64,000 nucleotides of DNA from contig NC_014640.1 of the NCBI RefSeq assembly GCF_000165835.1, positions 2,480,001 through 2,544,000 of the forward strand. The letters are read 5' to 3'. The stretch's first letter is position 1, and each line of letters begins with the position of its first letter. Under the pieces are notes generated by a model, which was given only the letters and a program-made list of their open reading frames with translations, had not been told where the DNA came from and searched no databases. Source of the stretch: Achromobacter xylosoxidans A8. Its GTDB lineage: Bacteria; Pseudomonadota; Gammaproteobacteria; Burkholderiales; Burkholderiaceae_B. A program made the translations under genes and the position numbers. Of this stretch, positions 1-64,000 are shown piece by piece.

Positions 1-661
1 TGAACAGCGGGTGCAGCTTGCCGGCGCCGATCTGGCCGATGATGGCCGGCGCGGTGGCGAAGAAGATGTCGATCTGCCCGCCCACCAGATCGGCCACGGC
101 CAGGGCCGTGCCGCGATAGGGCACATGCGTCAGGTTCATGCCGGAGCGCACCCGCAGCAGTTCGCCCGCCAGGTGCTGCTGGCCGCCCATGCCGGGCGAA
201 CCGTACACCAGCGGCGCCTTTGCGCCCTGGCGCTTCAGGTCGGCGTAGGTGGTGGCGGGCAGCTTGGGACCGCTGACCAGCACCAGCGGCGCATCCGCGA
301 CCAGGGCGATCGGCTGCAGGTCCTTCAAGGGGTCGTAGCGCATCTGCTTGTAGACCAGCTTGTTGATCGAGACCTCGGGCGTGTAGGCCAGCAGCAGGGT
401 GTAGCCGTCGGGCGTGGCGCGCGCTACCTGTTCGGCGCCTATCATGCCGCTGGCGCCGGACTTGTTCTCCACGATGACCTGCTGTCCCCAGCTAGTGCTC
501 AGCTTGGCCGCGAGGATGCGGGCGATCACGTCGGTGGCGCCTCCCGGCGTGTAGGCGACGATCAGGCGCACCGGCTTGTCGGGGTAGGGCTGGGCCTGGG
601 CGAACAGCGGCAGGCAGGCGGCGGCCAGCAAGCCCGCGAGTTTGATTGCGTATCGAAACAT
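1..661 (-). CDS. Bug/TctC-family periplasmic solute receptor, C-terminus cut off by window edge
   Basis: The reverse strand encodes an open frame from an ATG at 661 that runs off the left edge. It begins with a cleavable signal peptide (MFRYAIKLAGLLAAACLPL, ending AQA), followed by YPDKPVRLIVAYTPGG and the VENKSGASG stretch typical of Bug (Bordetella uptake gene) receptors. About 220 of the usual ~325 residues are present. These proteins bind carboxylates and similar small acids in the periplasm. Most copies in this bacterial group are orphans without TctA/TctB membrane partners. It lies 28 bp downstream of the phosphoesterase gene on the same strand, so the two are probably co-transcribed. 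The ligand cannot be told from sequence. Confidence 0.9.
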   Translation of the reverse strand, partial: MFRYAIKLAGLLAAACLPLFAQAQPYPDKPVRLIVAYTPGGATDVIARILAAKLSTSWGQQVIVENKSGASGMIGAEQVARATPDGYTLLLAYTPEVSINKLVYKQMRYDPLKDLQPIALVADAPLVLVSGPKLPATTYADLKRQGAKAPLVYGSPGMGGQQHLAGELLRVRSGMNLTHVPYRGTALAVADLVGGQIDIFFATAPAIIGQIGAGKLHPLF

Positions 662-689
662 GGGGTGGCTCCTGTGCGGTTGCGTGAGT

Positions 690-2762
690 TCAGTTGCGCT
701 GGATTAGCAGCAATGCCTGGTCGGGCAGAGGCAGGCGCGCGTACCCGGTCCAATCGTCCCCTGCTTGCAGCACGCGTTGGGCCGTCAGATCGACGACGCG
801 CGTGAATGCGCCAGCCTCGACCTGGCGTTGCAGCGCCGGGCCGCAGCCGTAGGCCAGTTCATAGGTCTGCCCGCCAGACTGGTAGCGGCACAGGCGCAGG
901 CCGGCCTCGCCGTCGATCCGTTCAACCGATCCGTCGTTCGCGGCTTGGCCTGCGAAGACTGCGTTCAATGCCGCCAGCGCCAGTCCGGCCGGCCGCGGAT
1001 CGTAGCGGCGGTCGATCAGGCCGTTGCGCGGAAAGTAGCCCCGGTCCACGTCCATGAAGGTGTCGAAGGAGTAGCTGACCGTGTCGGTGGTCCGGGCCGC
1101 CAGGAAGGCTTCGGCCACCAGCGCGGCGATGGCGGTGTCGTCGTCGTTCGCCGCTGCCAGGCGGTCGGCCAGCTTGACGCCCACGTTCACGGTCGCGCCC
1201 CAGTCCCGCGCCTGGCTGGCCAGTTGCTGATGCGTGGCAATGAGGTCGGCGCCCCAGTCCAGGCGCACGGTGAAACCGTCCAGGTTCTTCTGCGCGAAGT
1301 GCGGCAACAGGGCGGTTTGGGCCGCCTCCAGTTCGGAGGCGCGCAGTCCCGTGTTGACGAAATGGCTGTAGTGCTTGCCGTCGAAGTGCTCGTCGTCCGC
1401 GCCGGTCCTGATCTTGCAATAGAGCAGGCGGGCGTCGGTATGTTCGCGCAGGCGCTGCAAGGCCGCGCCCGCGTCCGCCAGCGCCTGGGCGTTGAGGTTG
1501 ATCTCGATGGCTGCGATGGCCACGCCGTGCTGGCGCGCCTGTTGCAGCAGTTTGGCGTCCGGCAGGCCTAGCGAGGTCAGCACGAAGCGGTGGCCGACGT
1601 CGGACATGAGGCGGGCGCGGCGCAGCGTCTTGTCGTCGCGCAGGTCCTGCACCGGAATCTTGAGGGTGCGCAGCCCCATCTCCCACATGGACATCAGGGG
1701 GTAGTCGTTGCGCGCCAGCTTGCGGCCGAATTCCTGCACGCCGCCGGTGCAGGGGATCTCGACGATTTCGGCCCAGGGGTGTCGCATCTCGACCGCGATG
1801 CCGTCGCAGGCGGCGGTCTTGGTGTGGACCGTGGGCAGGGTGCGCGCCGCCGCCTTGCCGTCATCGGCTACGCCGCGCATGGCGCCATGCGTACGGATCA
1901 GCTTGGCCACATGGCCCTGCTCGTGCACGTCAACGATGAAATAGCCGAATTTCTCGACGTCGCCGCGGCCGAATTCGTCCGCCGGCGGCACGCGATAGAA
2001 CTCCGAGAAGTCATGCCGCAGGAAGGCGGTGGACGGCAGCATGTAGATCTCCGCGCGGCCGATGACGTCATACCAGAAGTTGTGGACGTGGCCGGCGAAA
2101 ACGGCCTCCACGCGCGGATCGGCCAGGCGCGACAGCAGCCAGCCGCGGCCGGGCTCGTCGATGTTGTCGTAGGAGCCGCGCTCGTCCGCATCGTGCAGAT
2201 AGGGCGGATAGTGCAGCGACACGAACACGCGGCCGCTGGCGCCTGCAAGTTGCTCATCGATCCAGGCGCGTTGCGCGGCATCCGCCGCCAGTCCGGAGTT
2301 GAACAGCAGGGAGTTCAGGAACAGGAAGCGGGCGCCGCCATGGTCCACCGCGTAGTAGTCCGGCCCGAACACCTGGCGGTACTTGTCGAGGTAGTCGTCG
2401 CAGACGATGTCGGCCGGCATCCAGTCGATGCGCTTGTCGCCGACGTCATGGTTGCCGGGCACCAGGTGCAGGGGCATGTCGATCTGCCCGGCGATGGCCT
2501 TGAAGCGGCCGGCGGCCTCCTCGAACGAGGGCATGCTGGGCACCGGGTGGACGATGTCGCCCAGGTGGATCGTGAAGGCGGGGGCGGGATCGAGGGCGGC
2601 AATGTCGGCGAAGACGTGCCGCGCGCGGGCATTGGCGCGGGCGTTGGTGGCAAAGGGCGATGCGCAGGTGTCTTCGGATTCGTTGACATGCGTGTCGGCC
2701 ACGACGGCAAAGCTGAATAAGCGGGCGCCCAGCGGCTGGCGGGAAAAATTGGAATGCGTCAT
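690..2762 (-). CDS. calcineurin-like metallophosphoesterase with long C-terminal extension
   Basis: A 690-residue protein. The first ~300 residues carry all the blocks of a dinuclear-metal calcineurin-type phosphoesterase: ADTHVNE, LGDIVHP, PGNHDVG, SLHYPPY and AGHVHNF. No signal peptide or membrane helix is seen. The remaining ~390 residues are not part of that fold. They contain alternating strand/helix stretches ending in acidic or asparagine positions (EINLNAQ, CKIRTGAD, VRLDWGADL, SYSFDTFMD), as in a TIM-barrel, and a strand-rich tail. Stand-alone enzymes of this class are usually 250-350 residues, so this is a fusion. Neighbours are a Bug receptor downstream and, beyond a repeat element, a divergent IclR regulator. 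This suggests a phosphoester or phosphodiester catabolic unit. The substrate is unknown. Confidence 0.85.
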   Translation of the reverse strand: MTHSNFSRQPLGARLFSFAVVADTHVNESEDTCASPFATNARANARARHVFADIAALDPAPAFTIHLGDIVHPVPSMPSFEEAAGRFKAIAGQIDMPLHLVPGNHDVGDKRIDWMPADIVCDDYLDKYRQVFGPDYYAVDHGGARFLFLNSLLFNSGLAADAAQRAWIDEQLAGASGRVFVSLHYPPYLHDADERGSYDNIDEPGRGWLLSRLADPRVEAVFAGHVHNFWYDVIGRAEIYMLPSTAFLRHDFSEFYRVPPADEFGRGDVEKFGYFIVDVHEQGHVAKLIRTHGAMRGVADDGKAAARTLPTVHTKTAACDGIAVEMRHPWAEIVEIPCTGGVQEFGRKLARNDYPLMSMWEMGLRTLKIPVQDLRDDKTLRRARLMSDVGHRFVLTSLGLPDAKLLQQARQHGVAIAAIEINLNAQALADAGAALQRLREHTDARLLYCKIRTGADDEHFDGKHYSHFVNTGLRASELEAAQTALLPHFAQKNLDGFTVRLDWGADLIATHQQLASQARDWGATVNVGVKLADRLAAANDDDTAIAALVAEAFLAARTTDTVSYSFDTFMDVDRGYFPRNGLIDRRYDPRPAGLALAALNAVFAGQAANDGSVERIDGEAGLRLCRYQSGGQTYELAYGCGPALQRQVEAGAFTRVVDLTAQRVLQAGDDWTGYARLPLPDQALLLIQRN

Positions 2763-2863
2763 CGACTACCCTTTCAATTTCAATAAATGGAATTCAAGTG
2801 TTTATAGTGAACGGAATATTTGTATTTCGGCAGGCGATATACTGTCAATGCTCCGGAACCCAG

Positions 2864-3129
2864 GGGCCTGTTGACACTAAAAGGAGCCTCGCATGAGTAC
2901 CCAAATAAGCGCCTATCAAGGCGCAAAGCGCAGCCGTGGCGGGACCACGGCGAGCATTTGCAACGCAGAGAGGCGCTTATTTGGGTACTCACCCTTCGGG
3001 CAGGCCAGCAAACGGCTGCCTGGCGTCGTTGCTGCCACCTTGCGTGGCACAGCCACGCGGCGGTGCCCGCGCCTAGCCAGGCAGCCGTTTGCTGGCCTGT
3101 GCGAGGCTCCTTTTAGTGTCAACAGGCCC
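2864..3129. repeat. 266-bp nested inverted-repeat element (cloverleaf-forming)
   Basis: Three perfect inverted repeats are nested without gaps. An outer 30-bp stem pairs 2864-2893 with 3100-3129. Arm 1 (21 bp) pairs 2894-2914 with 2971-2991. Arm 2 (24 bp) pairs 3001-3024 with 3076-3099. The 9 bases between the arms (2992-3000) can form a CCC-TTC-GGG mini-hairpin. Each arm loop holds a further hairpin: 2933-2939 with 2945-2951, and 3042-3048 with 3052-3058. The element fills most of the 376-bp gap between the divergent phosphoesterase and iclR genes. It ends 9 bp before the iclR start, so it must carry that gene's leader. The other ~100 bp (2763-2863) is AT-rich and presumably holds the promoters. 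No transposase and no second copy in the window were seen. Confidence 0.9.
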
Positions 3130-3138
3130 TAGGCCGCC

Positions 3139-3954
3139 ATGCATTCCAAAACCCCGCTCAACTACGAACTCGAATCCCGCGCCTCGCTGGAAGCGCACCC
3201 GCGATTTGCCTCCACGCTCTCCAATGGCCTGGACGTGCTCAAGTGTTTTTCTGCGTCCGAGCCGCAGTTGGGCAACAAGGAAATCGCCGAAATGCTCGGG
3301 CTGACGCGCCCGACCGTGTCCAGACTGACCTTCACCCTGGTGGGCCTGGGTTATCTGCGGCGCGACGAACGCACCGGCAAGTACTCGCTGGGTCCGGCCG
3401 TGCTGACGCTGGGCTATCCCTTGCTGGTGCACCTGACGCTGCGGCAGCTGGCGGCGCACGACATGATCGAACTGGCGCGCTATGCCAAGGGGCCGGTGTC
3501 CATGGCCATCCGCGACCGCCTGCAGGTGGTCTACGTGGAAACGGTGCACGACGGCGCGTCGAACGCCTCGCGCCCGGATATCGGGTCGGCGCGCCCCTTG
3601 CTGCGCACCGCCACTGGGCGCGCGCTGCTCTACGCGCAGACGCCGCAAGAGCGCGAGCTCATCTGCGGCCGCCTGGCCGAGGAGTATCCGGAGGACTGGG
3701 AGCGTTTCGGACCGTCATTGCAGCCGGCGTTCGAGGCCATCGATCAGCACGGCTTCTGCGTGGTCAGCAAGGATTGGCGGGCCGAGCTGTGCGGCATCGC
3801 CACGCCCATGCGCTATCGATCCAATGACCTGCCGCTGGCCTTCAACGTGACGATTCCGTCCGACAACCTGGACGAAAAGCATGTCTACGAAACCCTGGGC
3901 CCGCGCCTGCGGACCCTGGTCAAGAACCTGGAGTACCGCATCGGGATCATGTGA
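3139..3954 (+). CDS. IclR-family transcriptional regulator
   Basis: A 271-residue protein with an N-terminal winged helix-turn-helix (roughly residues 25-90: NGLDVLKCF, NKEIAEMLGLTRPTVSRL, then the wing YSLGPAVLTLG). It is followed by the IclR effector-binding domain (about 100-265) with the usual HDGASN, LLRTATGRALL and GIATPMRY blocks. The length is normal for the family. It is divergent from the phosphoesterase-Bug operon and is the obvious candidate to control it in response to a small organic acid. No good Shine-Dalgarno precedes the ATG, because the preceding bases belong to the inverted-repeat element. Confidence 0.9.
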   Translation: MHSKTPLNYELESRASLEAHPRFASTLSNGLDVLKCFSASEPQLGNKEIAEMLGLTRPTVSRLTFTLVGLGYLRRDERTGKYSLGPAVLTLGYPLLVHLTLRQLAAHDMIELARYAKGPVSMAIRDRLQVVYVETVHDGASNASRPDIGSARPLLRTATGRALLYAQTPQERELICGRLAEEYPEDWERFGPSLQPAFEAIDQHGFCVVSKDWRAELCGIATPMRYRSNDLPLAFNVTIPSDNLDEKHVYETLGPRLRTLVKNLEYRIGIM

Positions 3955-4022
3955 ACGAGGGCGGCGTTTATCGCGCGCGGCGGATATGCGGGATAATCGC
4001 GGGCACTGATCTGGAGATACAC

Positions 4023-4478
4023 ATGTACTGGAAACTGGTCGCGGCTTCGGCGCTGGCCCTGGGCCTGGCAGGCTGCTCGATGGGCATTTCGTCCGGCGGT
4101 TCGTCGCCGCACAGCGAATTCAAGGCTCCGGTGAGCTTCAAGGACGCCTACGACGCGGCGATCCGGCAGGCCAATGCCTGCCTGCGCAGCACCGACAACG
4201 CCTACCGCGTGGTGGACACCCTGAACGAAAGCGCGCAGTCCGGCGTGGTGCAGGTGCTGGCGCCCTACAGCGACAACGAGATGACGCGGGTCGAATTGAA
4301 GGCGGCCGGCCCCAAGACCACCGATGTGCGCATCGCGGTGTGGGGCAAGGGCACCTGGGACGCGGCCGCCATGCGCGCGATGCAGGACGCGGTCTATTAC
4401 AGCCTGGTGTCGTGCAGCAGCTACATGCCGCTGGACCCGCGTCCGCCGGTCAAGCCCTCGCGCGACCTGCCCAACTGA
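4023..4478 (+). CDS. small secreted lipoprotein of unknown function
   Basis: A 151-residue protein. The ATG at 4023 is chosen because it directly begins a lipoprotein signal peptide with lipobox LAGC (lipidated Cys18). An upstream in-frame ATG would put 24 hydrophilic residues in front of the signal. The mature part is soluble alpha/beta, with paired cysteines (ANACLRS, LVSCSSY) and a proline-rich C-terminus. It resembles a lipoprotein family that is common in Bordetella and Achromobacter. I cannot assign a biochemical function. Confidence 0.75.
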   Translation: MYWKLVAASALALGLAGCSMGISSGGSSPHSEFKAPVSFKDAYDAAIRQANACLRSTDNAYRVVDTLNESAQSGVVQVLAPYSDNEMTRVELKAAGPKTTDVRIAVWGKGTWDAAAMRAMQDAVYYSLVSCSSYMPLDPRPPVKPSRDLPN

Positions 4479-4514
4479 CGCGCAGGCGCCGGCGGCTTGC
4501 CGCCGCCAGCGCGC

Positions 4515-4937
4515 TCAGTCGCCGCCAGGACGGCGGCGGATGATCTTGAACGTGGCGGTGGCGCGCGCCACCAATTCACCGTCGGCGCGGCGTACCTCGC
4601 CTTCGCAGAAAGCGATCGAGGCGCCGCGGCGCAGGCAGCGTGCCTCGATTACCAGGTCGCCCGTGCCGGGCGACAGGAACGAGGTGTTCATGTCTATGGT
4701 GGCCATGCCTTCGGTGCCGTCGGCCGAGCCGCGCGCGGCGGCGCTGAGGGTGAAGTCCAGCACGCTCATCAGCGTGCCGCCATGCACGTCGCCGCGGCTG
4801 TTGGTCAGGTCGGCGCGCCAGGGCAGCGAGGTGCGGGCGTAGGCCGGCGCGATGCTCTCGGGCACCAGGCCGACGAAATGCATGAAGGGAATGGTCAGGC
4901 CGAAGTAGTCGGTTTGGGTGGTTGAGGGTGCAGTCAT
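4515..4937 (-). CDS. PaaI-type hotdog-fold thioesterase
   Basis: A 140-residue single hotdog domain. It shows the PaaI/YbgC-like pattern: a conserved Asn-Ser-Arg-Gly-Asp segment leading into the [12 protein letters not shown] helix (the HGG motif that shapes the active site), then [11 protein letters not shown] and a C-terminal strand set. It should hydrolyse an acyl- or aryl-CoA thioester in the cytoplasm. The substrate cannot be predicted. It is divergent from dinB, with about 100 bp between the two starts. Confidence 0.85.
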
Positions 4938-5040
4938 GGACCGTTGCGGGCGGGAATGGGAAGTCGGTTGTCGCCGGTCATAATATATGTTTTTGCCACG
5001 GGACTTCAGGCGATGAACGGCTCATGGGGGCAGCACCACC

Positions 5041-6120
5041 ATGAATGAATTACGCAAGATCGTGCACGTGGACATGGACGCGTTCTACGCGTCCGTGGAG
5101 CAGCGCGACAACCCGGACCTGCGCGGCAAGCCCGTGGTCGTGGCCTGGACCGGGCCGCGCTCGGTGGTGTGCGCCGCGTCCTACGAGGCGCGGCGTTTCG
5201 GCATCCATTCGGCCATGTCCGCGGCCCGGGCCGAGCGCCTGTGCCCGCATGCGATCTACGTGCCGCCGGATTTCAACCGCTATCGGGATGTCTCGCGCCA
5301 GGTCAGGCAGATCTTCGCCCGCCATACCGACCTGATCGAACCCTTGTCGCTGGACGAGGCCTACCTCGACGTCACGATCAACAAGCTGGGGCTGCCTTCG
5401 GCCACCGAGGTCGCGCAGGTCATCCGGCACCAGATCCGCGAGGAAACCGGACTGACGGCCTCGGCCGGCGTCGCGCCCAATAAATTCCTGGCCAAGATCG
5501 CGTCCGACTGGAACAAGCCGGACGGCCTCTTCGTGGTCCGGCCCGCCAAGGTGCTGGCCTTCCTGGAACCCTTGCCGGTGCGCAAGGTGCCGGGCGTGGG
5601 CAAGGTGACGCAGGCGCGCCTGGAGCAGTTGGGCATCCATACGGTGGGGGACCTGGCCACGCACAGCGCCCAGGAACTGGAGCACTATTTCGGCCGCTAC
5701 GGCCGGCGCCTGTACGAACTGGCGCGCGGCATCGACGAGCGCGAGGTGCAGACCGACCAGCCCTTGCAGCAGGTCTCGTCGGAGACCACGTTCTCGCAGG
5801 ACATCCGGCTGGACGCGGTGGGCGAGGCCATCGACCGCATGGCGGAACGGGTGTGGGACCAGGCGCTGAAGAAGGGCGCCTTGGGCCGCACCGTGGTGCT
5901 CAAGCTGAAGACGGACCGTTTCCGCATCCTGACGCGCAGCCAGACCAGCCCGGGTCCGCCCGGATCGGCGGCGGAGCTGGCAGCCGTTGCCAGGCTGCTA
6001 TGCGAGCGCGTGGATTTGCCGCCGGAGACGTTGTACCGGCTGGCGGGGGTGGGGATGAGCAACTTCGCCGACCCGCAGGAGCAAACGCGCCAGCCCGATC
6101 TGTTCGGGGGCGCGTTCTGA
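5041..6120 (+). CDS. dinB: DNA polymerase IV (Y-family translesion polymerase)
   Basis: A 359-residue Y-family polymerase. It has HVDMDAFYASVE with the first catalytic aspartates, SLDEAYLDV with the second acidic pair, the ASAGVAPNKFLAKIASD block, the helix-hairpin-helix region VPGVGKVTQARLEQLG, and a little-finger domain. The C-terminus ends in QPDLF, a good match to the beta-clamp-binding motif. The length is normal. The start is the ATG at 5041 giving MNELRKIVHVDMD. I found no LexA-like palindrome in the ~100-bp upstream gap, so SOS control is not visible. Confidence 0.97.
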   Translation: MNELRKIVHVDMDAFYASVEQRDNPDLRGKPVVVAWTGPRSVVCAASYEARRFGIHSAMSAARAERLCPHAIYVPPDFNRYRDVSRQVRQIFARHTDLIEPLSLDEAYLDVTINKLGLPSATEVAQVIRHQIREETGLTASAGVAPNKFLAKIASDWNKPDGLFVVRPAKVLAFLEPLPVRKVPGVGKVTQARLEQLGIHTVGDLATHSAQELEHYFGRYGRRLYELARGIDEREVQTDQPLQQVSSETTFSQDIRLDAVGEAIDRMAERVWDQALKKGALGRTVVLKLKTDRFRILTRSQTSPGPPGSAAELAAVARLLCERVDLPPETLYRLAGVGMSNFADPQEQTRQPDLFGGAF

Positions 6121-6183
6121 GGGGCAGGCGGGGCGGCCGGCTGGCGAGCGTCCGGCGGTAGGGCTGAGCGCGAGCCCGGCGGG

Positions 6184-6251
6184 GAGTCAGGCCCGGCCAG
6201 GAGTCAGGCTCGGCCGGGAGTCAGGCTCGGCCGGGAGTCAGGCCAGGCGGG
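6184..6251. repeat. 17-bp tandem repeat (about 3.5 copies)
   Basis: Units begin at 6184, 6201, 6218 and 6235. Each reads GAGTCAGGCTCGGCCGG with single changes, and the last unit decays. The array lies between the convergent dinB and GatB/YqeY genes. It runs through the YqeY stop codon (6238-6240), so the last codons and stop of that gene lie inside the fourth unit. Confidence 0.85.
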
Positions 6252-6699
6252 CCTTCACTTGCTGGGACAGCGCGGTCATGTCGGCGCGGCCGGCCAGGGC
6301 CTGCTTCAGCAGGGCCATGACCTTGCCCATGGCGGGCGCGCCGGTCACGCCTTGGGCGGCCACTTCGGCCAGCGCGGCGTCGATGGCGGCCGCGACTTCC
6401 TCGGGCGTGGCGGCTTGCGGCAGGAACTCCTGCAGCACCAGCAGTTCGGCCTTTTCCTGTTCGGCGGTTTCGGTGCGGCCGGCCTGTTCGAACGCGGCGA
6501 TGGACTCGCGGCGCTGCTTGACCTGCTTTTCGATGATGGCGGTGATCTCGGCGTCGTTCAGGTCGCGGCGTTCGTCCACTTCCTTCTGCTTGACGGCCGC
6601 CAGCAGGAAGCGCAGCGTGGTCAGGCGTTCGGCGGCCTTGGCGCGCATCGCGTCCTTGACGGCATCGGAGAGGCGGGTCTTGAGCGTAGCAGTGCTCAT
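6238..6699 (-). CDS. GatB/YqeY domain-containing protein
   Basis: A 153-residue all-helical protein matching the stand-alone YqeY family. It has MRAKAAERLTTLRFL near the start, then AAVKQKEVDER, IAAFEQAGR, LLVLQEFLP and the closing GAPAMGKVMALLKQ segment. The domain is related to the tRNA-interacting tail of the GatB amidotransferase subunit. Its stand-alone role is still unclear. The start at 6699 is preferred over an in-frame ATG nine codons upstream because an AAAGG Shine-Dalgarno sits at the right distance. Its 3' end overlaps the 17-bp tandem repeat. Confidence 0.9.
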   Translation of the reverse strand: MSTATLKTRLSDAVKDAMRAKAAERLTTLRFLLAAVKQKEVDERRDLNDAEITAIIEKQVKQRRESIAAFEQAGRTETAEQEKAELLVLQEFLPQAATPEEVAAAIDAALAEVAAQGVTGAPAMGKVMALLKQALAGRADMTALSQQVKARLA

Positions 6700-6777
6700 G
6701 GGTAAACCTTTGTGGTGTTGCGTCAAACAAGCAGTGTAAACCGGCGGCCGGCGATCTGGCAGTGGCCGTGCCGCCCC

Positions 6778-7218
6778 TTACTTCACCTTGGCCAGGTCGC
6801 CGCGCAGGGCGACGCCGGCCACCATGGCGCCGGCATGGCATTCGTAGTCGGTCTTGCTGCTGTATTCGTTCTTGCGGTAGTAGCTGACGATATTGGTCAC
6901 CGCGTTCGCGCCGGCCTTCTTGGCCGCTTCGTGCAGCGCGATGATGGCGGATTGGGCCACCCACAGGCAGGCGTCCTCGTCCTTCTTGGCGAAGGCGTTG
7001 GTCTTGCGGTTGGTGATGACGCCCGCTTCCAGCACCGCGCCCTTGGGGCCGGTGCCGGCAAGGTAGAACTTGACGCTGCCGTCGATCTTGCCGGCGACCT
7101 GGGCGGCTTCGACCGCGGCCTGCATCGGCAGATGGACGGTACGATCCGCGGCGAGGGCCGGCGCGGCGCAGGCCAACGACAGGAACAGGGCGGCGGACAG
7201 CTTGTAAGAGACGTTCAT
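6778..7218 (-). CDS. small secreted protein, YbjQ-like core
   Basis: A 146-residue protein with a signal peptide (MNVSYKLSAALFLSLA, cleavage after ALA). The mature part contains AKKAGANAVTNIVSYYRKN. This resembles the Gly-Ala-Asn-Ala-Val segment of YbjQ-like domains, and similar short secreted proteins are sometimes mis-annotated as excinuclease subunits. One cysteine lies in DACLW and one in YECHAG. The start at 7218 was chosen because it begins the signal peptide. It lies 48 bp after apeR on the same strand, so it may be the last gene of the pigment operon, but nothing in it points to pigment synthesis. Confidence 0.65.
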   Translation of the reverse strand: MNVSYKLSAALFLSLACAAPALAADRTVHLPMQAAVEAAQVAGKIDGSVKFYLAGTGPKGAVLEAGVITNRKTNAFAKKDEDACLWVAQSAIIALHEAAKKAGANAVTNIVSYYRKNEYSSKTDYECHAGAMVAGVALRGDLAKVK

Positions 7219-7265
7219 GGCAGGCATTCCATTCATTTGAGGGGATAACGCGGCTGATGCGGACA

Positions 7266-8489
7266 TCAGCGCCAGCGGCGGAAAATCAACGACGTGTTGA
7301 TGCCGCCGAAGGCGAAGTTGTTGTTCATGACATATTCGTTACTCATGCCGCGGCCTTCGGTCAGGTAGTCGAGTTCGCCGCAGCGCGGGTCGACGTTGCG
7401 CAGGTTGAGCGTGGGCGCATACCAGTCGCGATTGAGCATTTCGATGCTGAACCAGGACTCCAGCACGCCGCAGGCGCCCAGGGTGTGGCCCAAATAGCTC
7501 TTTTGCGAGCTGATCGGCATGCGGCTGCCGAACAGGCCGTGGGTGGCCTGGGTTTCGGCGATGTCGCCCTGTTCGGTCGCGGTGCCGTGGCCGTTGACGT
7601 AGCCGATGGCCTCGGGCGGCAGGCTGGCGTCGGCCAGCGCCATTTCCATGGCGATGCGCATGGTGCTGGCCTCGGGCCGCGTGATGTGGGTGCCGTCCGA
7701 ATTGCTGCCGAAGCCGACGATTTCCGCGTGGATGCGCGCGCCGCGCGCCAGCGCATGGTCCAGCGATTCCAGCACCAGCATGCCGCCGCCTTCGCCGATC
7801 ACCAGGCCGTCGCGGTCGCGGTCGTAGGGGCGGGGCGTGAGCTCGGGCGTGTCGTTCTTCTGGCTGGTCGCATAGAGCGCGTCGAACACCAGGGCTTCGC
7901 TGGCGCAGAGCTCTTCCGCGCCGCCCGCCAGCATCAGCTCCTGGCGGCCGTAGCGGATGGCCTCGTAGGCATAGCCTATGCCCTGGCTGCCCGAGGTGCA
8001 GGCGCTGGACGTCGGAATGATGCGGCCCTTCAGTTCGAAGAAGATGCCGACGTTGGCCGCGGTCGTGTGGGGCATCATGCGGACATAGGAGTTGGCGTTC
8101 AGGTCGTCCGTCACCCCATTGAGCAGCATGTTGCCGAAGGCGCGGATTTCCGCCGTGCTGCCCACCGAGGAGCCGCAGGCCACGCCCATGCGGCCGTCGG
8201 CGATGCGCGGATCGCCCAGCAGCGCCGCGTCATCCAGCGCCAGCTCGGCCGCCCGCACCGCCAGCTGGGAAACCCGGCCCATGCTGCGCAGCTGCTTGCG
8301 GGTCCAGTGCGCGGGCGTCCGGAAGGCGTCGATGGGGCCTGCCAGGCGGGTATTGAGTTCGGCGTAGCGCGACCAGTCGGGCATGACGCGGATCGCGCTG
8401 CGGCCCGCCTGGAACGCCTGCTGCACGCTGGCCCAGTCGTTGCCGAGCGCGCTGATGCCGGCCATGCCGGTGATGACGACGCGCTTCAT
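7266..8489 (-). CDS. apeR: beta-ketoacyl-ACP synthase of aryl polyene synthesis (ApeR type)
   Basis: A 407-residue FabF/FabB-like ketosynthase. The full Cys-His-His set is visible: SSACTSGSQG (nucleophile), VNGHGTATEQ and SYLGHTLGACG, with a glycine-rich NNFAFGGINTS tail. The start is the ATG at 8489, which overlaps the apeQ stop by one base (TGATG). A GTG two codons upstream is less likely. By family knowledge of APE clusters, this second ketosynthase acts apart from the ApeO/ApeC pair, while the polyene stays bound to ACP. Confidence 0.92.
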   Translation of the reverse strand: MKRVVITGMAGISALGNDWASVQQAFQAGRSAIRVMPDWSRYAELNTRLAGPIDAFRTPAHWTRKQLRSMGRVSQLAVRAAELALDDAALLGDPRIADGRMGVACGSSVGSTAEIRAFGNMLLNGVTDDLNANSYVRMMPHTTAANVGIFFELKGRIIPTSSACTSGSQGIGYAYEAIRYGRQELMLAGGAEELCASEALVFDALYATSQKNDTPELTPRPYDRDRDGLVIGEGGGMLVLESLDHALARGARIHAEIVGFGSNSDGTHITRPEASTMRIAMEMALADASLPPEAIGYVNGHGTATEQGDIAETQATHGLFGSRMPISSQKSYLGHTLGACGVLESWFSIEMLNRDWYAPTLNLRNVDPRCGELDYLTEGRGMSNEYVMNNNFAFGGINTSLIFRRWR

Positions 8490-9220
8490 CAGCACAGCCC
8501 TCCGTTGACGGCGATGACCTGGCGCGTGATGTAGGCGGCGCCAGGAGACATCAGGAACACGACGGCGGCGGCCACTTCCTCGGGGCGCCCCATGCGTTGC
8601 GCCGGCACGGCCTTCAGGATTTCCTCGACCGGCACGTGCTCGTCGATCATGTCGGTGTCGATCAGCCCCGGCGCCACGCAGTTGACGGTGATCTGGCGCT
8701 TGGCCAGTTCCACCGCCAGGGCCTTGGCGGCGCCGATCAGGCCGGCCTTGGACGCGCTGTAGTTGACCTGGCCGCGGTTGCCCACCAGGCCGGACACGGA
8801 CGCCATGCAGACCACGCGGCCGGCTGCGCGGCGGCGGATCATGGGCATGGCGAGCGGGCTGAGCACGTTGTAGAAGCCGTCCAGGTTGGTGCGCAGCACC
8901 TGGTCCCAGTCATCGCCGGTCAGAGCGGGAAACGCGCCGTCGCGGGTCAGGCCGGCGTTCAGCACCACGCCGTAATAGGCGCCGTGCGCGTCGATGTCGG
9001 CCTGCAGCGCGGCAGCGCATTGCTGGCGGTCGGCCACGTCGAATTGCAGCACGCGCGCCTGGCGTCCGCGCGCCTGGACTTCGGCCTGTACGGCGTGCGC
9101 CTGGTCGAGTTGCTGGCGGCAGTGCAGCACCAGGTCGTGGCCGGCGTCGGCCAGGGCCAGCGCGATGGCGCGGCCGATGCCGCGGCTCGAGCCGGTTACG
9201 AGGATGGGGGCAGCGCTCAT
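8489..9220 (-). CDS. apeQ: 3-oxoacyl-ACP reductase of aryl polyene synthesis
   Basis: A 243-residue short-chain dehydrogenase of the FabG class. It has an N-terminal GSSRGIGRA nucleotide-binding loop, NAGLTRDG, the catalytic MASVSG serine and the YSASK Tyr-Lys pair, and ends in the usual VNGG strand. It should reduce the beta-ketoacyl-ACP made by the ketosynthases, using NADPH. The start overlaps apeP by 4 bp (ATGA), and apeR follows with a 1-bp overlap, so translation is coupled on both sides. Confidence 0.93.
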   Translation of the reverse strand: MSAAPILVTGSSRGIGRAIALALADAGHDLVLHCRQQLDQAHAVQAEVQARGRQARVLQFDVADRQQCAAALQADIDAHGAYYGVVLNAGLTRDGAFPALTGDDWDQVLRTNLDGFYNVLSPLAMPMIRRRAAGRVVCMASVSGLVGNRGQVNYSASKAGLIGAAKALAVELAKRQITVNCVAPGLIDTDMIDEHVPVEEILKAVPAQRMGRPEEVAAAVVFLMSPGAAYITRQVIAVNGGLC

Positions 9221-9672
9221 TCGGGTGATTCTTCCTGGATAAAAGCGGTGGGGTCCTTGGGCTGATAGACGTTCAGCCTGGCCTCGGCCAGCAGGCGCGC
9301 GTTGTCGCGCAGTTCGCATTCGAAGACGCTCATGCCGCTGGCGTCGACCAGCCCGCGGCGCGCGTGGATGGTCAGGCGGGCGCCGGCGGGCAGCGCGTCG
9401 GCATGGCATTCGTAGCGCCGCGTGCCGAGCAGAAAGCCCAGTTTGACGGGCTCTCCGGCCTGGCGCGCCTGGCAGCCGGCCCAGGCGCCCACGGCTTGCG
9501 CCATCAGCTCTATGCCGAGCCATGGCGGCAGCGAGCCGTCGGGCAGCGAGTAGGGGCCGGGTTTGATTACGGCGTGCGCGGTGAGGCTGTCGGCGTCATG
9601 GCTGCAGACCTCGTCGATCAGGATCATGTCGCCGGCGTGCGGCAGCAGGCTGGAGACGGGCCAGGACGTCAT
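9217..9672 (-). CDS. apeP: 3-hydroxyacyl-ACP dehydratase subunit (ApeP type)
   Basis: A 151-residue hotdog protein. It has a FabA/FabZ-like N-terminus (LLPHAGDMILIDEV) and the long central helix WLGIELMAQAVGAWAG. In the studied APE system ApeP pairs with ApeI to dehydrate the 3-hydroxyacyl-ACP and build the conjugated double bonds. Here an ApeI-like domain is present only as the C-terminus of the ligase at 17738-19438. The gene overlaps both neighbours by 4 bp. Confidence 0.88.
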   Translation of the reverse strand: MTSWPVSSLLPHAGDMILIDEVCSHDADSLTAHAVIKPGPYSLPDGSLPPWLGIELMAQAVGAWAGCQARQAGEPVKLGFLLGTRRYECHADALPAGARLTIHARRGLVDASGMSVFECELRDNARLLAEARLNVYQPKDPTAFIQEESPE

Positions 9673-10868
9673 GGCTGCGCTCCCAGGACCAGGCTGGCGT
9701 TGTTGCCGCCGAAGGCGAAGGAATTGCTCATGGCCAGGCGCGGCCGGCCTTGCGCGTAGCGGTGTTGCGCGGTGCTGAAATCCAGCGCCGGCAGCGCCGG
9801 ATCGGCCTGGCCGTCCCAGACGTGGGGCATCAGCAGGCCGCCGGCATTGCCGGCGGACAGGGTGGCCCAGGCCAATGCCGCTTCCAGCGCGCCGGCCGCG
9901 CCCAGCGCGTGGCCGGTGAGCGCCTTGGTCGAGGCGCAGGGCACGCCCTGCGGAAAGACGGCATGCATGGCCTGGCTTTCCATGGCGTCGTTGTGCGTGG
10001 TGCCGGTCCCGTGTAGATTGACCCAGCCTATGTTGCCCGCGTCCACGCCGGCGGATTGCAGGGCGGCCTGCATGGCTGCCCGCGCGCCGGCGCCGCTGGG
10101 CTCGGGTGCGGACATGTGCCAGGCGTCGGAGCTGGCGCCGCCGCCCAGCAGCGCCACCGAGCAGTCGTCGGCGGGTTCGCGCTCCATCAGGAACAGGACG
10201 CCGGCTTCGCCGATATTGATGCCGCGGCGGTTGGCCGAGAACGGCAGGCACAGCGTGTCGTCGATGGCTTCCAGCGTGGCGAAGCCGTTGATGGTCAGGC
10301 GGCACAAGGTATCGGCGCCGCCGCAGACCACCGCGTCGCACAGGCCCGAGGCCAATAGCCGGCGCGCTGACAGCAGGGCGCGGGCGCTGGAGGTGCAGGC
10401 CGTGGATAGCGTGTAGGCCGGTCCGGCGATGCCCAGCCAATCCGCGAAGAACGCGGCGGGCGACGACAGGGCCTGGCGGCGGTAGTCGTAGCTGTCCGGC
10501 CACGCGCCCTGCGCCGCCAGTTGGCGGAAGGCGGGCGCGTTGTCATTGACGCCGGAGGTGCTGGTGCCCAGCACCACGGCGACGCGGGCGGCGCCATGGC
10601 GGGCCACGGCGCCGCGCAATTGCGGTTCGATCTGGAGCGCGGCGGCCAGCAGCAATTGATTGTTGCGGCTGCGATGATGGGCGGGCAGCGTCTCGGGGAT
10701 GGGCGGCAGCGCGCCCGCATGGCCGCCCAGCATCAGCGTGCGGCCATGAACCCAGTCCGATTGCGGGCGCATGCCCGAAGTGTCGCCGGCGAATGCGGCG
10801 CGGGCCACGGCGTCGATGCCGGCGCCCAGCGCGCACACCACGCCGGGCGTACCCAACCAGCTGTTCAT
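9669..10868 (-). CDS. apeO: beta-ketoacyl-ACP synthase, elongating KS (ApeO type)
   Basis: A 399-residue ketosynthase with nucleophile STACTSSARA and histidines in LHGTGTTHND and LTGHALGAAG. It ends in SNSFAFGGNNASL. It should pair with the chain-length-factor-like protein encoded first in the operon (21360-22085) as a type II PKS core. The start at 10868 overlaps the preceding stop by 4 bp. An in-frame extension upstream is only an open shadow of the lipoprotein gene. Confidence 0.92.
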   Translation of the reverse strand: MNSWLGTPGVVCALGAGIDAVARAAFAGDTSGMRPQSDWVHGRTLMLGGHAGALPPIPETLPAHHRSRNNQLLLAAALQIEPQLRGAVARHGAARVAVVLGTSTSGVNDNAPAFRQLAAQGAWPDSYDYRRQALSSPAAFFADWLGIAGPAYTLSTACTSSARALLSARRLLASGLCDAVVCGGADTLCRLTINGFATLEAIDDTLCLPFSANRRGINIGEAGVLFLMEREPADDCSVALLGGGASSDAWHMSAPEPSGAGARAAMQAALQSAGVDAGNIGWVNLHGTGTTHNDAMESQAMHAVFPQGVPCASTKALTGHALGAAGALEAALAWATLSAGNAGGLLMPHVWDGQADPALPALDFSTAQHRYAQGRPRLAMSNSFAFGGNNASLVLGAQP

Positions 10869-11422
10869 GGCTGCTCCTTCAAGGGCGAGATCCGCCAGGT
10901 GACCCTGTCGGAGGTGGTGATGGTGAATGTGCCGGCTTGCGCGGCTTGCGGCCAGCGCACGCTCCAGCGCGAGCGGCCGCCTTCCAGCAGCTCGCGTTGG
11001 GCCGCGCCGCCGTCCTGCCGGCTGGCGCGCCAGTGGCCGGCGCCGTAGGCCGCGTCCAGCTCCGCTTCGGGCGTCCACGCGAAGATCAGGGCGGCGAACA
11101 GATCGCGCGCCTGGGCGTTGGGCCGCAGGAAGCCGTCATTGCGCCATTGCCCGTGTTCCAGCATCTGCCGCGCCTGCGGTACGCCCATGGGGTCGAACAG
11201 CGACCAGCGCAAGGCGGCGCCTTCGCGCTGCACCACCAGCAGCGTGTCCAGGGCGGGCTGGCCGGCGGCGGACTGCACCACGTGCAACTGCCGCGGTAGC
11301 GAAAAGTCCGCGTCGCGCGCCGGCACGGGCGGCGCGCCCGCGCAGCCCGCCAGCAGGGCGAGCGCCGCGGCCGCGGCCAAGGCGCGCGCGGCGGAGAGGA
11401 GGAAGCTGCGGGCGGCGGCCAT
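10865..11422 (-). CDS. DUF3261-type outer-membrane lipoprotein of the APE cluster
   Basis: A 185-residue protein with a lipoprotein signal (lipobox LAGC). The mature part is beta-rich: LHVVQSAAGQPALDTLLVVQ, LRWSLFDPMGVPQAR, then a C-terminal strand set. It resembles the DUF3261 lipoproteins found in aryl polyene clusters (position of ApeN), and probably helps move or anchor the pigment in the envelope. The start at 11422 is the Met that begins the signal peptide. It ends with a 4-bp overlap with apeO. Confidence 0.8.
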   Translation of the reverse strand: MAAARSFLLSAARALAAAAALALLAGCAGAPPVPARDADFSLPRQLHVVQSAAGQPALDTLLVVQREGAALRWSLFDPMGVPQARQMLEHGQWRNDGFLRPNAQARDLFAALIFAWTPEAELDAAYGAGHWRASRQDGGAAQRELLEGGRSRWSVRWPQAAQAGTFTITTSDRVTWRISPLKEQP

Positions 11423-11430
11423 GGTCGGGA

Positions 11431-12693
11431 TCAGGCGGGCAGCGGCTGCGTTTCGGCGCCGCGGCAAAGCTCGCTCAGCATGCGCAGGCGGCGTTGCGGG
11501 TTGGCGACGAAGGGGTTGTTCTGGTCCCAGGCATAGCCCGCCAGGATGGAACTGATCATGCGGCGGATCTCGGGCTGCGCGTTCTCGTAGAAGACCACGT
11601 CCTGGAATTCGCCGCTGTACCAGCCCTGGACATAGGCGCGGAAGGTTTCCACGCCCACCATCAGCGGATCGGCGAAGTCGGCCTGCCAGTCGACCTGGTC
11701 GCCGCTCAGTTGCCGATGCAAGGCGTCGGCCGCCAGCTTGGACGAGCGCAGGGCGATGGTGACGCCGGAGGAAAAGACCGGGTCCAGAAATTCCGCCGCG
11801 TTGCCCAGCAGCGCGTAGCCGGGGCCGTGCAGTTGCCGCACGCTGGCCGAATAGCCGCCAATGGTATTGGCGGGCGTATCCCAGACCGCGTTCTGCAAGA
11901 CGCGCTTGAGGTTGGGCGCGGCATCGGCCATCTCGCGCAGCGTGGCCATCAGGTCCTGGCCGGGGCCGCCGAAGAGGTTCTCGCCGCCGACGACGCCGAA
12001 CGAGCAGCGGCCATTGGAGAAGGGGATCAGCCAGTACCAGATGCCGCGTTCTTCCGGGTGCACGCTGATCAGGATCTTCTCGCGGTCGAAGCCGGGATCG
12101 TCGATGCGGTCTTCGATATGGGTAAAGATGGCCTTGCGTGGCGGCATCGACGAGGGGCGCTCCAGGTCCAGCAGGCGCGCCAGCACGCGGCCGTAGCCGC
12201 TGGCGTCGAGGACGAACCGGCTCTTCACCTGATAGGGTGTGCCGTCGGCGCGGCGCACGTCCAGCAAGGGGCCGTCGCCGCCGAAATCGGCTGCCGTCAC
12301 TTCCTGCAAGTAGCGCACCTCCACGCCTTGGCGGGCGGCATCGTCCGCCAGCACTTTGTCGAAGTGCGCGCGCTGCACCTGGAACGTGGTGCCGGGGCCG
12401 GCGCTGAACTTGTCGCGGAAATCGAAGTGCGTGTAGCGGTCGCCGCAGGCGAAGGCCGCGCCGTTCTTGACCTGGAAGCCGGCGGCTTGCACCGCCGGCA
12501 GCATGCCTGCTTCTTCCACGAATTCCAGGCAATGGGCCAGCAGGCTTTCGCCGATGGAAAAGCGCGGGAACTGCTGGCGTTCCAGCATCAGGACATCATG
12601 TCCTTGTCGTTTCAACAGGGCGGCGGCGACCGCGCCCGCGGGGCCTGCGCCGATGACTACAACTTCCCGATGTTCCATGCCAGGTATGTCCAT
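11431..12693 (-). CDS. FAD-dependent halogenase/monooxygenase-like oxidoreductase
   Basis: A 420-residue flavoprotein. It opens with VVVIGAGPAGAVAAALL (GxGxxG) and continues with FPRFSIGESLL. It contains FQVKNGAAFACG around Lys76, which fits the F-x-x-K-x-G-x-x-F block holding the catalytic lysine in flavin-dependent halogenases. It also contains WYWLIP near residue 219, which fits their WxWxIP signature. The C-terminus has FSSGVTIALRSSKLAAD. Non-halogenating relatives share parts of this pattern, so halogenation is a proposal, not a call. Placed between the exporter and the DUF3261 lipoprotein, it probably modifies the aryl head group. The stop of the exporter gene immediately precedes its ATG. 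Confidence 0.82.
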   Translation of the reverse strand: MDIPGMEHREVVVIGAGPAGAVAAALLKRQGHDVLMLERQQFPRFSIGESLLAHCLEFVEEAGMLPAVQAAGFQVKNGAAFACGDRYTHFDFRDKFSAGPGTTFQVQRAHFDKVLADDAARQGVEVRYLQEVTAADFGGDGPLLDVRRADGTPYQVKSRFVLDASGYGRVLARLLDLERPSSMPPRKAIFTHIEDRIDDPGFDREKILISVHPEERGIWYWLIPFSNGRCSFGVVGGENLFGGPGQDLMATLREMADAAPNLKRVLQNAVWDTPANTIGGYSASVRQLHGPGYALLGNAAEFLDPVFSSGVTIALRSSKLAADALHRQLSGDQVDWQADFADPLMVGVETFRAYVQGWYSGEFQDVVFYENAQPEIRRMISSILAGYAWDQNNPFVANPQRRLRMLSELCRGAETQPLPA

Positions 12694-15045
12694 TTAGTTA
12701 TTGAAAGCAGGATGCGGCGCGGTCTCGCGCGGCGGGTTGATCCAGGGCGCCCAGAGCAGCGAGAAGGCCACGCCCAGGGCCACCGCCAGTCCGAAATTGG
12801 CGATGGCGGGGGTCTGGCTGATGGCGAGCAGGCCGAAGGACAGCAAGGTGGTGGCGGCGCCCAGCAGGATGCCGACCAGGCTGGCGGCCGCGCCCGCGAC
12901 TCGCTCGTACATGAAGATGGCGTAGTCCACGCCGATGGCGGAAACCAGCAACAGGCCGAACAGGCTGAACAGGGTGAGCGGCTGGCCCAGGTAGCCCAGC
13001 GCGGCCAGGCTGCATGCGGTGGCCGCCAGCGGGACGGCCAGGATGCGCCAGGCGGCGGCGCGTCCCAGGGTCAGCAGCAGCAGGGCGGCCGCGACCACGT
13101 AGGACAACAGCTTGAGTTCGGCGGCTTCGACCCGCGTCGCCGCGAACATGCGGTTCAATTCGCCGCTGCGGTCCACCAGCGTGACGTCCGGCGCGGCGCG
13201 GGCGATGGCCTCCAGCGCGGACGCGTCGCGCAGGCCCAGCAATGTCACCATGCCAGCGGCTTGCCCATCGCGCATGCCCAGCCACAGCGGTCGCCAGCGT
13301 TCCGCCAGCGGACCTTGCAGCGCTTCGTCGATTGTCTGCGGCGGCAGTGCGGCCATGGACTGGAGCTCCTGGCGCAAGGCTTCGTAGGGGATGCCGAGGT
13401 CGGTGACCGGCTTCCAGACTTCCGGTTGCGCGGCCAGCGCGGCCAGCTTCGAACCCAGCGCCTGTTGCCCGGCGGCTGGCGAGACCAGCTGGCTCAAGGC
13501 GTTGTAGGCAGCGAGATCGCCGCGTGCAACCAGGGCATCCAGCGCCTGCGACACCAGCGCCTGCCTGCGCAGCAGTTCGTCGGCATCGGGCGCGCGCACC
13601 AGGAAGAATTGGCTGGTCGGCATGAAACCGGTGATTTCGCCGATCTGGCGGGCCTGTTGCAGCAAGGGCGCGGGCAGGCTCAGCCACTGCCGCAGATCGT
13701 CCTGGATGCTCAGCCGGCCGATGCCGCCGGCGGTGGCGGCGAACAAGGCCAGGGCGCCCAGCCAGAGCATGGCGCGGCGTCCGGCCACACGTGCGCGCGC
13801 GCGCAGCGCGGCCTCGGCAAAGCGCAGCAGCGGCTGCCAGGGGCGGGGCCGCCAGCCGTCCATCCAGGCCGGCAACTGGCACACGGTGCAGGCGTACGCG
13901 CCCAACAGGCCGGCGGCCGAGAACACCGCGGTCTGCGTCAGCGCCGGAAACGGGGTGAACGCCAGCGCGACGTAGCCGACCAGGCTGGCGGCCAAGCTGA
14001 TGGTGAGCCCGGGCAGGACGCGCCGCAGCGCGGGCCAGGCCTGCCAGTCGGCCATGCCGTAGCTCTTGCCCAGCCAGTGCATGGGGAAATCCACCGCGAC
14101 GCCGATCAGGCTGGCGCCGATCACCAGGGTCAGGACGTGGATGGAGCCGAACACGGCCACGCAGGCCACCGCGCCCGTCAACAGTCCGACGGCGACCGGC
14201 ACGAAGGCCAGCAGCGCGCGCACGCGCCGCAGCGCCAAAAGCAGGACCAGCACGATGCCGATGGTGGCCACGGTGCCGATCCAGCTGCTCTCTGCGACCG
14301 CTTGCGCCCGGCCCGCGGCCGCGTACAAGGGGCCGCCCGCTACCAGCAGTTCGGCGCCGGCCGCGCTCAGGGCCTGGCGGTCCAGTTCGAGTTGAGCGGC
14401 GATCTGCTGGGGGGCAGCGGCGTCGAAGGCGTCGCCGCGGGTTTCGGCGCGCACCAGCACCCAACGCCTGCCGCCGTGCTCGGCCTGCAGGGTGCCTGTG
14501 CCCATGTCGTACTGCACGGCGCCGCCGGGGCGCAGCGCCTGCTCGGCGCGGCGCGTGAGGCCCAGCCAGTCCTGGTCCACCGGCACCAGTCCGGAGGACG
14601 AAAACGGGTCCGACAGTTCGCGCGCGCGGCGCTGGGCGTAGGCGGCGGGGTCGGTCTCAAGCTGGCGCCGGTCCGCTGCGGGCAGCATGGCCAAGCGGCC
14701 CGATAGCAATTGCGCGCGCAGCGCGGCCACGTCGACCTGCAGTTCCACCTGCACGGAGGAGTACAGGCCGCTGTCCGTCCAACGCTGCGCCAGCAGGCGC
14801 GCGGGCGTGGCGGAGTCCGCGCCGGAAGTCGCGGCGACCAGCGCGATGAGCTGGCGCGACAAGGGCTCCTGGATGCGGGCCTCGGCCAGCTGGCGCGTGG
14901 CGTCGGCGCCGGCTTGCGGCACCAGTTCCATCAGGTTGGCCGACACCGGCCAGCCGTGGCGGCTTTGCCACGCGCCGGCGCAGAGGATCAGCAGCAGCCC
15001 CAGCTTGAACAGCCGCGGCAGCCAGCGCTCAATCGGCGAACGCAC
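12694..15045 (-). CDS. MMPL/RND-type exporter of the APE cluster
   Basis: A 783-residue polytopic membrane protein with the duplicated RND layout. It has one N-terminal helix, a large periplasmic domain, five to six helices, a second periplasmic domain, and a second helix bundle ending near RETAPHPAFNN. GVAVDFPMHWLG and IGVDYAIFMYERV are the paired helix-4-type segments. It corresponds to the ApeM position and should export the pigment or its lipid conjugate with the LolA-like carrier. The start is a GTG at 15045 with GGAG eight bases upstream. It overlaps the LolA-like gene by 17 bp. Confidence 0.9.
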   Translation of the reverse strand: MRSPIERWLPRLFKLGLLLILCAGAWQSRHGWPVSANLMELVPQAGADATRQLAEARIQEPLSRQLIALVAATSGADSATPARLLAQRWTDSGLYSSVQVELQVDVAALRAQLLSGRLAMLPAADRRQLETDPAAYAQRRARELSDPFSSSGLVPVDQDWLGLTRRAEQALRPGGAVQYDMGTGTLQAEHGGRRWVLVRAETRGDAFDAAAPQQIAAQLELDRQALSAAGAELLVAGGPLYAAAGRAQAVAESSWIGTVATIGIVLVLLLALRRVRALLAFVPVAVGLLTGAVACVAVFGSIHVLTLVIGASLIGVAVDFPMHWLGKSYGMADWQAWPALRRVLPGLTISLAASLVGYVALAFTPFPALTQTAVFSAAGLLGAYACTVCQLPAWMDGWRPRPWQPLLRFAEAALRARARVAGRRAMLWLGALALFAATAGGIGRLSIQDDLRQWLSLPAPLLQQARQIGEITGFMPTSQFFLVRAPDADELLRRQALVSQALDALVARGDLAAYNALSQLVSPAAGQQALGSKLAALAAQPEVWKPVTDLGIPYEALRQELQSMAALPPQTIDEALQGPLAERWRPLWLGMRDGQAAGMVTLLGLRDASALEAIARAAPDVTLVDRSGELNRMFAATRVEAAELKLLSYVVAAALLLLTLGRAAAWRILAVPLAATACSLAALGYLGQPLTLFSLFGLLLVSAIGVDYAIFMYERVAGAAASLVGILLGAATTLLSFGLLAISQTPAIANFGLAVALGVAFSLLWAPWINPPRETAPHPAFNN

Positions 15046-15646
15046 GTTGCTCCTCGGCGCTCAGGACCTGCGCGGCTTGCGCATCCTTCATCTGCAGCAC
15101 GCTGCGGTCGCCCTGCGTCTCGCGCAGTTCGATGCGGTCTACCAGCGCGCCGCCGTTGATCTGGATGTTGTCGAAGATCTGGCGCAGCAGGACCGAGCGC
15201 GGCGTCAACAGCAGTTGCCATGCGTCCGCCTGGCCGGTGAGCGTCAGGTCGAAGTTCTCGCGCAGGCCGGCGGTGTCCCCCGCCAGCACCGACAGGAACA
15301 GCCGGTTCTCGCGGCCGGCGCCGGAATGCTGCGGCAGGGCCTGCCATTTGCCGGCTTCGTCGCGCCGGAAGATGCCGTTGGCGTTGATGCGCAAGTCCTG
15401 TGCGATCGGCGTGCGCAGCAGCCATAGCAGGCCCTTGCCCGCCGCCAGCGTGAAGTCGCCGCGGCTGGTCAGCGGTTGCGGCAGCGAGCGCAGGAACTTC
15501 TGCTGCACGAAGTGGCCGCGCACCACGGGCGTGGCGCTCAACTGCCGCTGCAGATCGGCCAGGTCGAAGGCCCGGGCGGCAAAGGGCAGCAGCGCCAGGG
15601 CCAGCAGGGCGCACAGGCGGCGCGCGAAAACCAGGCAGCGCTTCAT
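15029..15646 (-). CDS. LolA-like outer-membrane lipoprotein carrier
   Basis: A 205-residue protein with a signal peptide (MKRCLVFARRLCALLALALL, cleavage near ARA-FD). A LolA-type half-barrel follows: VVRGHFVQQKFLRSLPQPL, SRGDFTLAAGKGLLW, and C-terminal DRIELRETQGD. LolA homologues in aryl polyene clusters (position of ApeL) are thought to carry the polyene lipid across the periplasm. The 4-bp ATGA overlap with the thioesterase gene fixes the start. Longer in-frame versions lack a signal peptide at the N-terminus. Confidence 0.85.
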   Translation of the reverse strand: MKRCLVFARRLCALLALALLPFAARAFDLADLQRQLSATPVVRGHFVQQKFLRSLPQPLTSRGDFTLAAGKGLLWLLRTPIAQDLRINANGIFRRDEAGKWQALPQHSGAGRENRLFLSVLAGDTAGLRENFDLTLTGQADAWQLLLTPRSVLLRQIFDNIQINGGALVDRIELRETQGDRSVLQMKDAQAAQVLSAEEQRAFAD

Positions 15647-16086
15647 GCGGGCGTCTCCATCGATTGCAGCTTGCGCTTCACGGCGTCGACCAGCGCGGCG
15701 GGCGAGGCCAGCTGCATTTCGCGGGTCTGGATGCAGACCGCCACCTGTTCGGAGGTGGCGCGCGTCAGGCGCTGGCCGCTGGCGGCGTCCAGGATCAGAT
15801 AGTTGATCTTCAGGCGGTGTTCCCATTCCACCAGTTCGGCGCGCACCCGCAGGCGCTGGCCGAACTGCGCGGGTTGCGCATAGCGCAGATGCAGGTCGAT
15901 CACCGGCCAGGCGTAGCCGCTGGCGCGCATGGCGTCGTAGTTGTGTCCCAACTGGTCCAGCAGTTCGCAGCGGGCCTGTTCCAGGTACTTCACATAGTGG
16001 CCGTGCCAGACGACGTGGAGCGAATCGACGTCGAAGAAGGGCACGCGGATTTCGACTTCAGCGCCGATGGCGCCTCGTTTACGCAT
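15643..16086 (-). CDS. acyl-CoA thioesterase-like protein (4HBT hotdog)
   Basis: A 147-residue hotdog enzyme with the 4-hydroxybenzoyl-CoA-thioesterase signature FFDVDSLHVVWHGHYVKYLE, in which the Asp and HxxWHGxY residues line the active site. This position corresponds to ApeK in other clusters. It may release or edit an aryl-polyenoyl thioester. The ATG at 16086 overlaps the acyltransferase stop by 8 bp. Confidence 0.85.
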   Translation of the reverse strand: MRKRGAIGAEVEIRVPFFDVDSLHVVWHGHYVKYLEQARCELLDQLGHNYDAMRASGYAWPVIDLHLRYAQPAQFGQRLRVRAELVEWEHRLKINYLILDAASGQRLTRATSEQVAVCIQTREMQLASPAALVDAVKRKLQSMETPA

Positions 16087-17002
16087 CGTCTTTCCAGAAG
16101 GGATAAAAGTTGAACCATTGCAGCGGCGCCTGGCGGCAGTGCGCGGCAAGCCGGCAGGCATAGCGCTGGGCCACTTCGGCGATCCGGGCCTGGCGCGTGG
16201 CGCGCGTCCATTCGATGCCGTCGGACAGGCGTTCCATCGCCACGCGGTAGCGCGCGCCGTGGCGCGTGCAGAACAGCAGATTGACCGGGCAGCGCAGCAG
16301 CCCGGCCAGCAGCCAGGGGCCTTGCGGGAGCAGGGCGGTGGCGCCCAGGAAATCAACGGGCGTGCAGCGGTCGCCTTGCAGCGGCACGCGGTCGCCGGCA
16401 ATGGCCAGCCATTCGCCGCGGTCCAGGCGCTGTGCCAGATCCAGCATGGCGGGAGCATCCAGCTCGCTGACCTGGATCATGCGCAGCCCGCCGCCTGCGT
16501 CATGCAGCAGGCGGCTGAAATGGGCCGCGTGCTTGTCATGGACCAGCACGTTGAGATGCAAGGTGCCGCTTTGTTCCGCCAGCGCGCGGCAGACCTCGAT
16601 GTTGCCCAGGTGCGAGCCGACCAGGATCTGGCCGCGGTTCCTGCCCATCTGCGCGTGCAGGCCGTCGGGGTCGGAGATGTCCAGGTTGGCCATGGTGATC
16701 TTGCCCTGCCAGACGTCCAGCTTGTCCAGGATGGCGTTGGCGAACGCGAGGTACTGGCGATAGACGGGCATGCGGCGCGGCAGCGGCTCGGCCAGCTCCC
16801 CGGATTGCGCCAGCCGGCGCTGGTAGGCCGCGATCGAGCGCCGGGCGCGGCCGCCGGAGACATAGAAATACAGCACGACCATCCAGACCACGGGCGCGAC
16901 CAGTCTGCGTCCCAAAGTGCGTGCCGCCCAGGCGGTCAGGCGCATCAGCGCGGCGCTGCCGCGTTCGGGCTGGCCGGCCCAATGCTGGTCGGCGGCGCTC
17001 AT
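16079..17002 (-). CDS. LpxL/HtrB-like lipid acyltransferase of the APE cluster
   Basis: A 307-residue protein with one N-terminal membrane helix (LVAPVVWMVVLYFYV) and the HX4E active-site motif in VGSHLGNIEVC. It also has GDRVPLQGD and a C-terminal FNFYPFWKDD. This is the lauroyl-acyltransferase fold that loads acyl chains onto lipid A; in APE clusters it presumably transfers the polyene acyl chain to a lipid anchor. In some bacteria it is fused to the glycosyltransferase. Here they are two genes overlapping by 4 bp (ATGA at 16999-17002). Confidence 0.87.
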   Translation of the reverse strand: MSAADQHWAGQPERGSAALMRLTAWAARTLGRRLVAPVVWMVVLYFYVSGGRARRSIAAYQRRLAQSGELAEPLPRRMPVYRQYLAFANAILDKLDVWQGKITMANLDISDPDGLHAQMGRNRGQILVGSHLGNIEVCRALAEQSGTLHLNVLVHDKHAAHFSRLLHDAGGGLRMIQVSELDAPAMLDLAQRLDRGEWLAIAGDRVPLQGDRCTPVDFLGATALLPQGPWLLAGLLRCPVNLLFCTRHGARYRVAMERLSDGIEWTRATRQARIAEVAQRYACRLAAHCRQAPLQWFNFYPFWKDDA

Positions 17003-17751
17003 GGCTGCGGGCCTCCCGCAAGCCGCCGCCACAGCAGGGCCGGCGAGCGCGCCAGCATGCCAAAGAAGAGGCGCGCATGCATGCGGCTGATCAGCAGGTT
17101 GTCGCGCAGGCCCTTGAAGTGCGAGATGCCGCCTTCCGGATAGGCCACGCGCGTCGGCAGCCACACCATCGCCACGCCGCGCCAATGCAGTCGCACCAGG
17201 ACGGCGATGTCGAAGTCCATGCGCCGGCCCACTTGTGCGCCGTCGATCACCGGCAGCACCCGGGCCAGCGGGTAGACGCGAAAGCCGCACATGGCGTCGG
17301 GGATGTCGAGCGAAAGCGTATTGATCCAGACCCACACGCGCGTCAGCCATCGGCCGTAGAGGCGGCTGCGCGGCACGTCGTCGCCATAGACCGGCGCGCC
17401 GCAGATGAGGGCGCGGGGCTGGGCGCGGGAGGCTGCCGCGAAGGCGGCCGCGTCCGCCAGGGCGTGCTGGCCGTCGGCGTCCACCTGCAAGACATGGGTA
17501 TAGCCCAGCGCGGCCGCCGCGCGCAGTCCGTCCTGCACCGCCGCGCCCTTGCCGCCGTTGACCGCGCGCCGCAGCAGATGCGTATGCGGTTGGGCCGCCA
17601 GCGCATCCAGCGTGGCCGCGCAAGCCGGCGCGGAGCCGTCGTCCACCAGCACGCAGGGCAGGCCCTGCGCGGCGAGTTGCGCGTGCACCGCGGTTACCGT
17701 GGCGCCGTGGTTGTACACGGGAATGAGCGCGCACAGCTTATGCGGGGTCAT
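16999..17751 (-). CDS. glycosyltransferase family 2 of the APE cluster
   Basis: A 250-residue GT-A fold enzyme. It has CALIPVYNHGATV, the VDDGS donor-binding strand, GKGAAVQDGLRAA, the VDADGQH metal-binding DxD variant, and MCGFRVYPL further on, as in dolichyl-phosphate-mannose-synthase-like GT2 proteins. It probably adds a sugar to the lipid anchor or head group of the pigment. It overlaps the ligase-dehydratase gene by 14 bp and the acyltransferase by 4 bp. Confidence 0.88.
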   Translation of the reverse strand: MTPHKLCALIPVYNHGATVTAVHAQLAAQGLPCVLVDDGSAPACAATLDALAAQPHTHLLRRAVNGGKGAAVQDGLRAAAALGYTHVLQVDADGQHALADAAAFAAASRAQPRALICGAPVYGDDVPRSRLYGRWLTRVWVWINTLSLDIPDAMCGFRVYPLARVLPVIDGAQVGRRMDFDIAVLVRLHWRGVAMVWLPTRVAYPEGGISHFKGLRDNLLISRMHARLFFGMLARSPALLWRRLAGGPQP

Positions 17752-19438
17752 GGCTGCCCGCCTGCAGAATGCGGCCGGAAGAGCAGGGCGCGTCGTTGAG
17801 CGTGAAGGCGAAATACAGCTTCTGCTTCGAGGCGTCCCATTTCAGCGCCAGCACCGCCACGTCGCCCGGGCGCAGCAGCCGTTGGAATTTCAGGGCTTCC
17901 ATGCCCGCGAAGCGCAACTCGGGATGGAGGTCGCGTTGCGCCAGTGACATGGCCCAGCCGATCTGGACAACCCCGGGCACCACGGGGGCGGTGGGGAAAT
18001 GGCCGCTGAAATGGGCCAGGTCGCAGGGGATTTCCAGCGTGTAGCGGCGTTCGTGGTCCGCCGGGGGCGGCAGCGCCACCGCTACGGGCGCGAGCGGCCT
18101 GGGGCCGGCTGCCGCCTCGAATACGCTGCGCGGCAGCTTGCCCTGGGCGTTGGCGGGCAGCTGTGCAAAGAAGCGCCAAGTGCGCGGGATGGCCAGCGAT
18201 TCGAAGCCTGCGCTCAGGTGCGCGCGCAAGGCGTCCACCACCGCCTTGCGGCCCTGGTTGCGCAAGGCATGCAGGCCGCCGGCCGACAGGGCCACCAGGG
18301 CCGCCAGGCGCGCGGCGCCGGCCAGTGCGCCCAGGCGCGCCTCCGCCACATAGGGATGGCGCGTCAGCGCTTGCTCCAGCATGGGCAGGGAAATGCGTTT
18401 TTCCTCGATCTTCACGATGCGGTCGAGGCGCCCAAGCAGGCGGAAGCCGCCATCGGCGAGTTCCGCGCCATCGGCGGTCTGCGCCTCGGCCGGGTTGACC
18501 CAGGGCGATTGCACGCGCAGCGCGCCTTCGTCGTTGAGATCCACGGCCACGCCAGGCAGCGGCCGCCAGGAGCTGTTGCCTTCGCGCCAGGCGACGGCCC
18601 CGGTTTCGGAGCTGCCGTAGATCTCGCTGGGGCGCAGGCCCAGATGCTGCGCGATATGGTCGGAGGCCTCGGCGGGCAGTTCGCCGCCGGAGGAGTGGAT
18701 GCGGGTCAGCCGGCCGCGCAGCCGGGCCCAGTCCAGCCGTTGCCCCAGGCGGCGCAGCAGCGCGGGGCTGGCGATCCAGGTGCAGGCTGGATGGCGCAGG
18801 CTGGCCTGCTGCAGCTCTTCGGGATAGAGACGTTGCAGCCGGTCCAGCTGGCGTCCTGCGCACAACGGCCACAGCACTCTGAAGGGCAGGCCGTACATGT
18901 GCTGCGCCGATACGCTGCCCAGCACGGGACCGTGCGCATCGGGCCATTGCTGCTGCAGCGCACGGACTTCTTCCATCAATTGCCGCCAGTGCTTGGCGAT
19001 ATGCTTGGGCGTGCCGCTGGAGCCGGAGGTGCACAGCACCAGCGTCAGCGCCGGGTCCAGCGCGGCGGGCGCCAGCGGCGCGCCGTCTTGCAGGTCGGCC
19101 AGGCGGCATAGCCGTTGCGCCGGCAGCGGCAGTTCTGCGTCGCTCAGCCAGGCGTCCACCGTGGCGTCGAGCGTGGCGCAGGTCTGCGCCTGGGCGTCGC
19201 CCGGCAGGATGGCGACCACGCCGGCGCGCCAGCAGGCGAATAGCGCGATGGCCATCTGGGCCGCGTCTTCGAACCAGAGCGCGACGCGCCGCAGCGACCG
19301 CGCCTGCAAGGCGCCGGCGGCCTGCAGGCTGGCGCGCGCGAATGCCTCGCGCGTCAGGGGCGGCTCATCGGCGACCAGGGCGCCGGCCAGGTCGGGCGGG
19401 ACGGGCAGCAGCAACTGCGCGAGATCGGTCCAGGCCAT
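17738..19438 (-). CDS. apeH: aryl/acyl-ACP ligase fused to ApeI-like dehydratase
   Basis: A 566-residue two-domain protein. Residues ~1-450 form an AMP-forming ligase, with CTSGSSGTPKHIAKHWRQ (phosphate loop), YGSSETGAVAW and LLGRLDRIVKIEEKRISL, and with NAQGKLPRS carrying the late lysine. Residues ~460-566 form a hotdog domain with LAHFSGHFPTAPVVPGVVQ, the His-(x)-Pro-x-x-Pro-Gly block of FabZ-like dehydratases. In Xenorhabdus the ligase (ApeH) and dehydratase (ApeI) are separate; here one polypeptide would both load the aromatic starter and supply the ApeI partner of ApeP. It starts 3 bp after the membrane-protein gene. Confidence 0.88.
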   Translation of the reverse strand: MAWTDLAQLLLPVPPDLAGALVADEPPLTREAFARASLQAAGALQARSLRRVALWFEDAAQMAIALFACWRAGVVAILPGDAQAQTCATLDATVDAWLSDAELPLPAQRLCRLADLQDGAPLAPAALDPALTLVLCTSGSSGTPKHIAKHWRQLMEEVRALQQQWPDAHGPVLGSVSAQHMYGLPFRVLWPLCAGRQLDRLQRLYPEELQQASLRHPACTWIASPALLRRLGQRLDWARLRGRLTRIHSSGGELPAEASDHIAQHLGLRPSEIYGSSETGAVAWREGNSSWRPLPGVAVDLNDEGALRVQSPWVNPAEAQTADGAELADGGFRLLGRLDRIVKIEEKRISLPMLEQALTRHPYVAEARLGALAGAARLAALVALSAGGLHALRNQGRKAVVDALRAHLSAGFESLAIPRTWRFFAQLPANAQGKLPRSVFEAAAGPRPLAPVAVALPPPADHERRYTLEIPCDLAHFSGHFPTAPVVPGVVQIGWAMSLAQRDLHPELRFAGMEALKFQRLLRPGDVAVLALKWDASKQKLYFAFTLNDAPCSSGRILQAGSHDPA

Positions 19439-19441
19439 GCT

Positions 19442-19990
19442 TTACGCCGCCTTGGCGGCCGCCGGGCGCAGCAGCCATTCGCCCGCCATCAGCAAGCCCA
19501 TGAGCACATAGCTCACGGCGCCGTTGTAGGCGGTCCACCAGCTCCAGGGCCCCCAGGCCGCCAGCGCCGCGGCCACGCTGCCGTTCAGGACAAAGAAGGC
19601 GCACCACACGCGGGTGACGTTGCGGGTGTAGCGCACGCCCTCGGGCGGCAGGTCGGGGTGGCGCAGCCGGGCCAATTGTTCGATCACGGGGCGCCCGCGT
19701 TGCAGGCTGGCGCCGAAGATCGCCAGCATCATGCCGTTGACCAGTACGGGATACCAGCGCAGCGAGGCTTGCGAATTCGAGATGGCCAGGATCAGGCAGA
19801 ACGCCACCGCCACGGCGGGCAGCAGGCGCGCGCCCGGCCGGGCGGCATCCGCGGTCAGGCCGCGGGCCAGCCACAGCAGCGCCAGCGGCAGGGCCAGCCA
19901 CGCGGCGCTCACCCGTCCCAGCGCCGCATGGACGGCGAAGGGATAGGCGATGCCGGCCACGGCCAGGGCTGCCGCCACGCCGCGTTTCAT
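19442..19990 (-). CDS. small polytopic membrane protein of the APE cluster
   Basis: A 182-residue hydrophobic protein with five or six predicted transmembrane helices (e.g. VAAALAVAGIAYPFAVHA, LLPAVAVAFCLILA, VWCAFFVLNGSVAAALA, YVLMGLLMAGEWLL). Between helices it has a loop beginning RLRHPDLPPEGVRYTRNVT. Similar COG4648-type proteins occupy this place (ApeG) in aryl polyene clusters. The role is unknown; I presume envelope assembly or export. The start at 19990 is fixed by a 4-bp overlap with the ACP gene. Confidence 0.8.
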   Translation of the reverse strand: MKRGVAAALAVAGIAYPFAVHAALGRVSAAWLALPLALLWLARGLTADAARPGARLLPAVAVAFCLILAISNSQASLRWYPVLVNGMMLAIFGASLQRGRPVIEQLARLRHPDLPPEGVRYTRNVTRVWCAFFVLNGSVAAALAAWGPWSWWTAYNGAVSYVLMGLLMAGEWLLRPAAAKAA

Positions 19991-20259
19991 GCGGCGGGAT
20001 CCTGCTTCTGGCACATGGCTTGCACCACGTCTTCGACGGTGCGCACCGTGCGGAAGTCATTGGCGTCGAGCTTGCGGCCAGTCTGGCGGCGTACGTGGTC
20101 GATGAGGTCGATGGCGTCGATGCTGTCGATCTCCAGATCCGTGTACAGGTTCGCCTCGGGCGTGATGCGTTCCGGTTCGATCTCGAACAGTTCGACCAGC
20201 GCGCCGCGCAGCGTATTGAAGATTTCGTCGCGGGTATGCATCCTGGACTCCGTATCCAT
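19987..20259 (-). CDS. apeF: acyl carrier protein (ApeF type)
   Basis: A 90-residue ACP. The phosphopantetheine-accepting serine is in LEIDSIDAIDLI, with acidic helices on both sides. It starts at 20259 with a 1-bp overlap (TAATG) with the preceding ACP gene. Two different ACPs side by side are standard in these clusters. Activation should come from the phosphopantetheinyl transferase encoded divergently at 22198-22854. Confidence 0.92.
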   Translation of the reverse strand: MDTESRMHTRDEIFNTLRGALVELFEIEPERITPEANLYTDLEIDSIDAIDLIDHVRRQTGRKLDANDFRTVRTVEDVVQAMCQKQDPAA

Positions 20260-20519
20260 TAGGCGCGGCGTTGCGCGCTGACAAACTCGGCCAGCTTGGC
20301 GATGCTGGCGAAATGCTCGCGCATGTTGCGCGTTTCGGGATCGATGGTGATGCCGTAGCGCTTCTGCAGCGCAAGGCCCAGCTCCAGGGCGTCCACCGAA
20401 TCCAGCCCGAGCCCGTCGCCGAACAGGTGGGCGTCGCTGTCGATATCGTCGGGCGCGATGTCTTCCAGGCCCAGCGATTCGATGACGAGGGTCTTCAGTT
20501 CAAATTCCAGTTGGTTCAT
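20259..20519 (-). CDS. apeE: acyl carrier protein (ApeE type)
   Basis: An 86-residue ACP with attachment serine in GLGLDSVDALELGL. The sequence is clearly different from the second ACP, which suggests distinct partners, for example starter loading versus elongation. It lies 4 bp downstream of the acyltransferase gene, on the same strand. Confidence 0.92.
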   Translation of the reverse strand: MNQLEFELKTLVIESLGLEDIAPDDIDSDAHLFGDGLGLDSVDALELGLALQKRYGITIDPETRNMREHFASIAKLAEFVSAQRRA

Positions 20520-20523
20520 CCGG

Positions 20524-21363
20524 CTAGGACTCCACTTCCACCGCCTGGGGCGGTTGTTCGTTCATGAGTGCGCCGGCGGGCGCGGCATGCGCCAGCTCGG
20601 CTTCGAAATAGGCGTGCAGGTAATCATTCATCTTGCGCCCTGCGATCGGCAGCGGATGCGCGCCGCTCCAGGTGGCGGGGTCGATGTCCTCTCCCACGCG
20701 GATCACGTAGCGCATGCGGCAGGGCGGGATCCGATACCAGGGTTCGCCCTTGGTCAGGCTGCGGGGATTCATGCTGATGACCACGGGCGTCACCACGCGC
20801 GCGCCGCGCAGCGCGATGGCGCAGGCGCCGCGATGGAAGCGCGGCATGGCGTCGCGCGGCGTGCGCGTGCCTTCGGGAAAGACAATCAGGGTTTCGCCTG
20901 CGCGCAGCGCGTCTGCCGCGCGGTCGAACATGTCGAAGCTTTCGTCATTGGTGATGTACCCGGCATTGGCCACCGGGCCGCGGGTGAACGGATTGGTCGC
21001 CAGGCCGTGCTTGACGATGCAGTTGGCGTTCTTGACGTGGCCGACCAGGAACACCACGTCCAGCAGCGAAGGGTGGTTGGCCAGGATCATCTGGCCGGGC
21101 TGGCCGAGGCGTTCGGCGCCCTTGAATTCCACGGTCAGGATGCCAGTGCGGACCATGAAGCGGATGAACATGCGGAAGGTGCGGTTCAGCGCGCCGCGCG
21201 CTCGGCGTTGGCGGTCCGCCTTGTCGCCGGGCAGCAGACGCTGCGGCGGGAACACCAGCACGCGCAACAGCACGCCGCCGATCCCGAAGAGAGTGAAGGC
21301 CATGCCTGTGGCGAACAGGCGCCAGAGCCAGAAGTCCTGCCGGGCAGGCGTGGCGCTCGTCAT
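20524..21363 (-). CDS. 1-acylglycerol-3-phosphate acyltransferase-like protein (ApeD position)
   Basis: A 279-residue PlsC-family acyltransferase with one N-terminal membrane helix (LFATGMAFTLFGIGGVLL). It has the HX4D motif ANHPSLLDVVFL and the glycerol-phosphate-binding-like VFPEGTRTP. It may build the lipid to which the polyene is attached. The start at 21363 is set by an ATGA overlap with the preceding gene; a GTG/ATG seven codons upstream is less likely. Confidence 0.87.
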   Translation of the reverse strand: MTSATPARQDFWLWRLFATGMAFTLFGIGGVLLRVLVFPPQRLLPGDKADRQRRARGALNRTFRMFIRFMVRTGILTVEFKGAERLGQPGQMILANHPSLLDVVFLVGHVKNANCIVKHGLATNPFTRGPVANAGYITNDESFDMFDRAADALRAGETLIVFPEGTRTPRDAMPRFHRGACAIALRGARVVTPVVISMNPRSLTKGEPWYRIPPCRMRYVIRVGEDIDPATWSGAHPLPIAGRKMNDYLHAYFEAELAHAAPAGALMNEQPPQAVEVES

Positions 21364-22085
21364 GCAGTGCGTGTCCAGGTCCATAGTCGGGAGCGGTTGG
21401 CGTGTCGCCAGTCGGGCGTGCGCAGCAAGAGGTGGCGCAGCAGGTTCAAGGGATTGGGCCAGGCCTGCGCCGCGTCGGCGGCAACCGGGGTTTGCGGGGC
21501 CAGGGTCAGCGTCCAGTCCGCGCCGGGGCGCAGGTGCAAGGCGAGCGCATAAGAGTAAGGCGCGTCATCCACCCAGGAGGTGTAAGGCGCGGGCGGACGT
21601 TCCTCGGCCAACACCACAAGCACGTCCTGGTGGCCTGCATCGAACAGCATGGACGCTTCGATGAAGGCATGTTCCAGGCCATCGTCTTCCGCCGACAAGG
21701 CCACGGATTCGGTGGTTTCGCGGCGTATGATCGACCACTGCGCGGCGATGGCGTTGTGCACGGACAGGCCGAAGGCCGTGGGCGACAAAGGTTCGTCCGC
21801 CGCCAGCGCCTGCAGCAGGCCGAAGTTGCGCGTGGTTTCGCCATGGCGGGAGGCAAACACCAGCGGCATGGCGGGCCGCCCCTCGGCTATCGGCCACGCG
21901 CAGTCGAACACGCCGCGAGCCAGAGGGCTCAAGCGGCGGCGTTGCAAGGGGGGCAGGAAGTCCAGGCGAGGCGGGTTCTGATTTCCGATCGGGCAGAACG
22001 GATGTTCGGCCCATTCCAACCAGTCGCTGGGGCTATCGATTCCTTGCGCCCAACCCTGCCATTGCGCGATCGAAAACGTCAACAT
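21360..22085 (-). CDS. apeC: chain-length-factor-like ketosynthase partner (ApeC type)
   Basis: A 241-residue protein similar to the truncated beta-ketoacyl-synthase N-terminal family. It has PPLQRRRLSPLARGVFD, FASRHGETTRNFGLLQAL and FGLSVHNAIAAQWSI. The position of the nucleophilic cysteine is not a cysteine, as expected of a chain-length factor. In APE systems it forms a heterodimer with ApeO. It is the first gene of the operon and starts at 22085. Confidence 0.85.
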   Translation of the reverse strand: MLTFSIAQWQGWAQGIDSPSDWLEWAEHPFCPIGNQNPPRLDFLPPLQRRRLSPLARGVFDCAWPIAEGRPAMPLVFASRHGETTRNFGLLQALAADEPLSPTAFGLSVHNAIAAQWSIIRRETTESVALSAEDDGLEHAFIEASMLFDAGHQDVLVVLAEERPPAPYTSWVDDAPYSYALALHLRPGADWTLTLAPQTPVAADAAQAWPNPLNLLRHLLLRTPDWRHANRSRLWTWTRTA

Positions 22086-22197
22086 AGCGCGCGATTCTAC
22101 TATGGCGATGTCAGGCCATTTTGATTTAAAACGTTACATAATACACAATATTTCCCGTATTTCTTACACTCCAGCTTGCTATTTGTTACTTACTCCC
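22086..22197. promoter_or_regulatory. divergent AT-rich promoter region, APE operon / phosphopantetheinyl transferase
   Basis: This 112-bp gap is far richer in A+T than its surroundings (e.g. 22129-22175) and separates the first APE gene (minus) from the phosphopantetheinyl transferase (plus). Both promoters should lie here. I could not place -35/-10 hexamers with confidence and see no clear operator dyad. Co-control of pigment genes and their ACP-activating enzyme is an inference. Confidence 0.6.
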
Positions 22198-22854
22198 GTG
22201 AACGTTCAGGAACTTTTCATCTGGTGGGCAGACCAAGGCGCCGCCGCCAGCTACCGCAGCCAGGAGCTGTCGGCCGAGGATGCGGTGCGCGCCCCGGCGC
22301 TGCGCAGTTCGAAGGCGCAGAGCGATTGGCGGGTCAGCAGGGCGTTGCTGCAAAGCGTCAGGCAGGCCGCTCCGGACGCGGCCACCTCGCTCAGCCATAG
22401 CGGCGGCCATGCGGTCTGCGCGGCGGCGCCCCGGGGATGGGCGCTAGGCGCCGACCTGGAGCGCATCCGGCCGCGCGCGGTGTTGCGCCTGGCCGAATGG
22501 GTTTGCACACCCGTCGAACGCGAGGCGCTGGCCGGCCTGCAGGGCGCGGCGCAGCTAGAGCGCTTCTATCTCTTGTGGACTCTGAAGGAAGCCTTCATCA
22601 AGGCGGCCGGCCTGGATTTCCCTGCGGACATGGCGTCGGTGGGCCTGGCGCCCGATGACAAGACGGGATGGCGCCTGCGCGCGCCGCCTGGACGGTGGCG
22701 CGCTTGTTCCTATCGCCTGGGGGATGACTGGATCGCGTCCGCGGTATGGCGCGCCCAGGCTGACAGCGCATTACGTCCCCAATGGCGGGCCGAAGCGGCT
22801 TGCGTGTTACCAACGCTTGCCATCCTGGGCGAGTGGGGCGCCGGACAGGAATGA
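22198..22854 (+). CDS. 4'-phosphopantetheinyl transferase, Sfp/AcpT type
   Basis: A 218-residue protein if it starts at the GTG at 22198. Longer in-frame starts upstream would translate the AT-rich promoter region. It has the signature GADLERIRPR, with a Mg-binding Asp and Glu, and the downstream FYLLWTLKEAFIKAAG (WxxKEA) helix. SLSHSGGHAVCA precedes it. It should convert the two apo-ACPs of the divergent pigment operon to holo form. The start codon is uncertain because no Shine-Dalgarno is evident. Confidence 0.85.
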   Translation: MNVQELFIWWADQGAAASYRSQELSAEDAVRAPALRSSKAQSDWRVSRALLQSVRQAAPDAATSLSHSGGHAVCAAAPRGWALGADLERIRPRAVLRLAEWVCTPVEREALAGLQGAAQLERFYLLWTLKEAFIKAAGLDFPADMASVGLAPDDKTGWRLRAPPGRWRACSYRLGDDWIASAVWRAQADSALRPQWRAEAACVLPTLAILGEWGAGQE

Positions 22855-22883
22855 ACTCAGCGGCGTTTTTCTGCGGGCATTTA

Positions 22884-22906
22884 AAGATGTATTATAAATA
22901 CATATT
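22884..22906. promoter_or_regulatory. NsrR operator upstream of hmp
   Basis: A 23-bp near-palindrome with 11-1-11 half-site spacing, AAGATGTATTA-T-AAATACATATT, which closely fits the NsrR consensus (AAGATGCATTT-n-AAATGCATCTT). Its core, 22887-22903, is a perfect 7-3-7 dyad. It lies 38 bp before the hmp start, where a repressor would block the promoter. nsrR itself is the next gene after hmp. The match to consensus is from memory. Confidence 0.85.
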
Positions 22907-22943
22907 TAATGGCGATTCCGATCGCGCCACAAAGGAGCAGTAG

Positions 22944-24161
22944 ATGTTGAGCCCCCAAATCCGCGCCCTGGTCAAAGGCACGGCCCCCGTTCTCAAGACG
23001 CACGGCGTCGCGCTGACCAAGCATTTCTATGCCCGCATGTTCAAGCACAACCCCGAGCTCAAGCAGGTCTTCAACCAGGCCCATCAGGCGGGCGGCGAGC
23101 AGCAGCACGCGCTGGCCGGCGCGGTCACGGCCTATGCCGAGCACATCGACGATCCCTCGGTGCTGATGCCCGTGGTGACGCGCATCGTGCACAAGCACGT
23201 CAGCCTGGGCATACGGCCCGAGCATTACCAGATCGTGGGCAAGCATCTGCTGGCCTCGATCAGCGAAGTGCTGGGCGAGGCGGCCACGGACGAACTGATC
23301 GCTGCCTGGGCCGCGGCCTACGGCCAACTGGCCGACCTGCTGATCGCCGAAGAGGCGCGCCTGTACGCGGAATCGGCCGCCAAGCCGGGCGGGTGGACGG
23401 GCTGGCGCGCCTTCCGCGTGGTGGGCAAGCAGCGCGAAAGCGCCGAGATCACGTCTTTCTACCTGGCGCCGGCCGATGGCGGCGAGGTGCCGGCCTACCG
23501 TCCCGGCCAGTACGTGTCGGTGCGCGTGTTCGTGCCCGAGCTGGGCCTGATGCAGCCGCGCCAGTACAGCCTGTCCGACGCGCCGGGGCAGGACCGCCTG
23601 CGCATCTCGGTCAAGCGCGAAGCGGGCGGTGCCGATACGCCGGCCGGCCGCGTGTCCAACGCCCTGCATGACCGCCTGGAAGAGGGCGGGGTGCTGGACG
23701 TGGCGCCGCCCCAGGGCGATTTCTATTTGCGCGAGGAAGGCAATGCGCCGGTGGTGTTGCTGAGCGGCGGCGTGGGCTTGACGCCCATGGTTTCCATCCT
23801 GAACCATCTGGTGGGCCTGAACGACGAACGCCAGATCCGCTTTGTGCACGGCTGCCGCAACCACTCGGTCCACGCCTTGCGCGACCACGTCAACGACATC
23901 GCCGCCGAACGCGCCAATGTGCGCAAGGCGGTGTTCTATGAGGAAGTCGGCCACGGCGACCAGCCTGGGCGCGATTACGACTACGCCGGCCGGGTGGACC
24001 TGAACGCTATCCGCGACGAGGTCATCGTGCCCGGCGCGGACTACTACCTGTGTGGCCCGGCGGCCTTCATGCGCGCGCAGCGCGAGGCCCTGACCGGCCT
24101 GGGCGTGCCGGCAGACCGCATCCACGCCGAAGCCTTCGGCACCGGCGGTGCGCCCGCCTGA
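22944..24161 (+). CDS. hmp: NO-detoxifying flavohemoglobin (NO dioxygenase)
   Basis: A 405-residue flavohemoprotein. Residues ~1-140 are the globin domain, with HFYARMFKHNPELKQVFNQ and the proximal-histidine region VTRIVHKHVSLG. Residues ~150-260 are the FAD domain (RPGQYVSVRV, RQYSLSDAPG). Residues ~265-400 are the NAD domain (LLSGGVGLTPMVSIL, YYLCGPAAFM). It oxidises NO to nitrate with O2 and NADPH in the cytoplasm. A strong AAAGGAG ribosome site precedes the ATG. The NsrR operator just upstream and the adjacent nsrR gene indicate NO-responsive derepression. Confidence 0.97.
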   Translation: MLSPQIRALVKGTAPVLKTHGVALTKHFYARMFKHNPELKQVFNQAHQAGGEQQHALAGAVTAYAEHIDDPSVLMPVVTRIVHKHVSLGIRPEHYQIVGKHLLASISEVLGEAATDELIAAWAAAYGQLADLLIAEEARLYAESAAKPGGWTGWRAFRVVGKQRESAEITSFYLAPADGGEVPAYRPGQYVSVRVFVPELGLMQPRQYSLSDAPGQDRLRISVKREAGGADTPAGRVSNALHDRLEEGGVLDVAPPQGDFYLREEGNAPVVLLSGGVGLTPMVSILNHLVGLNDERQIRFVHGCRNHSVHALRDHVNDIAAERANVRKAVFYEEVGHGDQPGRDYDYAGRVDLNAIRDEVIVPGADYYLCGPAAFMRAQREALTGLGVPADRIHAEAFGTGGAPA

Positions 24162-24171
24162 GCGGTGTATT

Positions 24172-24199
24172 CTGGCGGCCTGAGCTCTCGGGCCGCCAG
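24172..24199. terminator. hairpin between hmp and nsrR (possible terminator or attenuator)
   Basis: CTGGCGGCC at 24172-24180 pairs perfectly with GGCCGCCAG at 24191-24199 around a 10-base loop, 11 bp after the hmp stop. No T-run follows. It may lower read-through into nsrR or stabilise the hmp mRNA rather than act as a classic intrinsic terminator. Confidence 0.5.
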
Positions 24200-24222
24200 C
24201 GCCCATCCCTTTCCTCCCAGCC

Positions 24223-24660
24223 ATGCAACTGACCCGATTCACCGATTTCGGCCTGCGCGTCCTGATGTACCTGACGCAATGCCGCGACCGGCCCGCCGCC
24301 GTCACCATCCCGGAGATCGCCGACCGCTTCAGCGTGTCGCGCAATCATCTGGTGAAGGTGGCGCACTTCATGGCGCAGCAAGGGTGGGTCAGCACCTCGC
24401 GCGGCAAGGGCGGCGGGTTGCGGCTGTCGAGGTCCGCCGGCGATTACCGGCTGGGCGATCTGATCCGGCAGCTGGAGCAGCAGGGGCCGCTGATCGACTG
24501 CCGCGAGCCTCCCTGTGCGCTGGACGGCTCATGCCGCTTGTCCGGCGTGCTGGCGCAGACCCTGCAGGCCTTCTACGAGGCGCTCAACGGCTACACCCTG
24601 GCCGACCTGGTGCGCGACCCCACGGCCGCGGCCATCATCAAGCTGCACCGCGCCGCCTGA
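24223..24660 (+). CDS. nsrR: Rrf2-family NO-sensing repressor NsrR
   Basis: A 145-residue Rrf2 protein. It has an N-terminal winged helix (MQLTRFTDFGLRVLMYL, SVSRNHLVKVAHFMAQQGW, RGKGGGLRLSRSAG) and the three cysteines that hold the Fe-S cluster in DCREPPCALDGSCRL (C-x4-C-x5-C spacing). NO destroys the cluster and releases the repressor from DNA. It lies 61 bp after hmp, whose promoter carries an NsrR-type operator, so autoregulation through read-through is possible. Confidence 0.95.
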   Translation: MQLTRFTDFGLRVLMYLTQCRDRPAAVTIPEIADRFSVSRNHLVKVAHFMAQQGWVSTSRGKGGGLRLSRSAGDYRLGDLIRQLEQQGPLIDCREPPCALDGSCRLSGVLAQTLQAFYEALNGYTLADLVRDPTAAAIIKLHRAA

Positions 24661-24763
24661 GGCGGGGGCATGATGTTTTGTTATGGACCCTGCGGAGTTT
24701 GGCATTTGCCGGACGGGCGCGGCGCATCCCAGAATAGAGCGTTTCCCCTGTCTTTCTGGATCT

Positions 24764-26020
24764 ATGAGTATGCGGGTTTGCGTAATCGGCGCTGGCGTCG
24801 TGGGTGTCGCGTCGGCCTATTTCCTGGCGCGCCAGGGCCATGACGTGGTGCTGGTGGACAGCCAGGCGCGTCCGGCCGAGGTCTCCAGCTACGCCAATGG
24901 CGGCCAGCTCAGCTATAGCTATGTGGCGCCTTTGGCCGGTCCGGGCGTGCTGCCCAGCGTGCCGGGCTGGCTGCTGCGCGAGGATTCCCCGTTGCGTTTC
25001 CGGCCCAGGCTGGATCCCCATCAATGGCGCTGGTGCCTGCAGTTCGCGCTGGCGTGCCGGGCCTCGGTGGCCAAGGCTTCCACGGCCCAACTGGCGAGCC
25101 TGTCCTATCTCAGCCGTGACGTGATGCATTCCCTGCTGGAGCAGGAAGACCTGGCGTTCGGCCATCTGAAGAACGGCAAGCTGATTGCCTACCGCAGCGC
25201 GGCCTTGCTGGACAAGGCGCGCGAACTGGTGGCCTATCAGGCCGCCCACGGCGCCGACCAGCAGGTGCTGGACGCGGCGCAGACCCTGGCCCTGGAGCCG
25301 GCGCTGGCCGGCATGGGCGGCAGCCTGGCGGGCGCCATCTATACCCCCAGCGAAGAGGCGGGCGACTGCCGCCAGTTCACCGAAGCGCTGTTCGACCGCC
25401 TGCAGTCCATGGCCAATGTGCAATGCGCCATGTCCAATCCGGTGTCGGGACTGCAGCGCGAGGGCCGCCGCATCGTGGCGGTGAACACGCGCGACGGCGA
25501 CATCGGCGCCGATGCCATCGTGCTGGCCACCGGCGTCGGCACGCGCGCGCTGCTCAAGCCCCTGGGCCACGACGTGCCGCTGTATCCGCTGAAGGGCTAC
25601 AGCCTGAGCGTGCCGCTGGATGAGGACGACGAGTCGGTGGCGCCGCGCATCAGCGTGACCGACTATGAGCGGCGCATCGTCTACGCCCGCGTGGGCGGCG
25701 TGCTGCGGATCGCGGCCATGGTCGACATCGGCAGCGCCGACGCCGGCATCGACACGGCGCGCATCGGGCTGCTCAAGCGCCAGGTGCACGAGGCTTTCCC
25801 GGCGCTGGACCTGCGCCAAGCCGAGCCCTGGGCAGGGCTGCGTCCGGCCACCCCTACCGGCAAGCCGCTGATCGGGCGCAGCCCTGCGGCCGACAACCTG
25901 TGGCTCAACATCGGGCAGGGTGCGCTGGGCTTTACCCTGGCCTGCGGCAGCGCCGCGCTGTTGACGGCCCAGATGGGCGGGCTGGAGCTGCCGCTGGATC
26001 CCGCGCCATTCCGTCCCTGA
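24764..26020 (+). CDS. D-amino-acid dehydrogenase (DadA-like) flavoprotein
   Basis: A 418-residue FAD-dependent amine/amino-acid oxidoreductase of the DAO superfamily. It has the N-terminal IGAGVVGVASAYFLARQG dinucleotide fold, the YANGGQLSYSY segment (related to YANAGQ of DadA), PLKGYSLSVPL, and the closing GLRPATPTGKPLIG. It would deaminate D-amino acids and pass electrons to the quinone pool. The first 27 codons of the longer open frame (from 24683) lack family similarity and a ribosome site. The ATG at 24770 is an alternative start. Confidence 0.88.
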   Translation: MSMRVCVIGAGVVGVASAYFLARQGHDVVLVDSQARPAEVSSYANGGQLSYSYVAPLAGPGVLPSVPGWLLREDSPLRFRPRLDPHQWRWCLQFALACRASVAKASTAQLASLSYLSRDVMHSLLEQEDLAFGHLKNGKLIAYRSAALLDKARELVAYQAAHGADQQVLDAAQTLALEPALAGMGGSLAGAIYTPSEEAGDCRQFTEALFDRLQSMANVQCAMSNPVSGLQREGRRIVAVNTRDGDIGADAIVLATGVGTRALLKPLGHDVPLYPLKGYSLSVPLDEDDESVAPRISVTDYERRIVYARVGGVLRIAAMVDIGSADAGIDTARIGLLKRQVHEAFPALDLRQAEPWAGLRPATPTGKPLIGRSPAADNLWLNIGQGALGFTLACGSAALLTAQMGGLELPLDPAPFRP

Positions 26021-26175
26021 CACGGGCAATGTCCGTTTTGCGATAGCCGCTGCCTTTTCATCGGCAGACGGACCGGATCGCGCTCAATAGGATAGCGATA
26101 CTCCGCCGCTTGCGCAGCCTCCAGGGGCGCCGCAAGCGGCCGGAGACCATCCCTTATCCTCCGAGCGCAACCATC

Positions 26176-27078
26176 ATGTCCTACCTGTTTCCGTTGTTCG
26201 CCATTCTGTTCTGGGCGGGCAACGTCATTGTCTCCAAGATGGCCGCCAGCGCCATCTCGCCCACCGCCATTACCTTCTACCGGCTGGTGCTGGCCCTGTT
26301 CCTGATGGGCCTGTTCACCGCCGGCCCGGCCTGGCGCAACCGCAAGACCATCCTGCGCCACTGGCCCAAGCTGGCGCTGTACGGCGCCCTGTCTTCGGCG
26401 CTGTTCCAGGCGCTGTCCTACCGCGCCGCCGAAACCACCACCGCCACCAACATGGCGATCCTGACGGCGCTGATCCCCTTGCTGAGCATGCTGCTCAGCG
26501 TGGTGATCCTGCGCGATCCGCTGACCCTGGGCATGGCGGCCGGCGGCGCGCTGTCGTTCCTGGGCCTGCTGTACCTGGTGGGGCAGGGCGACATGCTGAG
26601 CGTGTTCCAGCACGGCATCCACGTCGGCGACGGCCTGATGCTGCTGGCGGCTTTGTCCTATGCGCTGTACGGCGTGCTGCTGCGCCATTGGAAGGTGCCG
26701 CTGCCGGCCTGGCAATCCACTTTCGTGCAATCGATCTTCGCGCTGCTCTATATGCTGCCGCTGTATCTGCGCGTGCCGGCGGCGCAGGCTGCGCTGGACA
26801 TGAACACGATTCCGCTGATCCTGTACGCCGGCATCTTCTCGTCGGTGCTGCTGTCCTATCTGTGGATCGAAGGGGTGCATCGCCTGGGGCCCAACCGCTG
26901 CAGCATCTTTATCAACCTGTTGCCGCTGTTCACCGCGCTGGCCGCCTTCGTCCTGTTGCGCGAGCAATTGCACCTGTACCACCTGCTGGGCGGCGCGGTG
27001 ACGCTGGCCGGCGTGCTGCTGGCGCAGACGGTGCAGCGTCCGCTGTTCGGCCGCGCCCGCGCGCTGGCGCTGGACTAG
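26176..27078 (+). CDS. EamA/DMT-superfamily transporter
   Basis: A 300-residue inner-membrane protein with ten predicted helices in two EamA repeats (LFAILFWAGNVIVSKMAA; the second starts near GLMLLAALSYALYGVLL). The helix-loop GPNRCSIFINLLPLFTAL falls at the end of the second repeat. Members export amino acids or metabolites, but the substrate is not predictable. The ATG at 26176 is the first that leads straight into helix 1. The 155-bp gap before it shows nothing recognisable. Confidence 0.88.
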   Translation: MSYLFPLFAILFWAGNVIVSKMAASAISPTAITFYRLVLALFLMGLFTAGPAWRNRKTILRHWPKLALYGALSSALFQALSYRAAETTTATNMAILTALIPLLSMLLSVVILRDPLTLGMAAGGALSFLGLLYLVGQGDMLSVFQHGIHVGDGLMLLAALSYALYGVLLRHWKVPLPAWQSTFVQSIFALLYMLPLYLRVPAAQAALDMNTIPLILYAGIFSSVLLSYLWIEGVHRLGPNRCSIFINLLPLFTALAAFVLLREQLHLYHLLGGAVTLAGVLLAQTVQRPLFGRARALALD

Positions 27079-27151
27079 GAACTTTTCACTGGCGTTCAAG
27101 ACGCACACCCGCCGTCCCGGCACAGTGGCTCTCTTTGCAGGGAGAGAGCCC

Positions 27152-28111
27152 ATGAGCATGTTCCAGAGAACCGCCATCGCGCTGGCGCGCAGCCCGGGCG
27201 TGGGGCGGGCGATGCGGGCCATGGCGGCCCGCACGTCGCTGGCGGCCCGTTTCGTCGGCGGCGCCGACGTGGACGCCGCGGTCCGCACGGCCGCCAGGCT
27301 GCGCGAGGCGCACGGGATTCGCGCATCGCTCTTTTACCTGGGCGAATACGTCGACGATCCCGACTCCATCGAGCACAACGTGGCGCAGGCCGTGGGTGCC
27401 TGCCGGGCGCTGGCGCATGCCGGGCTGGACGTGCACGTATCCGTCGATCCCACGGCCATCGGCTATATGCGCGACGATGCGCTGGGCCGGGACAATGCCC
27501 GGCGCATCGGCCTGGCGGCGCGCCGCGGGGTCGGCCTGGGGCGCGACTGGATGGTGTTGGACATGGAGGATTCCTCCATCTGCGACCGCACCTGCGCCTT
27601 GCATCGCGAATTGCTGGCGGCCGGCATCCCGGCAGGCCTGACCCTGCAGGCGCAGCGGCGGCGCACGCCGCTGGACCTGGTCTGGGCGATCCGCCAGCGT
27701 ACCTCGCTGCGGCTGGTCAAGGGCGCGTTTCCGGAGCGCGAACTGGACCACGCCGGCCGCGCGCGCATCGACCAGGCCTACCTGGACGCAGCCACCATCA
27801 TGCTGTCGCGCGAGGCGCTGGAGTCGGGTTTCCAACCGGTCTTCGGCACGCATGACGACCGCCTGGCTGGCGCCATCATGGAACTGGCGCGGGAACGCGG
27901 CTGGCCGCCAGATGCCTTCGAATTCGAAATGCTCTACGGCGTGCGTCCGGACTGGCAACTCGCGCTGCGTCGTTTGGGCTATAACGTCAGGGTCTATCTG
28001 CCCTTCGGCGGCGACTGGTGGCCTTATGCCGTGCGCCGCGTGGGAGAAAACCCGCGCAACGCGTGGCTGCTGGCCCGCACGCTGACTTCGGACCAGAGCT
28101 ACTTCGGCTAG
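27152..28111 (+). CDS. proline dehydrogenase (monofunctional)
   Basis: A 319-residue FAD-dependent proline dehydrogenase TIM barrel. It shows FYLGEYVDD, DMEDSS, LRLVKGAFPE, the FGTHDD block and FEFEMLYGVR, all family hallmarks. It oxidises proline to pyrroline-5-carboxylate. It is short and lacks the P5C-dehydrogenase half of PutA. GGAGAGAG sits just before the chosen ATG at 27152. The AraC gene 21 bp downstream on the same strand may be its regulator. Confidence 0.9.
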   Translation: MSMFQRTAIALARSPGVGRAMRAMAARTSLAARFVGGADVDAAVRTAARLREAHGIRASLFYLGEYVDDPDSIEHNVAQAVGACRALAHAGLDVHVSVDPTAIGYMRDDALGRDNARRIGLAARRGVGLGRDWMVLDMEDSSICDRTCALHRELLAAGIPAGLTLQAQRRRTPLDLVWAIRQRTSLRLVKGAFPERELDHAGRARIDQAYLDAATIMLSREALESGFQPVFGTHDDRLAGAIMELARERGWPPDAFEFEMLYGVRPDWQLALRRLGYNVRVYLPFGGDWWPYAVRRVGENPRNAWLLARTLTSDQSYFG

Positions 28112-28132
28112 GCGACTCACGCATACGCATCT

Positions 28133-28966
28133 ATGGCGGTTTCCCAACACATCTGGCATTGCGGCGCCGGCCTGCCCGGCGACGTGCTGATCGCGGACCT
28201 GCGCGCCTACCGCTATGCGCCGCATTTCCACGATGCCTGGTCCATCGGCGCCATCGCGCAGGGGCGCTGCGCCTTTACCGTGCATGGCGAGGCGCAGCTC
28301 GCGGGCGAGGGCGATCTGGTGGCGATCGCGCCCGGGCAGGTCCACACGGGCGGCACCTCGGACGCGCCGCTGGCGTATCGCATGGCTTATATCGATGCGG
28401 CCTGGTTCCGAAACCACGAACTCGCGCTGTTTGCCGGCGGCGCTGCGCTGCCCGGCCCCGTCATCCGCGATCCAGCGCTATGCCAGACATGGTTGGACGC
28501 GCTCACCCCCGACGCCATCGCCGACTCGGAGCGCCGCGAACGTATTTCCGCGGCCCTGTTCGGGCTGCTGGCGGCGCATGCGCAGACCGCGGCGGTTCCT
28601 GCCGACGACGCGTCCGACGTGTGCGCGCTGCTGCGCGAGCGCATGGCCTCGGACCCGGCGTGCGCGCCGGACCTGGAAGCCCTGGCGGCGGCCCAGGACC
28701 GCCACCGCACCACCCTGGTCAAACAATTCGCGCGGCGCTATGGCCTGCCGCCGCTGGCCTGGCTGCGCAATTGGCGGGTGGCGCGTGCGCGTGTCCTGCT
28801 GCGCGACGGTCTGGCGCTGGCGGATGCGGCGCAAGCCGTGGGCTTCGCCGACCAGGCCCATCTGACCCGCGTCTTCAAGCAGGTCTACGGCAGCACGCCC
28901 GGCGTGCTGCGCAGGGCGGGGGCGGCTTCCCAGACATTGCGGGCGCGCGGCGTTTCGACCCGGTAG
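28133..28966 (+). CDS. AraC-family regulator with N-terminal cupin (AraC-binding type)
   Basis: A 277-residue protein. Residues ~20-100 form a cupin-like sensor (RYAPHFHDAWSIGAIAQG, IAPGQVHTGG). The C-terminal ~100 residues are the double helix-turn-helix (LARR-type LKQFARRYGLPPLAWLRNWR equivalent, then GFADQAHLTRVFKQVYGSTPG). It follows proline dehydrogenase closely. Its last 82 bp overlap the 3' end of the convergent oxidoreductase gene. Confidence 0.88.
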   Translation: MAVSQHIWHCGAGLPGDVLIADLRAYRYAPHFHDAWSIGAIAQGRCAFTVHGEAQLAGEGDLVAIAPGQVHTGGTSDAPLAYRMAYIDAAWFRNHELALFAGGAALPGPVIRDPALCQTWLDALTPDAIADSERRERISAALFGLLAAHAQTAAVPADDASDVCALLRERMASDPACAPDLEALAAAQDRHRTTLVKQFARRYGLPPLAWLRNWRVARARVLLRDGLALADAAQAVGFADQAHLTRVFKQVYGSTPGVLRRAGAASQTLRARGVSTR

Positions 28967-29556
28967 TCCGAGTACTTGTGGGTAAAGAATGCAGCGCCCA
29001 GCTCCGCCGCCGCTTGCAGCGGCCGACGCGGGTCCGCCGCGACCTCGCCGCGCAGGTTGCCGGCGCCATGCACATAGCCGACGAAATCCGAATGGGTGTA
29101 GCGCGCGTATTCCTGGATCTGGTGCACGATGCCCAGGGCTGCGCCCGGGTAGGTTTCCTCGGACGCCACCGCCAGGCCCAGGCGCTTGCCGACCATGCGC
29201 TGCTTGACCCGTTCCGGTTCGGGGCCTTGGCCGGCGTAATGGCTGAACGAACGGTCGAAGAAAGCCTTGGTCTGCGCCGACATGCCGTACCAGTAGATCG
29301 GGGTGCAGATCAGGACGCCGTCGGCCGGCAGGAAGTGCTCCAGGAACAGCTCGGCATAGCGGTCGGCGGGCGCGGTGGCGTGCCGCAGGTCCGGCAGGAA
29401 GGACTGAATGTAGTCGTCCAGGAACAGCAGCGTGGCCGAGGTGCCCGCCGTCTCGGCGCCCTGCAGCGCGGCCGCGCCCAGGGCCGCGCTGTTGCCGTCG
29501 CGCCGCGGGCTGCCGACCAGGATCAGCAGGCGCTTGGTGGGATGATCTGAATTCAT
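28885..29556 (-). CDS. flavodoxin-fold NAD(P)H-dependent oxidoreductase
   Basis: A 223-residue flavodoxin-like protein. It has ILVGSPRRDGNSAAL (FMN phosphate loop), VLICTPIYWYGMSAQTKAFF (flavin ring contact), and a tail rich in aromatic residues. It is likely an FMN-dependent quinone or azo-type reductase of the WrbA/MdaB class. It is divergent from the LysR gene, which probably controls it. Its 3' end overlaps the convergent AraC gene by 82 bp, an unusually long overlap. Confidence 0.85.
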   Translation of the reverse strand: MNSDHPTKRLLILVGSPRRDGNSAALGAAALQGAETAGTSATLLFLDDYIQSFLPDLRHATAPADRYAELFLEHFLPADGVLICTPIYWYGMSAQTKAFFDRSFSHYAGQGPEPERVKQRMVGKRLGLAVASEETYPGAALGIVHQIQEYARYTHSDFVGYVHGAGNLRGEVAADPRRPLQAAAELGAAFFTHKYSDYRVETPRARNVWEAAPALRSTPGVLP

Positions 29557-29650
29557 GTTTGATTCCTTGTGTGGACATGGTTGCTGCCATGCAGTGGTGG
29601 AAATTTAGTATTCCTGCCTGATGGGCGACAAATGATGAATCCTTGAGTAA

Positions 29651-29667
29651 GATGAATTGATTTCATC
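29651..29667. promoter_or_regulatory. candidate LysR-type operator
   Basis: A perfect 6-bp dyad with a 5-bp centre, GATGAA-TTGAT-TTCATC. It lies 19 bp before the LysR start in the 129-bp divergent gap with the flavodoxin-fold oxidoreductase. It contains the T-N11-A pattern expected of LysR-type sites. The position fits autorepression and activation of the divergent gene. Confidence 0.55.
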
Positions 29668-29685
29668 CATAAGGCCCGGGATCCC

Positions 29686-30576
29686 ATGTTCGCCACGCTA
29701 CCGGTGACGGCGCTGCGCACCTTCGAGGCGGCCGCCCGGCTGCTCAGCTTCAAGCTGGCCGCGGCCGAACTGGCCGTCACGGCCACGGCCGTGTCCCATC
29801 AGGTCAAGGCGCTGGAACGCCACGTGGGCTACGCCCTGTTCGAACGCGTGCCGCGCGGCGTGCGCCTGACGGAGAAGGGCGCGCGCCTCTTCGCGGGCGT
29901 GCATGGCGCCTTGCTCGATGTGGCGCAGACCCTGGACGCCTTGCGCGCCGCGCCGGCCTCGGGCGCGCTGACCCTGTCGACCACGCATTCGTTCGCGGCC
30001 TTGTGGCTGGTGCCGAGGCTGGGGCGCTTCCATGCCGCGTTCCCGCAATACCAGCTGAACCTGAACACCAGCCCCGAACCCGTGGACCTGCTGCGCGACG
30101 CCAGCATGGACCTGGCCATCCGCTACAGCCGCGCGCGCTGGCCCGGGCTGCACGCAGCCTGTACGCTGCAGGAATGGTTCGGCGTCTATGGCGCGCCCGC
30201 GCTGGTTGCGCGGCCGGGCAAGCGCGCGCCGTCGCTGGTCACGGTGCGCTGGCGCGATTCGCAACTGTACGATCAGGGCTGGCAGGACTGGTGCGAGGCC
30301 GCCGGCCTGCCTTCCTGGCGCACGCCGGCGGCGCTGCATGCCTACGAGGAAGAGCACTACGCGCTGCAGGCCGCGATCGCCGGCCAGGGGCTGGTGCTGG
30401 CCAGTTCCGTCATGGTGTCGGACAGCGTGGCGGCGGGCACGCTGGTGGCGTACCGGCCCGAGATCAGGGTGGCGGGGGCGGCCTATACCGCGCTGTGCGC
30501 GCCGGGCCGCGAACGCCATCCGCCGGTCAAGGCGTTCTTGGGGTGGCTGCGCAAGGAATTCGAGGCACGGGCATGA
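29686..30576 (+). CDS. LysR-family regulator (GcvA-like)
   Basis: A 296-residue LysR regulator. It has an N-terminal helix-turn-helix (LRTFEAAARLLSFKLAAAEL, VSHQVKALERHVGYALFER) and a two-lobe substrate-binding domain ending in KAFLGWLRKEFEA. The pattern PVTALRTFEAAARL is typical of the GcvA subgroup. It is divergent from the flavodoxin-fold oxidoreductase, and its stop overlaps the start of a second regulator by 4 bp, so two regulators of different families are made from one message. Confidence 0.9.
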   Translation: MFATLPVTALRTFEAAARLLSFKLAAAELAVTATAVSHQVKALERHVGYALFERVPRGVRLTEKGARLFAGVHGALLDVAQTLDALRAAPASGALTLSTTHSFAALWLVPRLGRFHAAFPQYQLNLNTSPEPVDLLRDASMDLAIRYSRARWPGLHAACTLQEWFGVYGAPALVARPGKRAPSLVTVRWRDSQLYDQGWQDWCEAAGLPSWRTPAALHAYEEEHYALQAAIAGQGLVLASSVMVSDSVAAGTLVAYRPEIRVAGAAYTALCAPGRERHPPVKAFLGWLRKEFEARA

Positions 30577-31592
30577 GGCAGGTCTCCCAACTGATGCGCA
30601 GCGGCAGTTTGAACGGCTACGTCGAGCTGGTCGAGTCGCTGGGCCGGGATCCCCATGCCTTCATGCGCAGCGTGGGGCTGGAGGCCAGATTCCTGCAAGA
30701 CCCGGAAATGCTGATCCCGCGCGACGCGGCACGCGAGCTGCTGGAAATCACGGCCCGCGCGACGCGCATCGAAGACTTCGCGCTGCGCCTGGCGGCGCGG
30801 CGCAAGTTATCGGCGCTCGGCCCCATCAGCCTGGTGCTGCGGGAGGAAGCGACGCCGAGGCAGGCGCTCGATACGCTGTGCCGCTACCTGAAGCTGGTGA
30901 ACGCGTCGCTCATCATCCGGGTTGAAGACACCGGCGGGCTGGTGATCATCCGCGAAGACCTGCTGCCCACGCCCGGATTGCAGATGCGGCAGTCGGTGGA
31001 GTTGGCGGTGGGCACCATGTTCTGCATATTGAGCGAGCTGATCGGGCAGCAGTGGCAGCCGCTGGAGGTCTGCTTCTCGCACCGGCCACCTGAGGACGTT
31101 ACCGCGCATCGCGCCTTTTTCAGGCGCAACGTCAAATTCAACCAGGAATTCAACGGGCTGGTGTGCTCGTCCGCCGATCTGTCCAGGCCGCGGGAGCAGG
31201 GCGATCAGGTGGCCGCCGGCCTGGCCCGCAAATACCTGGAAGCGGCCATGACCGGCCGCGGCGAAAGCGCGCAGGAGACCTGCCGGCGGATCATCCTGGC
31301 GCTGCTGCCTGGCGGCGCCTGCTCCGCGCCGGAGGTGGCGCGCTTTCTGCACGTCGACCGCCGCACGCTGCATCGCCGCCTCGGAGCGGAAGGCCTGTCT
31401 TTCAGCCGCGTGCTGGACGAGGTGCGCCGGGACCTGGTCCAGCACCATTTGCGCGAGAGCGATCTGCCGCTGGGCGAGGTGGCGGAATTGCTGGGCTTCT
31501 CCAGGCCCAGCAGCTTCAGCCATTGGTTCCGCGACCAATTCGGATGCAGTCCCTCAGCGTGGAGCAGGGCGGGTCCGGCCAGGCCGGCCTGA
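30573..31592 (+). CDS. AraC-family regulator with arabinose-binding-like N-domain (OruR type)
   Basis: A 339-residue protein. Residues 1-190 match the long ligand-binding domain found in OruR/ArgR-like AraC proteins (SLNGYVELVESLGRDPHAF, LSALGPISLVLREEATPRQ). The C-terminal ~90 residues hold the DNA-binding domain (ARFLHVDRRTLHRRLGAEG, AELLGFSRPSSFSHWFRDQFG). The start at 30573 overlaps the LysR stop by 4 bp. Downstream is a Bug receptor/DUF849 operon that could be its target. Confidence 0.88.
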   Translation: MRQVSQLMRSGSLNGYVELVESLGRDPHAFMRSVGLEARFLQDPEMLIPRDAARELLEITARATRIEDFALRLAARRKLSALGPISLVLREEATPRQALDTLCRYLKLVNASLIIRVEDTGGLVIIREDLLPTPGLQMRQSVELAVGTMFCILSELIGQQWQPLEVCFSHRPPEDVTAHRAFFRRNVKFNQEFNGLVCSSADLSRPREQGDQVAAGLARKYLEAAMTGRGESAQETCRRIILALLPGGACSAPEVARFLHVDRRTLHRRLGAEGLSFSRVLDEVRRDLVQHHLRESDLPLGEVAELLGFSRPSSFSHWFRDQFGCSPSAWSRAGPARPA

Positions 31593-31738
31593 ATGCTGTC
31601 CCAAATTGACAAGTTTATGTCCCAGAATAGCAAGTAAGCGCGCGCAGAGCGATGGATACTTGTGGCCATAGACCAGACATTGCGCTTTCCAGGAAAGGGA
31701 ACCCGCGCATCAGTCCGGCAAAGAGCCAGGAGACAAAG

Positions 31739-32707
31739 ATGAAACTGCATCAATACGCGCGTTCGGCCTTGGCGTTGGCCGGATGGTCGCTGGCGTTCAG
31801 CGTCTGGGCTGCGGACGGCAAGCCCTTGCGCGTCATCGTGCCGGGTCCGGCAGGCGGCACCGTGGACATCGCCGCCCGCGTGATCGGGCAGCAGGTGTCG
31901 GCCGACACCGGCCGGCCGGTCATCATCGAGAACCGGCCCGGCGCGACCGGATCGATCGGCCTCAGCGCCATGCTGAAGGCCGACCCCGACGGCAACACGA
32001 TCGCGCTGGGGCCGAGCAATATGCTGGTCGAAGCGCCGCAGGTGATGAAGGTGCCATACGACCCGCTCAAGGACATCGTGACCATCGCCCGGGTTGCGTA
32101 CACCAGCTATGCGCTCGTCAGCGCCGCCGACTATCCGGCCAAGGATTTCCAGAGCCTGGTTGCGCATCTGAAGGCGCGCAAAGGCAAGTCGTCTTTCGCC
32201 AGCTACGGAACAGGCACGGTGTCGCAGTATTCGGGCCTGATCTTCAGCAGCCAGGCCGGGCTGGACATGCAGCACGTCGCCTACACGGGGTCGCCGCAGG
32301 CGCTGCAGGACGTCATAGGCGGCCAGGTCGACATCATGTTCGACGGCATGGTCACATCCTTGCCCCTGATCAGGAGCGGCCGGCTGCGCCCCTATGCGGT
32401 CGCCGGGAAAAACCGCTACAGGGATCTGCCCGAGGTGCCGACGATGACCGAACTGGGCTATCCGGAGATCCAGTTCCAGGGGCAGGTTTGTTTTTATGGT
32501 TCGAGCAAGCTGCCGTCCGATGTCCTGGTCAGGCTCCAGGCCGTCATCAGCAAGGCGGCGGCCGTGCCGGCGGTGCAGCAGAAGCTGGCGGACGTGGGGC
32601 TGGAGCCCGACGTGAACATCGACAGTGCCGCGCTGCTGGCTGAAAACAGGCAGACCTCGCAGCGCAACGCCGCCATCGTCAAGAAGTTCGACATCCGGGC
32701 CAACTGA
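31739..32707 (+). CDS. Bug/TctC-family periplasmic solute receptor
   Basis: A 322-residue receptor. The signal peptide ends near VWA-AD. The mature part has PLRVIVPGPAGGTVDIAARV, VIIENRPGATGSIGL and a C-terminal receptor lobe, all typical of Bug proteins. CCAGGAGAC precedes the ATG at 31739; the in-frame start 29 codons upstream lacks a signal peptide. No TctA/TctB genes lie nearby. It is first in a run with a DUF849 enzyme, a second Bug receptor and two small proteins, suggesting capture of the enzyme's substrate or a related acid. Confidence 0.92.
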   Translation: MKLHQYARSALALAGWSLAFSVWAADGKPLRVIVPGPAGGTVDIAARVIGQQVSADTGRPVIIENRPGATGSIGLSAMLKADPDGNTIALGPSNMLVEAPQVMKVPYDPLKDIVTIARVAYTSYALVSAADYPAKDFQSLVAHLKARKGKSSFASYGTGTVSQYSGLIFSSQAGLDMQHVAYTGSPQALQDVIGGQVDIMFDGMVTSLPLIRSGRLRPYAVAGKNRYRDLPEVPTMTELGYPEIQFQGQVCFYGSSKLPSDVLVRLQAVISKAAAVPAVQQKLADVGLEPDVNIDSAALLAENRQTSQRNAAIVKKFDIRAN

Positions 32708-32856
32708 CCCGCCTTCCATTGCTTTCAGCGCCGCGCCTTTAGGGGCGGCCGGCACGCGCCGGCACGCCCGTGGACCACGCGCGCCGGTATTCCCGCGCTT
32801 CCCTCATGTAGCGCGATCCACGCAGTCTTCACCCACCCAGTCGGAGCACCCTCGCC

Positions 32857-33912
32857 ATGAACTTTCTAGACGGCCACCTGTATCCCGAAAACCAGCAGCC
32901 CCTGATCATCACCGCCGCGCCCTATGCGCCGGGCTGGATACCCTCGGACTTTCCGGAGGATATTCCGGTATCCATGCAGGATCAGATCCAGAAGGCGGTG
33001 GATTGCTATGAAGCCGGCGCCACCGTGCTGCATCTGCATGTGCGCGAGGCCGACGGCAAAGGCAGCAAGCGCCTCTCCAAGTTCAACGAGCTGATCGCCG
33101 GGGTGCGCGAGGCCGTGCCCGAGATGGTCATTCAGGTGGGCGGCTCCATCAGCTTCGCGCCGGAAGAGGGGCAGGCCGCCAAATGGCTGAGCGACGACAC
33201 CCGGCACATGCTGGCCGAACTGACGCCCAGGCCCGACCAGGTGACGGTCACCGTCAACACCTCGCAGATGAACGTCACTGAACACGCAGGCGAGGATGAT
33301 TTCCGGGGCGTGTCTCGCGGCTTTCCCCACCTGTACTCCACCTACAAGGACATGGTCGTGCCCGCGAATCCCAGCTGGGTCGAGGAGCATATCCGGCGCC
33401 TGACCGCAGCCGGCATCCAGAGCGAGTTCCAGTGCTACAACATCAACAGCTTCGAAACCATAGAACGCATGATCCGCCGCGGTGTCTACAAAGGGCCGCT
33501 GGTGATGAACTGGGTGGCCATCAGCGGCGGCATGGACCAGGCCAATATCTACAACCTGGCCAACATGTTGCGCGCGGTACCCGACGGCGCCGTGGTCACG
33601 GTAGAAAGCTCCGTCCTCAACGTGCTGCCTGTCAACATGATAGGCATCGCCCTTGGCCTGCACGTGCGCTGCGGCATCGAGGACGTGCTCTGGAACCAGT
33701 CCCGCACGGGAAAGATGAGTTCCGTCGAGCAGATCAGGCAGCTGGTGCGCATCGCCGGCGAGTTCGGCCGCCCCATCGCTACGGCGCAGCAGGCGCGCGA
33801 GATCATGAAGATCGGCGTCTTCTACGAAACGGCCGAAGAAACGCTGCAGGCCAACGGCTTCGCGCCCAACCGCAACGGCGGCAACCAAGGTTTCCTGCGC
33901 AAGCCCGTCTGA
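32857..33912 (+). CDS. beta-keto acid cleavage enzyme (BKACE, DUF849)
   Basis: A 351-residue TIM-barrel enzyme of the 3-keto-5-aminohexanoate cleavage family. It has PLIITAAPYAPG near the N-terminus, the zinc-binding ATVLHLHVREADGKG, VTVTVNTSQMNVT and LGLHVRCGIEDVLWNQ. These enzymes condense a beta-keto acid with acetyl-CoA and split it to a CoA ester and acetoacetate. The exact substrate depends on pocket residues that I cannot interpret. The flanking Bug receptors suggest that the keto acid or its precursor is imported. Confidence 0.92.
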   Translation: MNFLDGHLYPENQQPLIITAAPYAPGWIPSDFPEDIPVSMQDQIQKAVDCYEAGATVLHLHVREADGKGSKRLSKFNELIAGVREAVPEMVIQVGGSISFAPEEGQAAKWLSDDTRHMLAELTPRPDQVTVTVNTSQMNVTEHAGEDDFRGVSRGFPHLYSTYKDMVVPANPSWVEEHIRRLTAAGIQSEFQCYNINSFETIERMIRRGVYKGPLVMNWVAISGGMDQANIYNLANMLRAVPDGAVVTVESSVLNVLPVNMIGIALGLHVRCGIEDVLWNQSRTGKMSSVEQIRQLVRIAGEFGRPIATAQQAREIMKIGVFYETAEETLQANGFAPNRNGGNQGFLRKPV

Positions 33913-33961
33913 CGCTTTCCGCCGGGCCGCGCGCGTCCGCACCATGATCCAGGATGAAAAC

Positions 33962-34951
33962 ATGACGATCTCATTGACCCGTAGGGAACTCTTGCTGGGC
34001 GCGGCGGCGTCGCTGGCGAGCCGTCTGGTGTTGGCGCAGGGCGGCGGCGATTGGCCGGCGCGACCCGTCAAGGTAATCGTGCCGGGCGGCGCGGGCGGAG
34101 TGTTGGACACGCTGGCCCGGCAGCTGTACGCACGGCTGAACGACACGCTGGGCCAGCCTTTCGTCATAGAGAACCGCCCGGGCGCGAACGGCTTGATTGG
34201 CTCGTCCGCGGTCAAGAATGCCGTGCCCGACGGCTACACCATCCTGCACAGCACGGCTTCGTCGATGGTGATGGCCGAAGCGCTGAATCCGGCCTTGCCA
34301 GTGCAGACCCTGCGCGACCTGGAACCCGTTGCGCTGTCTTCCGTGGGAGGCGTGCTGCTGGTGGCGCATGCTTCGGTGCCGGCCAGGACCTTGCCCGAGC
34401 TGGTGGATCTGTTGCGCCGCGAGCCAGGCAAGTACCAGTCCTACGGCAGTTGGGGCATGGGGTCCAACGGACACCTGACCATGGAGTGGATCAAGCAGCG
34501 CGCGGGGCTGAGCATCAACCACGTACCCTACAAGACCACGCCCGCGCTGCTGACGAACATCGTGTCGGGCGAGATTCCCGTGGGCTGGGTCGACGTGGTG
34601 TCTCCCCTGGGTTTCATCGAGCAGGGCAAGCTGCGCGGTATCGCGCTCACGGGCACCGTGCGCAGTCCCAGGCTGCCGGACGTGCAGGTGTTGTCGGAAC
34701 AGGGCTATCCCTTTACCGCTGCGGGCTGGCAGGGTGTTTTTGCGCCCAGGAACACGCCGCCCGAGGTGCTGGAGCGCCTGCATGCGGCCATCAATCATGA
34801 ACTGGAACAGCCGGCGTTCCTGGATGCGCTGCGCCAGGCCAACGTGCCGCCATCCGCTGCCGTCAGCCGCCAGGCGTTCGCCCAGACCATCACGCAAGAC
34901 CTTGCCGCCTGGCGCAAGATCGTGGTGGACGGAAACATCAAGGCCGAGTAA
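33962..34951 (+). CDS. Bug/TctC-family solute receptor with Tat-like signal
   Basis: A 329-residue receptor. The N-terminus LTRRELLLGAAASLASRLVLA carries twin arginines and a hydrophobic stretch, so export may use the Tat route. The mature part has ARPVKVIVPGGAGGVLDTLA and VIENRPGANGLIGSSAV. The ATG at 33962 is preferred because AGGA sits ten bases upstream; the ATG at 33944 is possible. It is a different protein from the Bug receptor at 31739, so the operon has two receptors around one enzyme. Confidence 0.9.
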   Translation: MTISLTRRELLLGAAASLASRLVLAQGGGDWPARPVKVIVPGGAGGVLDTLARQLYARLNDTLGQPFVIENRPGANGLIGSSAVKNAVPDGYTILHSTASSMVMAEALNPALPVQTLRDLEPVALSSVGGVLLVAHASVPARTLPELVDLLRREPGKYQSYGSWGMGSNGHLTMEWIKQRAGLSINHVPYKTTPALLTNIVSGEIPVGWVDVVSPLGFIEQGKLRGIALTGTVRSPRLPDVQVLSEQGYPFTAAGWQGVFAPRNTPPEVLERLHAAINHELEQPAFLDALRQANVPPSAAVSRQAFAQTITQDLAAWRKIVVDGNIKAE

Positions 34952-34957
34952 AGCGCC

Positions 34958-35416
34958 ATGCAGATATCCTCCCATGCAGACAAGATAGGCCGTCTGTTGC
35001 GGCTGCGCGAACGGCTCGATCCCTTGCGGGATTTCGAGCTCTGGTACTGGACCTGTCTTACCGCGGGCACCAATATCTGGAACGCATCGCTGCACGCCGC
35101 AGGCCTCACCAGCGAGGACCGCGCTTTTTCCACCATTCCTGGCGTGCATGTGGTGCCGCAGGCGGACGGCGGCTGGCGCAGGGAACTGCGTGGCCCCGGC
35201 GACGTAAGCCACGTGGGCTGGCCCGCCATTGCCGGTGACCTGCCGCAGCCTGTCCAGCGCCTGGAGGCCGCCTTGCACGCATTGGAGGAACATCGCGACC
35301 CCTGCCTGCGCGGCGACCGCAAGCCGACCCAGGCCATCGTCGATGATTGCCAGGACGCGATGTCGCAGGCCATCTCCGTTTACCGGACTCTGGTCCGTCC
35401 GGAGGTGCGCCCATGA
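34958..35416 (+). CDS. uncharacterised helical protein, partner A of a coupled pair
   Basis: A 152-residue soluble protein with no signal peptide and no motif I can name. The core WYWTCLTAGTNIWNASLHAA is followed by a charged segment and a helical C-terminus (PVQRLEAALHALEEHRD). The core resembles that of the next protein (GTHWINFALHQAG), with shared Gly-Thr, aromatic, Leu-His-x-Ala-Gly spacing. The two may therefore be distant paralogues that form a complex. It starts 6 bp after the Bug gene and overlaps the next gene by 4 bp. Confidence 0.7.
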   Translation: MQISSHADKIGRLLRLRERLDPLRDFELWYWTCLTAGTNIWNASLHAAGLTSEDRAFSTIPGVHVVPQADGGWRRELRGPGDVSHVGWPAIAGDLPQPVQRLEAALHALEEHRDPCLRGDRKPTQAIVDDCQDAMSQAISVYRTLVRPEVRP

Positions 35417-35778
35417 TTGCGGAACTTCACCGCGACAAGGCGGAGCGCATCGAAGCCTCGCTGGCCCGGTTGGGCGACGAGGACTGGGAGATCCGGATCG
35501 AGGCGGCCATGCTGGCGGGCACGCATTGGATCAACTTCGCCTTGCACCAAGCGGGCGTCAGCGAGGCGTCCGAGGACATGGTGCACGCTTCCATGTGCAT
35601 GGTCAGCGTCCTGCGCAAGTACCGACTTGCGGCGCCGGAACTGATCGAGGCGCTGGAGGAGATCGAGGAGCTTCGTCCGCTGTACGTGCGAGGCGACATG
35701 GACGGCGCGGCGCGGGCGGCGCGTCGCGCGCTGGAATTGCTGGGCTTCATCGGGGAGCGCGCGCGCAGGCTGGCCTGA
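35413..35778 (+). CDS. uncharacterised helical protein, partner B of a coupled pair
   Basis: A 121-residue, almost entirely helical protein. AAMLAGTHWINFALHQAG matches the core of the preceding protein. A Met/Cys-rich helix (MVHASMCMVSVLRKY) follows, and then an acidic-basic helix (LIEALEEIEELRPLYVRGD). It is translationally coupled to partner A (ATGA at 35413-35416). The context (DUF849 enzyme and Bug receptors) suggests a role in the same acid's metabolism, perhaps as sensor or chaperone. This is inference only. Confidence 0.7.
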   Translation: MIAELHRDKAERIEASLARLGDEDWEIRIEAAMLAGTHWINFALHQAGVSEASEDMVHASMCMVSVLRKYRLAAPELIEALEEIEELRPLYVRGDMDGAARAARRALELLGFIGERARRLA

Positions 35779-35882
35779 ATCCGGCGGCCTTGCACGCTTG
35801 TGCGCAAGGCCGGAGAGAGGATTGACGCGCCCCTGCGTGCGCTTCTACTCTCTCCCGACAATCAGCGCGGAGGCCGCCAGGC

Positions 35883-36788
35883 GTGAATCGATTCCATGAA
35901 ATGAGCGTGTTCCTGGCGGTGGCCGAGGCACAGAGTTTCGCCGCGGCGGCGCGGCGCCTGGAAATGTCGGCGCCCACCGTCACGCGCAGCGTTTCGGCGC
36001 TGGAGCGGCGGCTGGGCGCCTTGCTGCTGGTGCGCACCACGCGCAGCCTGCGTTTGACCGAGGCCGGCCAGCGCTATGCCGACGACTGCCGCCGCATCCT
36101 CGATGAGGTGGAGCAGGCCGACGATGCCGTCGCCGGCGCCATGGCCGCGCCGCGCGGCGCGCTCAGCATCACCGCGCCCGCGTTCTTCGGCGAATTGCAC
36201 GTGATGCCGGCCGTGCTGGGCTATCTGCGCGTGCACCGCGAGGTCTCGGTGCGCACGCTGCTGGTGGACCGCGTGGTGAACCTGCTGGACGAGCGCGTGG
36301 ACGTGGCGGTGCGCATCGGCGCCTTGCCGGATTCCACGCTGACGGCGGTGCCGGTGGGGCAGGTGCGTCGCGTGGTCTGCGCCGCGCCCGCCTTCCTGCG
36401 CGAACATGGCGTGCCGCAGGACCTGGAGTCGCTGGCGCGCTTTTGTACGGTCACCGCGGCCATGGAGGGGCGCACGCCGCAATGGCGCTTCCAGCAGGAC
36501 GGCCAGCCCAGGAACCTGCGCGTCGATTCGCAGCTGACGGTCACCTCGTTCCAGGCGGCGGTGCTGGCGGCGTGCGAGGGCTGGGGCCTGACGCAGGTGG
36601 TGTCCTACCAGGTGGCGCGGCACCTGGCCAGCGGCGCCCTGGAGGTGGTGCTGCGGGATTTCGAGCTGCCGCCGCTGCCCGTGCACCTGGTGTATCCGGA
36701 AGGCCGCAAGAGCTCCGCCAAGGTGCGCAGCTTCGTCGAATTCTGCGTCGAGGCCTTGCGCCGCGACCTGGCGGCGCTGCCCGCGTAG
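35883..36788 (+). CDS. LysR-family regulator
   Basis: A 301-residue LysR protein. It has the DNA-binding region MSVFLAVAEAQSFAAAARRL, SAPTVTRSVSALERRLGALL and RTTRSLRLTEAG, with a two-lobe effector domain of the CrgA-like subgroup (RGALSITAPAFFGELHVMP). It starts with GTG at 35883. It stands between the DUF849 operon and the GST/PNPOx pair on the same strand; either could be its target. Confidence 0.9.
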   Translation: MNRFHEMSVFLAVAEAQSFAAAARRLEMSAPTVTRSVSALERRLGALLLVRTTRSLRLTEAGQRYADDCRRILDEVEQADDAVAGAMAAPRGALSITAPAFFGELHVMPAVLGYLRVHREVSVRTLLVDRVVNLLDERVDVAVRIGALPDSTLTAVPVGQVRRVVCAAPAFLREHGVPQDLESLARFCTVTAAMEGRTPQWRFQQDGQPRNLRVDSQLTVTSFQAAVLAACEGWGLTQVVSYQVARHLASGALEVVLRDFELPPLPVHLVYPEGRKSSAKVRSFVEFCVEALRRDLAALPA

Positions 36789-36945
36789 CGCCCCAGCCCG
36801 CGGCTGCGCCCGCAGGAGCGCATGGAGGGACAGGGCCACGCCCCGTTTCTTTCATCCGAAGCAAGAGTGTCTTGCAGACGCTGGCCGTTCACGCGCGGCC
36901 GGCGCCGGTCCAAGATGGAACCTGTATCCGACTTGGAGCCCACTC

Positions 36946-37584
36946 ATGCAAACCGCCCAGACCTCTGCGCTGACGTTCTACAGCTTCCCCCTGTCCGGCC
37001 ACGCCCATCGCGTCGCCCTGATGCTGTCCCTGCTGGAGGTGCCGCACCGCAAGGTGGATGTGGACCTGCGCGGCGGCGAGCACAAGCGCCCCGCATTCCT
37101 GGCCCTCAATTCCTTTGGCCAGGTGCCGGTCATCGACGACAACGGCGTCGTGGTGGCCGATTCCACCGCGATCCTGGTCTATCTGGCCAAGCGCTACAAC
37201 GGCCAGGCCTGGCTGCCGGAGGATCCCGCCGGCGCGGCAGCGGTACAGCGCTGGTTGTCGGTGGCCTCGGGGCAACTGGTGAACGGTCCGAATGCGGCGC
37301 GCCTGGTGGTGCTGTTCGGCGCGTCCCATGACGTGGACAGCACGTTGGCCCGCGCGCATGCCTTGCTGCAGGTCATGGACGGCGAACTGACGGCGCGCGA
37401 TTTCCTGGCGGGGGCGGCGCCCACCATCGCGGATGTGGCTTGTTATGCCTACGTGGCGCACGCGCCGGAAGGTAATGTGTCGCTGGAAGCCTATCCTCAC
37501 GTGCGCGCCTGGCTGCGCCGCATCGAAAGCCTGCCGCGCTTCGTGCCCATGCCCAAGTCGCCCGTGGGCCTGCTGGCTGCCTGA
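36946..37584 (+). CDS. glutathione S-transferase family protein
   Basis: A 212-residue GST. It has an N-terminal thioredoxin-fold half (FYSFPLSGHAHRVALMLSLL, NSFGQVPVIDDNGVVVADST with the cis-Pro and the Ser of the glutathione site) and a helical C-terminal half (FLAGAAPTIADVACYAYVA). The start at 36946 follows a 157-bp gap with no clear signals. It is 27 bp upstream of the PNPOx-like gene, which probably shares the message. The substrate is unknown. Confidence 0.9.
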   Translation: MQTAQTSALTFYSFPLSGHAHRVALMLSLLEVPHRKVDVDLRGGEHKRPAFLALNSFGQVPVIDDNGVVVADSTAILVYLAKRYNGQAWLPEDPAGAAAVQRWLSVASGQLVNGPNAARLVVLFGASHDVDSTLARAHALLQVMDGELTARDFLAGAAPTIADVACYAYVAHAPEGNVSLEAYPHVRAWLRRIESLPRFVPMPKSPVGLLAA

Positions 37585-37611
37585 GGGCGCGCGCCGCGCA
37601 AGGAGAATGCC

Positions 37612-38586
37612 ATGGCCATCGCAGAACCTGTCGCCGTCCCGCCGTCACCGTGGCATGCGGGTGAACGCCTGCTGCAACAACAGGCGGGCGTCGCCGAACG
37701 CATGGCAGTGGCGGGACCCAAAGTCATCCGCGATTACATGCCGGACCAGCACCGCATTTTTTTCCAGCAATTGCCCTTTGTGGTGGCGGGCGCGGTGGAC
37801 GGCCAGGGCGATCCCTGGGCCGGCGTGCTGGAAGGCCTGCCGGGTTTCGTGACCTCGCCCGATCCGCGCAGCCTGCGCGTGTCCGCGGTGCCGGACGCCG
37901 ACGACCCGCTGCTGGCCGGCATGAGGCCGGACCGGCAGCTGGGCCTGCTGGGCATCGAACTGCACACGCGCCGGCGCAACCGCGCCAACGGCCGCATCGC
38001 GGCCTGGGACGGCAAGCGTTTCGAGGTGGCGGTGACGCAGTCCTTCGGCAACTGCCCGCAGTACATCCAGGCGCGCGAGTTCCAGTTTTCGCGGTCGCCC
38101 GCCTTGCGTTTTCCCGGCACGCCGCAAGAACGCGGCGGGCTGGACGATGCGGCGCGGGCGCTGATCGCCCGGTCCGACACGTTTTTCGTGGCGACCTATG
38201 CGGACGAGGGCGGCCGCAGGGTCGATGTCTCGCATCGGGGCGGCAAGCCGGGATTCGTGCGGGTGGATGGCGACGTGCTGACCATTCCCGATTTTTCCGG
38301 CAACCGCTTCTTCAACACCTTGGGCAACATGGTGCTCAACCCGCGCGCCGGGCTGCTGTTCATCGATTTCGAGCGCGGCGACGTGCTGCAACTGAGCGGC
38401 GCGGCCGAAGTGGTGCTGGACAGCCCGGAGATCGCGCAGTTCGATGGCGCCGAACGGCTGTGGCGGGTGCATGCGCGCCGGGTAGTCCGCCGGCCCGGGG
38501 CGCTGGCCTTGCGCTGGCGCTTCGATTCCTATTCGCCGACCGCGCTGGCGACCGGGCAGTGGCCGTCAGCAGCGAGGGGTGCATAG
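37612..38586 (+). CDS. pyridoxamine 5'-phosphate oxidase-like FMN-binding protein
   Basis: A 324-residue protein. The N-terminal part is family-specific (FFQQLPFVVAGAVDGQGD, ending PGFVTSPDP). The split-barrel PNPOx half comes later (DTFFVATYADEGGRRVDVSH, GNRFFNTLGNMVLNPRAGLL). It is likely an FMN- or F420-type flavin protein acting on oxidants or xenobiotics. The close GST gene upstream supports a detoxification role. Confidence 0.82.
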   Translation: MAIAEPVAVPPSPWHAGERLLQQQAGVAERMAVAGPKVIRDYMPDQHRIFFQQLPFVVAGAVDGQGDPWAGVLEGLPGFVTSPDPRSLRVSAVPDADDPLLAGMRPDRQLGLLGIELHTRRRNRANGRIAAWDGKRFEVAVTQSFGNCPQYIQAREFQFSRSPALRFPGTPQERGGLDDAARALIARSDTFFVATYADEGGRRVDVSHRGGKPGFVRVDGDVLTIPDFSGNRFFNTLGNMVLNPRAGLLFIDFERGDVLQLSGAAEVVLDSPEIAQFDGAERLWRVHARRVVRRPGALALRWRFDSYSPTALATGQWPSAARGA

Positions 38587-38593
38587 GCCGGAC

Positions 38594-39049
38594 CTAGCCC
38601 GCCAGAGCGGTCTTCTGCACCACGGCGTCGTCCGGGCCGAGCAGGCGGCCGTCCTGCGCCCGGATTTCCAGCTTGCGCACCGGCTGGCCGCGCTTGCGGT
38701 CTATCAGCGTCGAGTGGGGTTCGGCGGCGCCGTAGTAGTGCTCTTCGCCCCATTGGCGCAAGCCCACGATCACCGGGAAGAGCGCCCGGCCTTTGTCCGT
38801 CAGCACGTATTCCTGGTAGGCGCTGCCATCCGAGGCCGGCGCCACTTCCAGGATGCCATGCGCCACCAGCGTGCGCAGCCGGTCGCTGAGGATGTTCTTG
38901 GCCACGCCCAGGCTTTTCTGCAGCTCGCCGAAACGCCGTAATCCATCGAAGGCGTCGCGCACGATCAGCAGCGACCACCAGTCGCCGATCGCGTCCAGGG
39001 AGCGTGCCACCGGGCAGGCGGCGCCTTCGAGACTAGTGCGTTTGACCAT
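38594..39049 (-). CDS. HxlR-family winged-helix regulator
   Basis: A 151-residue HxlR protein. It has CPVARSLDAIGDWWSLLIVRD, FGELQKSLGVAKNILSDRL, VLTDKGRALFPVI, with the conserved cysteine near the N-terminus (Cys12) that senses electrophiles or redox change in some members. It is divergent from the MFS transporter. The 15-bp inverted repeat at 39114-39160 between them is the obvious operator. Confidence 0.92.
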   Translation of the reverse strand: MVKRTSLEGAACPVARSLDAIGDWWSLLIVRDAFDGLRRFGELQKSLGVAKNILSDRLRTLVAHGILEVAPASDGSAYQEYVLTDKGRALFPVIVGLRQWGEEHYYGAAEPHSTLIDRKRGQPVRKLEIRAQDGRLLGPDDAVVQKTALAG

Positions 39050-39113
39050 ATCGGATCCTCGCTGAGGGGAATGACGGCAATGGGTGGCAACGGCTGTTTT
39101 GTCGAAATTTCGG

Positions 39114-39160
39114 TTGCATTATAAAACCTTCAAACCTACTATTCTGGTTTTATAACGCAA
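39114..39160. promoter_or_regulatory. inverted-repeat operator between hxlR and MFS genes
   Basis: Left arm TTGCATTATAAAACC (39114-39128) and right arm GGTTTTATAACGCAA (39146-39160) pair with one mismatch in 15, around a 17-bp spacer. The surrounding DNA is AT-rich, unlike the genome average, and the right arm ends 17 bp before the MFS start. HxlR dimers commonly bind such dyads to repress the divergent efflux gene. Confidence 0.75.
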
Positions 39161-39177
39161 CCAAGTTGGAGAAAGAC

Positions 39178-40401
39178 ATGCCTGCTCGATCAGAACCCGC
39201 CGACCCCGCATCCCCTGGCCCGATGCCCAGATCGTTGGTGATGCTGCTGGCGGTCGCCTGCGCCCTGAGCGTGGCGAACGTGTATTACGCCCAGCCCCTG
39301 CTGGACGCCATCGGCCGCGAGTTCGGTATCGCCGAAGGCGCGGTGGGCATCGTGGTCACGGCCACGCAGTTGGGCTGCGCGCTGGCGCTGCTGTTGGTGG
39401 TGCCGCTGGGCGACCTGCTGGACCGGCGGCGCCTGATGCTGGGGCAATTGGCATTGCTGGTGCTGTCTTTGGTGGCGGTGGCGCTGTCGGCCGGTACGCC
39501 CTGGTTGCTGATGGGCATGGTGGCGCTGGGCCTCTTGGGGACCGCGATGACGCAGGGTCTTCTGGCCCTGTCCGCGGCGCTGGCCGCGCCGGGCGAGCGC
39601 GGCCGCGTGGTCGGCGCGGCGCAGGGCGGGGTAGTGATCGGCCTGCTGCTGGCGCGCACGCTGGCCGGGGCCGTGGCGGACCTGTGGGGCTGGCGCGCGG
39701 TCTACGTAGTGTCGGCGGCGCTGGCCGCCGTGCTGGCCGTGGTGCTGGCGCGGCGCCTGCCGCAACGCCGGCTGCCCGCGGTGGAGATGGGCTATTGGGC
39801 TTTGCTGCGCTCGCTCTACGGCCTGCTGGCCACCGAGCGCGTACTGCGCGTGCGCGGCATGATCGCGCTGCTGATGTTCGCCGCCTTCAGCGCCTTCTGG
39901 ACCGCGCTGGTGCTGCCCCTGAGCGCGCCGCCGCATTCCCTCACGCACAGCGCGGTGGGCGCGTTCGGGCTGGTGGGTGTGGCGGGCGTGCTGATGGCGG
40001 CGCGCGCCGGCCGGCTGGCGGACAGCGGGCAGGGCGAGCGGACCACGGCCGTGGGGTTGACGCTGCTATGCCTGGCCTGGGTGCCGATCGCCTTTCTGGA
40101 TCAGAGCCTGTGGCTGCTGGCGTTGGGCGTGCTGGTCCTGGATATCGCTTTGCAGGCGCTGCACGTGACTAACCAGACCATGATCTTCAGCGTGAATCCG
40201 CAGGCGCATAGTCGATTGGTCGGGGGCTACATGATGTTCTACGCGGTGGGGAGCGGGTTGGGGTCTATCGCTTCGACTGCGGTTTATGCTCAGGCGGGCT
40301 GGTTGGGGGTGTGCTTGTTGGGGGCGGGTATCAGTGTTGTGGCGCTGGCGTTCTGGGCGGTGACGTTGCCGCGTGGTGAGCGTTTGGCTGTTGGTTCTTA
40401 G
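39178..40401 (+). CDS. MFS transporter, probable drug or metabolite efflux
   Basis: A 407-residue major-facilitator protein with 12 predicted helices. ALSVANVYYAQPLLDAIGRE opens the first helix. The loop 2-3 motif is PLGDLLDRRRLMLGQ. The fold is closest to DHA1-type efflux proteins. The ATG at 39178 is chosen over a TTG four codons upstream because GGAG is correctly spaced. It is probably repressed by the divergent HxlR protein. In its last ~60 codons 7 of 8 leucines are TTG, against CTG earlier. This change coincides with the composite repeat that begins 70 bp after the stop. Confidence 0.9.
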   Translation: MPARSEPADPASPGPMPRSLVMLLAVACALSVANVYYAQPLLDAIGREFGIAEGAVGIVVTATQLGCALALLLVVPLGDLLDRRRLMLGQLALLVLSLVAVALSAGTPWLLMGMVALGLLGTAMTQGLLALSAALAAPGERGRVVGAAQGGVVIGLLLARTLAGAVADLWGWRAVYVVSAALAAVLAVVLARRLPQRRLPAVEMGYWALLRSLYGLLATERVLRVRGMIALLMFAAFSAFWTALVLPLSAPPHSLTHSAVGAFGLVGVAGVLMAARAGRLADSGQGERTTAVGLTLLCLAWVPIAFLDQSLWLLALGVLVLDIALQALHVTNQTMIFSVNPQAHSRLVGGYMMFYAVGSGLGSIASTAVYAQAGWLGVCLLGAGISVVALAFWAVTLPRGERLAVGS

Positions 40402-40537
40402 GATGCTTGTCGTGGGGTTCTTTAGACGCCTGTCGCGTCGTGGGCTCGCTGGTTGAATCTTCACGGCCGCTGGGGCGGGTGGTGTGCTTGGCGTTTTGGC
40501 CACGGTCGGTGGGGTGTTGGCGTGTCTTGCGGGGCCC

Positions 40538-40572
40538 GCCCCAGGCCGGCCGCCCGGGCGGCCTCTTGGGGC
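40538..40572. repeat. GC-rich hairpin of composite repeat 1
   Basis: GCCCCA (40538-40543) pairs with TGGGGC (40567-40572) outside a perfect 16-bp palindrome at 40548-40563. In copy 2 the outer pair reads GCTCCC/GGGAGC: both sides changed together, which keeps the stem. No T-tract follows on either strand. Confidence 0.8.
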
Positions 40573-40737
40573 TTACGCGGCGTCTTGCGTCGCGCGATGG
40601 CGCTGCGCGCTGGTGGTGGGGGCGTTCTCGTGGTAACGCGTGCAGCAGATGTGGGTCTGAATTTGGTTAGGCGCTGCGGTCGGGGCGATGGCGAAAGGCA
40701 CGGGTCGCCAGCAATCGTCATTTCAACGCGGGTGCCG

Positions 40738-40798
40738 GATGGGTGGCGCGCGTCCGGATCTGCATGCGCAAGCGGCTATTCGCCGCGCGCCACCCATC
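40738..40798. repeat. 15-bp inverted repeat within composite repeat 1
   Basis: GATGGGTGGCGCGCG (40738-40752) pairs perfectly with CGCGCGCCACCCATC (40784-40798) around a 31-base loop. The corresponding stretch in copy 2 is shorter and lacks this stem, so this is a copy-specific part. Confidence 0.8.
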
Positions 40799-40890
40799 AC
40801 CGCCTATTCCCCCATGAGCTGGGGAGCAATAACAAATCAGTCATCGCATTCGCGTAAGCGAACACAATAGAAATTCAAGAGATCACGTAT

Positions 40891-40924
40891 GTCATTATCG
40901 GCCGCCCGCGCGGCCGATAATGAC
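40891..40924. repeat. 34-bp palindrome unit of composite repeat 1
   Basis: Fifteen base pairs around a 4-base centre with one mismatched pair. It is followed by GGGCAGC and, further on, the conserved CCCTGACCACGGCT. It aligns with the two perfect 34-bp palindromes in copy 2 (59957-59990 and 60119-60152). The bases outside the central CGGCCG differ from those copies on both sides, so pairing is retained. Confidence 0.85.
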
Positions 40925-40993
40925 GGGCAGCCCAAGCATCGTCCCTGACCACGGCTGCAGCAGCGCTCCAAGCGAAGATTCAAGTAGCTCGTC

Positions 40994-41144
40994 GGCGCGG
41001 GCGCCTGAGTGGCGGGCAACCTCGATGCGCCCGAGGGAATCCGAAGGCAGCCGCCGCAGGCGGCAACGAGGATGACGAAGGGGAAGTCCGGAGCGAACGC
41101 TCCGGACCGCAATCGTGGGCGCCCGCCACTCAGGCGCCCGCGCC
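40994..41144. repeat. branched stem module of composite repeat 1
   Basis: A perfect 24-bp stem (40994-41017 with 41121-41144) encloses 103 bases holding three hairpins. These are CCTCG/CGAGG near 41020, GCCGCC/GGCGGC (41050-41055 with 41059-41064, loop GCA) and GTCCGGAGC/GCTCCGGAC (41086-41094 with 41099-41107, loop GAAC). The same layout, with different stem sequences, occurs at 60222-60371. Confidence 0.88.
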
Positions 41145-41249
41145 GGCGTGCGGCCTACGAAGCACTGGAACGCGACTCCGAAGCCAATCCCCAACGAGAG
41201 CTCAGACGAGACCCTCACGCATGAAGGGCCCGTAATGCACCACAAACAG

Positions 41250-43019
41250 CTACGGCTGCACTTCATACTCCCCAGATCCCAGCACCACCGCCGCAAGCCC
41301 AGGCGCCTGGCTCAGCTTATGCAACGCGTAGCATTGCGCGGTGGCGATCTTGGCGTCGTGGAAGGCCGGGTCTTCCTGGCGCAGGTCCAGGCTGGCCAGC
41401 AGCGCGCGCGCCATCTGCCAGCCGGCAAAGGTGGTGCCCGCCAGCAGCAGATACGGCACGGCCGCGGCAAATACGGCGTTGGGGCGGCTGGCGGCGTTGG
41501 CCAGCACGAAGTCGATGGCGTCGGCCAGGGCCGCGCGGGCCTGGCGCAAAGGCGTCAGCATCAGACGGGCGGCCGGTTCGCTGCGGGCTTCCAGCGCCGC
41601 TTCGGTCTTGCCGACTTCCGCGAGCAGAGCGCGGGCAACCGCGCCACCGTCGCGCAGGGTCTTGCGGCCCACCAGGTCATTGGCCTGGATCGCCGTGGTG
41701 CCTTCGTAGATCGTCAGGATGCGCGCGTCGCGGTAGTACTGCGCCGCCCCGGTTTCCTCGATGAAGCCCATGCCGCCGTGTACCTGCACGCCCAGGCTGG
41801 CCACGTCGATGGACATCTCGGTGCACCAGCCCTTGACGATGGGCACCAGGTATTCCTGCACCGCCAGGTGGCGCTTGCGGGCCTCGGCGTCGGGGTTGGC
41901 GTGCGCCTGGTCGGCATGGCCCGCAGTGTAGTAGGCCAGCGCGCGGCCGGCCTCGGTCAGCGCGCGCATCGTACCCAGCATGCGGCGCACGTCGGGGTGC
42001 TGGATGATGGGCACGGCGTCCTTGGAGGAGCCGTCCACCGGGCGGCTCTGCACGCGCTCGGCGGCATAGGCCAGCGCGTGCTGGTGGGCGCGGTCGGCGA
42101 CGGCGACGCCCTGCACGCCCACGGCGTAGCGGGCGGCATTCATCATGATGAACATGGCGTCCAGGCCGCGGTTCTCCTGGCCCACCAGGTAGCCCAGCGC
42201 GCCGCCCGCGTCGCCGAACTGCAGCGTGCAGGTGGGGCTGGCCTTGATGCCCAGCTTGTGCTCGATCGACACGCAATGGACGTCGTTGCGCGCGCCCAGC
42301 GTGCCGTCTTCGTTCACCAGGAACTTGGGCACCAGGAACAGCGAAATGCCTTTGACGCCTTCGGGCGCGTCGGGCAGGCGCGCCAGCACCAGGTGCAGGA
42401 TGTTCTCGGCCAGGTCGTGCTCGCCGTAGGTGATGAAGATCTTGGTGCCGGAGATGCGGTAGGTGCCGTCGCCCACGGGCTGCGCGCGCGAACGCACCAT
42501 GGCCAGGTCCGAGCCCGCCTGCGGCTCGGTCAGGTTCATGGTGCCGGTCCAGCGTCCGGAAATCATGGGCTCGATGAAGCGCTGCTTCAGTTCAGGCGAA
42601 CCGGCAGTCAGCAGCGCCTCGATCGCGCCGTTGGTCAGCAGCGGGCATAGCGCGAACGACAGATTGGCGGCGTTCAGCATTTCGGAGCAGGGCGAGCCGA
42701 TCAGGCCCGGCAGGCCCTGGCCGCCGTATTCCACCGGATGCGTCATGCCCTGCCAGCCGGCTTCGGCGTACAGGTTGAACGCCTGCTTGAAGCCCGGCGA
42801 GGTGGTGACGGCGCCATCGCGCCAGGAACTGGGCTCGCGGTCGGCGGGGTGGTTCAGCGGGGCCAGCACGTCGGCGGTGTAGCGGGCGGATTCCTCCAGC
42901 ACGGCCTGGGTGGTGTCGGGCGTGGCTTCCTCGAAACCGGGCAGCGCGGCGACTTGCGGCAGGCCGGCAAGATGGTTCAGCACGAACAGCATGTCTTTCA
43001 CGGGGGCTTGGTACGTCAT
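41250..43019 (-). CDS. acyl-CoA dehydrogenase, ~590-residue type (DmdC-like)
   Basis: A 589-residue acyl-CoA dehydrogenase of the longer class. It has an N-terminal helical extension (DMLFVLNHLAGLP), the FAD-binding MNLTEPQAGSDLA, KIFITYGEHDLAENI, YEGTTAIQANDLVGRK, and a C-terminal ~120-residue helical domain. The start at 43019 is supported by AGGAG upstream; an in-frame extension into the ligase gene is not coding. It oxidises an acyl-CoA with electron-transferring flavoprotein as acceptor. The acyl-CoA ligase just upstream on the same strand should supply its substrate. Confidence 0.92.
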   Translation of the reverse strand: MTYQAPVKDMLFVLNHLAGLPQVAALPGFEEATPDTTQAVLEESARYTADVLAPLNHPADREPSSWRDGAVTTSPGFKQAFNLYAEAGWQGMTHPVEYGGQGLPGLIGSPCSEMLNAANLSFALCPLLTNGAIEALLTAGSPELKQRFIEPMISGRWTGTMNLTEPQAGSDLAMVRSRAQPVGDGTYRISGTKIFITYGEHDLAENILHLVLARLPDAPEGVKGISLFLVPKFLVNEDGTLGARNDVHCVSIEHKLGIKASPTCTLQFGDAGGALGYLVGQENRGLDAMFIMMNAARYAVGVQGVAVADRAHQHALAYAAERVQSRPVDGSSKDAVPIIQHPDVRRMLGTMRALTEAGRALAYYTAGHADQAHANPDAEARKRHLAVQEYLVPIVKGWCTEMSIDVASLGVQVHGGMGFIEETGAAQYYRDARILTIYEGTTAIQANDLVGRKTLRDGGAVARALLAEVGKTEAALEARSEPAARLMLTPLRQARAALADAIDFVLANAASRPNAVFAAAVPYLLLAGTTFAGWQMARALLASLDLRQEDPAFHDAKIATAQCYALHKLSQAPGLAAVVLGSGEYEVQP

Positions 43020-43056
43020 GGCGTCGGAGCTCCTGGATGGGATGGGGACGAGGGAT

Positions 43057-44712
43057 TCAGCCGGCCTTGCCGGGGCCGGCCACGTCGATGGCCTGGGTCG
43101 CGCCGACGGCGGCGCGCAGTTCGAATTTCTGGATCTTGCCGGTGGAGGTCTTGGGCAGCTCGCCGAAGCGCACCGCGCGCGGCACCTTGAAGCCGGGCAG
43201 CAGCAGCTTGCAGTGCGCGATGATCTCTTCGGCGGTGGCGCTGCAGCCGGGCTTGAGCTCGACGAAGGCGCAGGGGGTTTCACCCCACTTGGGATCGGGC
43301 ATGGCCACCACGGCCACCGCCGCCACGGCAGGGTGGCGATAGAGCGCGTCTTCCACTTCGATGCTGGAGATGTTCTCGCCGCCGGAAATGATGATGTCCT
43401 TGCTGCGGTCCTTGATCCGGACATAGCCGTCGGCCGTCATCACGCCCAGGTCGCCGGTGCGGAACCAGCCGCCGGCAAAGGCCTGATCGGTGGCGCGTTC
43501 GTTCTTCAAGTAGCCCTTCATGCAGATGTTGCCGCGGAACATGACCTCGCCCACGGTCTGCTCGTCGGCCGGCACCTCTTCCATGGTGTCGGGATTGCGC
43601 ACGGACACGCCGGCCTGCAGGTGGTAGCGCACGCCCTGGCGCGCATTGCGCAGCGCGCGCTCTTCCTCGTCCAGCGCGTCCCAGGCTTCCTGGCGGGCGC
43701 ACACGGCTGCGGGTCCGTAGACTTCGGTCAGGCCGTACACATGGGTCAGTTCAAAGCCGATGTCGCGCATCTTGGCGATGACGGCAGGCGCGGGCGCGGC
43801 GCCCGCCACCATGGTGCGCACGGTGTGGTCGATGCCGGCGCGCATCTCGGCCGGCGCGTTGGCCAGCGCGCTCTGCACGATGGGCGCGCCGCAATAGTGG
43901 GTGACGCCTTCATTGCGGATCAGGTCGAACACGGTCTGCGGATCGAACTTGCGCAGGCAGACGTTGACCCCGGCGCGCGCGGCGATGGTCCAGGCGAAAC
44001 ACCAGCCGTTGCAGTGGAACAGCGGCAGCGTCCACAGATAGACCGGATGCTTGGGCATGTCCCATTCAAGGATGTTGCTGATGGCGTTGAGGTAGGCGCC
44101 GCGGTAGTGGTAGACCACGCCCTTGGGATCGCCGGTGGTGCCGGAGGTGTAGTTCAGCGCGATGGCGTCCCATTCGTCGGCAGGCGGCTTCCAGTCGTAG
44201 CAGGCGGGGGCGCCGGCCAGGAAGGCTTCGTAATCGACCGCGCCGGGCAGTTCGGCGGCAGCGGTGTCCAGGTCGTGCACCGAGATGAGCTTGAGTTGCG
44301 GGAACTCGGCCCGCGCGCGCTGGGCGAGCTCGGCGTACTCGGTGTCCACGATCAGCGCCTGCGCTTCGCCGTGGCCCAGCATGAACAGCACGCTGGGCGT
44401 GTCCAGGCGGGTGTTCAGGGTGTTGAGCACGGCGCCCAGCATGGGCACGCCGAAATGGGCTTCGACCATGGCGGGAATGTTGGGCAGCATCACGGCCACG
44501 GTGTCGCCGCGCTTGATGCCGGCTTGCGCCAGCGCGCCGGCCAGGCGCTGGGCGCGCTCGTAGGTCTGGGCCCAGTTGCGCCGCACCTTGCCGTGGACGA
44601 TGGCCAGCCGCTGGCCGTAGACCTGCGCCGCGCGGGCGATGAAATCCACCGGGGTCAGGGCTTCGTAGTTGGCGTCGCGGCGCGCAAGGCCGCGGTCGAA
44701 CATACCGCTCAT
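43057..44712 (-). CDS. acyl-CoA synthetase (AMP-forming), DmdB/FadD3-like
   Basis: A 551-residue ligase. It has NYTSGTTGDPKGVVYHYRG (phosphate loop), HVYGLTEVYGPA, GWFRTGDLGVMTADGYVRIKDR, SGGENISSIEVEDALY and the late-lysine PKTSTGKIQKF. It activates a medium-chain or substituted acid to its CoA thioester. The acyl-CoA dehydrogenase follows 37 bp downstream, so the pair forms the start of a beta-oxidation-like route. A Crp-family regulator is encoded divergently, with a matching dyad between the starts. Confidence 0.92.
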   Translation of the reverse strand: MSGMFDRGLARRDANYEALTPVDFIARAAQVYGQRLAIVHGKVRRNWAQTYERAQRLAGALAQAGIKRGDTVAVMLPNIPAMVEAHFGVPMLGAVLNTLNTRLDTPSVLFMLGHGEAQALIVDTEYAELAQRARAEFPQLKLISVHDLDTAAAELPGAVDYEAFLAGAPACYDWKPPADEWDAIALNYTSGTTGDPKGVVYHYRGAYLNAISNILEWDMPKHPVYLWTLPLFHCNGWCFAWTIAARAGVNVCLRKFDPQTVFDLIRNEGVTHYCGAPIVQSALANAPAEMRAGIDHTVRTMVAGAAPAPAVIAKMRDIGFELTHVYGLTEVYGPAAVCARQEAWDALDEEERALRNARQGVRYHLQAGVSVRNPDTMEEVPADEQTVGEVMFRGNICMKGYLKNERATDQAFAGGWFRTGDLGVMTADGYVRIKDRSKDIIISGGENISSIEVEDALYRHPAVAAVAVVAMPDPKWGETPCAFVELKPGCSATAEEIIAHCKLLLPGFKVPRAVRFGELPKTSTGKIQKFELRAAVGATQAIDVAGPGKAG

Positions 44713-44812
44713 GCTTGTCTCCAGTTGGGACGCGCAGGCGTCCCTTATCCATCTGCGGGGCGTTTGATCCCCGTCGCTTGCCCTAGCTTAGAGGGCCGCC
44801 GAAAATACTGTC

Positions 44813-44828
44813 TGTCACCTGCATGACA
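44813..44828. promoter_or_regulatory. Crp/Fnr-family binding site
   Basis: TGTCA-CCTGCA-TGACA has the half-site spacing (N6) of Crp-family sites, and extends to 8-bp arms GTCTGTCA/TGACAGAC (44810-44831). An outer dyad GGCCGCCG/CGGCGGCC (44794-44801 with 44832-44839) surrounds it. It lies in the 162-bp divergent gap between the acyl-CoA ligase and the Crp-family gene at 44875, its likely binder. Confidence 0.7.
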
Positions 44829-44874
44829 GACCGGCGGCCAACCTGGCTTTCCCAAGTTTTACACAGTTATTCCC

Positions 44875-45585
44875 ATGTCCGACGTTTCAAACATCGTTTC
44901 CGCTGCGGAACTGGCCAGCCTGTTCGAGGCGTGCGCCTGGTTCGCTGCACTGGAGGCCCGCCACCAGGACCTGGTGCTCGCGACGTCGCGCGCCGAACAC
45001 GTGGCCAACGGCGCCTGGATCGCGCGGCGCAACGCGCCCTCGGACTATTGGCTGGGGGTGCATTCGGGCCTGTTGAAGCTGGCCATCTACAACGAGTCGG
45101 GCCGCAGCTGTACGTTTTCGGGCGTGCCGCCGGGCGGCTGGTTTGGCGAGGGCAGTGTGATCAAGCGCGAGCTGCGCAAGTACGACGTGGTGGCGATCCA
45201 GCCGTCGCTGGTGTTGCAGGTGCCTACGGCCACCTTCCATGCGCTGTTGTCGGCCAGCCTGCCGTTTTCGCATTTCGTCATCGGCCAGTTGAACAACCGC
45301 ATGGGCGAGTTCATCGCCTCGATCCAGAACCACCGTTTGCTGGATGCGGACGCGCGCGTGGCGCAGTCGCTGGCGCAGCTGTTCAATCCGCAGCTGTATC
45401 CGTCCACCGATCTGACGCTGGCGATTTCGCAGGAAGAACTAGGCTATCTGACGGGCCTGTCGCGCCAGCGGGTCAACCAGGCGCTGCAGACGCTGGCGGA
45501 CCAGGACATTCTGGCGCTGGCCTACAACCAGATCAAGGTGCTGGACCTGGACCGTCTGCGCCAGTACGGCCTGGACCAGCTCTGA
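44875..45585 (+). CDS. Crp/Fnr-family transcriptional regulator
   Basis: A 236-residue protein with an N-terminal cyclic-nucleotide-binding-like beta-roll (YWLGVHSGLLKLAIYNESG, PPGGWFGEGSVIKRE) and a C-terminal winged helix (ISQEELGYLTGLSRQRVNQAL). There is no cysteine cluster of the FNR kind. Being divergent from the acyl-CoA ligase/dehydrogenase pair, with a symmetrical Crp-type site between, it likely controls that pair and itself. Its 3' end converges on the racemase gene with a 10-bp gap. Confidence 0.9.
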   Translation: MSDVSNIVSAAELASLFEACAWFAALEARHQDLVLATSRAEHVANGAWIARRNAPSDYWLGVHSGLLKLAIYNESGRSCTFSGVPPGGWFGEGSVIKRELRKYDVVAIQPSLVLQVPTATFHALLSASLPFSHFVIGQLNNRMGEFIASIQNHRLLDADARVAQSLAQLFNPQLYPSTDLTLAISQEELGYLTGLSRQRVNQALQTLADQDILALAYNQIKVLDLDRLRQYGLDQL

Positions 45586-45595
45586 GGGCGTCGGA

Positions 45596-46300
45596 TCAGG
45601 CGCGGCGCAAGGCGCGGACCAGCGCCGCGCGCGCCAGGATGCGGGTCGAATCCAGCGTCGGCAGGGCGGCGTTGCCATCGTTCAGCACCAGCGGCAGTTC
45701 GGTGCAGCCCAGCACCACGGCATCGCAGCCGGCGTGGCGCAGGCGTTCGATCACGGCTTGCAGCCGGGCCACGGATTCCGGCTTGAACACGCCAAGCACC
45801 AGCTCGTCCATGATGACGCGGGCCAGGGTGTCGCGGTCTTCTTCGGACGGCCGCAGCCATTGCAAGCCGTGCGCTTCCAGCTGATCCGGATAGACGCTGC
45901 TGTCCACCAGCCAGCGCGTGCCCAGGATACCGATGCGGCGATAGCCGCGCGCCTGGGCCTCGGCCGCGACTTCCTCGGCGATATGCAGCCAGGGCAGGGG
46001 CGATTGCGGCAGCACATGCGCCAGCGCTTGGTGGATGGTGTTGTCCGGACAGATCAGGAAATCCGCGCCGGCGCGCGCCAACTTGCCGGCCGAGGACAGC
46101 ATCAGCGCGCCCACGCCGGCCAGGTCGGTCCGGTCCAGGCAGGCGACGTAGTCCGCCAGCGAATGCGTGTGCAGCGAAATCTCCGGGTGCGCGTGCGGCC
46201 CCAGGCGTTCGGCGCCTTCCGCGCACAGGGTGCGATAGCAAAGCGCGGCGCCTTCGGCGGAGCAGGCGACGATGCCGATGTGCAGGGGCGTGCCATTCAT
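45596..46300 (-). CDS. aspartate/glutamate racemase-family protein
   Basis: A 234-residue protein with both catalytic cysteines of the family: FLICPDNTIHQAL (first Cys) and VVLGCTELPLVL (second Cys). IGILGTRWLVDSSVY is the middle block. It would interconvert L- and D-aspartate/glutamate or a related amino acid, without cofactor. It is co-transcribed with the MarR gene upstream (4-bp ATGA overlap at 46297-46300). Confidence 0.9.
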   Translation of the reverse strand: MNGTPLHIGIVACSAEGAALCYRTLCAEGAERLGPHAHPEISLHTHSLADYVACLDRTDLAGVGALMLSSAGKLARAGADFLICPDNTIHQALAHVLPQSPLPWLHIAEEVAAEAQARGYRRIGILGTRWLVDSSVYPDQLEAHGLQWLRPSEEDRDTLARVIMDELVLGVFKPESVARLQAVIERLRHAGCDAVVLGCTELPLVLNDGNAALPTLDSTRILARAALVRALRRA

Positions 46301-46755
46301 TCGGCGGACTCCTTGCTGGATGCGCGCACGTGGCGGGCGATGTCGAGAAAGCTTGCCGCCATGGCGTCCTGCTGCGCCTGCGGCAGCCGCGACAGGAACA
46401 GCTCGTCGACAGCGGGACCGTAGACCTGCCACATCTCGTGGCGCAGCGCGCGCCCCTTGGGCGTGAGGCGGGCGTAGGTGGCGCGGCGGTCCTGGTCCGA
46501 GCGGAAACGTTCGACCAGGCCCTCGGCCTCGAGGCGGTCCATCAGGCGGGTCAGGTTGTAGCGCGCGATCACCATGCGCTCGGCGATCTCGAACATCCTG
46601 GCCGTGCCCTCGGGCGCGCGCTCCAGCGCCCACAGCGCGTCATACCAGGCCAGCGGCGGCAGGCCGGCGGCCGACAGGCGCTTTTCGATTTCTTCCACCA
46701 CCAGCGCATGCGCGGTCAGGAAGAGGCTCCACGCATCGGGCTTGCCCCTGGCCAT
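46297..46755 (-). CDS. MarR-family transcriptional regulator
   Basis: A 152-residue MarR protein. It has LFLTAHALVVEEIEKRL, PPLAWYDALWALERAPEG, the recognition region AERMVIARYNLTRLMDRLEAE and the wing FRSDQDRRATYARLTPKG. The ATG at 46755 is chosen; a longer open frame from 46830 would run into the norB enhancer sites. It controls the coupled racemase gene at least. It is divergent from norB, but the regulatory sites upstream of norB do not look like MarR dyads. Confidence 0.9.
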   Translation of the reverse strand: MARGKPDAWSLFLTAHALVVEEIEKRLSAAGLPPLAWYDALWALERAPEGTARMFEIAERMVIARYNLTRLMDRLEAEGLVERFRSDQDRRATYARLTPKGRALRHEMWQVYGPAVDELFLSRLPQAQQDAMAASFLDIARHVRASSKESAE

Positions 46756-46834
46756 GCGGTCGATTCCTTTGAAAGAGGTGGGAATGCAGCGGCTGATTGT
46801 AAGAGGGCGGGGCCGTCCGCAGAGCATCAAGAAG

Positions 46835-46892
46835 GGTCCAAATAACCCTGTTGCAGTTATTTATACCCTTGATTGCGGTGGTCAAATCCACC
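46835..46892 (+). promoter_or_regulatory. three NorR-type enhancer sites upstream of norB
   Basis: Three 13-bp elements fit the NorR core GGT-N7-ACC: GGTCCAAATAACC (46835-46847), AGTTATTTATACC (46855-46867, first G replaced by A) and GGTCAAATCCACC (46880-46892). Start spacing is 20 and 25 bp. Three such sites upstream of a sigma-54 promoter is the arrangement known for NorR-controlled NO reductase genes in Ralstonia and E. coli. No norR gene is in the window, so the activator would act from elsewhere. Confidence 0.75.
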
Positions 46893-46931
46893 CGCTGAAA
46901 TACAACGCCATGATTTGAATGGGAATTTTCC

Positions 46932-46947
46932 TGGCACGAAATTCGCA
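46932..46947 (+). promoter_or_regulatory. sigma-54 promoter of norB
   Basis: TGGCACGAAATTCGCA has the invariant GG (46933-46934) and GC (46945-46946) separated by exactly 10 bases, and matches the TGGCACG-N4-TTGCW consensus with one change. It lies 47 bp before the norB ATG and 40 bp after the last NorR-type site. Confidence 0.75.
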
Positions 46948-46993
46948 TAAGGGTACGTACCCCAAAACCGCAACACTGGAGGGCGTTCCCATC

Positions 46994-49279
46994 ATGGGTC
47001 CGTATCGGAAATTATGGTTCACCTTGATCGCCGTATTGGCGGTCACGTTCGCATTGCTGGGCTTCTACGGCGGCGAGGTCTATCGCCAGGCGCCGCCGAT
47101 ACCCGGCCAGGTCGTGACGGCCGACGGCAAACCGCTGTTCGGCCGCGACGACATCCTGGACGGTCAGACGGCCTGGCAATCGGTCGGCGGCATGCAGCTC
47201 GGCTCCGTCTGGGGGCATGGCGCCTACCAGGCGCCGGACTGGACGGCCGACTGGCTGCACCGCGAGCTGACGGCCTGGCTGGACCTGGCCGCGCGCGAAC
47301 AGCACGGCCAGGACTATGCGCAGCTGGACGCGCGCGCCCAGGCCGCGCTGCGCGCCGACCTGAAGGCCGAGTACCGCGCCAACCGCAGTGATGCCGCGAC
47401 CGATACGCTGACGGTGAGCCCGCGGCGCGCGCGTGCCATGGCGCAGACGGCCGCCTACTACGGCCAGCTGTTTTCCGACGCGCCCGCGCTGCACCGCAGC
47501 CGCGAGAATTTCGCGATGAAGGAAAACACCTTGCCGGACGCCGCGCGCCGCACCCAGCTCACGCACTTCTTCTTCTGGACGGCGTGGGCGGCGGCGACCG
47601 AGCGCGAAGGCAAGAACGTCACCTACACCAACAACTGGCCGCATGAGCCGCTGATCGACAACGTGCCCAGCGCCGAAAACGTCATGTGGTCCATCATCAG
47701 CGTGGTGGTGCTACTGGCGGGCATCGGCTTCCTGGTCTGGGCCTGGGCCTTCCTGCGCGGCAAGGAAGAGGACGAGCCGCCGGCGCCGGCCAAGGATCCG
47801 CTGACCACCTTCCCCCTGACGCCTTCGCAGCGCGCCCTGGGCAAATACCTGTTCCTGGTGGTGGCGCTGTTCGGCTTCCAGGTGCTGCTGGGCGGCTTCA
47901 CCGCACACTACACCGTCGAAGGGCAGAAGTTCTACGGCATCGACGTGTCGCAGTGGTTCCCGTATTCGCTGGTGCGCACCTGGCATATCCAGAGCGCGCT
48001 GTTCTGGATCGCCACCGGCTTCCTGGCCGCCGGCCTGTTCCTGGCGCCCTTGATCAATGGCGGGCGCGACCCGAAGTTCCAGAAGGTAGGCGTCGACATC
48101 CTGTTCTGGGCGCTGGTGCTGGTGGTGGTCGGATCGTTCACCGGCAATTACCTGGCGATCGCGCAGATCATGCCGCCGGACCTGAACTTCTGGCTGGGCC
48201 ACCAGGGCTATGAATACGTGGACCTGGGGCGCCTGTGGCAGATCGGCAAGTTCGCGGGCATCTGCTTCTGGCTGGTGCTGATGCTGCGTGGCATCGTGCC
48301 CGCGCTGCGCACGCCGGGCGGCGACAAGAACCTGCTGGCGCTGTTGACCGCCTCGGTCGGCGCCATCGGCCTGTTTTACGGCGCCGGCTTCTTCTACGGC
48401 GAGCGCACCCACCTGACGGTGATGGAGTACTGGCGCTGGTGGATCGTGCACCTGTGGGTCGAGGGCTTCTTCGAAGTCTTCGCGACCACGGCGCTGGCCT
48501 TCATCTTCTCCACGCTGGGCCTGGTGTCGCGCCGCATGGCCACCACCGCCAGCCTGGCCTCGGCTTCGCTCTTTATGCTGGGCGGCATACCCGGCACCTT
48601 CCATCACCTGTACTTCGCCGGCACCACTACGCCCGTGATGGCCATCGGCGCCAGCTTCTCGGCGCTGGAAGTGGTGCCGCTTATCGTGCTGGGACACGAG
48701 GCCTGGGAGAACTGGCGCTTGAAGACCCGCGCGGCCTGGATGGACAACCTGAAGTGGCCGCTGATGTGCTTCGTGGCGGTGGCATTCTGGAACATGCTGG
48801 GCGCGGGCGTCTTCGGCTTCATGATCAACCCGCCGGTGTCGCTGTACTACATCCAGGGCCTGAACACGACGCCGGTCCATGCGCACGCGGCCCTGTTCGG
48901 TGTGTACGGCTTCCTGGCGCTGGGCTTCACCCTGCTGGTGCTGCGCTACATCCGTCCGCAGTACGCGCTGAGCCCCGGCCTGATGAAGCTGGCGTTCTGG
49001 GGCATGAACCTGGGCCTGGCGCTGATGATCTTCACAAGTCTGCTGCCGATCGGGCTGATCCAGTTCCATGCCAGCGTCAGCGAAGGCATGTGGTACGCCC
49101 GCAGCGAAGCCTTCATGCAGCAGGAACTGCTGAAGAACCTGCGCTGGGGCCGCACCTTCGGCGACGTGGTGTTCCTGCTGGGCGCGCTGGCCATCGTGAT
49201 GCAGGTGATCCTGGGCCTCTTGAGCGGCAAGCCCGCGCAGGCCGAGCCGCGTCTGCAGCCCAAGGCGGCGCGCGGCTAG
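46994..49279 (+). CDS. norB: quinol-dependent nitric oxide reductase (qNOR)
   Basis: A 761-residue single-subunit NO reductase. One N-terminal helix (LWFTLIAVLAVTFALLGFYG) leads into a ~200-residue periplasmic domain that lacks any CxxCH haem site, as expected for qNOR. It is followed by the 12-helix NorB core with histidine ligands in RTWHIQSALFWI, VHLWVEGFFEVF and FHHLYFAG. It reduces NO to N2O at the inner membrane using quinol. The ATG at 46994, preceded by GGAGGG, starts the first helix; an in-frame start 25 codons upstream overlaps the sigma-54 promoter. Regulation by NorR is suggested by the upstream sites. Confidence 0.96.
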   Translation: MGPYRKLWFTLIAVLAVTFALLGFYGGEVYRQAPPIPGQVVTADGKPLFGRDDILDGQTAWQSVGGMQLGSVWGHGAYQAPDWTADWLHRELTAWLDLAAREQHGQDYAQLDARAQAALRADLKAEYRANRSDAATDTLTVSPRRARAMAQTAAYYGQLFSDAPALHRSRENFAMKENTLPDAARRTQLTHFFFWTAWAAATEREGKNVTYTNNWPHEPLIDNVPSAENVMWSIISVVVLLAGIGFLVWAWAFLRGKEEDEPPAPAKDPLTTFPLTPSQRALGKYLFLVVALFGFQVLLGGFTAHYTVEGQKFYGIDVSQWFPYSLVRTWHIQSALFWIATGFLAAGLFLAPLINGGRDPKFQKVGVDILFWALVLVVVGSFTGNYLAIAQIMPPDLNFWLGHQGYEYVDLGRLWQIGKFAGICFWLVLMLRGIVPALRTPGGDKNLLALLTASVGAIGLFYGAGFFYGERTHLTVMEYWRWWIVHLWVEGFFEVFATTALAFIFSTLGLVSRRMATTASLASASLFMLGGIPGTFHHLYFAGTTTPVMAIGASFSALEVVPLIVLGHEAWENWRLKTRAAWMDNLKWPLMCFVAVAFWNMLGAGVFGFMINPPVSLYYIQGLNTTPVHAHAALFGVYGFLALGFTLLVLRYIRPQYALSPGLMKLAFWGMNLGLALMIFTSLLPIGLIQFHASVSEGMWYARSEAFMQQELLKNLRWGRTFGDVVFLLGALAIVMQVILGLLSGKPAQAEPRLQPKAARG

Positions 49280-49284
49280 CAACT

Positions 49285-49365
49285 CGTCCCGCGGATGCGC
49301 GCGAGCGCATCCGCGGGACGGCCTGGCAGGCGCCGGCCTCCTTGCGCCAGCGCAAAGAGGCCGGC
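49285..49365 (+). other. two strong tandem hairpins between norB and nirV
   Basis: Hairpin 1 is a perfect 16-bp stem (49285-49300 with 49305-49320) with a GCGA tetraloop, starting 6 bp after the norB stop. Hairpin 2 pairs 49332-49346 with 49351-49365, with one mismatch (c41/a56) in its 15 positions. Neither is followed by a T-run. They may end norB transcription or protect its mRNA end. The norB-to-nirV gap is about 150 bp. Confidence 0.75.
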
Positions 49366-49432
49366 CACGGCAGCAGGTCCAATGGAATTCAGCCCGCACC
49401 TGACCGGCGCGGGCATTCCGGAGCACCGCCGC

Positions 49433-50257
49433 ATGCGTATCCTGCCGACCGTCATCGTTGCATTGCTGTTGACCGCTTGCGGGCCCCAGGAAGGGGCCCG
49501 TTTTGCATTGCCGGAAATCACGCGCCTGCCGCCCGGCCAGGTGAGCTATGTGCCGCCGGGCGAGGCGCTGCGCAACGGCTATCCCGCCACGCCCGCGCCG
49601 CGCATCGCGCGCTACCCGGAAGGTCTGGCCATCATGACGCGGCAGGTCAGCCAGGCGGAGTACGCGGCTTGCGTGCGCGCTGGCGGATGCAAGCCGCCGG
49701 ACCCCGCGCAGCGGCAGGCGGTCGCGCCCGACCTGCCGGCGGTGGGGATCAGCTGGACCGACGCCTCGGCCTATGCCGCCTGGCTCTCCGCGCGCACCGG
49801 GCAGCGCTTCCGCCTGCCCAGCTATGCGGAGTGGATCTATGCCGCGGGCGAAGCCTATCGCGAGGACGCCTTGCCGGCGTTGCCGGACGGCGCCGACCCC
49901 GCGCAGCGCTGGCTGGCGGAATACGAGCAGCAGAGCCGCCGCGGCGCGCAGGGCGACGACACGGTGCGGACCTTCGGGGCCTTCGGCAGCAACCGCGCAG
50001 GCTTGATGGACATGGCGGGCAGCGTGTGGGATTGGACCGACGATTGCCATGCGCGGCACGTGCTGGACGCGCTGCGGGATGATGCGCCCGCAAACGGCAC
50101 GGACGCGCGGGAAAGCCGCAACTGCGGCATACGCGTCGCCGCCGGCAGGCACATCGCCTATCTGCCCGACTTCATCCGCGACCCGAAGGGCGGGGCGTGT
50201 TCGGTGGGCGTGCCGCCCGCGAACCTGGGCTTGCGGCTGGTGCTGGAATCGAGCTAG
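49433..50257 (+). CDS. nirV: NirV-like formylglycine-generating-enzyme-fold lipoprotein
   Basis: A 274-residue protein with a short lipoprotein signal ending in LLTAC (lipidated Cys). A sulfatase-modifying-factor (SUMF1/FGE) fold follows: YPEGLAIMTRQVSQAEYAAC, PAVGISWTDASAYAAWL, FRLPSYAEWIYAA and LMDMAGSVWDWTDDC, ending ANLGLRLVLE. NirV proteins of this fold often accompany copper nitrite reductase genes, and nirK is close by. The role is still unsettled. The start at 49433 is the Met that begins the signal. Confidence 0.85.
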   Translation: MRILPTVIVALLLTACGPQEGARFALPEITRLPPGQVSYVPPGEALRNGYPATPAPRIARYPEGLAIMTRQVSQAEYAACVRAGGCKPPDPAQRQAVAPDLPAVGISWTDASAYAAWLSARTGQRFRLPSYAEWIYAAGEAYREDALPALPDGADPAQRWLAEYEQQSRRGAQGDDTVRTFGAFGSNRAGLMDMAGSVWDWTDDCHARHVLDALRDDAPANGTDARESRNCGIRVAAGRHIAYLPDFIRDPKGGACSVGVPPANLGLRLVLESS

Positions 50258-50279
50258 CGTCCGTCCACGCCGGCGGCCG

Positions 50280-51116
50280 CTACGCGCCGGCCTCCAGCAG
50301 CGCCTGGGCGGCCGACGGTTCCGCCGCGTCGTCCGCGGCCGGCGACCCGTGGCGACAGGACAGGCAGGCCGAACAGTCCACGGCGGGTCCGGCATGTTCG
50401 CCCAGCCGCGCCAGCGCGGCGGGCGAGCGCAGTACCACGCGCTTGCGGCCGGCCGAGACGATGCCGCGCTGCTTCCAGTCGCTGAGCAGCCGGCTGACCG
50501 TGTGCAGGGTGGTGCCAGTCATTTCGGCGATGTCTTGCCGGGTGATGGGAAAGCCGATGCCGATGCCGTCCTGCATCGGTTGGCCGGACTGCTGCACCAG
50601 CCTCAGGATGGCGCGCGCGACCCGTTGTTCGACTTCATCGGTGGACAGTTCCTGGATGCGGACATGGGCGTCCTGCAGGCGCTGCCCCATGGTTTGCAGA
50701 GCGGCCGCGCCCAGCTGGGGATGGCTGGCGGTGAAACGTTCCCAGACCGTGGCCGGCCACACCAGGCAGACGCTTTCCTGCACGGCCTGGACCGTGGCGG
50801 GATAGCACGGCTGCCGCATGGCGCAAGCCAGTCCGAACATATCGCCGGGATTGACGTAGCGCACCACCACCTGTTCGCCTTCCGGCGTCAGTTGCGCCAC
50901 TTTCAGGCAACCGTGCAGCAGCACGAAGAAGTGCGCGGCGGGCGCACCCTGACGGTACGCGAATGCGCCGGCCTGCAGGCGGCAAGGCGTCGCGCCACGT
51001 AGCGCCGTGTCCAGCTGCGCATCGGACAGCGGCTTGAACAGATCCAGATTGCGGAGCAGGGCGTGGCACAGCGGCGACGACGCGGGGGGCCGCTCGGATA
51101 CGTGTGGAGGGTCCAT
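50280..51116 (-). CDS. NnrR/Dnr-type Crp/Fnr regulator of denitrification
   Basis: A 278-residue Crp/Fnr protein. It has a sensor beta-roll (GAPAAHFFVLLHGCLKVAQL, VNPGDMFGLACAM), a dimer helix, and a DNA-binding domain with TRQDIAEMTGTTLHTVSRLL. The recognition helix has His where FNR has Glu (HTVSR), as in NnrR proteins, and the N-terminal four-cysteine cluster of FNR is absent. The C-terminus carries an unusual VDCSACLSCRHG (C-x2-C-x2-C). It is divergent from nirK, with a TTG-N8-CAA box between. NO or anoxia is the expected signal. Confidence 0.85.
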   Translation of the reverse strand: MDPPHVSERPPASSPLCHALLRNLDLFKPLSDAQLDTALRGATPCRLQAGAFAYRQGAPAAHFFVLLHGCLKVAQLTPEGEQVVVRYVNPGDMFGLACAMRQPCYPATVQAVQESVCLVWPATVWERFTASHPQLGAAALQTMGQRLQDAHVRIQELSTDEVEQRVARAILRLVQQSGQPMQDGIGIGFPITRQDIAEMTGTTLHTVSRLLSDWKQRGIVSAGRKRVVLRSPAALARLGEHAGPAVDCSACLSCRHGSPAADDAAEPSAAQALLEAGA

Positions 51117-51181
51117 GTCCCGATGGTGACACCGTCGCTGCGCTGCGGCAATGCGAGCTGGCCTCCAGGCTGGTCCGAAGT

Positions 51182-51195
51182 TTGCGCTACAGCAA
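51182..51195. promoter_or_regulatory. NnrR/Dnr-type box upstream of nirK
   Basis: TTG-CGCTACAG-CAA fits TTG-N8-CAA, the relaxed FNR-like site used by NnrR-type regulators. It lies 77 bp before the nirK ATG in the 156-bp divergent gap with the regulator gene. This allows a -41.5 activator position for nirK. Confidence 0.65.
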
Positions 51196-51272
51196 AGAAG
51201 CCAAGTGGTGCCGGGCCTTCAATGGAGCTGCCGACAGACTCGGCTTAGCAGAAACCGGAAGAGGAGTTGCAC

Positions 51273-52355
51273 ATGAACGCTTTGCGCCCCACCTTGCTTG
51301 CCATGGCTTTGATCGCAACGATGGCGGGCGGCCCGGCAGCCGCCCAGAACGCCGATCAGCTGGAACGCGCCAAGGTCGCGCTGGTCGCCCCGCCCATGGT
51401 CCACCCGCATGAGCAGGTGGCGCGCTCGGGCCCCAAGGTGATCGAGTTCACGATGACCATCGAAGAGAAGAAGATGGTCATCGACGACAAGGGCACGACC
51501 TTGCAGGCCATGACGTTCAACGGGTCCATGCCCGGTCCGACCCTGGTGGTGCACGAGGGCGACTATGTCGAGCTGACCCTGGTCAACCCGGCCACCAACG
51601 CCATGCCGCACAACGTGGATTTCCATGCGGCCACCGGCGCGCTGGGCGGGGCCAAGCTCACCAACGTCAACCCTGGCGAGCAGGCCACGCTGCGCTTCAA
51701 GGCGGATCGCAGCGGCACCTTCGTCTACCACTGTGCGCCGGAAGGCATGGTGCCGTGGCACGTGGTCGCCGGCATGAGCGGCACGCTGATGGTGCTGCCG
51801 CGCGACGGCCTGAAGGACCCGCAGGGCAAGCCGCTGCGCTACGACCGCGCCTACACGATAGGCGAGTTCGACCTGTACATCCCCAAAGACGCGAACGGCA
51901 AGTACAAGGACTACCCGACACTGGCCGAAAGCTATGGCGACACGGTGGCAGTGATGCGCACGCTGACGCCGTCGCACATCGTCTTCAACGGCAAGGTCGG
52001 CGCGTTGACGGGCGCGAATGCGCTCACCGCCAAGGTCGGCGAGACGGTGCTGCTGATCCATTCGCAGGCCAACCGCGACACGCGCCCGCACCTGATCGGC
52101 GGCCATGGCGACTGGGTCTGGGAGACCGGCAAGTTCGCCAACCCGCCGCAGAAGGACTTGGAAACCTGGTTCATCCGCGGCGGCTCGGCGGGGGCGGCGC
52201 TCTACACCTTTAAGCAGCCCGGCGTGTACGCCTACCTGAACCACAACCTGATCGAGGCCTTCGAGCTGGGCGCGGCCGGGCATATCAAGGTCGAGGGCAA
52301 GTGGAATGACGACCTGATGAAGCAGATCAAGGCGCCGGGTCCGATCCCGCGCTGA
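51273..52355 (+). CDS. nirK: copper-containing nitrite reductase
   Basis: A 360-residue two-cupredoxin-domain enzyme with a Sec signal peptide (cleavage near PAAA-QNA). Copper ligands are visible: MPHNVDFH (type 2 and type 1 His), [13 protein letters not shown] (type 1 Cys, His, Met region) and [13 protein letters not shown] (late His). The mature protein reads almost like the Achromobacter xylosoxidans nitrite reductase as I remember it. It reduces nitrite to NO in the periplasm. GAGGAG precedes the ATG at 51273; the TTG two codons upstream is not needed. Confidence 0.97.
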
Positions 52356-52442
52356 GCGCAGCGGCAGGGCGCGCTTTGCGCGTCCAGCCTTACCCGCGTC
52401 CGTCCGCGTCGCCATCACGCTTTTCCCTTCCGGAGCCTTGCC

Positions 52443-52769
52443 ATGTCCAAGCTTTATCGAATCGCGTTCGCCGCCGCGTTGGCCGGCCTGCCCGTCCCGC
52501 AAGCGGGCGCGGAGACGCTGGCCGCCATCAATCCGGCCGGCGAAAAACTCTACAAGTCCGCCTGTGTCGTATGCCACGCCAGCGGGGTCGCCAACGCGCC
52601 CAGGCTGGGCGACAAGCAAGCCTGGTCGCCCTTTATCGCGCAGGGCACCGATGCGCTGCTGGCGACCGTGCTCAAGGGCAAGGGCGCAATGCCGCCGCGC
52701 GGCGGTTCGTCCGCGGACGAGTCCACGCTCAGGGCCGCGGTGGAATTCATGATGGCCGCGTCCCGCTAG
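52443..52769 (+). CDS. small c-type cytochrome (c5-like)
   Basis: A 108-residue exported protein. After a signal peptide ending near AGA-ET, a single haem site CVVCH sits in YKSACVVCHASGV, and the distal methionine is in KGAMPPRGG. This fits cytochrome c5/c-551-like electron carriers. It starts 87 bp after nirK on the same strand and probably delivers electrons to NirK. Confidence 0.88.
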   Translation: MSKLYRIAFAAALAGLPVPQAGAETLAAINPAGEKLYKSACVVCHASGVANAPRLGDKQAWSPFIAQGTDALLATVLKGKGAMPPRGGSSADESTLRAAVEFMMAASR

Positions 52770-52835
52770 CGTCCAGGTCTGGGGCCATCGATGACAGATA
52801 GTTGCACTTGCAATTATCAAGATTCCTCCATACGA

Positions 52836-52862
52836 TTGCAATTGCACATGATGCAATTGCAA
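52836..52862. promoter_or_regulatory. 27-bp palindromic operator upstream of the PDH E1 paralogue
   Basis: TTGCAATTGCA (52836-52846) and TGCAATTGCAA (52852-52862) are perfect inverted copies around 5 bases. Each arm is itself nearly palindromic (GCAATTGC). A third partial copy, TTGCAATT, lies at 52808-52815. The dyad is in AT-rich DNA 65 bp before the gene at 52928, where a repressor or activator would sit. The binding protein is unknown. Confidence 0.75.
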
Positions 52863-52927
52863 TTCACGATGCGAAATGACGGCGCCCGTACATCGGGACG
52901 CCGCCTTCGCGCCACCAGGAGGACGCC

Positions 52928-55591
52928 ATGGATACCCCGATAGAACCGACCGACGCCGATCCGCAGGAAACCCAGGAATGGCTGGAGGCCATGCAGGCCG
53001 TGCTGGCCCACGAAGGCCGGCCGCGCACCCACTATCTGCTGGACCAGCTGATCGGCCAGGACCGCGCCGGCCACGGCGGCTACGCCGCGCCTAACTCCAC
53101 GCCCTACGTGAACACCATCCGGCCGGCGGAGCAGGGGCTGTTTCCGGGCGACATGGGCATCGAGCTGCGGCTGGACGCCTATCTGCGCTGGAATGCCATG
53201 GCCATGGTGCTGCGCGCGGGCAAGACCTCGGGCGTGGGCGGGCACATCGCCACCTATGCCTCGGCCACCACGCTGTACGAAACGGGCTTTCGCCATTTCT
53301 TCCGCGCCGCCAGACCGGACTTCCTGGGCGACATGCTGTACATCCAGGGGCACTCCGCGCCGGGCATCTATGCGCGCGCCTACCTGGAGGGCCGCATCTC
53401 CGAGGTCGAGCTCGACCGCTTCCGGCGCGAGACGGCCGGTGGTGGGCTGGCGTCCTATCCGCATCCGCGCACCATGCCGGGGTTCTGGCAGTTCCCCACG
53501 GTGTCGATGGGCCTGGGGCCGCTGATGGCGGCCTACCAGGCGCGCTACATGCGCTATCTGGAAGACCGCGAACTGATACCCGCGCAGGGCCGCAAGGTAT
53601 GGGGCTTCCTGGGCGACGGCGAACAGGACCAGCCCGAGACCTTGGCGGCGGTGGCGATGGCCGGCCGCGAAAAGCTGGACAACCTGATCTTCGTGGTGAA
53701 CTGCAATCTGCAGCGCCTGGACGGCCCGGTGCGCGGCAATGCCAAGATCATCCAGGAACTGGAAAGCGTGTACCGCGGCGCCGGCTGGAACGTCATCAAG
53801 GTGATCTGGGGCGCAGGCTGGGACGCGCTGCTGGCCCAGGACCACGACGGCCGCCTGCGCCGGCGCATGATGCAGTGCGTGGACGGCGAGTACCAGGTGT
53901 TCAAGGCGCGCGGCGGCGCCTATGTGCGCGAACATTTCTTCGGCGCCGATCCAGTGCTGCTGGAGCGCGTGGCGCACCTGAGCGACGAGGAAATCGGCGC
54001 GCTCAACCGCGGCGGGCACGATCCGGCCAAGGTCTATGCCGCCTACGCCACGGCGCTGGCCCACCGCGGCCAGCCCACCGTCATCCTGGCCAAGACCGTC
54101 AAGGGCTATGGCATGGGCGCGGCGGGCGAGGCCGCCAACACCAACCACCAGCAGAAGAAGATGGCGGATCCGGCCGTGCGCGCGTTCCGCGACCGCTTCT
54201 CCATTCCGGTGCCGGACGATCTGCTGGAACAGATCCCCTACATCAAGCCCGCGCCCGGCAGCGCCGAGCGGGCCTACTTCGATGCCGCGATCGCGCGCGC
54301 CGGCGGCCATTTGCCGCGGCGGCCGGCAGGGCCGGGCCCGTTGGCCACGCCGCCGCTGGAGGCCTTCGCCGCGCACCTGAAGGGCAGCGACGGACGCGAG
54401 TTCTCGACCACCATGGCCTTCGTGCGGGTGCTGGCGCAACTGCTCAAGGATCCTGGTATCGGCCAGCGGGTGGTGCCCATCGTGCCCGACGAGTCGCGCA
54501 CCTTCGGCATGGACGGCATGTTCCGCCAGGTGGGCATCTATTCGCACGTGGGGCAGCTGTACACGCCGCAGGACGCCGACCAGTTGAGCGTCTACCGCGA
54601 AGACCGCCGCGGCCAGATCCTGCAGGAAGGCATCAACGAATCGGGCGCGATGTCTTCGTGGATCGCGGCGGCCACGGCGCACAGCACGCACGGCGTGGCC
54701 ACCATCCCGTTCTACATCTTCTATTCCATGTTCGGCTTCCAGCGCGTGGGCGACCTGGCCTGGGCGGCGGGCGACATCCGCGCGCGCGGCTTCCTGCTGG
54801 GCGCGACGTCTGGGCGCACCACGCTGGAGGGCGAGGGCCTGCAGCATGACGACGGCCACAGTCACGTGCTGGCCTCGGTCATCCCCTCATGCGTGGCCTA
54901 CGATCCGGCCTATGCCTATGAAATCGCGGTGATCGTGCAGGACGGCATGCGCCGCATGTACCAGGAAGAAGAGGACGTCTTCTACTACCTGACGCTGCTC
55001 AACGAGAAGACCGCGCATCCGCCCATGCCGCCGGGCGCCGAAGCGGGCATCCTGCGCGGCCTGTACCGCCTGCGCAAAGGCGGCGACGGCGCGCTGCGGG
55101 TGCAATTGCTGGGCAGCGGCGCGATCCTGGGCGAAGTGCTGGCGGCGGCCGATCTGCTGCGGCAGGACTTTGGCGTGGCGGCCGACGTCTGGAGCGTGAC
55201 CAGCTATTCGGAGCTGGGCCGCGACGGCCAGGAAGCGGAACGCTGGAGCCGCCTGCATCCGCTGGAGGACAGGCGCCGAGGCTACGCGGAAACGGCGCTG
55301 GCGGACAGCGAGGGTCCGGTGGTGGCCGCCACCGACTACATGAAAACGGTGGCCGAACAGATACGTCCGTTCATGCAGGAGCGCCGCTACGTCACGCTGG
55401 GGACCGACGGCTTTGGCCGGTCCGACACGCGGACGGCGCTGCGGGCCTATTTCGAGGTGGACCGGCATCACATCGCGCTGGCGGCCCTGAAAGCGCTGGC
55501 GGACGACGGACTGATGCCGCACGAGTGCGCGGCGGACGCCATCGCCCGCTACGGCATCGACCCAGAGGCCGTGTCCGCGGCGCGGCCCTAG
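52928..55591 (+). CDS. pyruvate dehydrogenase E1-type protein (AceE/MdeB-like paralogue)
   Basis: An 887-residue homodimeric-type 2-oxoacid dehydrogenase E1. It has [15 protein letters not shown], the thiamine-diphosphate segment [13 protein letters not shown]...NCNLQRLDG, a transketolase-like middle domain ([27 protein letters not shown]) and a C-terminal domain. In the E. coli housekeeping enzyme, the metal-binding segment reads GDGEMDEPE; here it reads GDGEQDQPE. No E2 or E3 gene follows, so this is a second, stand-alone copy, perhaps acting on 2-oxobutyrate (MdeB-like) or borrowing the main complex. A strong palindromic operator precedes it. Confidence 0.88.
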
Positions 55592-55596
55592 TCAGG

Positions 55597-56220
55597 CTAG
55601 ACGCGCCGCGCCAGCAAGGCCCAGATCCCGGCGGCGGACAGCAGGGCGCCGCCGCCCAGGTTGAAGCCGCGCTGGGCGCGCGGCGAGGCCAGCAGGCGGC
55701 GGGCGGACCCGGCGAAGATGGCGTAGGCAGTGGCGTTGATGCCGGCGCAGGCGACGAAGGTGGCCGACAGGATCCAGAGCTGGCGCGTCACGTCGCCCGC
55801 CGGGTCGATGAACTGCGGCAGGAAGGCCACGAAGAAGATGATGCCCTTGGGATTCAGCGCCGTCACCAGATAGGTGTTGGCGAACAGCTTCCAGCGCGAA
55901 CCCGACGCGGTCGCGGCCGGCAAGGTCGCGGGCGAGACGCCGGCGCGCAGCAGCTTGAAGCCCAGGTACAGCAGATACAGGCCGCCCACGACTTTGACCA
56001 CCGTGAACCAGAACGCCGACGTCGTCAGCAGGGCGCCCAGGCCCAGCAGCGACAGCAGCAGGGCGGTGGAGTCGCCCAGCGCCACCGCCAGCACCAGCGG
56101 CAGGCGCGCGCGGCGGCCTTGCGCGATGGAGTAGCTGATGACGGTGAGTATCGTGGGCCCGGGCAACATCACGAGGAGGGCGGACGCGCCCAGAAAAGCC
56201 AGCCAGGTTTCAAGCGACAT
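55597..56220 (-). CDS. LysE/RhtB-family exporter
   Basis: A 207-residue inner-membrane protein with six predicted helices. [20 protein letters not shown] is the family's first-loop motif (PGP), and [20 protein letters not shown] is the second. It exports amino acids such as homoserine, threonine or lysine. The start at 56220 has GGAG upstream; 32 extra codons in the open frame carry no membrane segment. It is convergent with the E1 gene. Confidence 0.9.
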
Positions 56221-56391
56221 GGGATCTGCTCCAGGGGTGGGGCTGCGCGCGGCGGCCAGCCTGCGGCAAACTGTATAGCAATCGCAGCCGCCTGCAAACC
56301 GCGCCCGGACGGGCACGAACGCCGGGTGGTGTTAAATACAGCTTTCCCGGACAGTGAGCGCGGCGCCGCAAGGCGACGCGAAGGAAACACC

Positions 56392-57750
56392 ATGGCATTC
56401 GATTTTGATCTGTTTGTGATCGGCGCGGGTTCTGGCGGCGTGCGTGCGGCGCGTTTCGCGGCCAGCTTCGGCGCGCGCGTGGCGGTGGCGGAAAGCCGCT
56501 ACCTGGGCGGCACCTGCGTCAACGTGGGCTGCGTGCCCAAGAAGCTGCTGGTCTATGGCGCCCACTACAGCGAAGACTTCGAGCAGGCGCGCGGCTTCGG
56601 CTGGAACGCCGGCGAAGCCCGCTTTGACTGGCCCACGCTGATCGCGAACAAGAATCGGGAAATCGAACGTCTTAACGGCATTTACCGCAATTTGCTGGTC
56701 AATAGCGGCGTGACCCTGCTGGAAGGCCATGCCCGCATCGTGGATCCCCATACGGTCGAGATCAACGGCAAGTCCTACAGCACCGCCAACATTCTGGTGG
56801 CGACCGGCGGCTGGCCCCAGGTGCCGGACATTCCGGGCAAGGAACACGCCACCACCTCGAACGAGGCCTTTTTCCTGAAGCAACTGCCGCGCCGCGTGCT
56901 GGTGGTGGGCGGCGGCTATATCGCGGTGGAATTCGCCTCCATTTTCAATGGCATGGGCGCGCAGACCACGCAGGTCTACCGCGGCCCGCTGTTCCTGCGC
57001 GGCTTCGACCAGGGCGTGCGCGAGCATCTGCGCGACGAGCTGACCAAGAAGGGCATCGACCTGCGCTTCAACTCGGAAGTGACCCGCATCGACAAGCAGG
57101 CCGACGGCACGCTCGCCGCCACGCTGAAGGACGGCTCCGTGATCGAGGCCGACTGCGTGTTCTACGCCACCGGCCGCCGGCCCATGCTGGACAACCTGGG
57201 GCTGGAGAACACCGCGGTCAAGCTGGGCAAGGGCGGCTTCATCGAGGTGGACGACGAGTACCGCACGGCCGAGCCTTCCATCCTGGCCATCGGCGACGTG
57301 ATAGGCCGGGTGCCGCTGACGCCGGTCGCGCTGGCCGAAGGCATGGCGGTGGCGCGGCGCCTGTTCCGGCCCGAGGAATACCGCAAGGTCGACTACCAGC
57401 TGATCCCGACGGCGGTGTTCAGCCTGCCCAACATCGGCACGGTGGGCATGACGACGGAAGAAGCGCGCGCCGCCGGCCACGAGGTCAAGCTGTTCGAGAG
57501 CCGCTTCCGGCCCATGAAGCTGACCTTGACCGAGTCGCAGGAAAAGACGCTGATGAAGCTGATCGTGGACGCCAAGACCGACCGCGTGCTGGGCGTGCAC
57601 ATGGTTGGCCCGGACGCGGGCGAGATCGTGCAGGGCATCGCGATTGCGCTGAAGGCCGGCGCGACCAAGCAGGTGTTCGACGAAACCATCGGCATCCATC
57701 CCACGGCGGCCGAAGAGTTCGTGACCCTGCGCACGCCCGTCGCCCAGTAA
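56392..57750 (+). CDS. gor: glutathione-disulfide reductase
   Basis: A 452-residue flavoprotein disulfide reductase. It has the N-terminal FAD fold [18 protein letters not shown], the redox pair [15 protein letters not shown], an NADPH fold ([19 protein letters not shown]), [17 protein letters not shown], and the C-terminal active-site His-Glu in [13 protein letters not shown]. It keeps glutathione reduced using NADPH. AAGGA precedes the ATG at 56392. It is divergent from the LysE-family gene. Confidence 0.95.
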
Positions 57751-57761
57751 GACGGGGCGCG

Positions 57762-58577
57762 CTACAGGCGTTCGATCATGGCGCGCGCCGCCATCGGCGC
57801 GCGTTCCTTCGCGCCATTGATGAAAAAGGCAAAGACGTCTCCAGGCCGAGCCTTCTTGGACGGGGCGCCGGCCAGTGGCAAGTCGGCCGGATGCGTCCCG
57901 CGCGCCCAGCCGCGCAGGCGCTCCGCCCAGGCGTCCAACGCCTTGGGCGCATAGCCCGCCTTGTAGGCCGCGCTGGCGCGCATCAGCCGCGCGTACACGA
58001 AATCGGCCGTGCGGTCGGCGATGGACGGGTAGTCCTCGCTGTCCGTGTAGACCGTGGCCGCGCCGTGGCGCCGAGCCAGCTCCAGATATTCCTCGCAGGC
58101 GAAGCTGGCATGGCGCACGTCCAGCACGTGCCGCAGCGGCAGGCCGTCGACCTTCTCCGGCAGCAGCGCAAGGAAGGCGCCGAAGTCGTCCGCGTCAAAG
58201 ACCTTGGTCGGCGCGAACTGCCAGACGATGGGCCCCAGCTTGGGGCCTAGCTCGGCGATGCCGCTGTGCACGAAGCGGTGGATCGAGTCTTTGGCGCCCG
58301 CCAGTTCGCGGCGGTTGGTCGCGTAGCGCGAAGCCTTCAGCGAAAACACGAAGCCTTCTGGCGTTTCATCGCGCCATTTGGCGAAGGTGGCCGGCTTCTG
58401 GGTGCTGTAGTAGGTGCCATTGATCTCGATGGCGCTGAGCTGGCTGCTGGCGTATTCCAGTTCGCGCGCGTGCGGCAGGTTTTCGGGGTAGAAGACGCCA
58501 CGCCAGGGGGCATAGGTCCAGCCGCCGATACCGATGCGGATGGCGCCGTCTTTCGGATGAGGATGCGCTTGCGGCAT
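57762..58577 (-). CDS. DUF72 (YecE-like) protein
   Basis: A 271-residue TIM-barrel-like protein of the DUF72 family. It has IRIGIGGWTYAPWRGVFYPE near the start, AIEINGTYYSTQKPATFAKW, GFVFSLKASRYATN, IVWQFAPTKVFD and DVRHASFACEEYL. The function is not established; relatives sit near DNA-repair or metal genes. It is convergent with gor (11-bp gap) and divergent from the LysE gene at 58730. Confidence 0.88.
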   Translation of the reverse strand: MPQAHPHPKDGAIRIGIGGWTYAPWRGVFYPENLPHARELEYASSQLSAIEINGTYYSTQKPATFAKWRDETPEGFVFSLKASRYATNRRELAGAKDSIHRFVHSGIAELGPKLGPIVWQFAPTKVFDADDFGAFLALLPEKVDGLPLRHVLDVRHASFACEEYLELARRHGAATVYTDSEDYPSIADRTADFVYARLMRASAAYKAGYAPKALDAWAERLRGWARGTHPADLPLAGAPSKKARPGDVFAFFINGAKERAPMAARAMIERL

Positions 58578-58729
58578 GTCCGGCCCTCCAGGCGTGGGAA
58601 CCGGACAACTGTATCGCCGGCGCCACTTGTCCGCAAACCCCGCTGCGGAAGTTCGCTGTTCCGATACAGTTTTGCGCTAAGGTGTGGATTCACCTTGCCA
58701 CTTTCCGCGCGGCCCCGCGCCGGCCCATC

Positions 58730-59362
58730 ATGCCCGACTTTACCCATTTGATGACGTTCGCCCTGGTTGCCCTGGGCATGGTGCTCACGCCCGGGCCCAA
58801 CATGATCTACCTGGTTTCCCGTTCCATTTCGCAAGGCGCGCAGGCGGGCCTGATTTCGCTGGGGGGCGTGGCGGTCGGCTTCATCTTCTACGTGCTCTGC
58901 GCCGCGTTCGGCATCACGGCGCTGCTGATGGCAGTGCCTTACGCCTACGACGCGCTGCGCATCGGCGGCGCGCTGTACCTGCTCTACATGGCCTGGCAGG
59001 CGCTGCGTCCGGGCGGGCGTTCGCCGTTCCAGGTGCGCGAGCTGCCCAAAAGCAGCCCGCGCACGCTGTTCACGATGGGGCTGGTGACCAACCTGCTCAA
59101 TCCCAAGATCGCGATCATGTATGTGTCGCTGCTGCCGCAGTTCATCCAACCCGAGCGCGGCAGCGTGTTCACGCAGTCGCTAGCGCTGGGCATGACGCAG
59201 GTCGCCATCAGCCTGACGGTCAATGCGCTGATCGCCATCATGGCGGGTTCCATCGCCGGGTTCCTGGCGGGCCGTCCCTTGTGGATGGTGGTGCAGCGCT
59301 GGCTGATGGGGACGGTGCTGGCCGGATTGGCGGTGCGCATGCTGATGGACAACCGCCGCTGA
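58730..59362 (+). CDS. LysE/RhtB-family exporter
   Basis: A 210-residue protein with six predicted helices. ALGMVLTPGPNMIYLVSRSI carries the PGP loop, and LLNPKIAIMYVSLLPQFIQ the second family loop. It is a different gene from the exporter at 55597. The ATG at 58730 begins helix 1. The stop overlaps the start of the following small membrane protein by 1 bp. Confidence 0.9.
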   Translation: MPDFTHLMTFALVALGMVLTPGPNMIYLVSRSISQGAQAGLISLGGVAVGFIFYVLCAAFGITALLMAVPYAYDALRIGGALYLLYMAWQALRPGGRSPFQVRELPKSSPRTLFTMGLVTNLLNPKIAIMYVSLLPQFIQPERGSVFTQSLALGMTQVAISLTVNALIAIMAGSIAGFLAGRPLWMVVQRWLMGTVLAGLAVRMLMDNRR

Positions 59363-59658
59363 TGCAGTCCGAGGACGGCTTCTTCGCGTCATTGGGCGGC
59401 ATGCTGGGCGAGGCGCTGCGCAGCGTCGTCGCCGGGCTGAAGTGGCTGCTGGGCGGCGTAGGCAGCGCGCTGGGCGACTTCTACGCGGGCCTGTCGGGCG
59501 CGATGGGGATGAGTCCGTCGGTGTTCAATCTGGTGGTGTTGGCTATTGGGTTGATGCTGCTTTGGGCGGCGGTCAAGGCGTTGTTGAGGCGGAGTTTGTT
59601 GGGGGTTTTGGTTTGGGGGTTTTTGGCGGTGTTGGTGTTGGGCGGGTTGATTAATTGA
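59362..59658 (+). CDS. small membrane protein coupled to the LysE-type exporter
   Basis: A 98-residue protein: an amphipathic N-terminus (ASLGGMLGEALRSVVAGLKW) and two C-terminal hydrophobic segments (VFNLVVLAIGLMLLWAAV, GVLVWGFLAVLVLGGLI). The start codon shares one base with the preceding stop (TGATG). In the last 46 codons 11 of 14 leucines are TTG, whereas the exporter gene uses mainly CTG. The coding strand becomes G+T-rich just before composite repeat 2, so the 3' part may have drifted or been acquired with the repeat. Function unknown. Confidence 0.65.
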   Translation: MQSEDGFFASLGGMLGEALRSVVAGLKWLLGGVGSALGDFYAGLSGAMGMSPSVFNLVVLAIGLMLLWAAVKALLRRSLLGVLVWGFLAVLVLGGLIN

Positions 59659-59788
59659 TGGGTTTTGTTGTGTTGCGGTTTGCGGGTGTTTTTCTGCTTT
59701 AGGCGCCAGCCGCGGCGTGGGCCTGGGGCGGGCGGTGTGCTTGGCGTGCTTGCCATCGGTGGGGTGTGGCGAAGGTCTTGCGGGGCCC

Positions 59789-59823
59789 GCTCCCGGCCGG
59801 CCGCGCGGGCGGCCTTTGGGAGC
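59789..59823. repeat. GC-rich hairpin of composite repeat 2
   Basis: GCTCCC (59789-59794) pairs with GGGAGC (59818-59823) around a 16-base near-palindrome (59799-59814). The same position in copy 1 pairs GCCCCA with TGGGGC. The double-sided change argues that the stem, not the sequence, is kept. Confidence 0.8.
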
Positions 59824-59956
59824 TTACGCGGTGTCTTGCGGCGAGTGATGGCGCTGCGCGCTGTTTGTCACCGGTTCCTTAAAAGAGGCGGTGCATGGGC
59901 AGACGATGCGCCGTATTCGCGTAGCGAGCACTATAGGAATTTTATAAATCGCGTAT

Positions 59957-59990
59957 GTATTAATCGGCCGCCCGGGCGGCCGATTAATAC
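59957..59990. repeat. perfect 34-bp palindrome, unit 1 of composite repeat 2
   Basis: A perfect palindrome: GTATTAATCGGCCGCCC followed by its reverse complement. It is preceded by AATCGC and followed by GGGCAGC. It lies 162 bp before the second perfect palindrome. Confidence 0.9.
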
Positions 59991-60118
59991 GGGCAGCGCA
60001 CGACTCGCCCCTGACCACGGCTCCAGCGGCACTACAAGCCAAGACAATGGCAGCCCGATTGATGCGCTGTCGCGGCCTTCGCGCAGCGAACACTATCGAG
60101 ATTTTATGAATCGCGTAT

Positions 60119-60152
60119 GTATTAGTCGGCCGCCCGGGCGGCCGACTAATAC
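60119..60152. repeat. perfect 34-bp palindrome, unit 2 of composite repeat 2
   Basis: A perfect palindrome: GTATTAGTCGGCCGCCC followed by its reverse complement. It differs from unit 1 by an A-to-G on the left arm and the matching T-to-C on the right arm, a compensated base-pair change. Flanks match unit 1 closely. Confidence 0.9.
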
Positions 60153-60221
60153 GGGCAGCCCACGACTCGTCCCTGACCACGGCTCTAGCAGCGCAGCAAG
60201 CCAAGACAGCGGCAGCCCAGC

Positions 60222-60371
60222 GGCGCGGGCGGCGAGGCGGCTCGCAACCTCGATGCGCCCGAGGGAATCCGTAGGAGTCGCCGAAGGCGAGGACGAGGAT
60301 GACGACGGGGCAGTCCGGAGCGAAGGCTCCGGACCGCAATCGTGGGCGCGAGCCGCCTCGCCGCCCGCGCC
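60222..60371. repeat. branched stem module of composite repeat 2
   Basis: A perfect 24-bp stem (60222-60245 with 60348-60371) encloses 102 bases. Internal hairpins are CCTCG/CGAGG, TCGCC/GGCGA (60278-60282 with 60286-60290, loop GAA) and GTCCGGAGC/GCTCCGGAC (60313-60321 with 60326-60334, loop GAAG). The layout equals that of 40994-41144, but the distal halves of the outer stem and the second hairpin have different, still complementary, sequences. Confidence 0.88.
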
Positions 60372-60422
60372 GATGGGCGACCTACGAAGTGCTGCGGTAG
60401 CGGCCTAGAATCGCTGGCTGAC

Positions 60423-61895
60423 CTACGAAGCCTGCCGCGCCGCCAGCACCACCTTCCGTAACCTCTGCACCAACGCCGGAAACCGCTCGGCCCCCGTATT
60501 CCCATACCCGATCACCAGCCCGTTATCTTCCGCCCGCGCCGCTACCGCGAATGACGACAACGCGCCCGGATTCATGCCGATCTTGCGCGCCTCCTCCACG
60601 ATCTCGCGGTCGGGATACGCCGCAGGCAGCCGCACCGTCAGATGCAGCCCGGAATGTCCGCCCAGCACCTCGTGTTCGATCCCCAGATGCGCCGCCAGCG
60701 CCTCGCGCAACGCTCCCTGGCGTTCGCGGTACAGGCGCCGCATGCGGCCCAGGTGGCGCGAGAACTGGCCGTTTTCCATGAAGGCGGCCATGGTCAGCTG
60801 TTCCAGCCGGTGGCCGCCGCGCAGCATCTCGATGATGGACGGCATTGCCTGCGCGGCGATGGCTTCGGGCAGCACCACGAAACCCAGGCGCAGCGCCGGG
60901 AACATGGTTTTGCTGAACGTGCCCACGTAGAGCACCGGCGCGTCTTCGACCAGGCCCTGCATCGCGGCTATCGGTTCGCCTTGATGGCGGAATTCGCTGT
61001 CGTAGTCGTCTTCGATGATCCAGGCGCCGGCCTGGCGGGCGCGTTCGATCAGGCCCAGGCGGCGCGGCAGGGACAGCACCGCACCGGTGGGGTACTGGTG
61101 CGACGGCGTGGTCTGGATGAGGCGGGGCGGACGTTCCTGCCAGGCGCTTTCGGGGATCACGATGCCGTCCGCGTCCACGCGCATGGCCACCACGTCCAGG
61201 TCGCCGCCGTGGAAGGCCGATTTGGCGCCGCGGTAGCCGGGGTCTTCCAGCCAGGCGGTGTCGCCGGGATTGGTCAGGAGCTGCACGCAGAGCGCCAGCG
61301 CGCCCTGGGCGCCTTCGGTGATGACGATGCGCGAGGCGTCGCAGCGCACGCCGCGGGACACGCGCAGGTACTGGGCGATGGCTTCGCGCAGGGCGGGCTC
61401 GCCCACGGGATGGCCATAGCCCAGCGCGGTGGCCGGGGCGGCTTGCAATGCGCGGTCCTGGGCGCGGCGCCAGGCATTGATGGGGAACTGCGTCAGCGCC
61501 GGCGTGCCGGGCGTCATGGGCAGCGAGCCGTCGTGGGCGTAGCGCGTGGAGACGATGCGCGTCAGCCGCTTGGCCGTGAGGGTAGGCTGCGCGGTGGGCG
61601 GGGCCGCGCGTTTGGCGGCGATGGCCGCGGCGGCCGACAGGGGGGCTACCCGCGTGCCCTGGCGGTCGGCGATCACGTAGCCTTCGGCCGTGAGCTGTTC
61701 GTAGGCGATCAGCACCGTGTTGCGCGAGATGTCCAGGTCCTCGGACAGGGCGCGCGACGAGGGCAGCTTGCCGCCCGCGGGCAACTGGCCTGCCAGGATG
61801 GCCTGCTTGAGGCGCTGGATCAGTTGGCGTTGGCGCGGCAGGGCGCCGGGGCCGCGCGTGAGCGGGCTGGAAAGCAGGGCGGTGGTGGCGGTCAT
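60423..61895 (-). CDS. MocR-type regulator (GntR helix-turn-helix fused to aminotransferase fold)
   Basis: A 490-residue protein. The N-terminal GntR-type winged helix (LIQRLKQAILAGQLPAGGKL, SRALSEDLDISRNTVLIAYE) joins a PLP-binding class-I aminotransferase fold (TEGAQGALALCVQLL, IIEDDYDSEFR, GTFSKTMFPALRLGF with the PLP lysine). Such MocR regulators sense PLP or amino compounds. The ATG at 61895 starts the GntR region; upstream extension is not family-like. It is divergent from the GNAT gene, with a dyad in between. Confidence 0.92.
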   Translation of the reverse strand: MTATTALLSSPLTRGPGALPRQRQLIQRLKQAILAGQLPAGGKLPSSRALSEDLDISRNTVLIAYEQLTAEGYVIADRQGTRVAPLSAAAAIAAKRAAPPTAQPTLTAKRLTRIVSTRYAHDGSLPMTPGTPALTQFPINAWRRAQDRALQAAPATALGYGHPVGEPALREAIAQYLRVSRGVRCDASRIVITEGAQGALALCVQLLTNPGDTAWLEDPGYRGAKSAFHGGDLDVVAMRVDADGIVIPESAWQERPPRLIQTTPSHQYPTGAVLSLPRRLGLIERARQAGAWIIEDDYDSEFRHQGEPIAAMQGLVEDAPVLYVGTFSKTMFPALRLGFVVLPEAIAAQAMPSIIEMLRGGHRLEQLTMAAFMENGQFSRHLGRMRRLYRERQGALREALAAHLGIEHEVLGGHSGLHLTVRLPAAYPDREIVEEARKIGMNPGALSSFAVAARAEDNGLVIGYGNTGAERFPALVQRLRKVVLAARQAS

Positions 61896-61911
61896 GGCCC
61901 TATTAAAATAT

Positions 61912-61945
61912 GGAATCGTGGTGCTTTTTATCATGCCACGATTCC
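61912..61945. promoter_or_regulatory. inverted repeat in the MocR/GNAT divergent promoter
   Basis: GGAATCGTGG (61912-61921) and CCACGATTCC (61936-61945) form a perfect 10-bp dyad around a 14-base AT-rich spacer, 16 bp before the MocR start. Extended ATAT bases on both sides add to the symmetry. It is the likely binding site of the MocR regulator. Confidence 0.7.
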
Positions 61946-62016
61946 GATATCGTGAGGGCATGCGTATTGCGTCCGCCCGAGCCGGCGGCGCCCCAACCCT
62001 GATGAGGCCCCGTAGC

Positions 62017-62745
62017 ATGCAACCCCGCGTCAACGCTTACCAGCAACCCATCGGCCCGGACATGACGGGCTGGACCACGCGTCCGCGTCCGCCCCTGACG
62101 CCCATCACCGGCCGCTATTGCCGGCTGGAGCCGCTGTCGGCCGAGCGCCACGCCGAGGACCTGTACCAGGCATTCAGCCAGGCGCCGGACGACAGCGACT
62201 GGACCTATATGTCGGTGGGACCTTTCGCGGACCTGGCGGCCTATCGCCAGTTCGCCGAGAAGGCGCAGGCCGGCAACGACCCCTTGCACCACGCCATCAT
62301 CGACCTGGAAACGGGCCGCGCCATCGGCACGCTGGCGCTGATGCGCATCGACCCGGCCAACGGCGCGATCGAGGTCGGCTTCGTGTCGTTCTCGCGCCAG
62401 CTCAAGCGCACCCGCATCGCCACCGAGGCCCAGTTCCTGCTGATGAGCCGCGCCTTCGACGAGCTGGGCTACCGCCGCTACGAATGGAAGTGCGACAGCC
62501 TGAACGCGCCGTCGCGCGCGGCCGCTGCCCGCCTGGGTTTCGAGTTCGAAGGCATCTTTCGCCAGGCCACGGTGTACAAGGGCCGCAGCCGCGACACGGC
62601 CTGGTTCGCCATGGTCGACGGCGACTGGCCCGCGCTGCGCGCCGCCTATGAACGCTGGCTGAGCCCGGACAATTTCGATGCGCAAGGCCGGCAGCGGCAG
62701 GGCCTGTCCGAACTGACGGCAGAGGCGCGCGCCGCGTGCGCCTGA
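62017..62745 (+). CDS. GNAT-family acetyltransferase (RimJ/RimL-like)
   Basis: A 242-residue GNAT protein. It has RYCRLEPLSAERHAEDLYQA at the start of the fold, IGTLALMRIDPANGAIEVGF, the acetyl-CoA region RTRIATEAQFLLMSRAFDEL, and RRYEWKCDSLNAPSRAAAARLGF (shown in shorter parts: KCDSLN, RAAAARLGFEFEG). It probably acetylates an amine or a protein N-terminus. The start is placed at the ATG at 62017. Its end overlaps the EamA gene by 10 bp, so the two are co-expressed, probably under the divergent MocR regulator. Confidence 0.88.
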   Translation: MQPRVNAYQQPIGPDMTGWTTRPRPPLTPITGRYCRLEPLSAERHAEDLYQAFSQAPDDSDWTYMSVGPFADLAAYRQFAEKAQAGNDPLHHAIIDLETGRAIGTLALMRIDPANGAIEVGFVSFSRQLKRTRIATEAQFLLMSRAFDELGYRRYEWKCDSLNAPSRAAAARLGFEFEGIFRQATVYKGRSRDTAWFAMVDGDWPALRAAYERWLSPDNFDAQGRQRQGLSELTAEARAACA

Positions 62746-63635
62746 TCCCGGTGGCGCTGGCCCTGTTCTGGGGCCTGAACTGGCCGGCGGTGAAGATCAT
62801 CCTGTCGATCTTCCCGCCGTTCACCTTGCGCCTGCTCGGCCTGGGCAGCGGCGCGGTGCTGCTGTTGCTGCTGGCGCGCGCCAAGCGGGTGCCGCTGTTG
62901 CCGCCGCGCGAGTCGTGGCGGGGCATCGTCGTGGGCGGCCTGCTTGCCGTTGCCGCCTTCAATCTGCTGGTGGCCTGGGCGCAGCTCAGCACCAGCACCT
63001 CGCGCGCGGCGGTGCTGACTTTCACCATGCCGATGATGTCGGCCGTGCTGGCCTGGGCGGTGCTGGGCGAACGGCTGGACCGGCGCCGGGCGCTGGCCTT
63101 GCTGCTGGGCGCGGCCGGGGTCTCCATCCTGGCCTGGCCGGTGCTGCGCGCGGTCTTCGGCGAGCACGACGCCGCCGCGGCCAAGGGCCTGGTGTTTCCG
63201 CTGGTGGCGGCCTTCGGCTGGGCCGCGGGCACGGTCTACCTGAAGGGCTGGCCGGTGGCCGGCGACCGCATCGTCGTCACCGCCTGGCAGTTGGCGGTGG
63301 GCGCGGCCTGCGCCCTGGGCGGCATGCTGATCGCGGGCGAATCGTTTCCCACGCAGGGCTGGAACGGCCGCGTGGTGGCGGCGCTGTCATTCCACATCAT
63401 CTTGGGTACTGCCGTCGCGTACTGGCTCTGGTTCGTGCTGAGCGAGCGCGTCAGCGCCACGGTGGCGGCGCTGACCACATTGATGGTGCCGGTGGTGGGC
63501 GTGTTGGGCGCGATGGCGCTGGTAGGCGACCGACCCGCCGCCCTGGACTGGTGGGGCTTTGCCCTGGTGCTGGGCGGGGCGGCGCTGATCGTGCTGAATC
63601 TGGGCGCCGCGCCGGCGCCGCGAACCAGGCCATAA
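62736..63635 (+). CDS. EamA/DMT-superfamily transporter
   Basis: A 299-residue protein with ten predicted helices in two EamA repeats (LALFWGLNWPAVKIILS; LVFPLVAAFGWAAGTVYLKG). The GTG start at 62736 lies inside the end of the GNAT gene. It is likely a metabolite exporter partnered with the GNAT protein and controlled by the MocR regulator. Confidence 0.88.
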   Translation: MRLIPVALALFWGLNWPAVKIILSIFPPFTLRLLGLGSGAVLLLLLARAKRVPLLPPRESWRGIVVGGLLAVAAFNLLVAWAQLSTSTSRAAVLTFTMPMMSAVLAWAVLGERLDRRRALALLLGAAGVSILAWPVLRAVFGEHDAAAAKGLVFPLVAAFGWAAGTVYLKGWPVAGDRIVVTAWQLAVGAACALGGMLIAGESFPTQGWNGRVVAALSFHIILGTAVAYWLWFVLSERVSATVAALTTLMVPVVGVLGAMALVGDRPAALDWWGFALVLGGAALIVLNLGAAPAPRTRP

Positions 63636-63646
63636 GCACGGGCGGC

Positions 63647-64000
63647 TCAGCGGGTGCGCCGCAACTTCTCGCGCAGCAGTTCGGCGCCGCTGACCAGGGT
63701 GATGCCGGCCAGCACCAGCAGGGCGCCCAGCACGAAGCCGCCGTCCAGCGGCTCGTCCAGGATGATCACGCCGAAACTCACGCCGAACAGCGGCGTCATG
63801 AACGACAGGATGGACAGGCGCGAGGCCAGGTAGCGGCGCAGCAGCCAGAACCACGCCAGGTAGCTGGATAGAGCCACGACCACCGACTGGAAGGCGACGC
63901 TGAGCACTGCCGCCTGCGTGTAGCGGAAGCCGGCGTTGCCGGTGGCCGCCGCGAATGCCAGCAGGGTGATGGCCGCGACCGCCATCTGGTAGAACAGCGT
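63647..64000 (-). CDS. EamA/DMT-superfamily transporter, N-terminus cut off by window edge
   Basis: The minus-strand frame is open to the right edge; only the C-terminal ~117 residues are present. They show the second EamA repeat, with helices AAVLSVAFQSVVVALSSYLA, RLSILSFMTPLFGVSFGVII and FVLGALLVLAGITLVSG, ending in a basic tail (LREKLRRTR). It is convergent with the EamA gene at 62736. The true start is beyond the window. Confidence 0.85.
   Translation of the reverse strand, partial: TLFYQMAVAAITLLAFAAATGNAGFRYTQAAVLSVAFQSVVVALSSYLAWFWLLRRYLASRLSILSFMTPLFGVSFGVIILDEPLDGGFVLGALLVLAGITLVSGAELLREKLRRTR

What the first reader, a model, noticed from the sequence alone, without database searches (positions are those of the whole stretch)
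40470..41166. Modular structured repeat shared by two convergent gene junctions (copy 1; copy 2 at 59723-60390)
The two gaps share three blocks in fixed order: a GC-rich hairpin, a 34-bp palindrome unit (one here, two tandem in copy 2), and a branched module. Each copy sits between the 3' ends of convergent genes. There is no transposase, and the shared sequence is concentrated at stems and their flanks. This fits an uncharacterised family of structured intergenic elements, possibly a bidirectional transcription end point, a nucleoid-protein binding site or a structured RNA.
Basis: partly seen in the sequence, partly recalled or inferred. Interest (0 to 1): 0.85.

Follow-up and report, generated by a model that had tools for sequence, protein, structure and literature searches.

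The report
Paired RNA-like hairpins between convergent genes
This bacterium carries about two dozen copies of an apparently undescribed DNA element, mostly where two genes run into each other, and its conserved branched hairpin, aimed at the neighbouring gene, looks like a one-way stop for runaway transcription, although that function is inferred and not shown.

Summary
The window holds two damaged copies of a dispersed intergenic element: 23 loci with at least 28 branched modules (B) in this genome, and relatives in two more genera of its family. Where both ends survive (six loci) the order is B(-)–GC hairpin–(palindrome)–B(+), both B strands pointing outward; the window copies lost the left B. 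B is a three-way junction: a locus-specific stem of about 36 pairs kept by compensatory change, a stem with tandem G·A motifs, and a third hairpin. Covariation is strong within the genus and in the other two genera. In the outer stem G·U, not A·C, is tolerated on the B strand. No Rfam family matches. Sixteen of 23 loci lie between convergent genes, none between divergent ones. New here: genes facing B are depleted of C on their sense strand (four-fold sites, C 0.48 to 0.09), fading over several hundred bases; the bias follows B's strand rather than gene direction. Best explanation, inferred: a read-through barrier; B folds only in RNA that has crossed the element and stops it, probably with Rho, before it runs antisense into the opposite gene. 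No RNA data were available.

The parts
40415..40466 (-). relic of the left B module of copy 1 (outer arm sequence only, core missing)
   Evidence: Orthologous junctions L259, L260, L262 and L264 hold a B(-) core here (sequences).
40470..40625 (+). H block, GC-rich hairpin (palindrome GGCCGCCCGGGCGGCC)
   Evidence: 22 matches in the genome at E <= 0.001, including short self-palindrome hits; palindrome.
40738..40798 (.). V hairpin (15-bp perfect arms, 31-nt loop), in copy 1 only of the two window copies; its stem motif occurs at the same junction in relatives without the element
   Evidence: I4; V hits in L266; read by eye in L266 and L269.
40845..40978 (+). P block with palindrome 40891-40924
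40985..41155 (+). B module (right, R type): three-way junction; basal arms 40987-41026 / 41112-41151; the B strand points towards the acyl-CoA dehydrogenase 3' end
   Evidence: (41008-41133, 137.6 bits).
59701..59733 (-). relic of the left B module of copy 2, lost by a deletion that looks like slippage between short direct repeats (CTGGGGCG-like)
   Evidence: Orthologue L290 keeps the B core; sequences (event 1), repeats read by eye.
59723..59863 (+). H block of copy 2
59909..60056 (+). P block unit 1, palindrome 59957-59990
60071..60218 (+). P block unit 2 (tandem copy, 86%), palindrome 60119-60152
60215..60378 (+). B module (right) of copy 2
   Evidence: 60236-60360, 130.6 bits.
40101..40401 (+). 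3' part of the MFS gene with the composition footprint (C>T on the sense strand)
   Evidence: C>T 7/30, G>A 0/53 in the last 150 nt and C>T 5/38, G>A 1/47 in the 150 nt before, against 9 orthologues without the element.
41250..41400 (-). 3' part of the acyl-CoA dehydrogenase gene with a weak footprint
   Evidence: On the + strand G>A 3/40, C>T 1/42; sense-strand four-fold sites C6 G18 T3, but several element-free orthologues also have C6-9.
59509..59658 (+). 3' part of the 98-aa ORF with the strongest footprint
   Evidence: C>T 13/33, G>A 0/46.
60423..60573 (-). 3' part of the GntR/aminotransferase regulator gene with the footprint
   Evidence: On the + strand G>A 6/35, C>T 2/40; four-fold sites C2 G27 against C6-15 in element-free orthologues.

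Best explanation
An intergenic element built as a two-way barrier between converging genes. Shown: (1) the fullest elements carry the same branched module B at both ends, inverted, each B strand pointing outward at a neighbouring gene, usually at its 3' end; (2) B keeps its pairing through compensatory change, and G·U is tolerated on that strand, as if it folds as a single strand in that sense. Inferred: RNA polymerase that runs through from one gene first copies rc(B) and the central hairpins, and only at the far edge copies B in its folding sense. B then folds in the RNA just before the transcript would enter the opposite gene antisense. The RNA around B is C-rich and G-poor, as Rho loading sites are (recalled). 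I therefore propose that B plus its flanks pause and release RNA polymerase with Rho, so each B shields the gene it faces from antisense read-through.
For: Context: 16 of 23 loci convergent, 7 codirectional, 0 divergent, against 66 convergent and 65 divergent of 392 background gene pairs. In 20 regions I chose from two other genera: 13 convergent (in one, L379, the neighbour is an inserted transposase), 6 codirectional, 1 open, 0 divergent. Direction: 147 of 184 B modules face a gene 3' end; inverted outward pairs occur in three genera. Structure: covariation 0.268 against 0.069 shuffled and 0.454 against 0.110 in the other genera (that alignment leans to the model). One P2 pair is T-A 92, C-G 64, G-C 25 of 181, always Watson-Crick. 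In the outer stem, G·U 155 against A·C 16 on the B strand (36:7 in 52 representatives). Composition: on the B strand, C>G around B. In three relatives' centres palindromes lie near A- and T-runs (L382, L384, L392, read by eye), as in a two-way terminator.
Against: No transcript, 3'-end or Rho data. B has no U-tract (read by eye); the scan of window copy 1 finds one terminator-like site against 0.6 expected and no promoter, and the scan of relative L382 finds none at its central palindromes. The footprint runs several hundred bases into translated genes, and for genes facing B with their 5' end it is a plateau, not a gradient; a Rho site does not need that. Paired changes in stems can also come from template-switch correction of imperfect palindromes (recalled). 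Thirty-seven of 184 B modules face gene 5' ends. B has been lost by deletion at several loci, so it is not indispensable at a site. In the two other genera, mismatches over the whole structure include A·C 23 and G·U 15, so the strand test is clean only in the outer stem.
Confidence: 0.42

Rival explanations
1. Selfish, non-autonomous interspersed repeat (BIME/REPIN/MITE-like). The folded single strand is the substrate of a mobilising or repair activity; convergent junctions are where it does least harm. Copies exchange their cores by gene conversion.
For: Whole elements are present or absent at orthologous junctions (present in 7 of 30 and 4 of 30 loci examined). B caps look exchanged: only 12 of 100 orthologous pairs (paired by similarity of the outward 200 bp) share the cap, against 5% of non-orthologous pairs, although basal arms are 79% alike against 54%. 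Mosaic make-up (B-H units, P-B units, full elements).
Against: No REP-type (Y1) transposase in the genome. No called gene inside the 21 loci; the only transposase seen is an IS256-type (Transposase_mut) one inserted into copies of one other genome. No clean target duplication could be read. A plain repeat does not need a directional footprint.
Confidence: 0.3
2. DNA-level site (cruciform, gyrase/topoisomerase or nucleoid-protein target) that relieves positive supercoiling between converging genes.
For: Convergent placement; perfect palindromes P and long stems. P stays palindromic while its arms change (L099, L100, L107, L117). Precedent: E. coli BIME-2 binds gyrase (statement seen in a passage of PMC2817692).
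Against: The outer stem of B tolerates G·U but not A·C on one strand (155:16), and tandem G·A motifs are kept on the same strand; a double-stranded site would not care which strand.
Confidence: 0.12
3. B is the body of a small RNA or a 3'-end module whose product acts in trans; the many copies are a gene family.
For: Conserved core between locus-specific stems; stable fold (-129.9 kcal/mol, z -10.5).
Against: No promoter-like site in copy 1. The complementary strand folds almost as well (-119.4, z -9.6). Position and direction relative to neighbouring genes are kept, as for a cis element.
Confidence: 0.08
4. About the footprint only (compatible with any of the above): it is mutational, not selected. 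The strand opposite B is left single-stranded (R-loops at a polymerase stalled by rc(B), or resected ends) and loses C by deamination.
For: C>T dominates and G>A is absent close to the element (13/33 against 0/46 at site 2). T rises only near B, G further out (four-fold sites), as expected if new T is later replaced in a GC-rich genome. It reaches far beyond any terminator.
Against: It follows B and not the direction of the neighbouring gene and is reversed in sense terms on the B-less side (64 genes, mean skew +0.25), which neither model predicts simply. G>T is also raised (5/53).
Confidence: 0.5

Closest known systems
Bacterial interspersed mosaic elements (BIME) and REP sequences of enterobacteria and pseudomonads
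   Same: Dispersed, intergenic, mosaic of palindromic modules in alternating orientation, mostly between codirectional and convergent genes; G-T pairs in stems; reported to help Rho-dependent termination (passages seen in PMC3733652 and PMC2817692).
   Different: REP units are short (stems 5-13 bp, PMC3733652 Table 1 as shown) with a GTAG or CGTC tag and, for GTAG, a RAYT transposase. B is about 130-170 nt with a stem of about 36 pairs, a three-way junction and tandem G·A motifs; no such tag is conserved and no Y1 transposase is in the genome.
Intrinsic bidirectional terminators between convergent genes
   Same: Position; GC-rich palindromes at the centre; in one related genus A/T-runs lie near them (read).
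   Different: The window copy lacks U-tracts at its hairpins and the element is several hundred bases long; the B modules have no place in that model.
Rho-dependent terminators (rut, C>G RNA; features recalled)
   Same: C-rich, G-poor RNA around B.
   Different: The skew is far longer than a rut site and lies in translated genes; a conserved branched RNA is not a defining part.
Structured RNA motifs collected in Rfam 15
   Same: Covarying helices, conserved core with G·A motifs.
   Different: No Rfam family matches at gathering score in the window or in five related loci; the best weak hit on B is a chance-level microRNA model (E 0.07).

Membership tests
REP / REPIN | short palindrome, stem 5-13 bp, tagged GTAG or CGTC | tested here: not met
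   Stem about 36 Watson-Crick pairs (6501 over 182 modules); only AGC is near-invariant at the base, GTAG is not (alignment A1).
REP / REPIN | RAYT (Y1) transposase in the genome | tested here: not met
   PF01797 absent in the own genome; the search rings in 5 of 14 control genomes.
BIME (as a descriptive class) | mosaic of palindromic and linking modules, several combinations, intergenic | tested here: met
   B-H, H-P-B and B-H-P-B arrangements; all 23 loci intergenic by my gene calls.
BIME (as a descriptive class) | built from REP units | tested here: not met
   As above.
MITE / insertion sequence | terminal inverted repeats | tested here: met
   B(-)...B(+) at the ends of six loci of this genome, but L and R types differ in sequence.
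MITE / insertion sequence | target-site duplication | tested here: inconclusive
   Filled and empty sites differ too much in the flanks to align to the base.
MITE / insertion sequence | autonomous partner with the same ends | tested here: inconclusive
   No called gene inside the loci looked at, except an IS256-type element inserted into copies of genome G109; not an exhaustive search.
Intrinsic terminator | GC stem followed by a U-tract | tested here: not met
   Window copy 1: one site against 0.6 expected; L382: two sites, both outside the central palindromes, against 0.9 expected; no U-run after B in the listed sequences.
Rho-dependent terminator | C>G composition of the RNA | tested here: met
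   B-strand C>G around B.
Rho-dependent terminator | termination lost on Rho inhibition | not testable with these tools
   Needs RNA data.
Known structured RNA family | match at a curated Rfam cut-off | tested here: not met

The most novel reading that the evidence does not exclude
B is the first member of a class of directional RNA insulators: a conserved three-way-junction RNA, set in opposed pairs at the edges of convergent gene junctions, that recognises and stops transcripts which have crossed the boundary. Its long-term activity (or the single-strandedness it causes) is recorded as a strand-specific composition gradient in the genes it faces.
Probability: 0.25. Interest if true: 0.9.

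Novelty: new variant of a known kind. Interest (0 to 1): 0.72.

Why it matters
How convergent bacterial genes avoid running into each other without strong intrinsic terminators is open, above all in GC-rich genomes. This element gives about two dozen natural copies in one genome, with element-bearing and element-free orthologous junctions, single- and double-B versions, and a clear direction, so the question can be tested directly by 3'-end mapping. The footprint is a separate surprise: synonymous sites of ordinary genes shift base composition several-fold according to which way a neighbouring hairpin points. It would be a new RNA-structure family for Rfam in any case.

Tried and rejected
Rejected: coding function (frames of up to 247 aa run through the gaps, but my codon-usage caller takes none of them); phage or plasmid origin (no match in plasmids, phages or viral contigs); known RNA family; RAYT-driven REP; the left edge as a separate module (it is a B relic); transcription of the neighbouring gene as the sole cause of the footprint (the sign follows B, not gene direction; the plateau stays unexplained).

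Weak points kept in view. Modules come from overlapping sets of fetched loci (183 to 217 distinct modules where stated) and were found with a core pattern that itself fixes GGAATC-G-AGG and nearly all of the P3 hairpin. So divergent copies are missed, the constancy of P3 and of the middle G·A motif in alignments A1 and A2 is partly forced, and orthologues are not independent. A check with a pattern free of P3 is. Gene calls are from my own codon-usage caller, trained on 20 stretches of this genome plus the window and, for other genera, on the 20 fetched regions; some neighbours score low. One search's strand test (227:84) included fixed internal-loop positions; the cleaner count is. Dropped rows: one module with adapter sequence (L152); modules with an extra hairpin (core over 73 nt) from A1 and A2, which use 48 and 38 of 183; modules with under 500 bp of outward flank; genes over 250 bp away, over 450 bp away or weakly called, short genes. 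Target duplications, an autonomous element and the names of the two other genera could not be settled. Enrichment near the origin may only follow the core genome.

Full report
WHAT IS IN THE WINDOW. The two gaps (40402-41249 and 59659-60422) share H, P and B in the same order. P is one 34-bp palindrome in copy 1 and two in a tandem 148-nt repeat in copy 2. B is a long stem whose arms are 88% and 90% complementary within each copy but differ between copies. Copy 1 has an extra hairpin (40738-40798). The flanking genes converge.

COPIES IN THE GENOME. The window is 2,480,001-2,544,000 of a 7.01-Mb contig whose first gene is dnaA, followed by dnaN and gyrB. A B query has 28 places at E <= 7e-19 (40 of 150 candidates scored, so a lower bound). 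H and P have fewer. I grouped them into 23 loci; 22 have a B, one (5,773,327-5,773,626) has P only. Six loci have B at both ends, inverted, each B strand reading outward (574885-575757, 621956-622851, 2105072-2105893, 6533094-6533964, 6630752-6631618, 6655779-6656558; about 780-900 bp, with H next to the left B). A P palindrome with perfect arms of 15 lies in four of these six, with different arm sequences that stay palindromic; a fifth has a weaker P match. Shorter forms are B-H and P-B. The window copies are missing the left B. The copy-2 orthologue L290 keeps it, and the alignment looks like a deletion between short direct repeats that left one arm. The copy-1 orthologues L259, L260, L262 and L264 also keep a left B core.

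DISTRIBUTION. A B query matches 37 of 61 genomes: all 37 of the own genus (own genome included; G003 only at E 4e-4) and none of 24 others. A covariance model built on 38 of 183 modules finds B in 13 of 151 genomes of the family, in 3 of 43 genera, and in 2 of 200 genomes across the order, both of the own genus. No match in viral contigs, plasmids or phages.

STRUCTURE. Stem P1 is locus-specific: 5' arms of 52 representatives are on average 52% alike, yet 87% of positions pair, against 61% when arms are swapped between modules. P2 holds tandem G·A motifs around covarying pairs: the lower motif is GA/GA in 139 of 181 and the upper in 158 of 181; the middle one is fixed by my search pattern. One pair is T-A 92, C-G 64, G-C 25 of 181; another is G-C 154, C-G 23, other 4. 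P3 was largely fixed by the pattern too. With a pattern free of P3, 123 of 145 modules have the exact P3 hairpin, and most of the variants printed change both sides and stay paired. In the other genera P3 changes on both sides (C-G 11, G-C 11, U-A 8, G-U 1 at one pair). Over the whole structure, double-sided changes are 173 against a shuffled mean of 51.7 (at most 45 when slid), and 230 against 74.4 (at most 52 when slid) in the other genera (the second alignment leans to the model). In the outer stem the B strand has 155 G·U and 16 A·C mismatches (36 and 7 in representatives), so the B strand is the one that appears selected to fold, as RNA or possibly as single-stranded DNA. Over the whole structure in the other genera the count is 15 G·U and 23 A·C, loops included; in the eight outermost pairs it is 9 G·U cells and 3 non-standard cells (read). 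Copy 1 folds at -129.9 kcal/mol (z -10.5), its complement at -119.4 (z -9.6).

GENE CONTEXT. All 23 loci are intergenic by my gene calls: 16 convergent (14 of 21 plus both window copies), 7 codirectional, 0 divergent. Background in the same genome: 66 convergent, 65 divergent and 261 codirectional of 392 gene pairs; of 138 gaps of at least 100 bp, 13 are convergent. In 20 regions chosen from the two other genera: 13 convergent (one of them, L379, counts an inserted transposase as neighbour), 6 codirectional, 1 open, 0 divergent. Of 184 B modules, 147 face a gene 3' end and 37 a 5' end.

GAIN AND LOSS. At the copy-1 junction, 7 of 30 orthologous loci examined (of 41 genomes with a match) hold the element; at the copy-2 junction 4 of 30 do. 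At copy 2, eleven element-free loci have the same 297-nt left ORF; ten of these have 0-45 bp between the genes and one 176. Others have a different left neighbour. In other genomes junctions of the same kind hold unrelated repeats: GTGTCAGACACC palindromes (six loci), or hairpins with the copy-1 extra stem. Within B, orthologues (paired by similarity of the outward 200 bp) keep P1 (79% against 54% for non-orthologues), but only 12 of 100 pairs share the P2 cap (5% for non-orthologues). I read this as frequent exchange of cores between loci; fast cap turnover is the alternative.

THE FOOTPRINT. Orthologues without the element serve as the reference state. In the last 150 nt of the left gene of copy 2, C became T at 13 of 33 conserved C and G became A at 0 of 46; on the right side the mirror image is weaker (G>A 6/35, C>T 2/40). 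Over 162 genes facing a B with their 3' end, four-fold sites go from C 0.45, G 0.49, T 0.04 (1-2 kb away) to C 0.09, G 0.56, T 0.33 next to B; G is highest, 0.69, at 180-240 bp. Ninety-six convergent genes without B show no such change (C 0.43, G 0.48, T 0.04); the genome background is C 0.48, G 0.44, T 0.05. Mean C/G skew is -0.50 (159 genes) against +0.01 in 240 controls. Genes facing B with their 5' end are C-rich on the sense strand (36 genes, +0.31 against +0.04), but as a plateau over the gene. Genes on the B-less side of single-B elements, whose sense strand is the B strand, are C-rich too (64 genes, mean +0.25, sd 0.38). Some of these 64 go the other way; one (L001) is the window copy 1 with its lost left B, the rest I did not check. 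One gene can be compared between states. In its last 150 nt, facing a detected B: C 1-3, G 15-22 (4 genomes). No element: C 14-17, G 6-13 (4). B-less side: C 16-17, G 6-7 (2); there the shift is clearer 300-600 nt in (C 46-47, G 15-16, against C 37-40, G 20-26). Three more genomes with no B core detected have C 2, 4 and 9; the first is cut by a contig end, the second shows a B relic by eye. At the copy-1 right gene the contrast is weak. The same flank asymmetry is seen in both other genera (21 and 10 flanks). So the strand opposite B is poor in C on both sides of B, whatever the gene direction.

MECHANISM. I favour a two-way read-through barrier. A transcript from the left gene copies rc(B-left), the centre, and then B-right in its folding sense just before the right gene; the right gene's transcript does the same with B-left. 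B can fold only in RNA that has crossed the element. The C-rich, G-poor RNA on either side is what Rho favours (recalled). REPs have been reported to help Rho-dependent termination (passage seen). Shown: pairing, opposed outward placement, convergent enrichment, strand of folding, composition. Inferred: that B is transcribed, that it stops polymerase, and that Rho takes part. The footprint may be the trace of selection on that RNA or of single-strandedness opposite B; its length favours the latter, its reversal on the B-less side does not decide.

NOVELTY. Searches of the held papers for Achromobacter intergenic repeats, REP/RAYT, structured RNA at convergent genes, BIME with Bordetella, Rho with antisense and convergent genes, Achromobacter small RNAs, bidirectional terminators, and strand asymmetry with R-loops listed no title or abstract start that describes it. 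Only those listings were seen, plus passages of PMC3733652 and PMC2817692; subscription papers are mostly not held. It works like a BIME or terminator but fails defining tests of REP, intrinsic terminators and Rfam families.

Noticed in passing
G000 chromosome (7.01 Mb, dnaA at base 1): No element locus between 2.61 and 5.53 Mb; distances from the origin are shorter than uniform (KS p 0.004, 23 loci). Six G109 loci show the same tendency (p 0.08), if that contig also starts at its origin, which was not checked.
   Followed up: partly
L376, L377, L378, L379, L381 (genome G109): An IS256-type (Transposase_mut) element of about 1.38 kb, over 99% identical between L376, L377 and L378, has inserted into several of the B-framed elements, as some IS do into REPs.
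   Followed up: partly
L324-L326, L339, L341, L342: A different palindromic repeat (GTGTCAGACACC) fills the same junctions in other genomes of the genus.
   Followed up: no
window 40738-40798; L266, L269, L327, L343: A third hairpin family (ATGGGT-GGCGCGCG-type stem, read by eye) at such junctions, once nested in the B element of copy 1.
   Followed up: no
L321 near position 1400: Tandem array of the B-edge repeat GCAGAGCGGCCTACGAA next to the right edge.
   Followed up: no
G003 (same genus, 4.9 Mb): The one same-genus genome of the family sample with no model hit and only one weak DNA match; possibly a lineage that lost the family.
   Followed up: no
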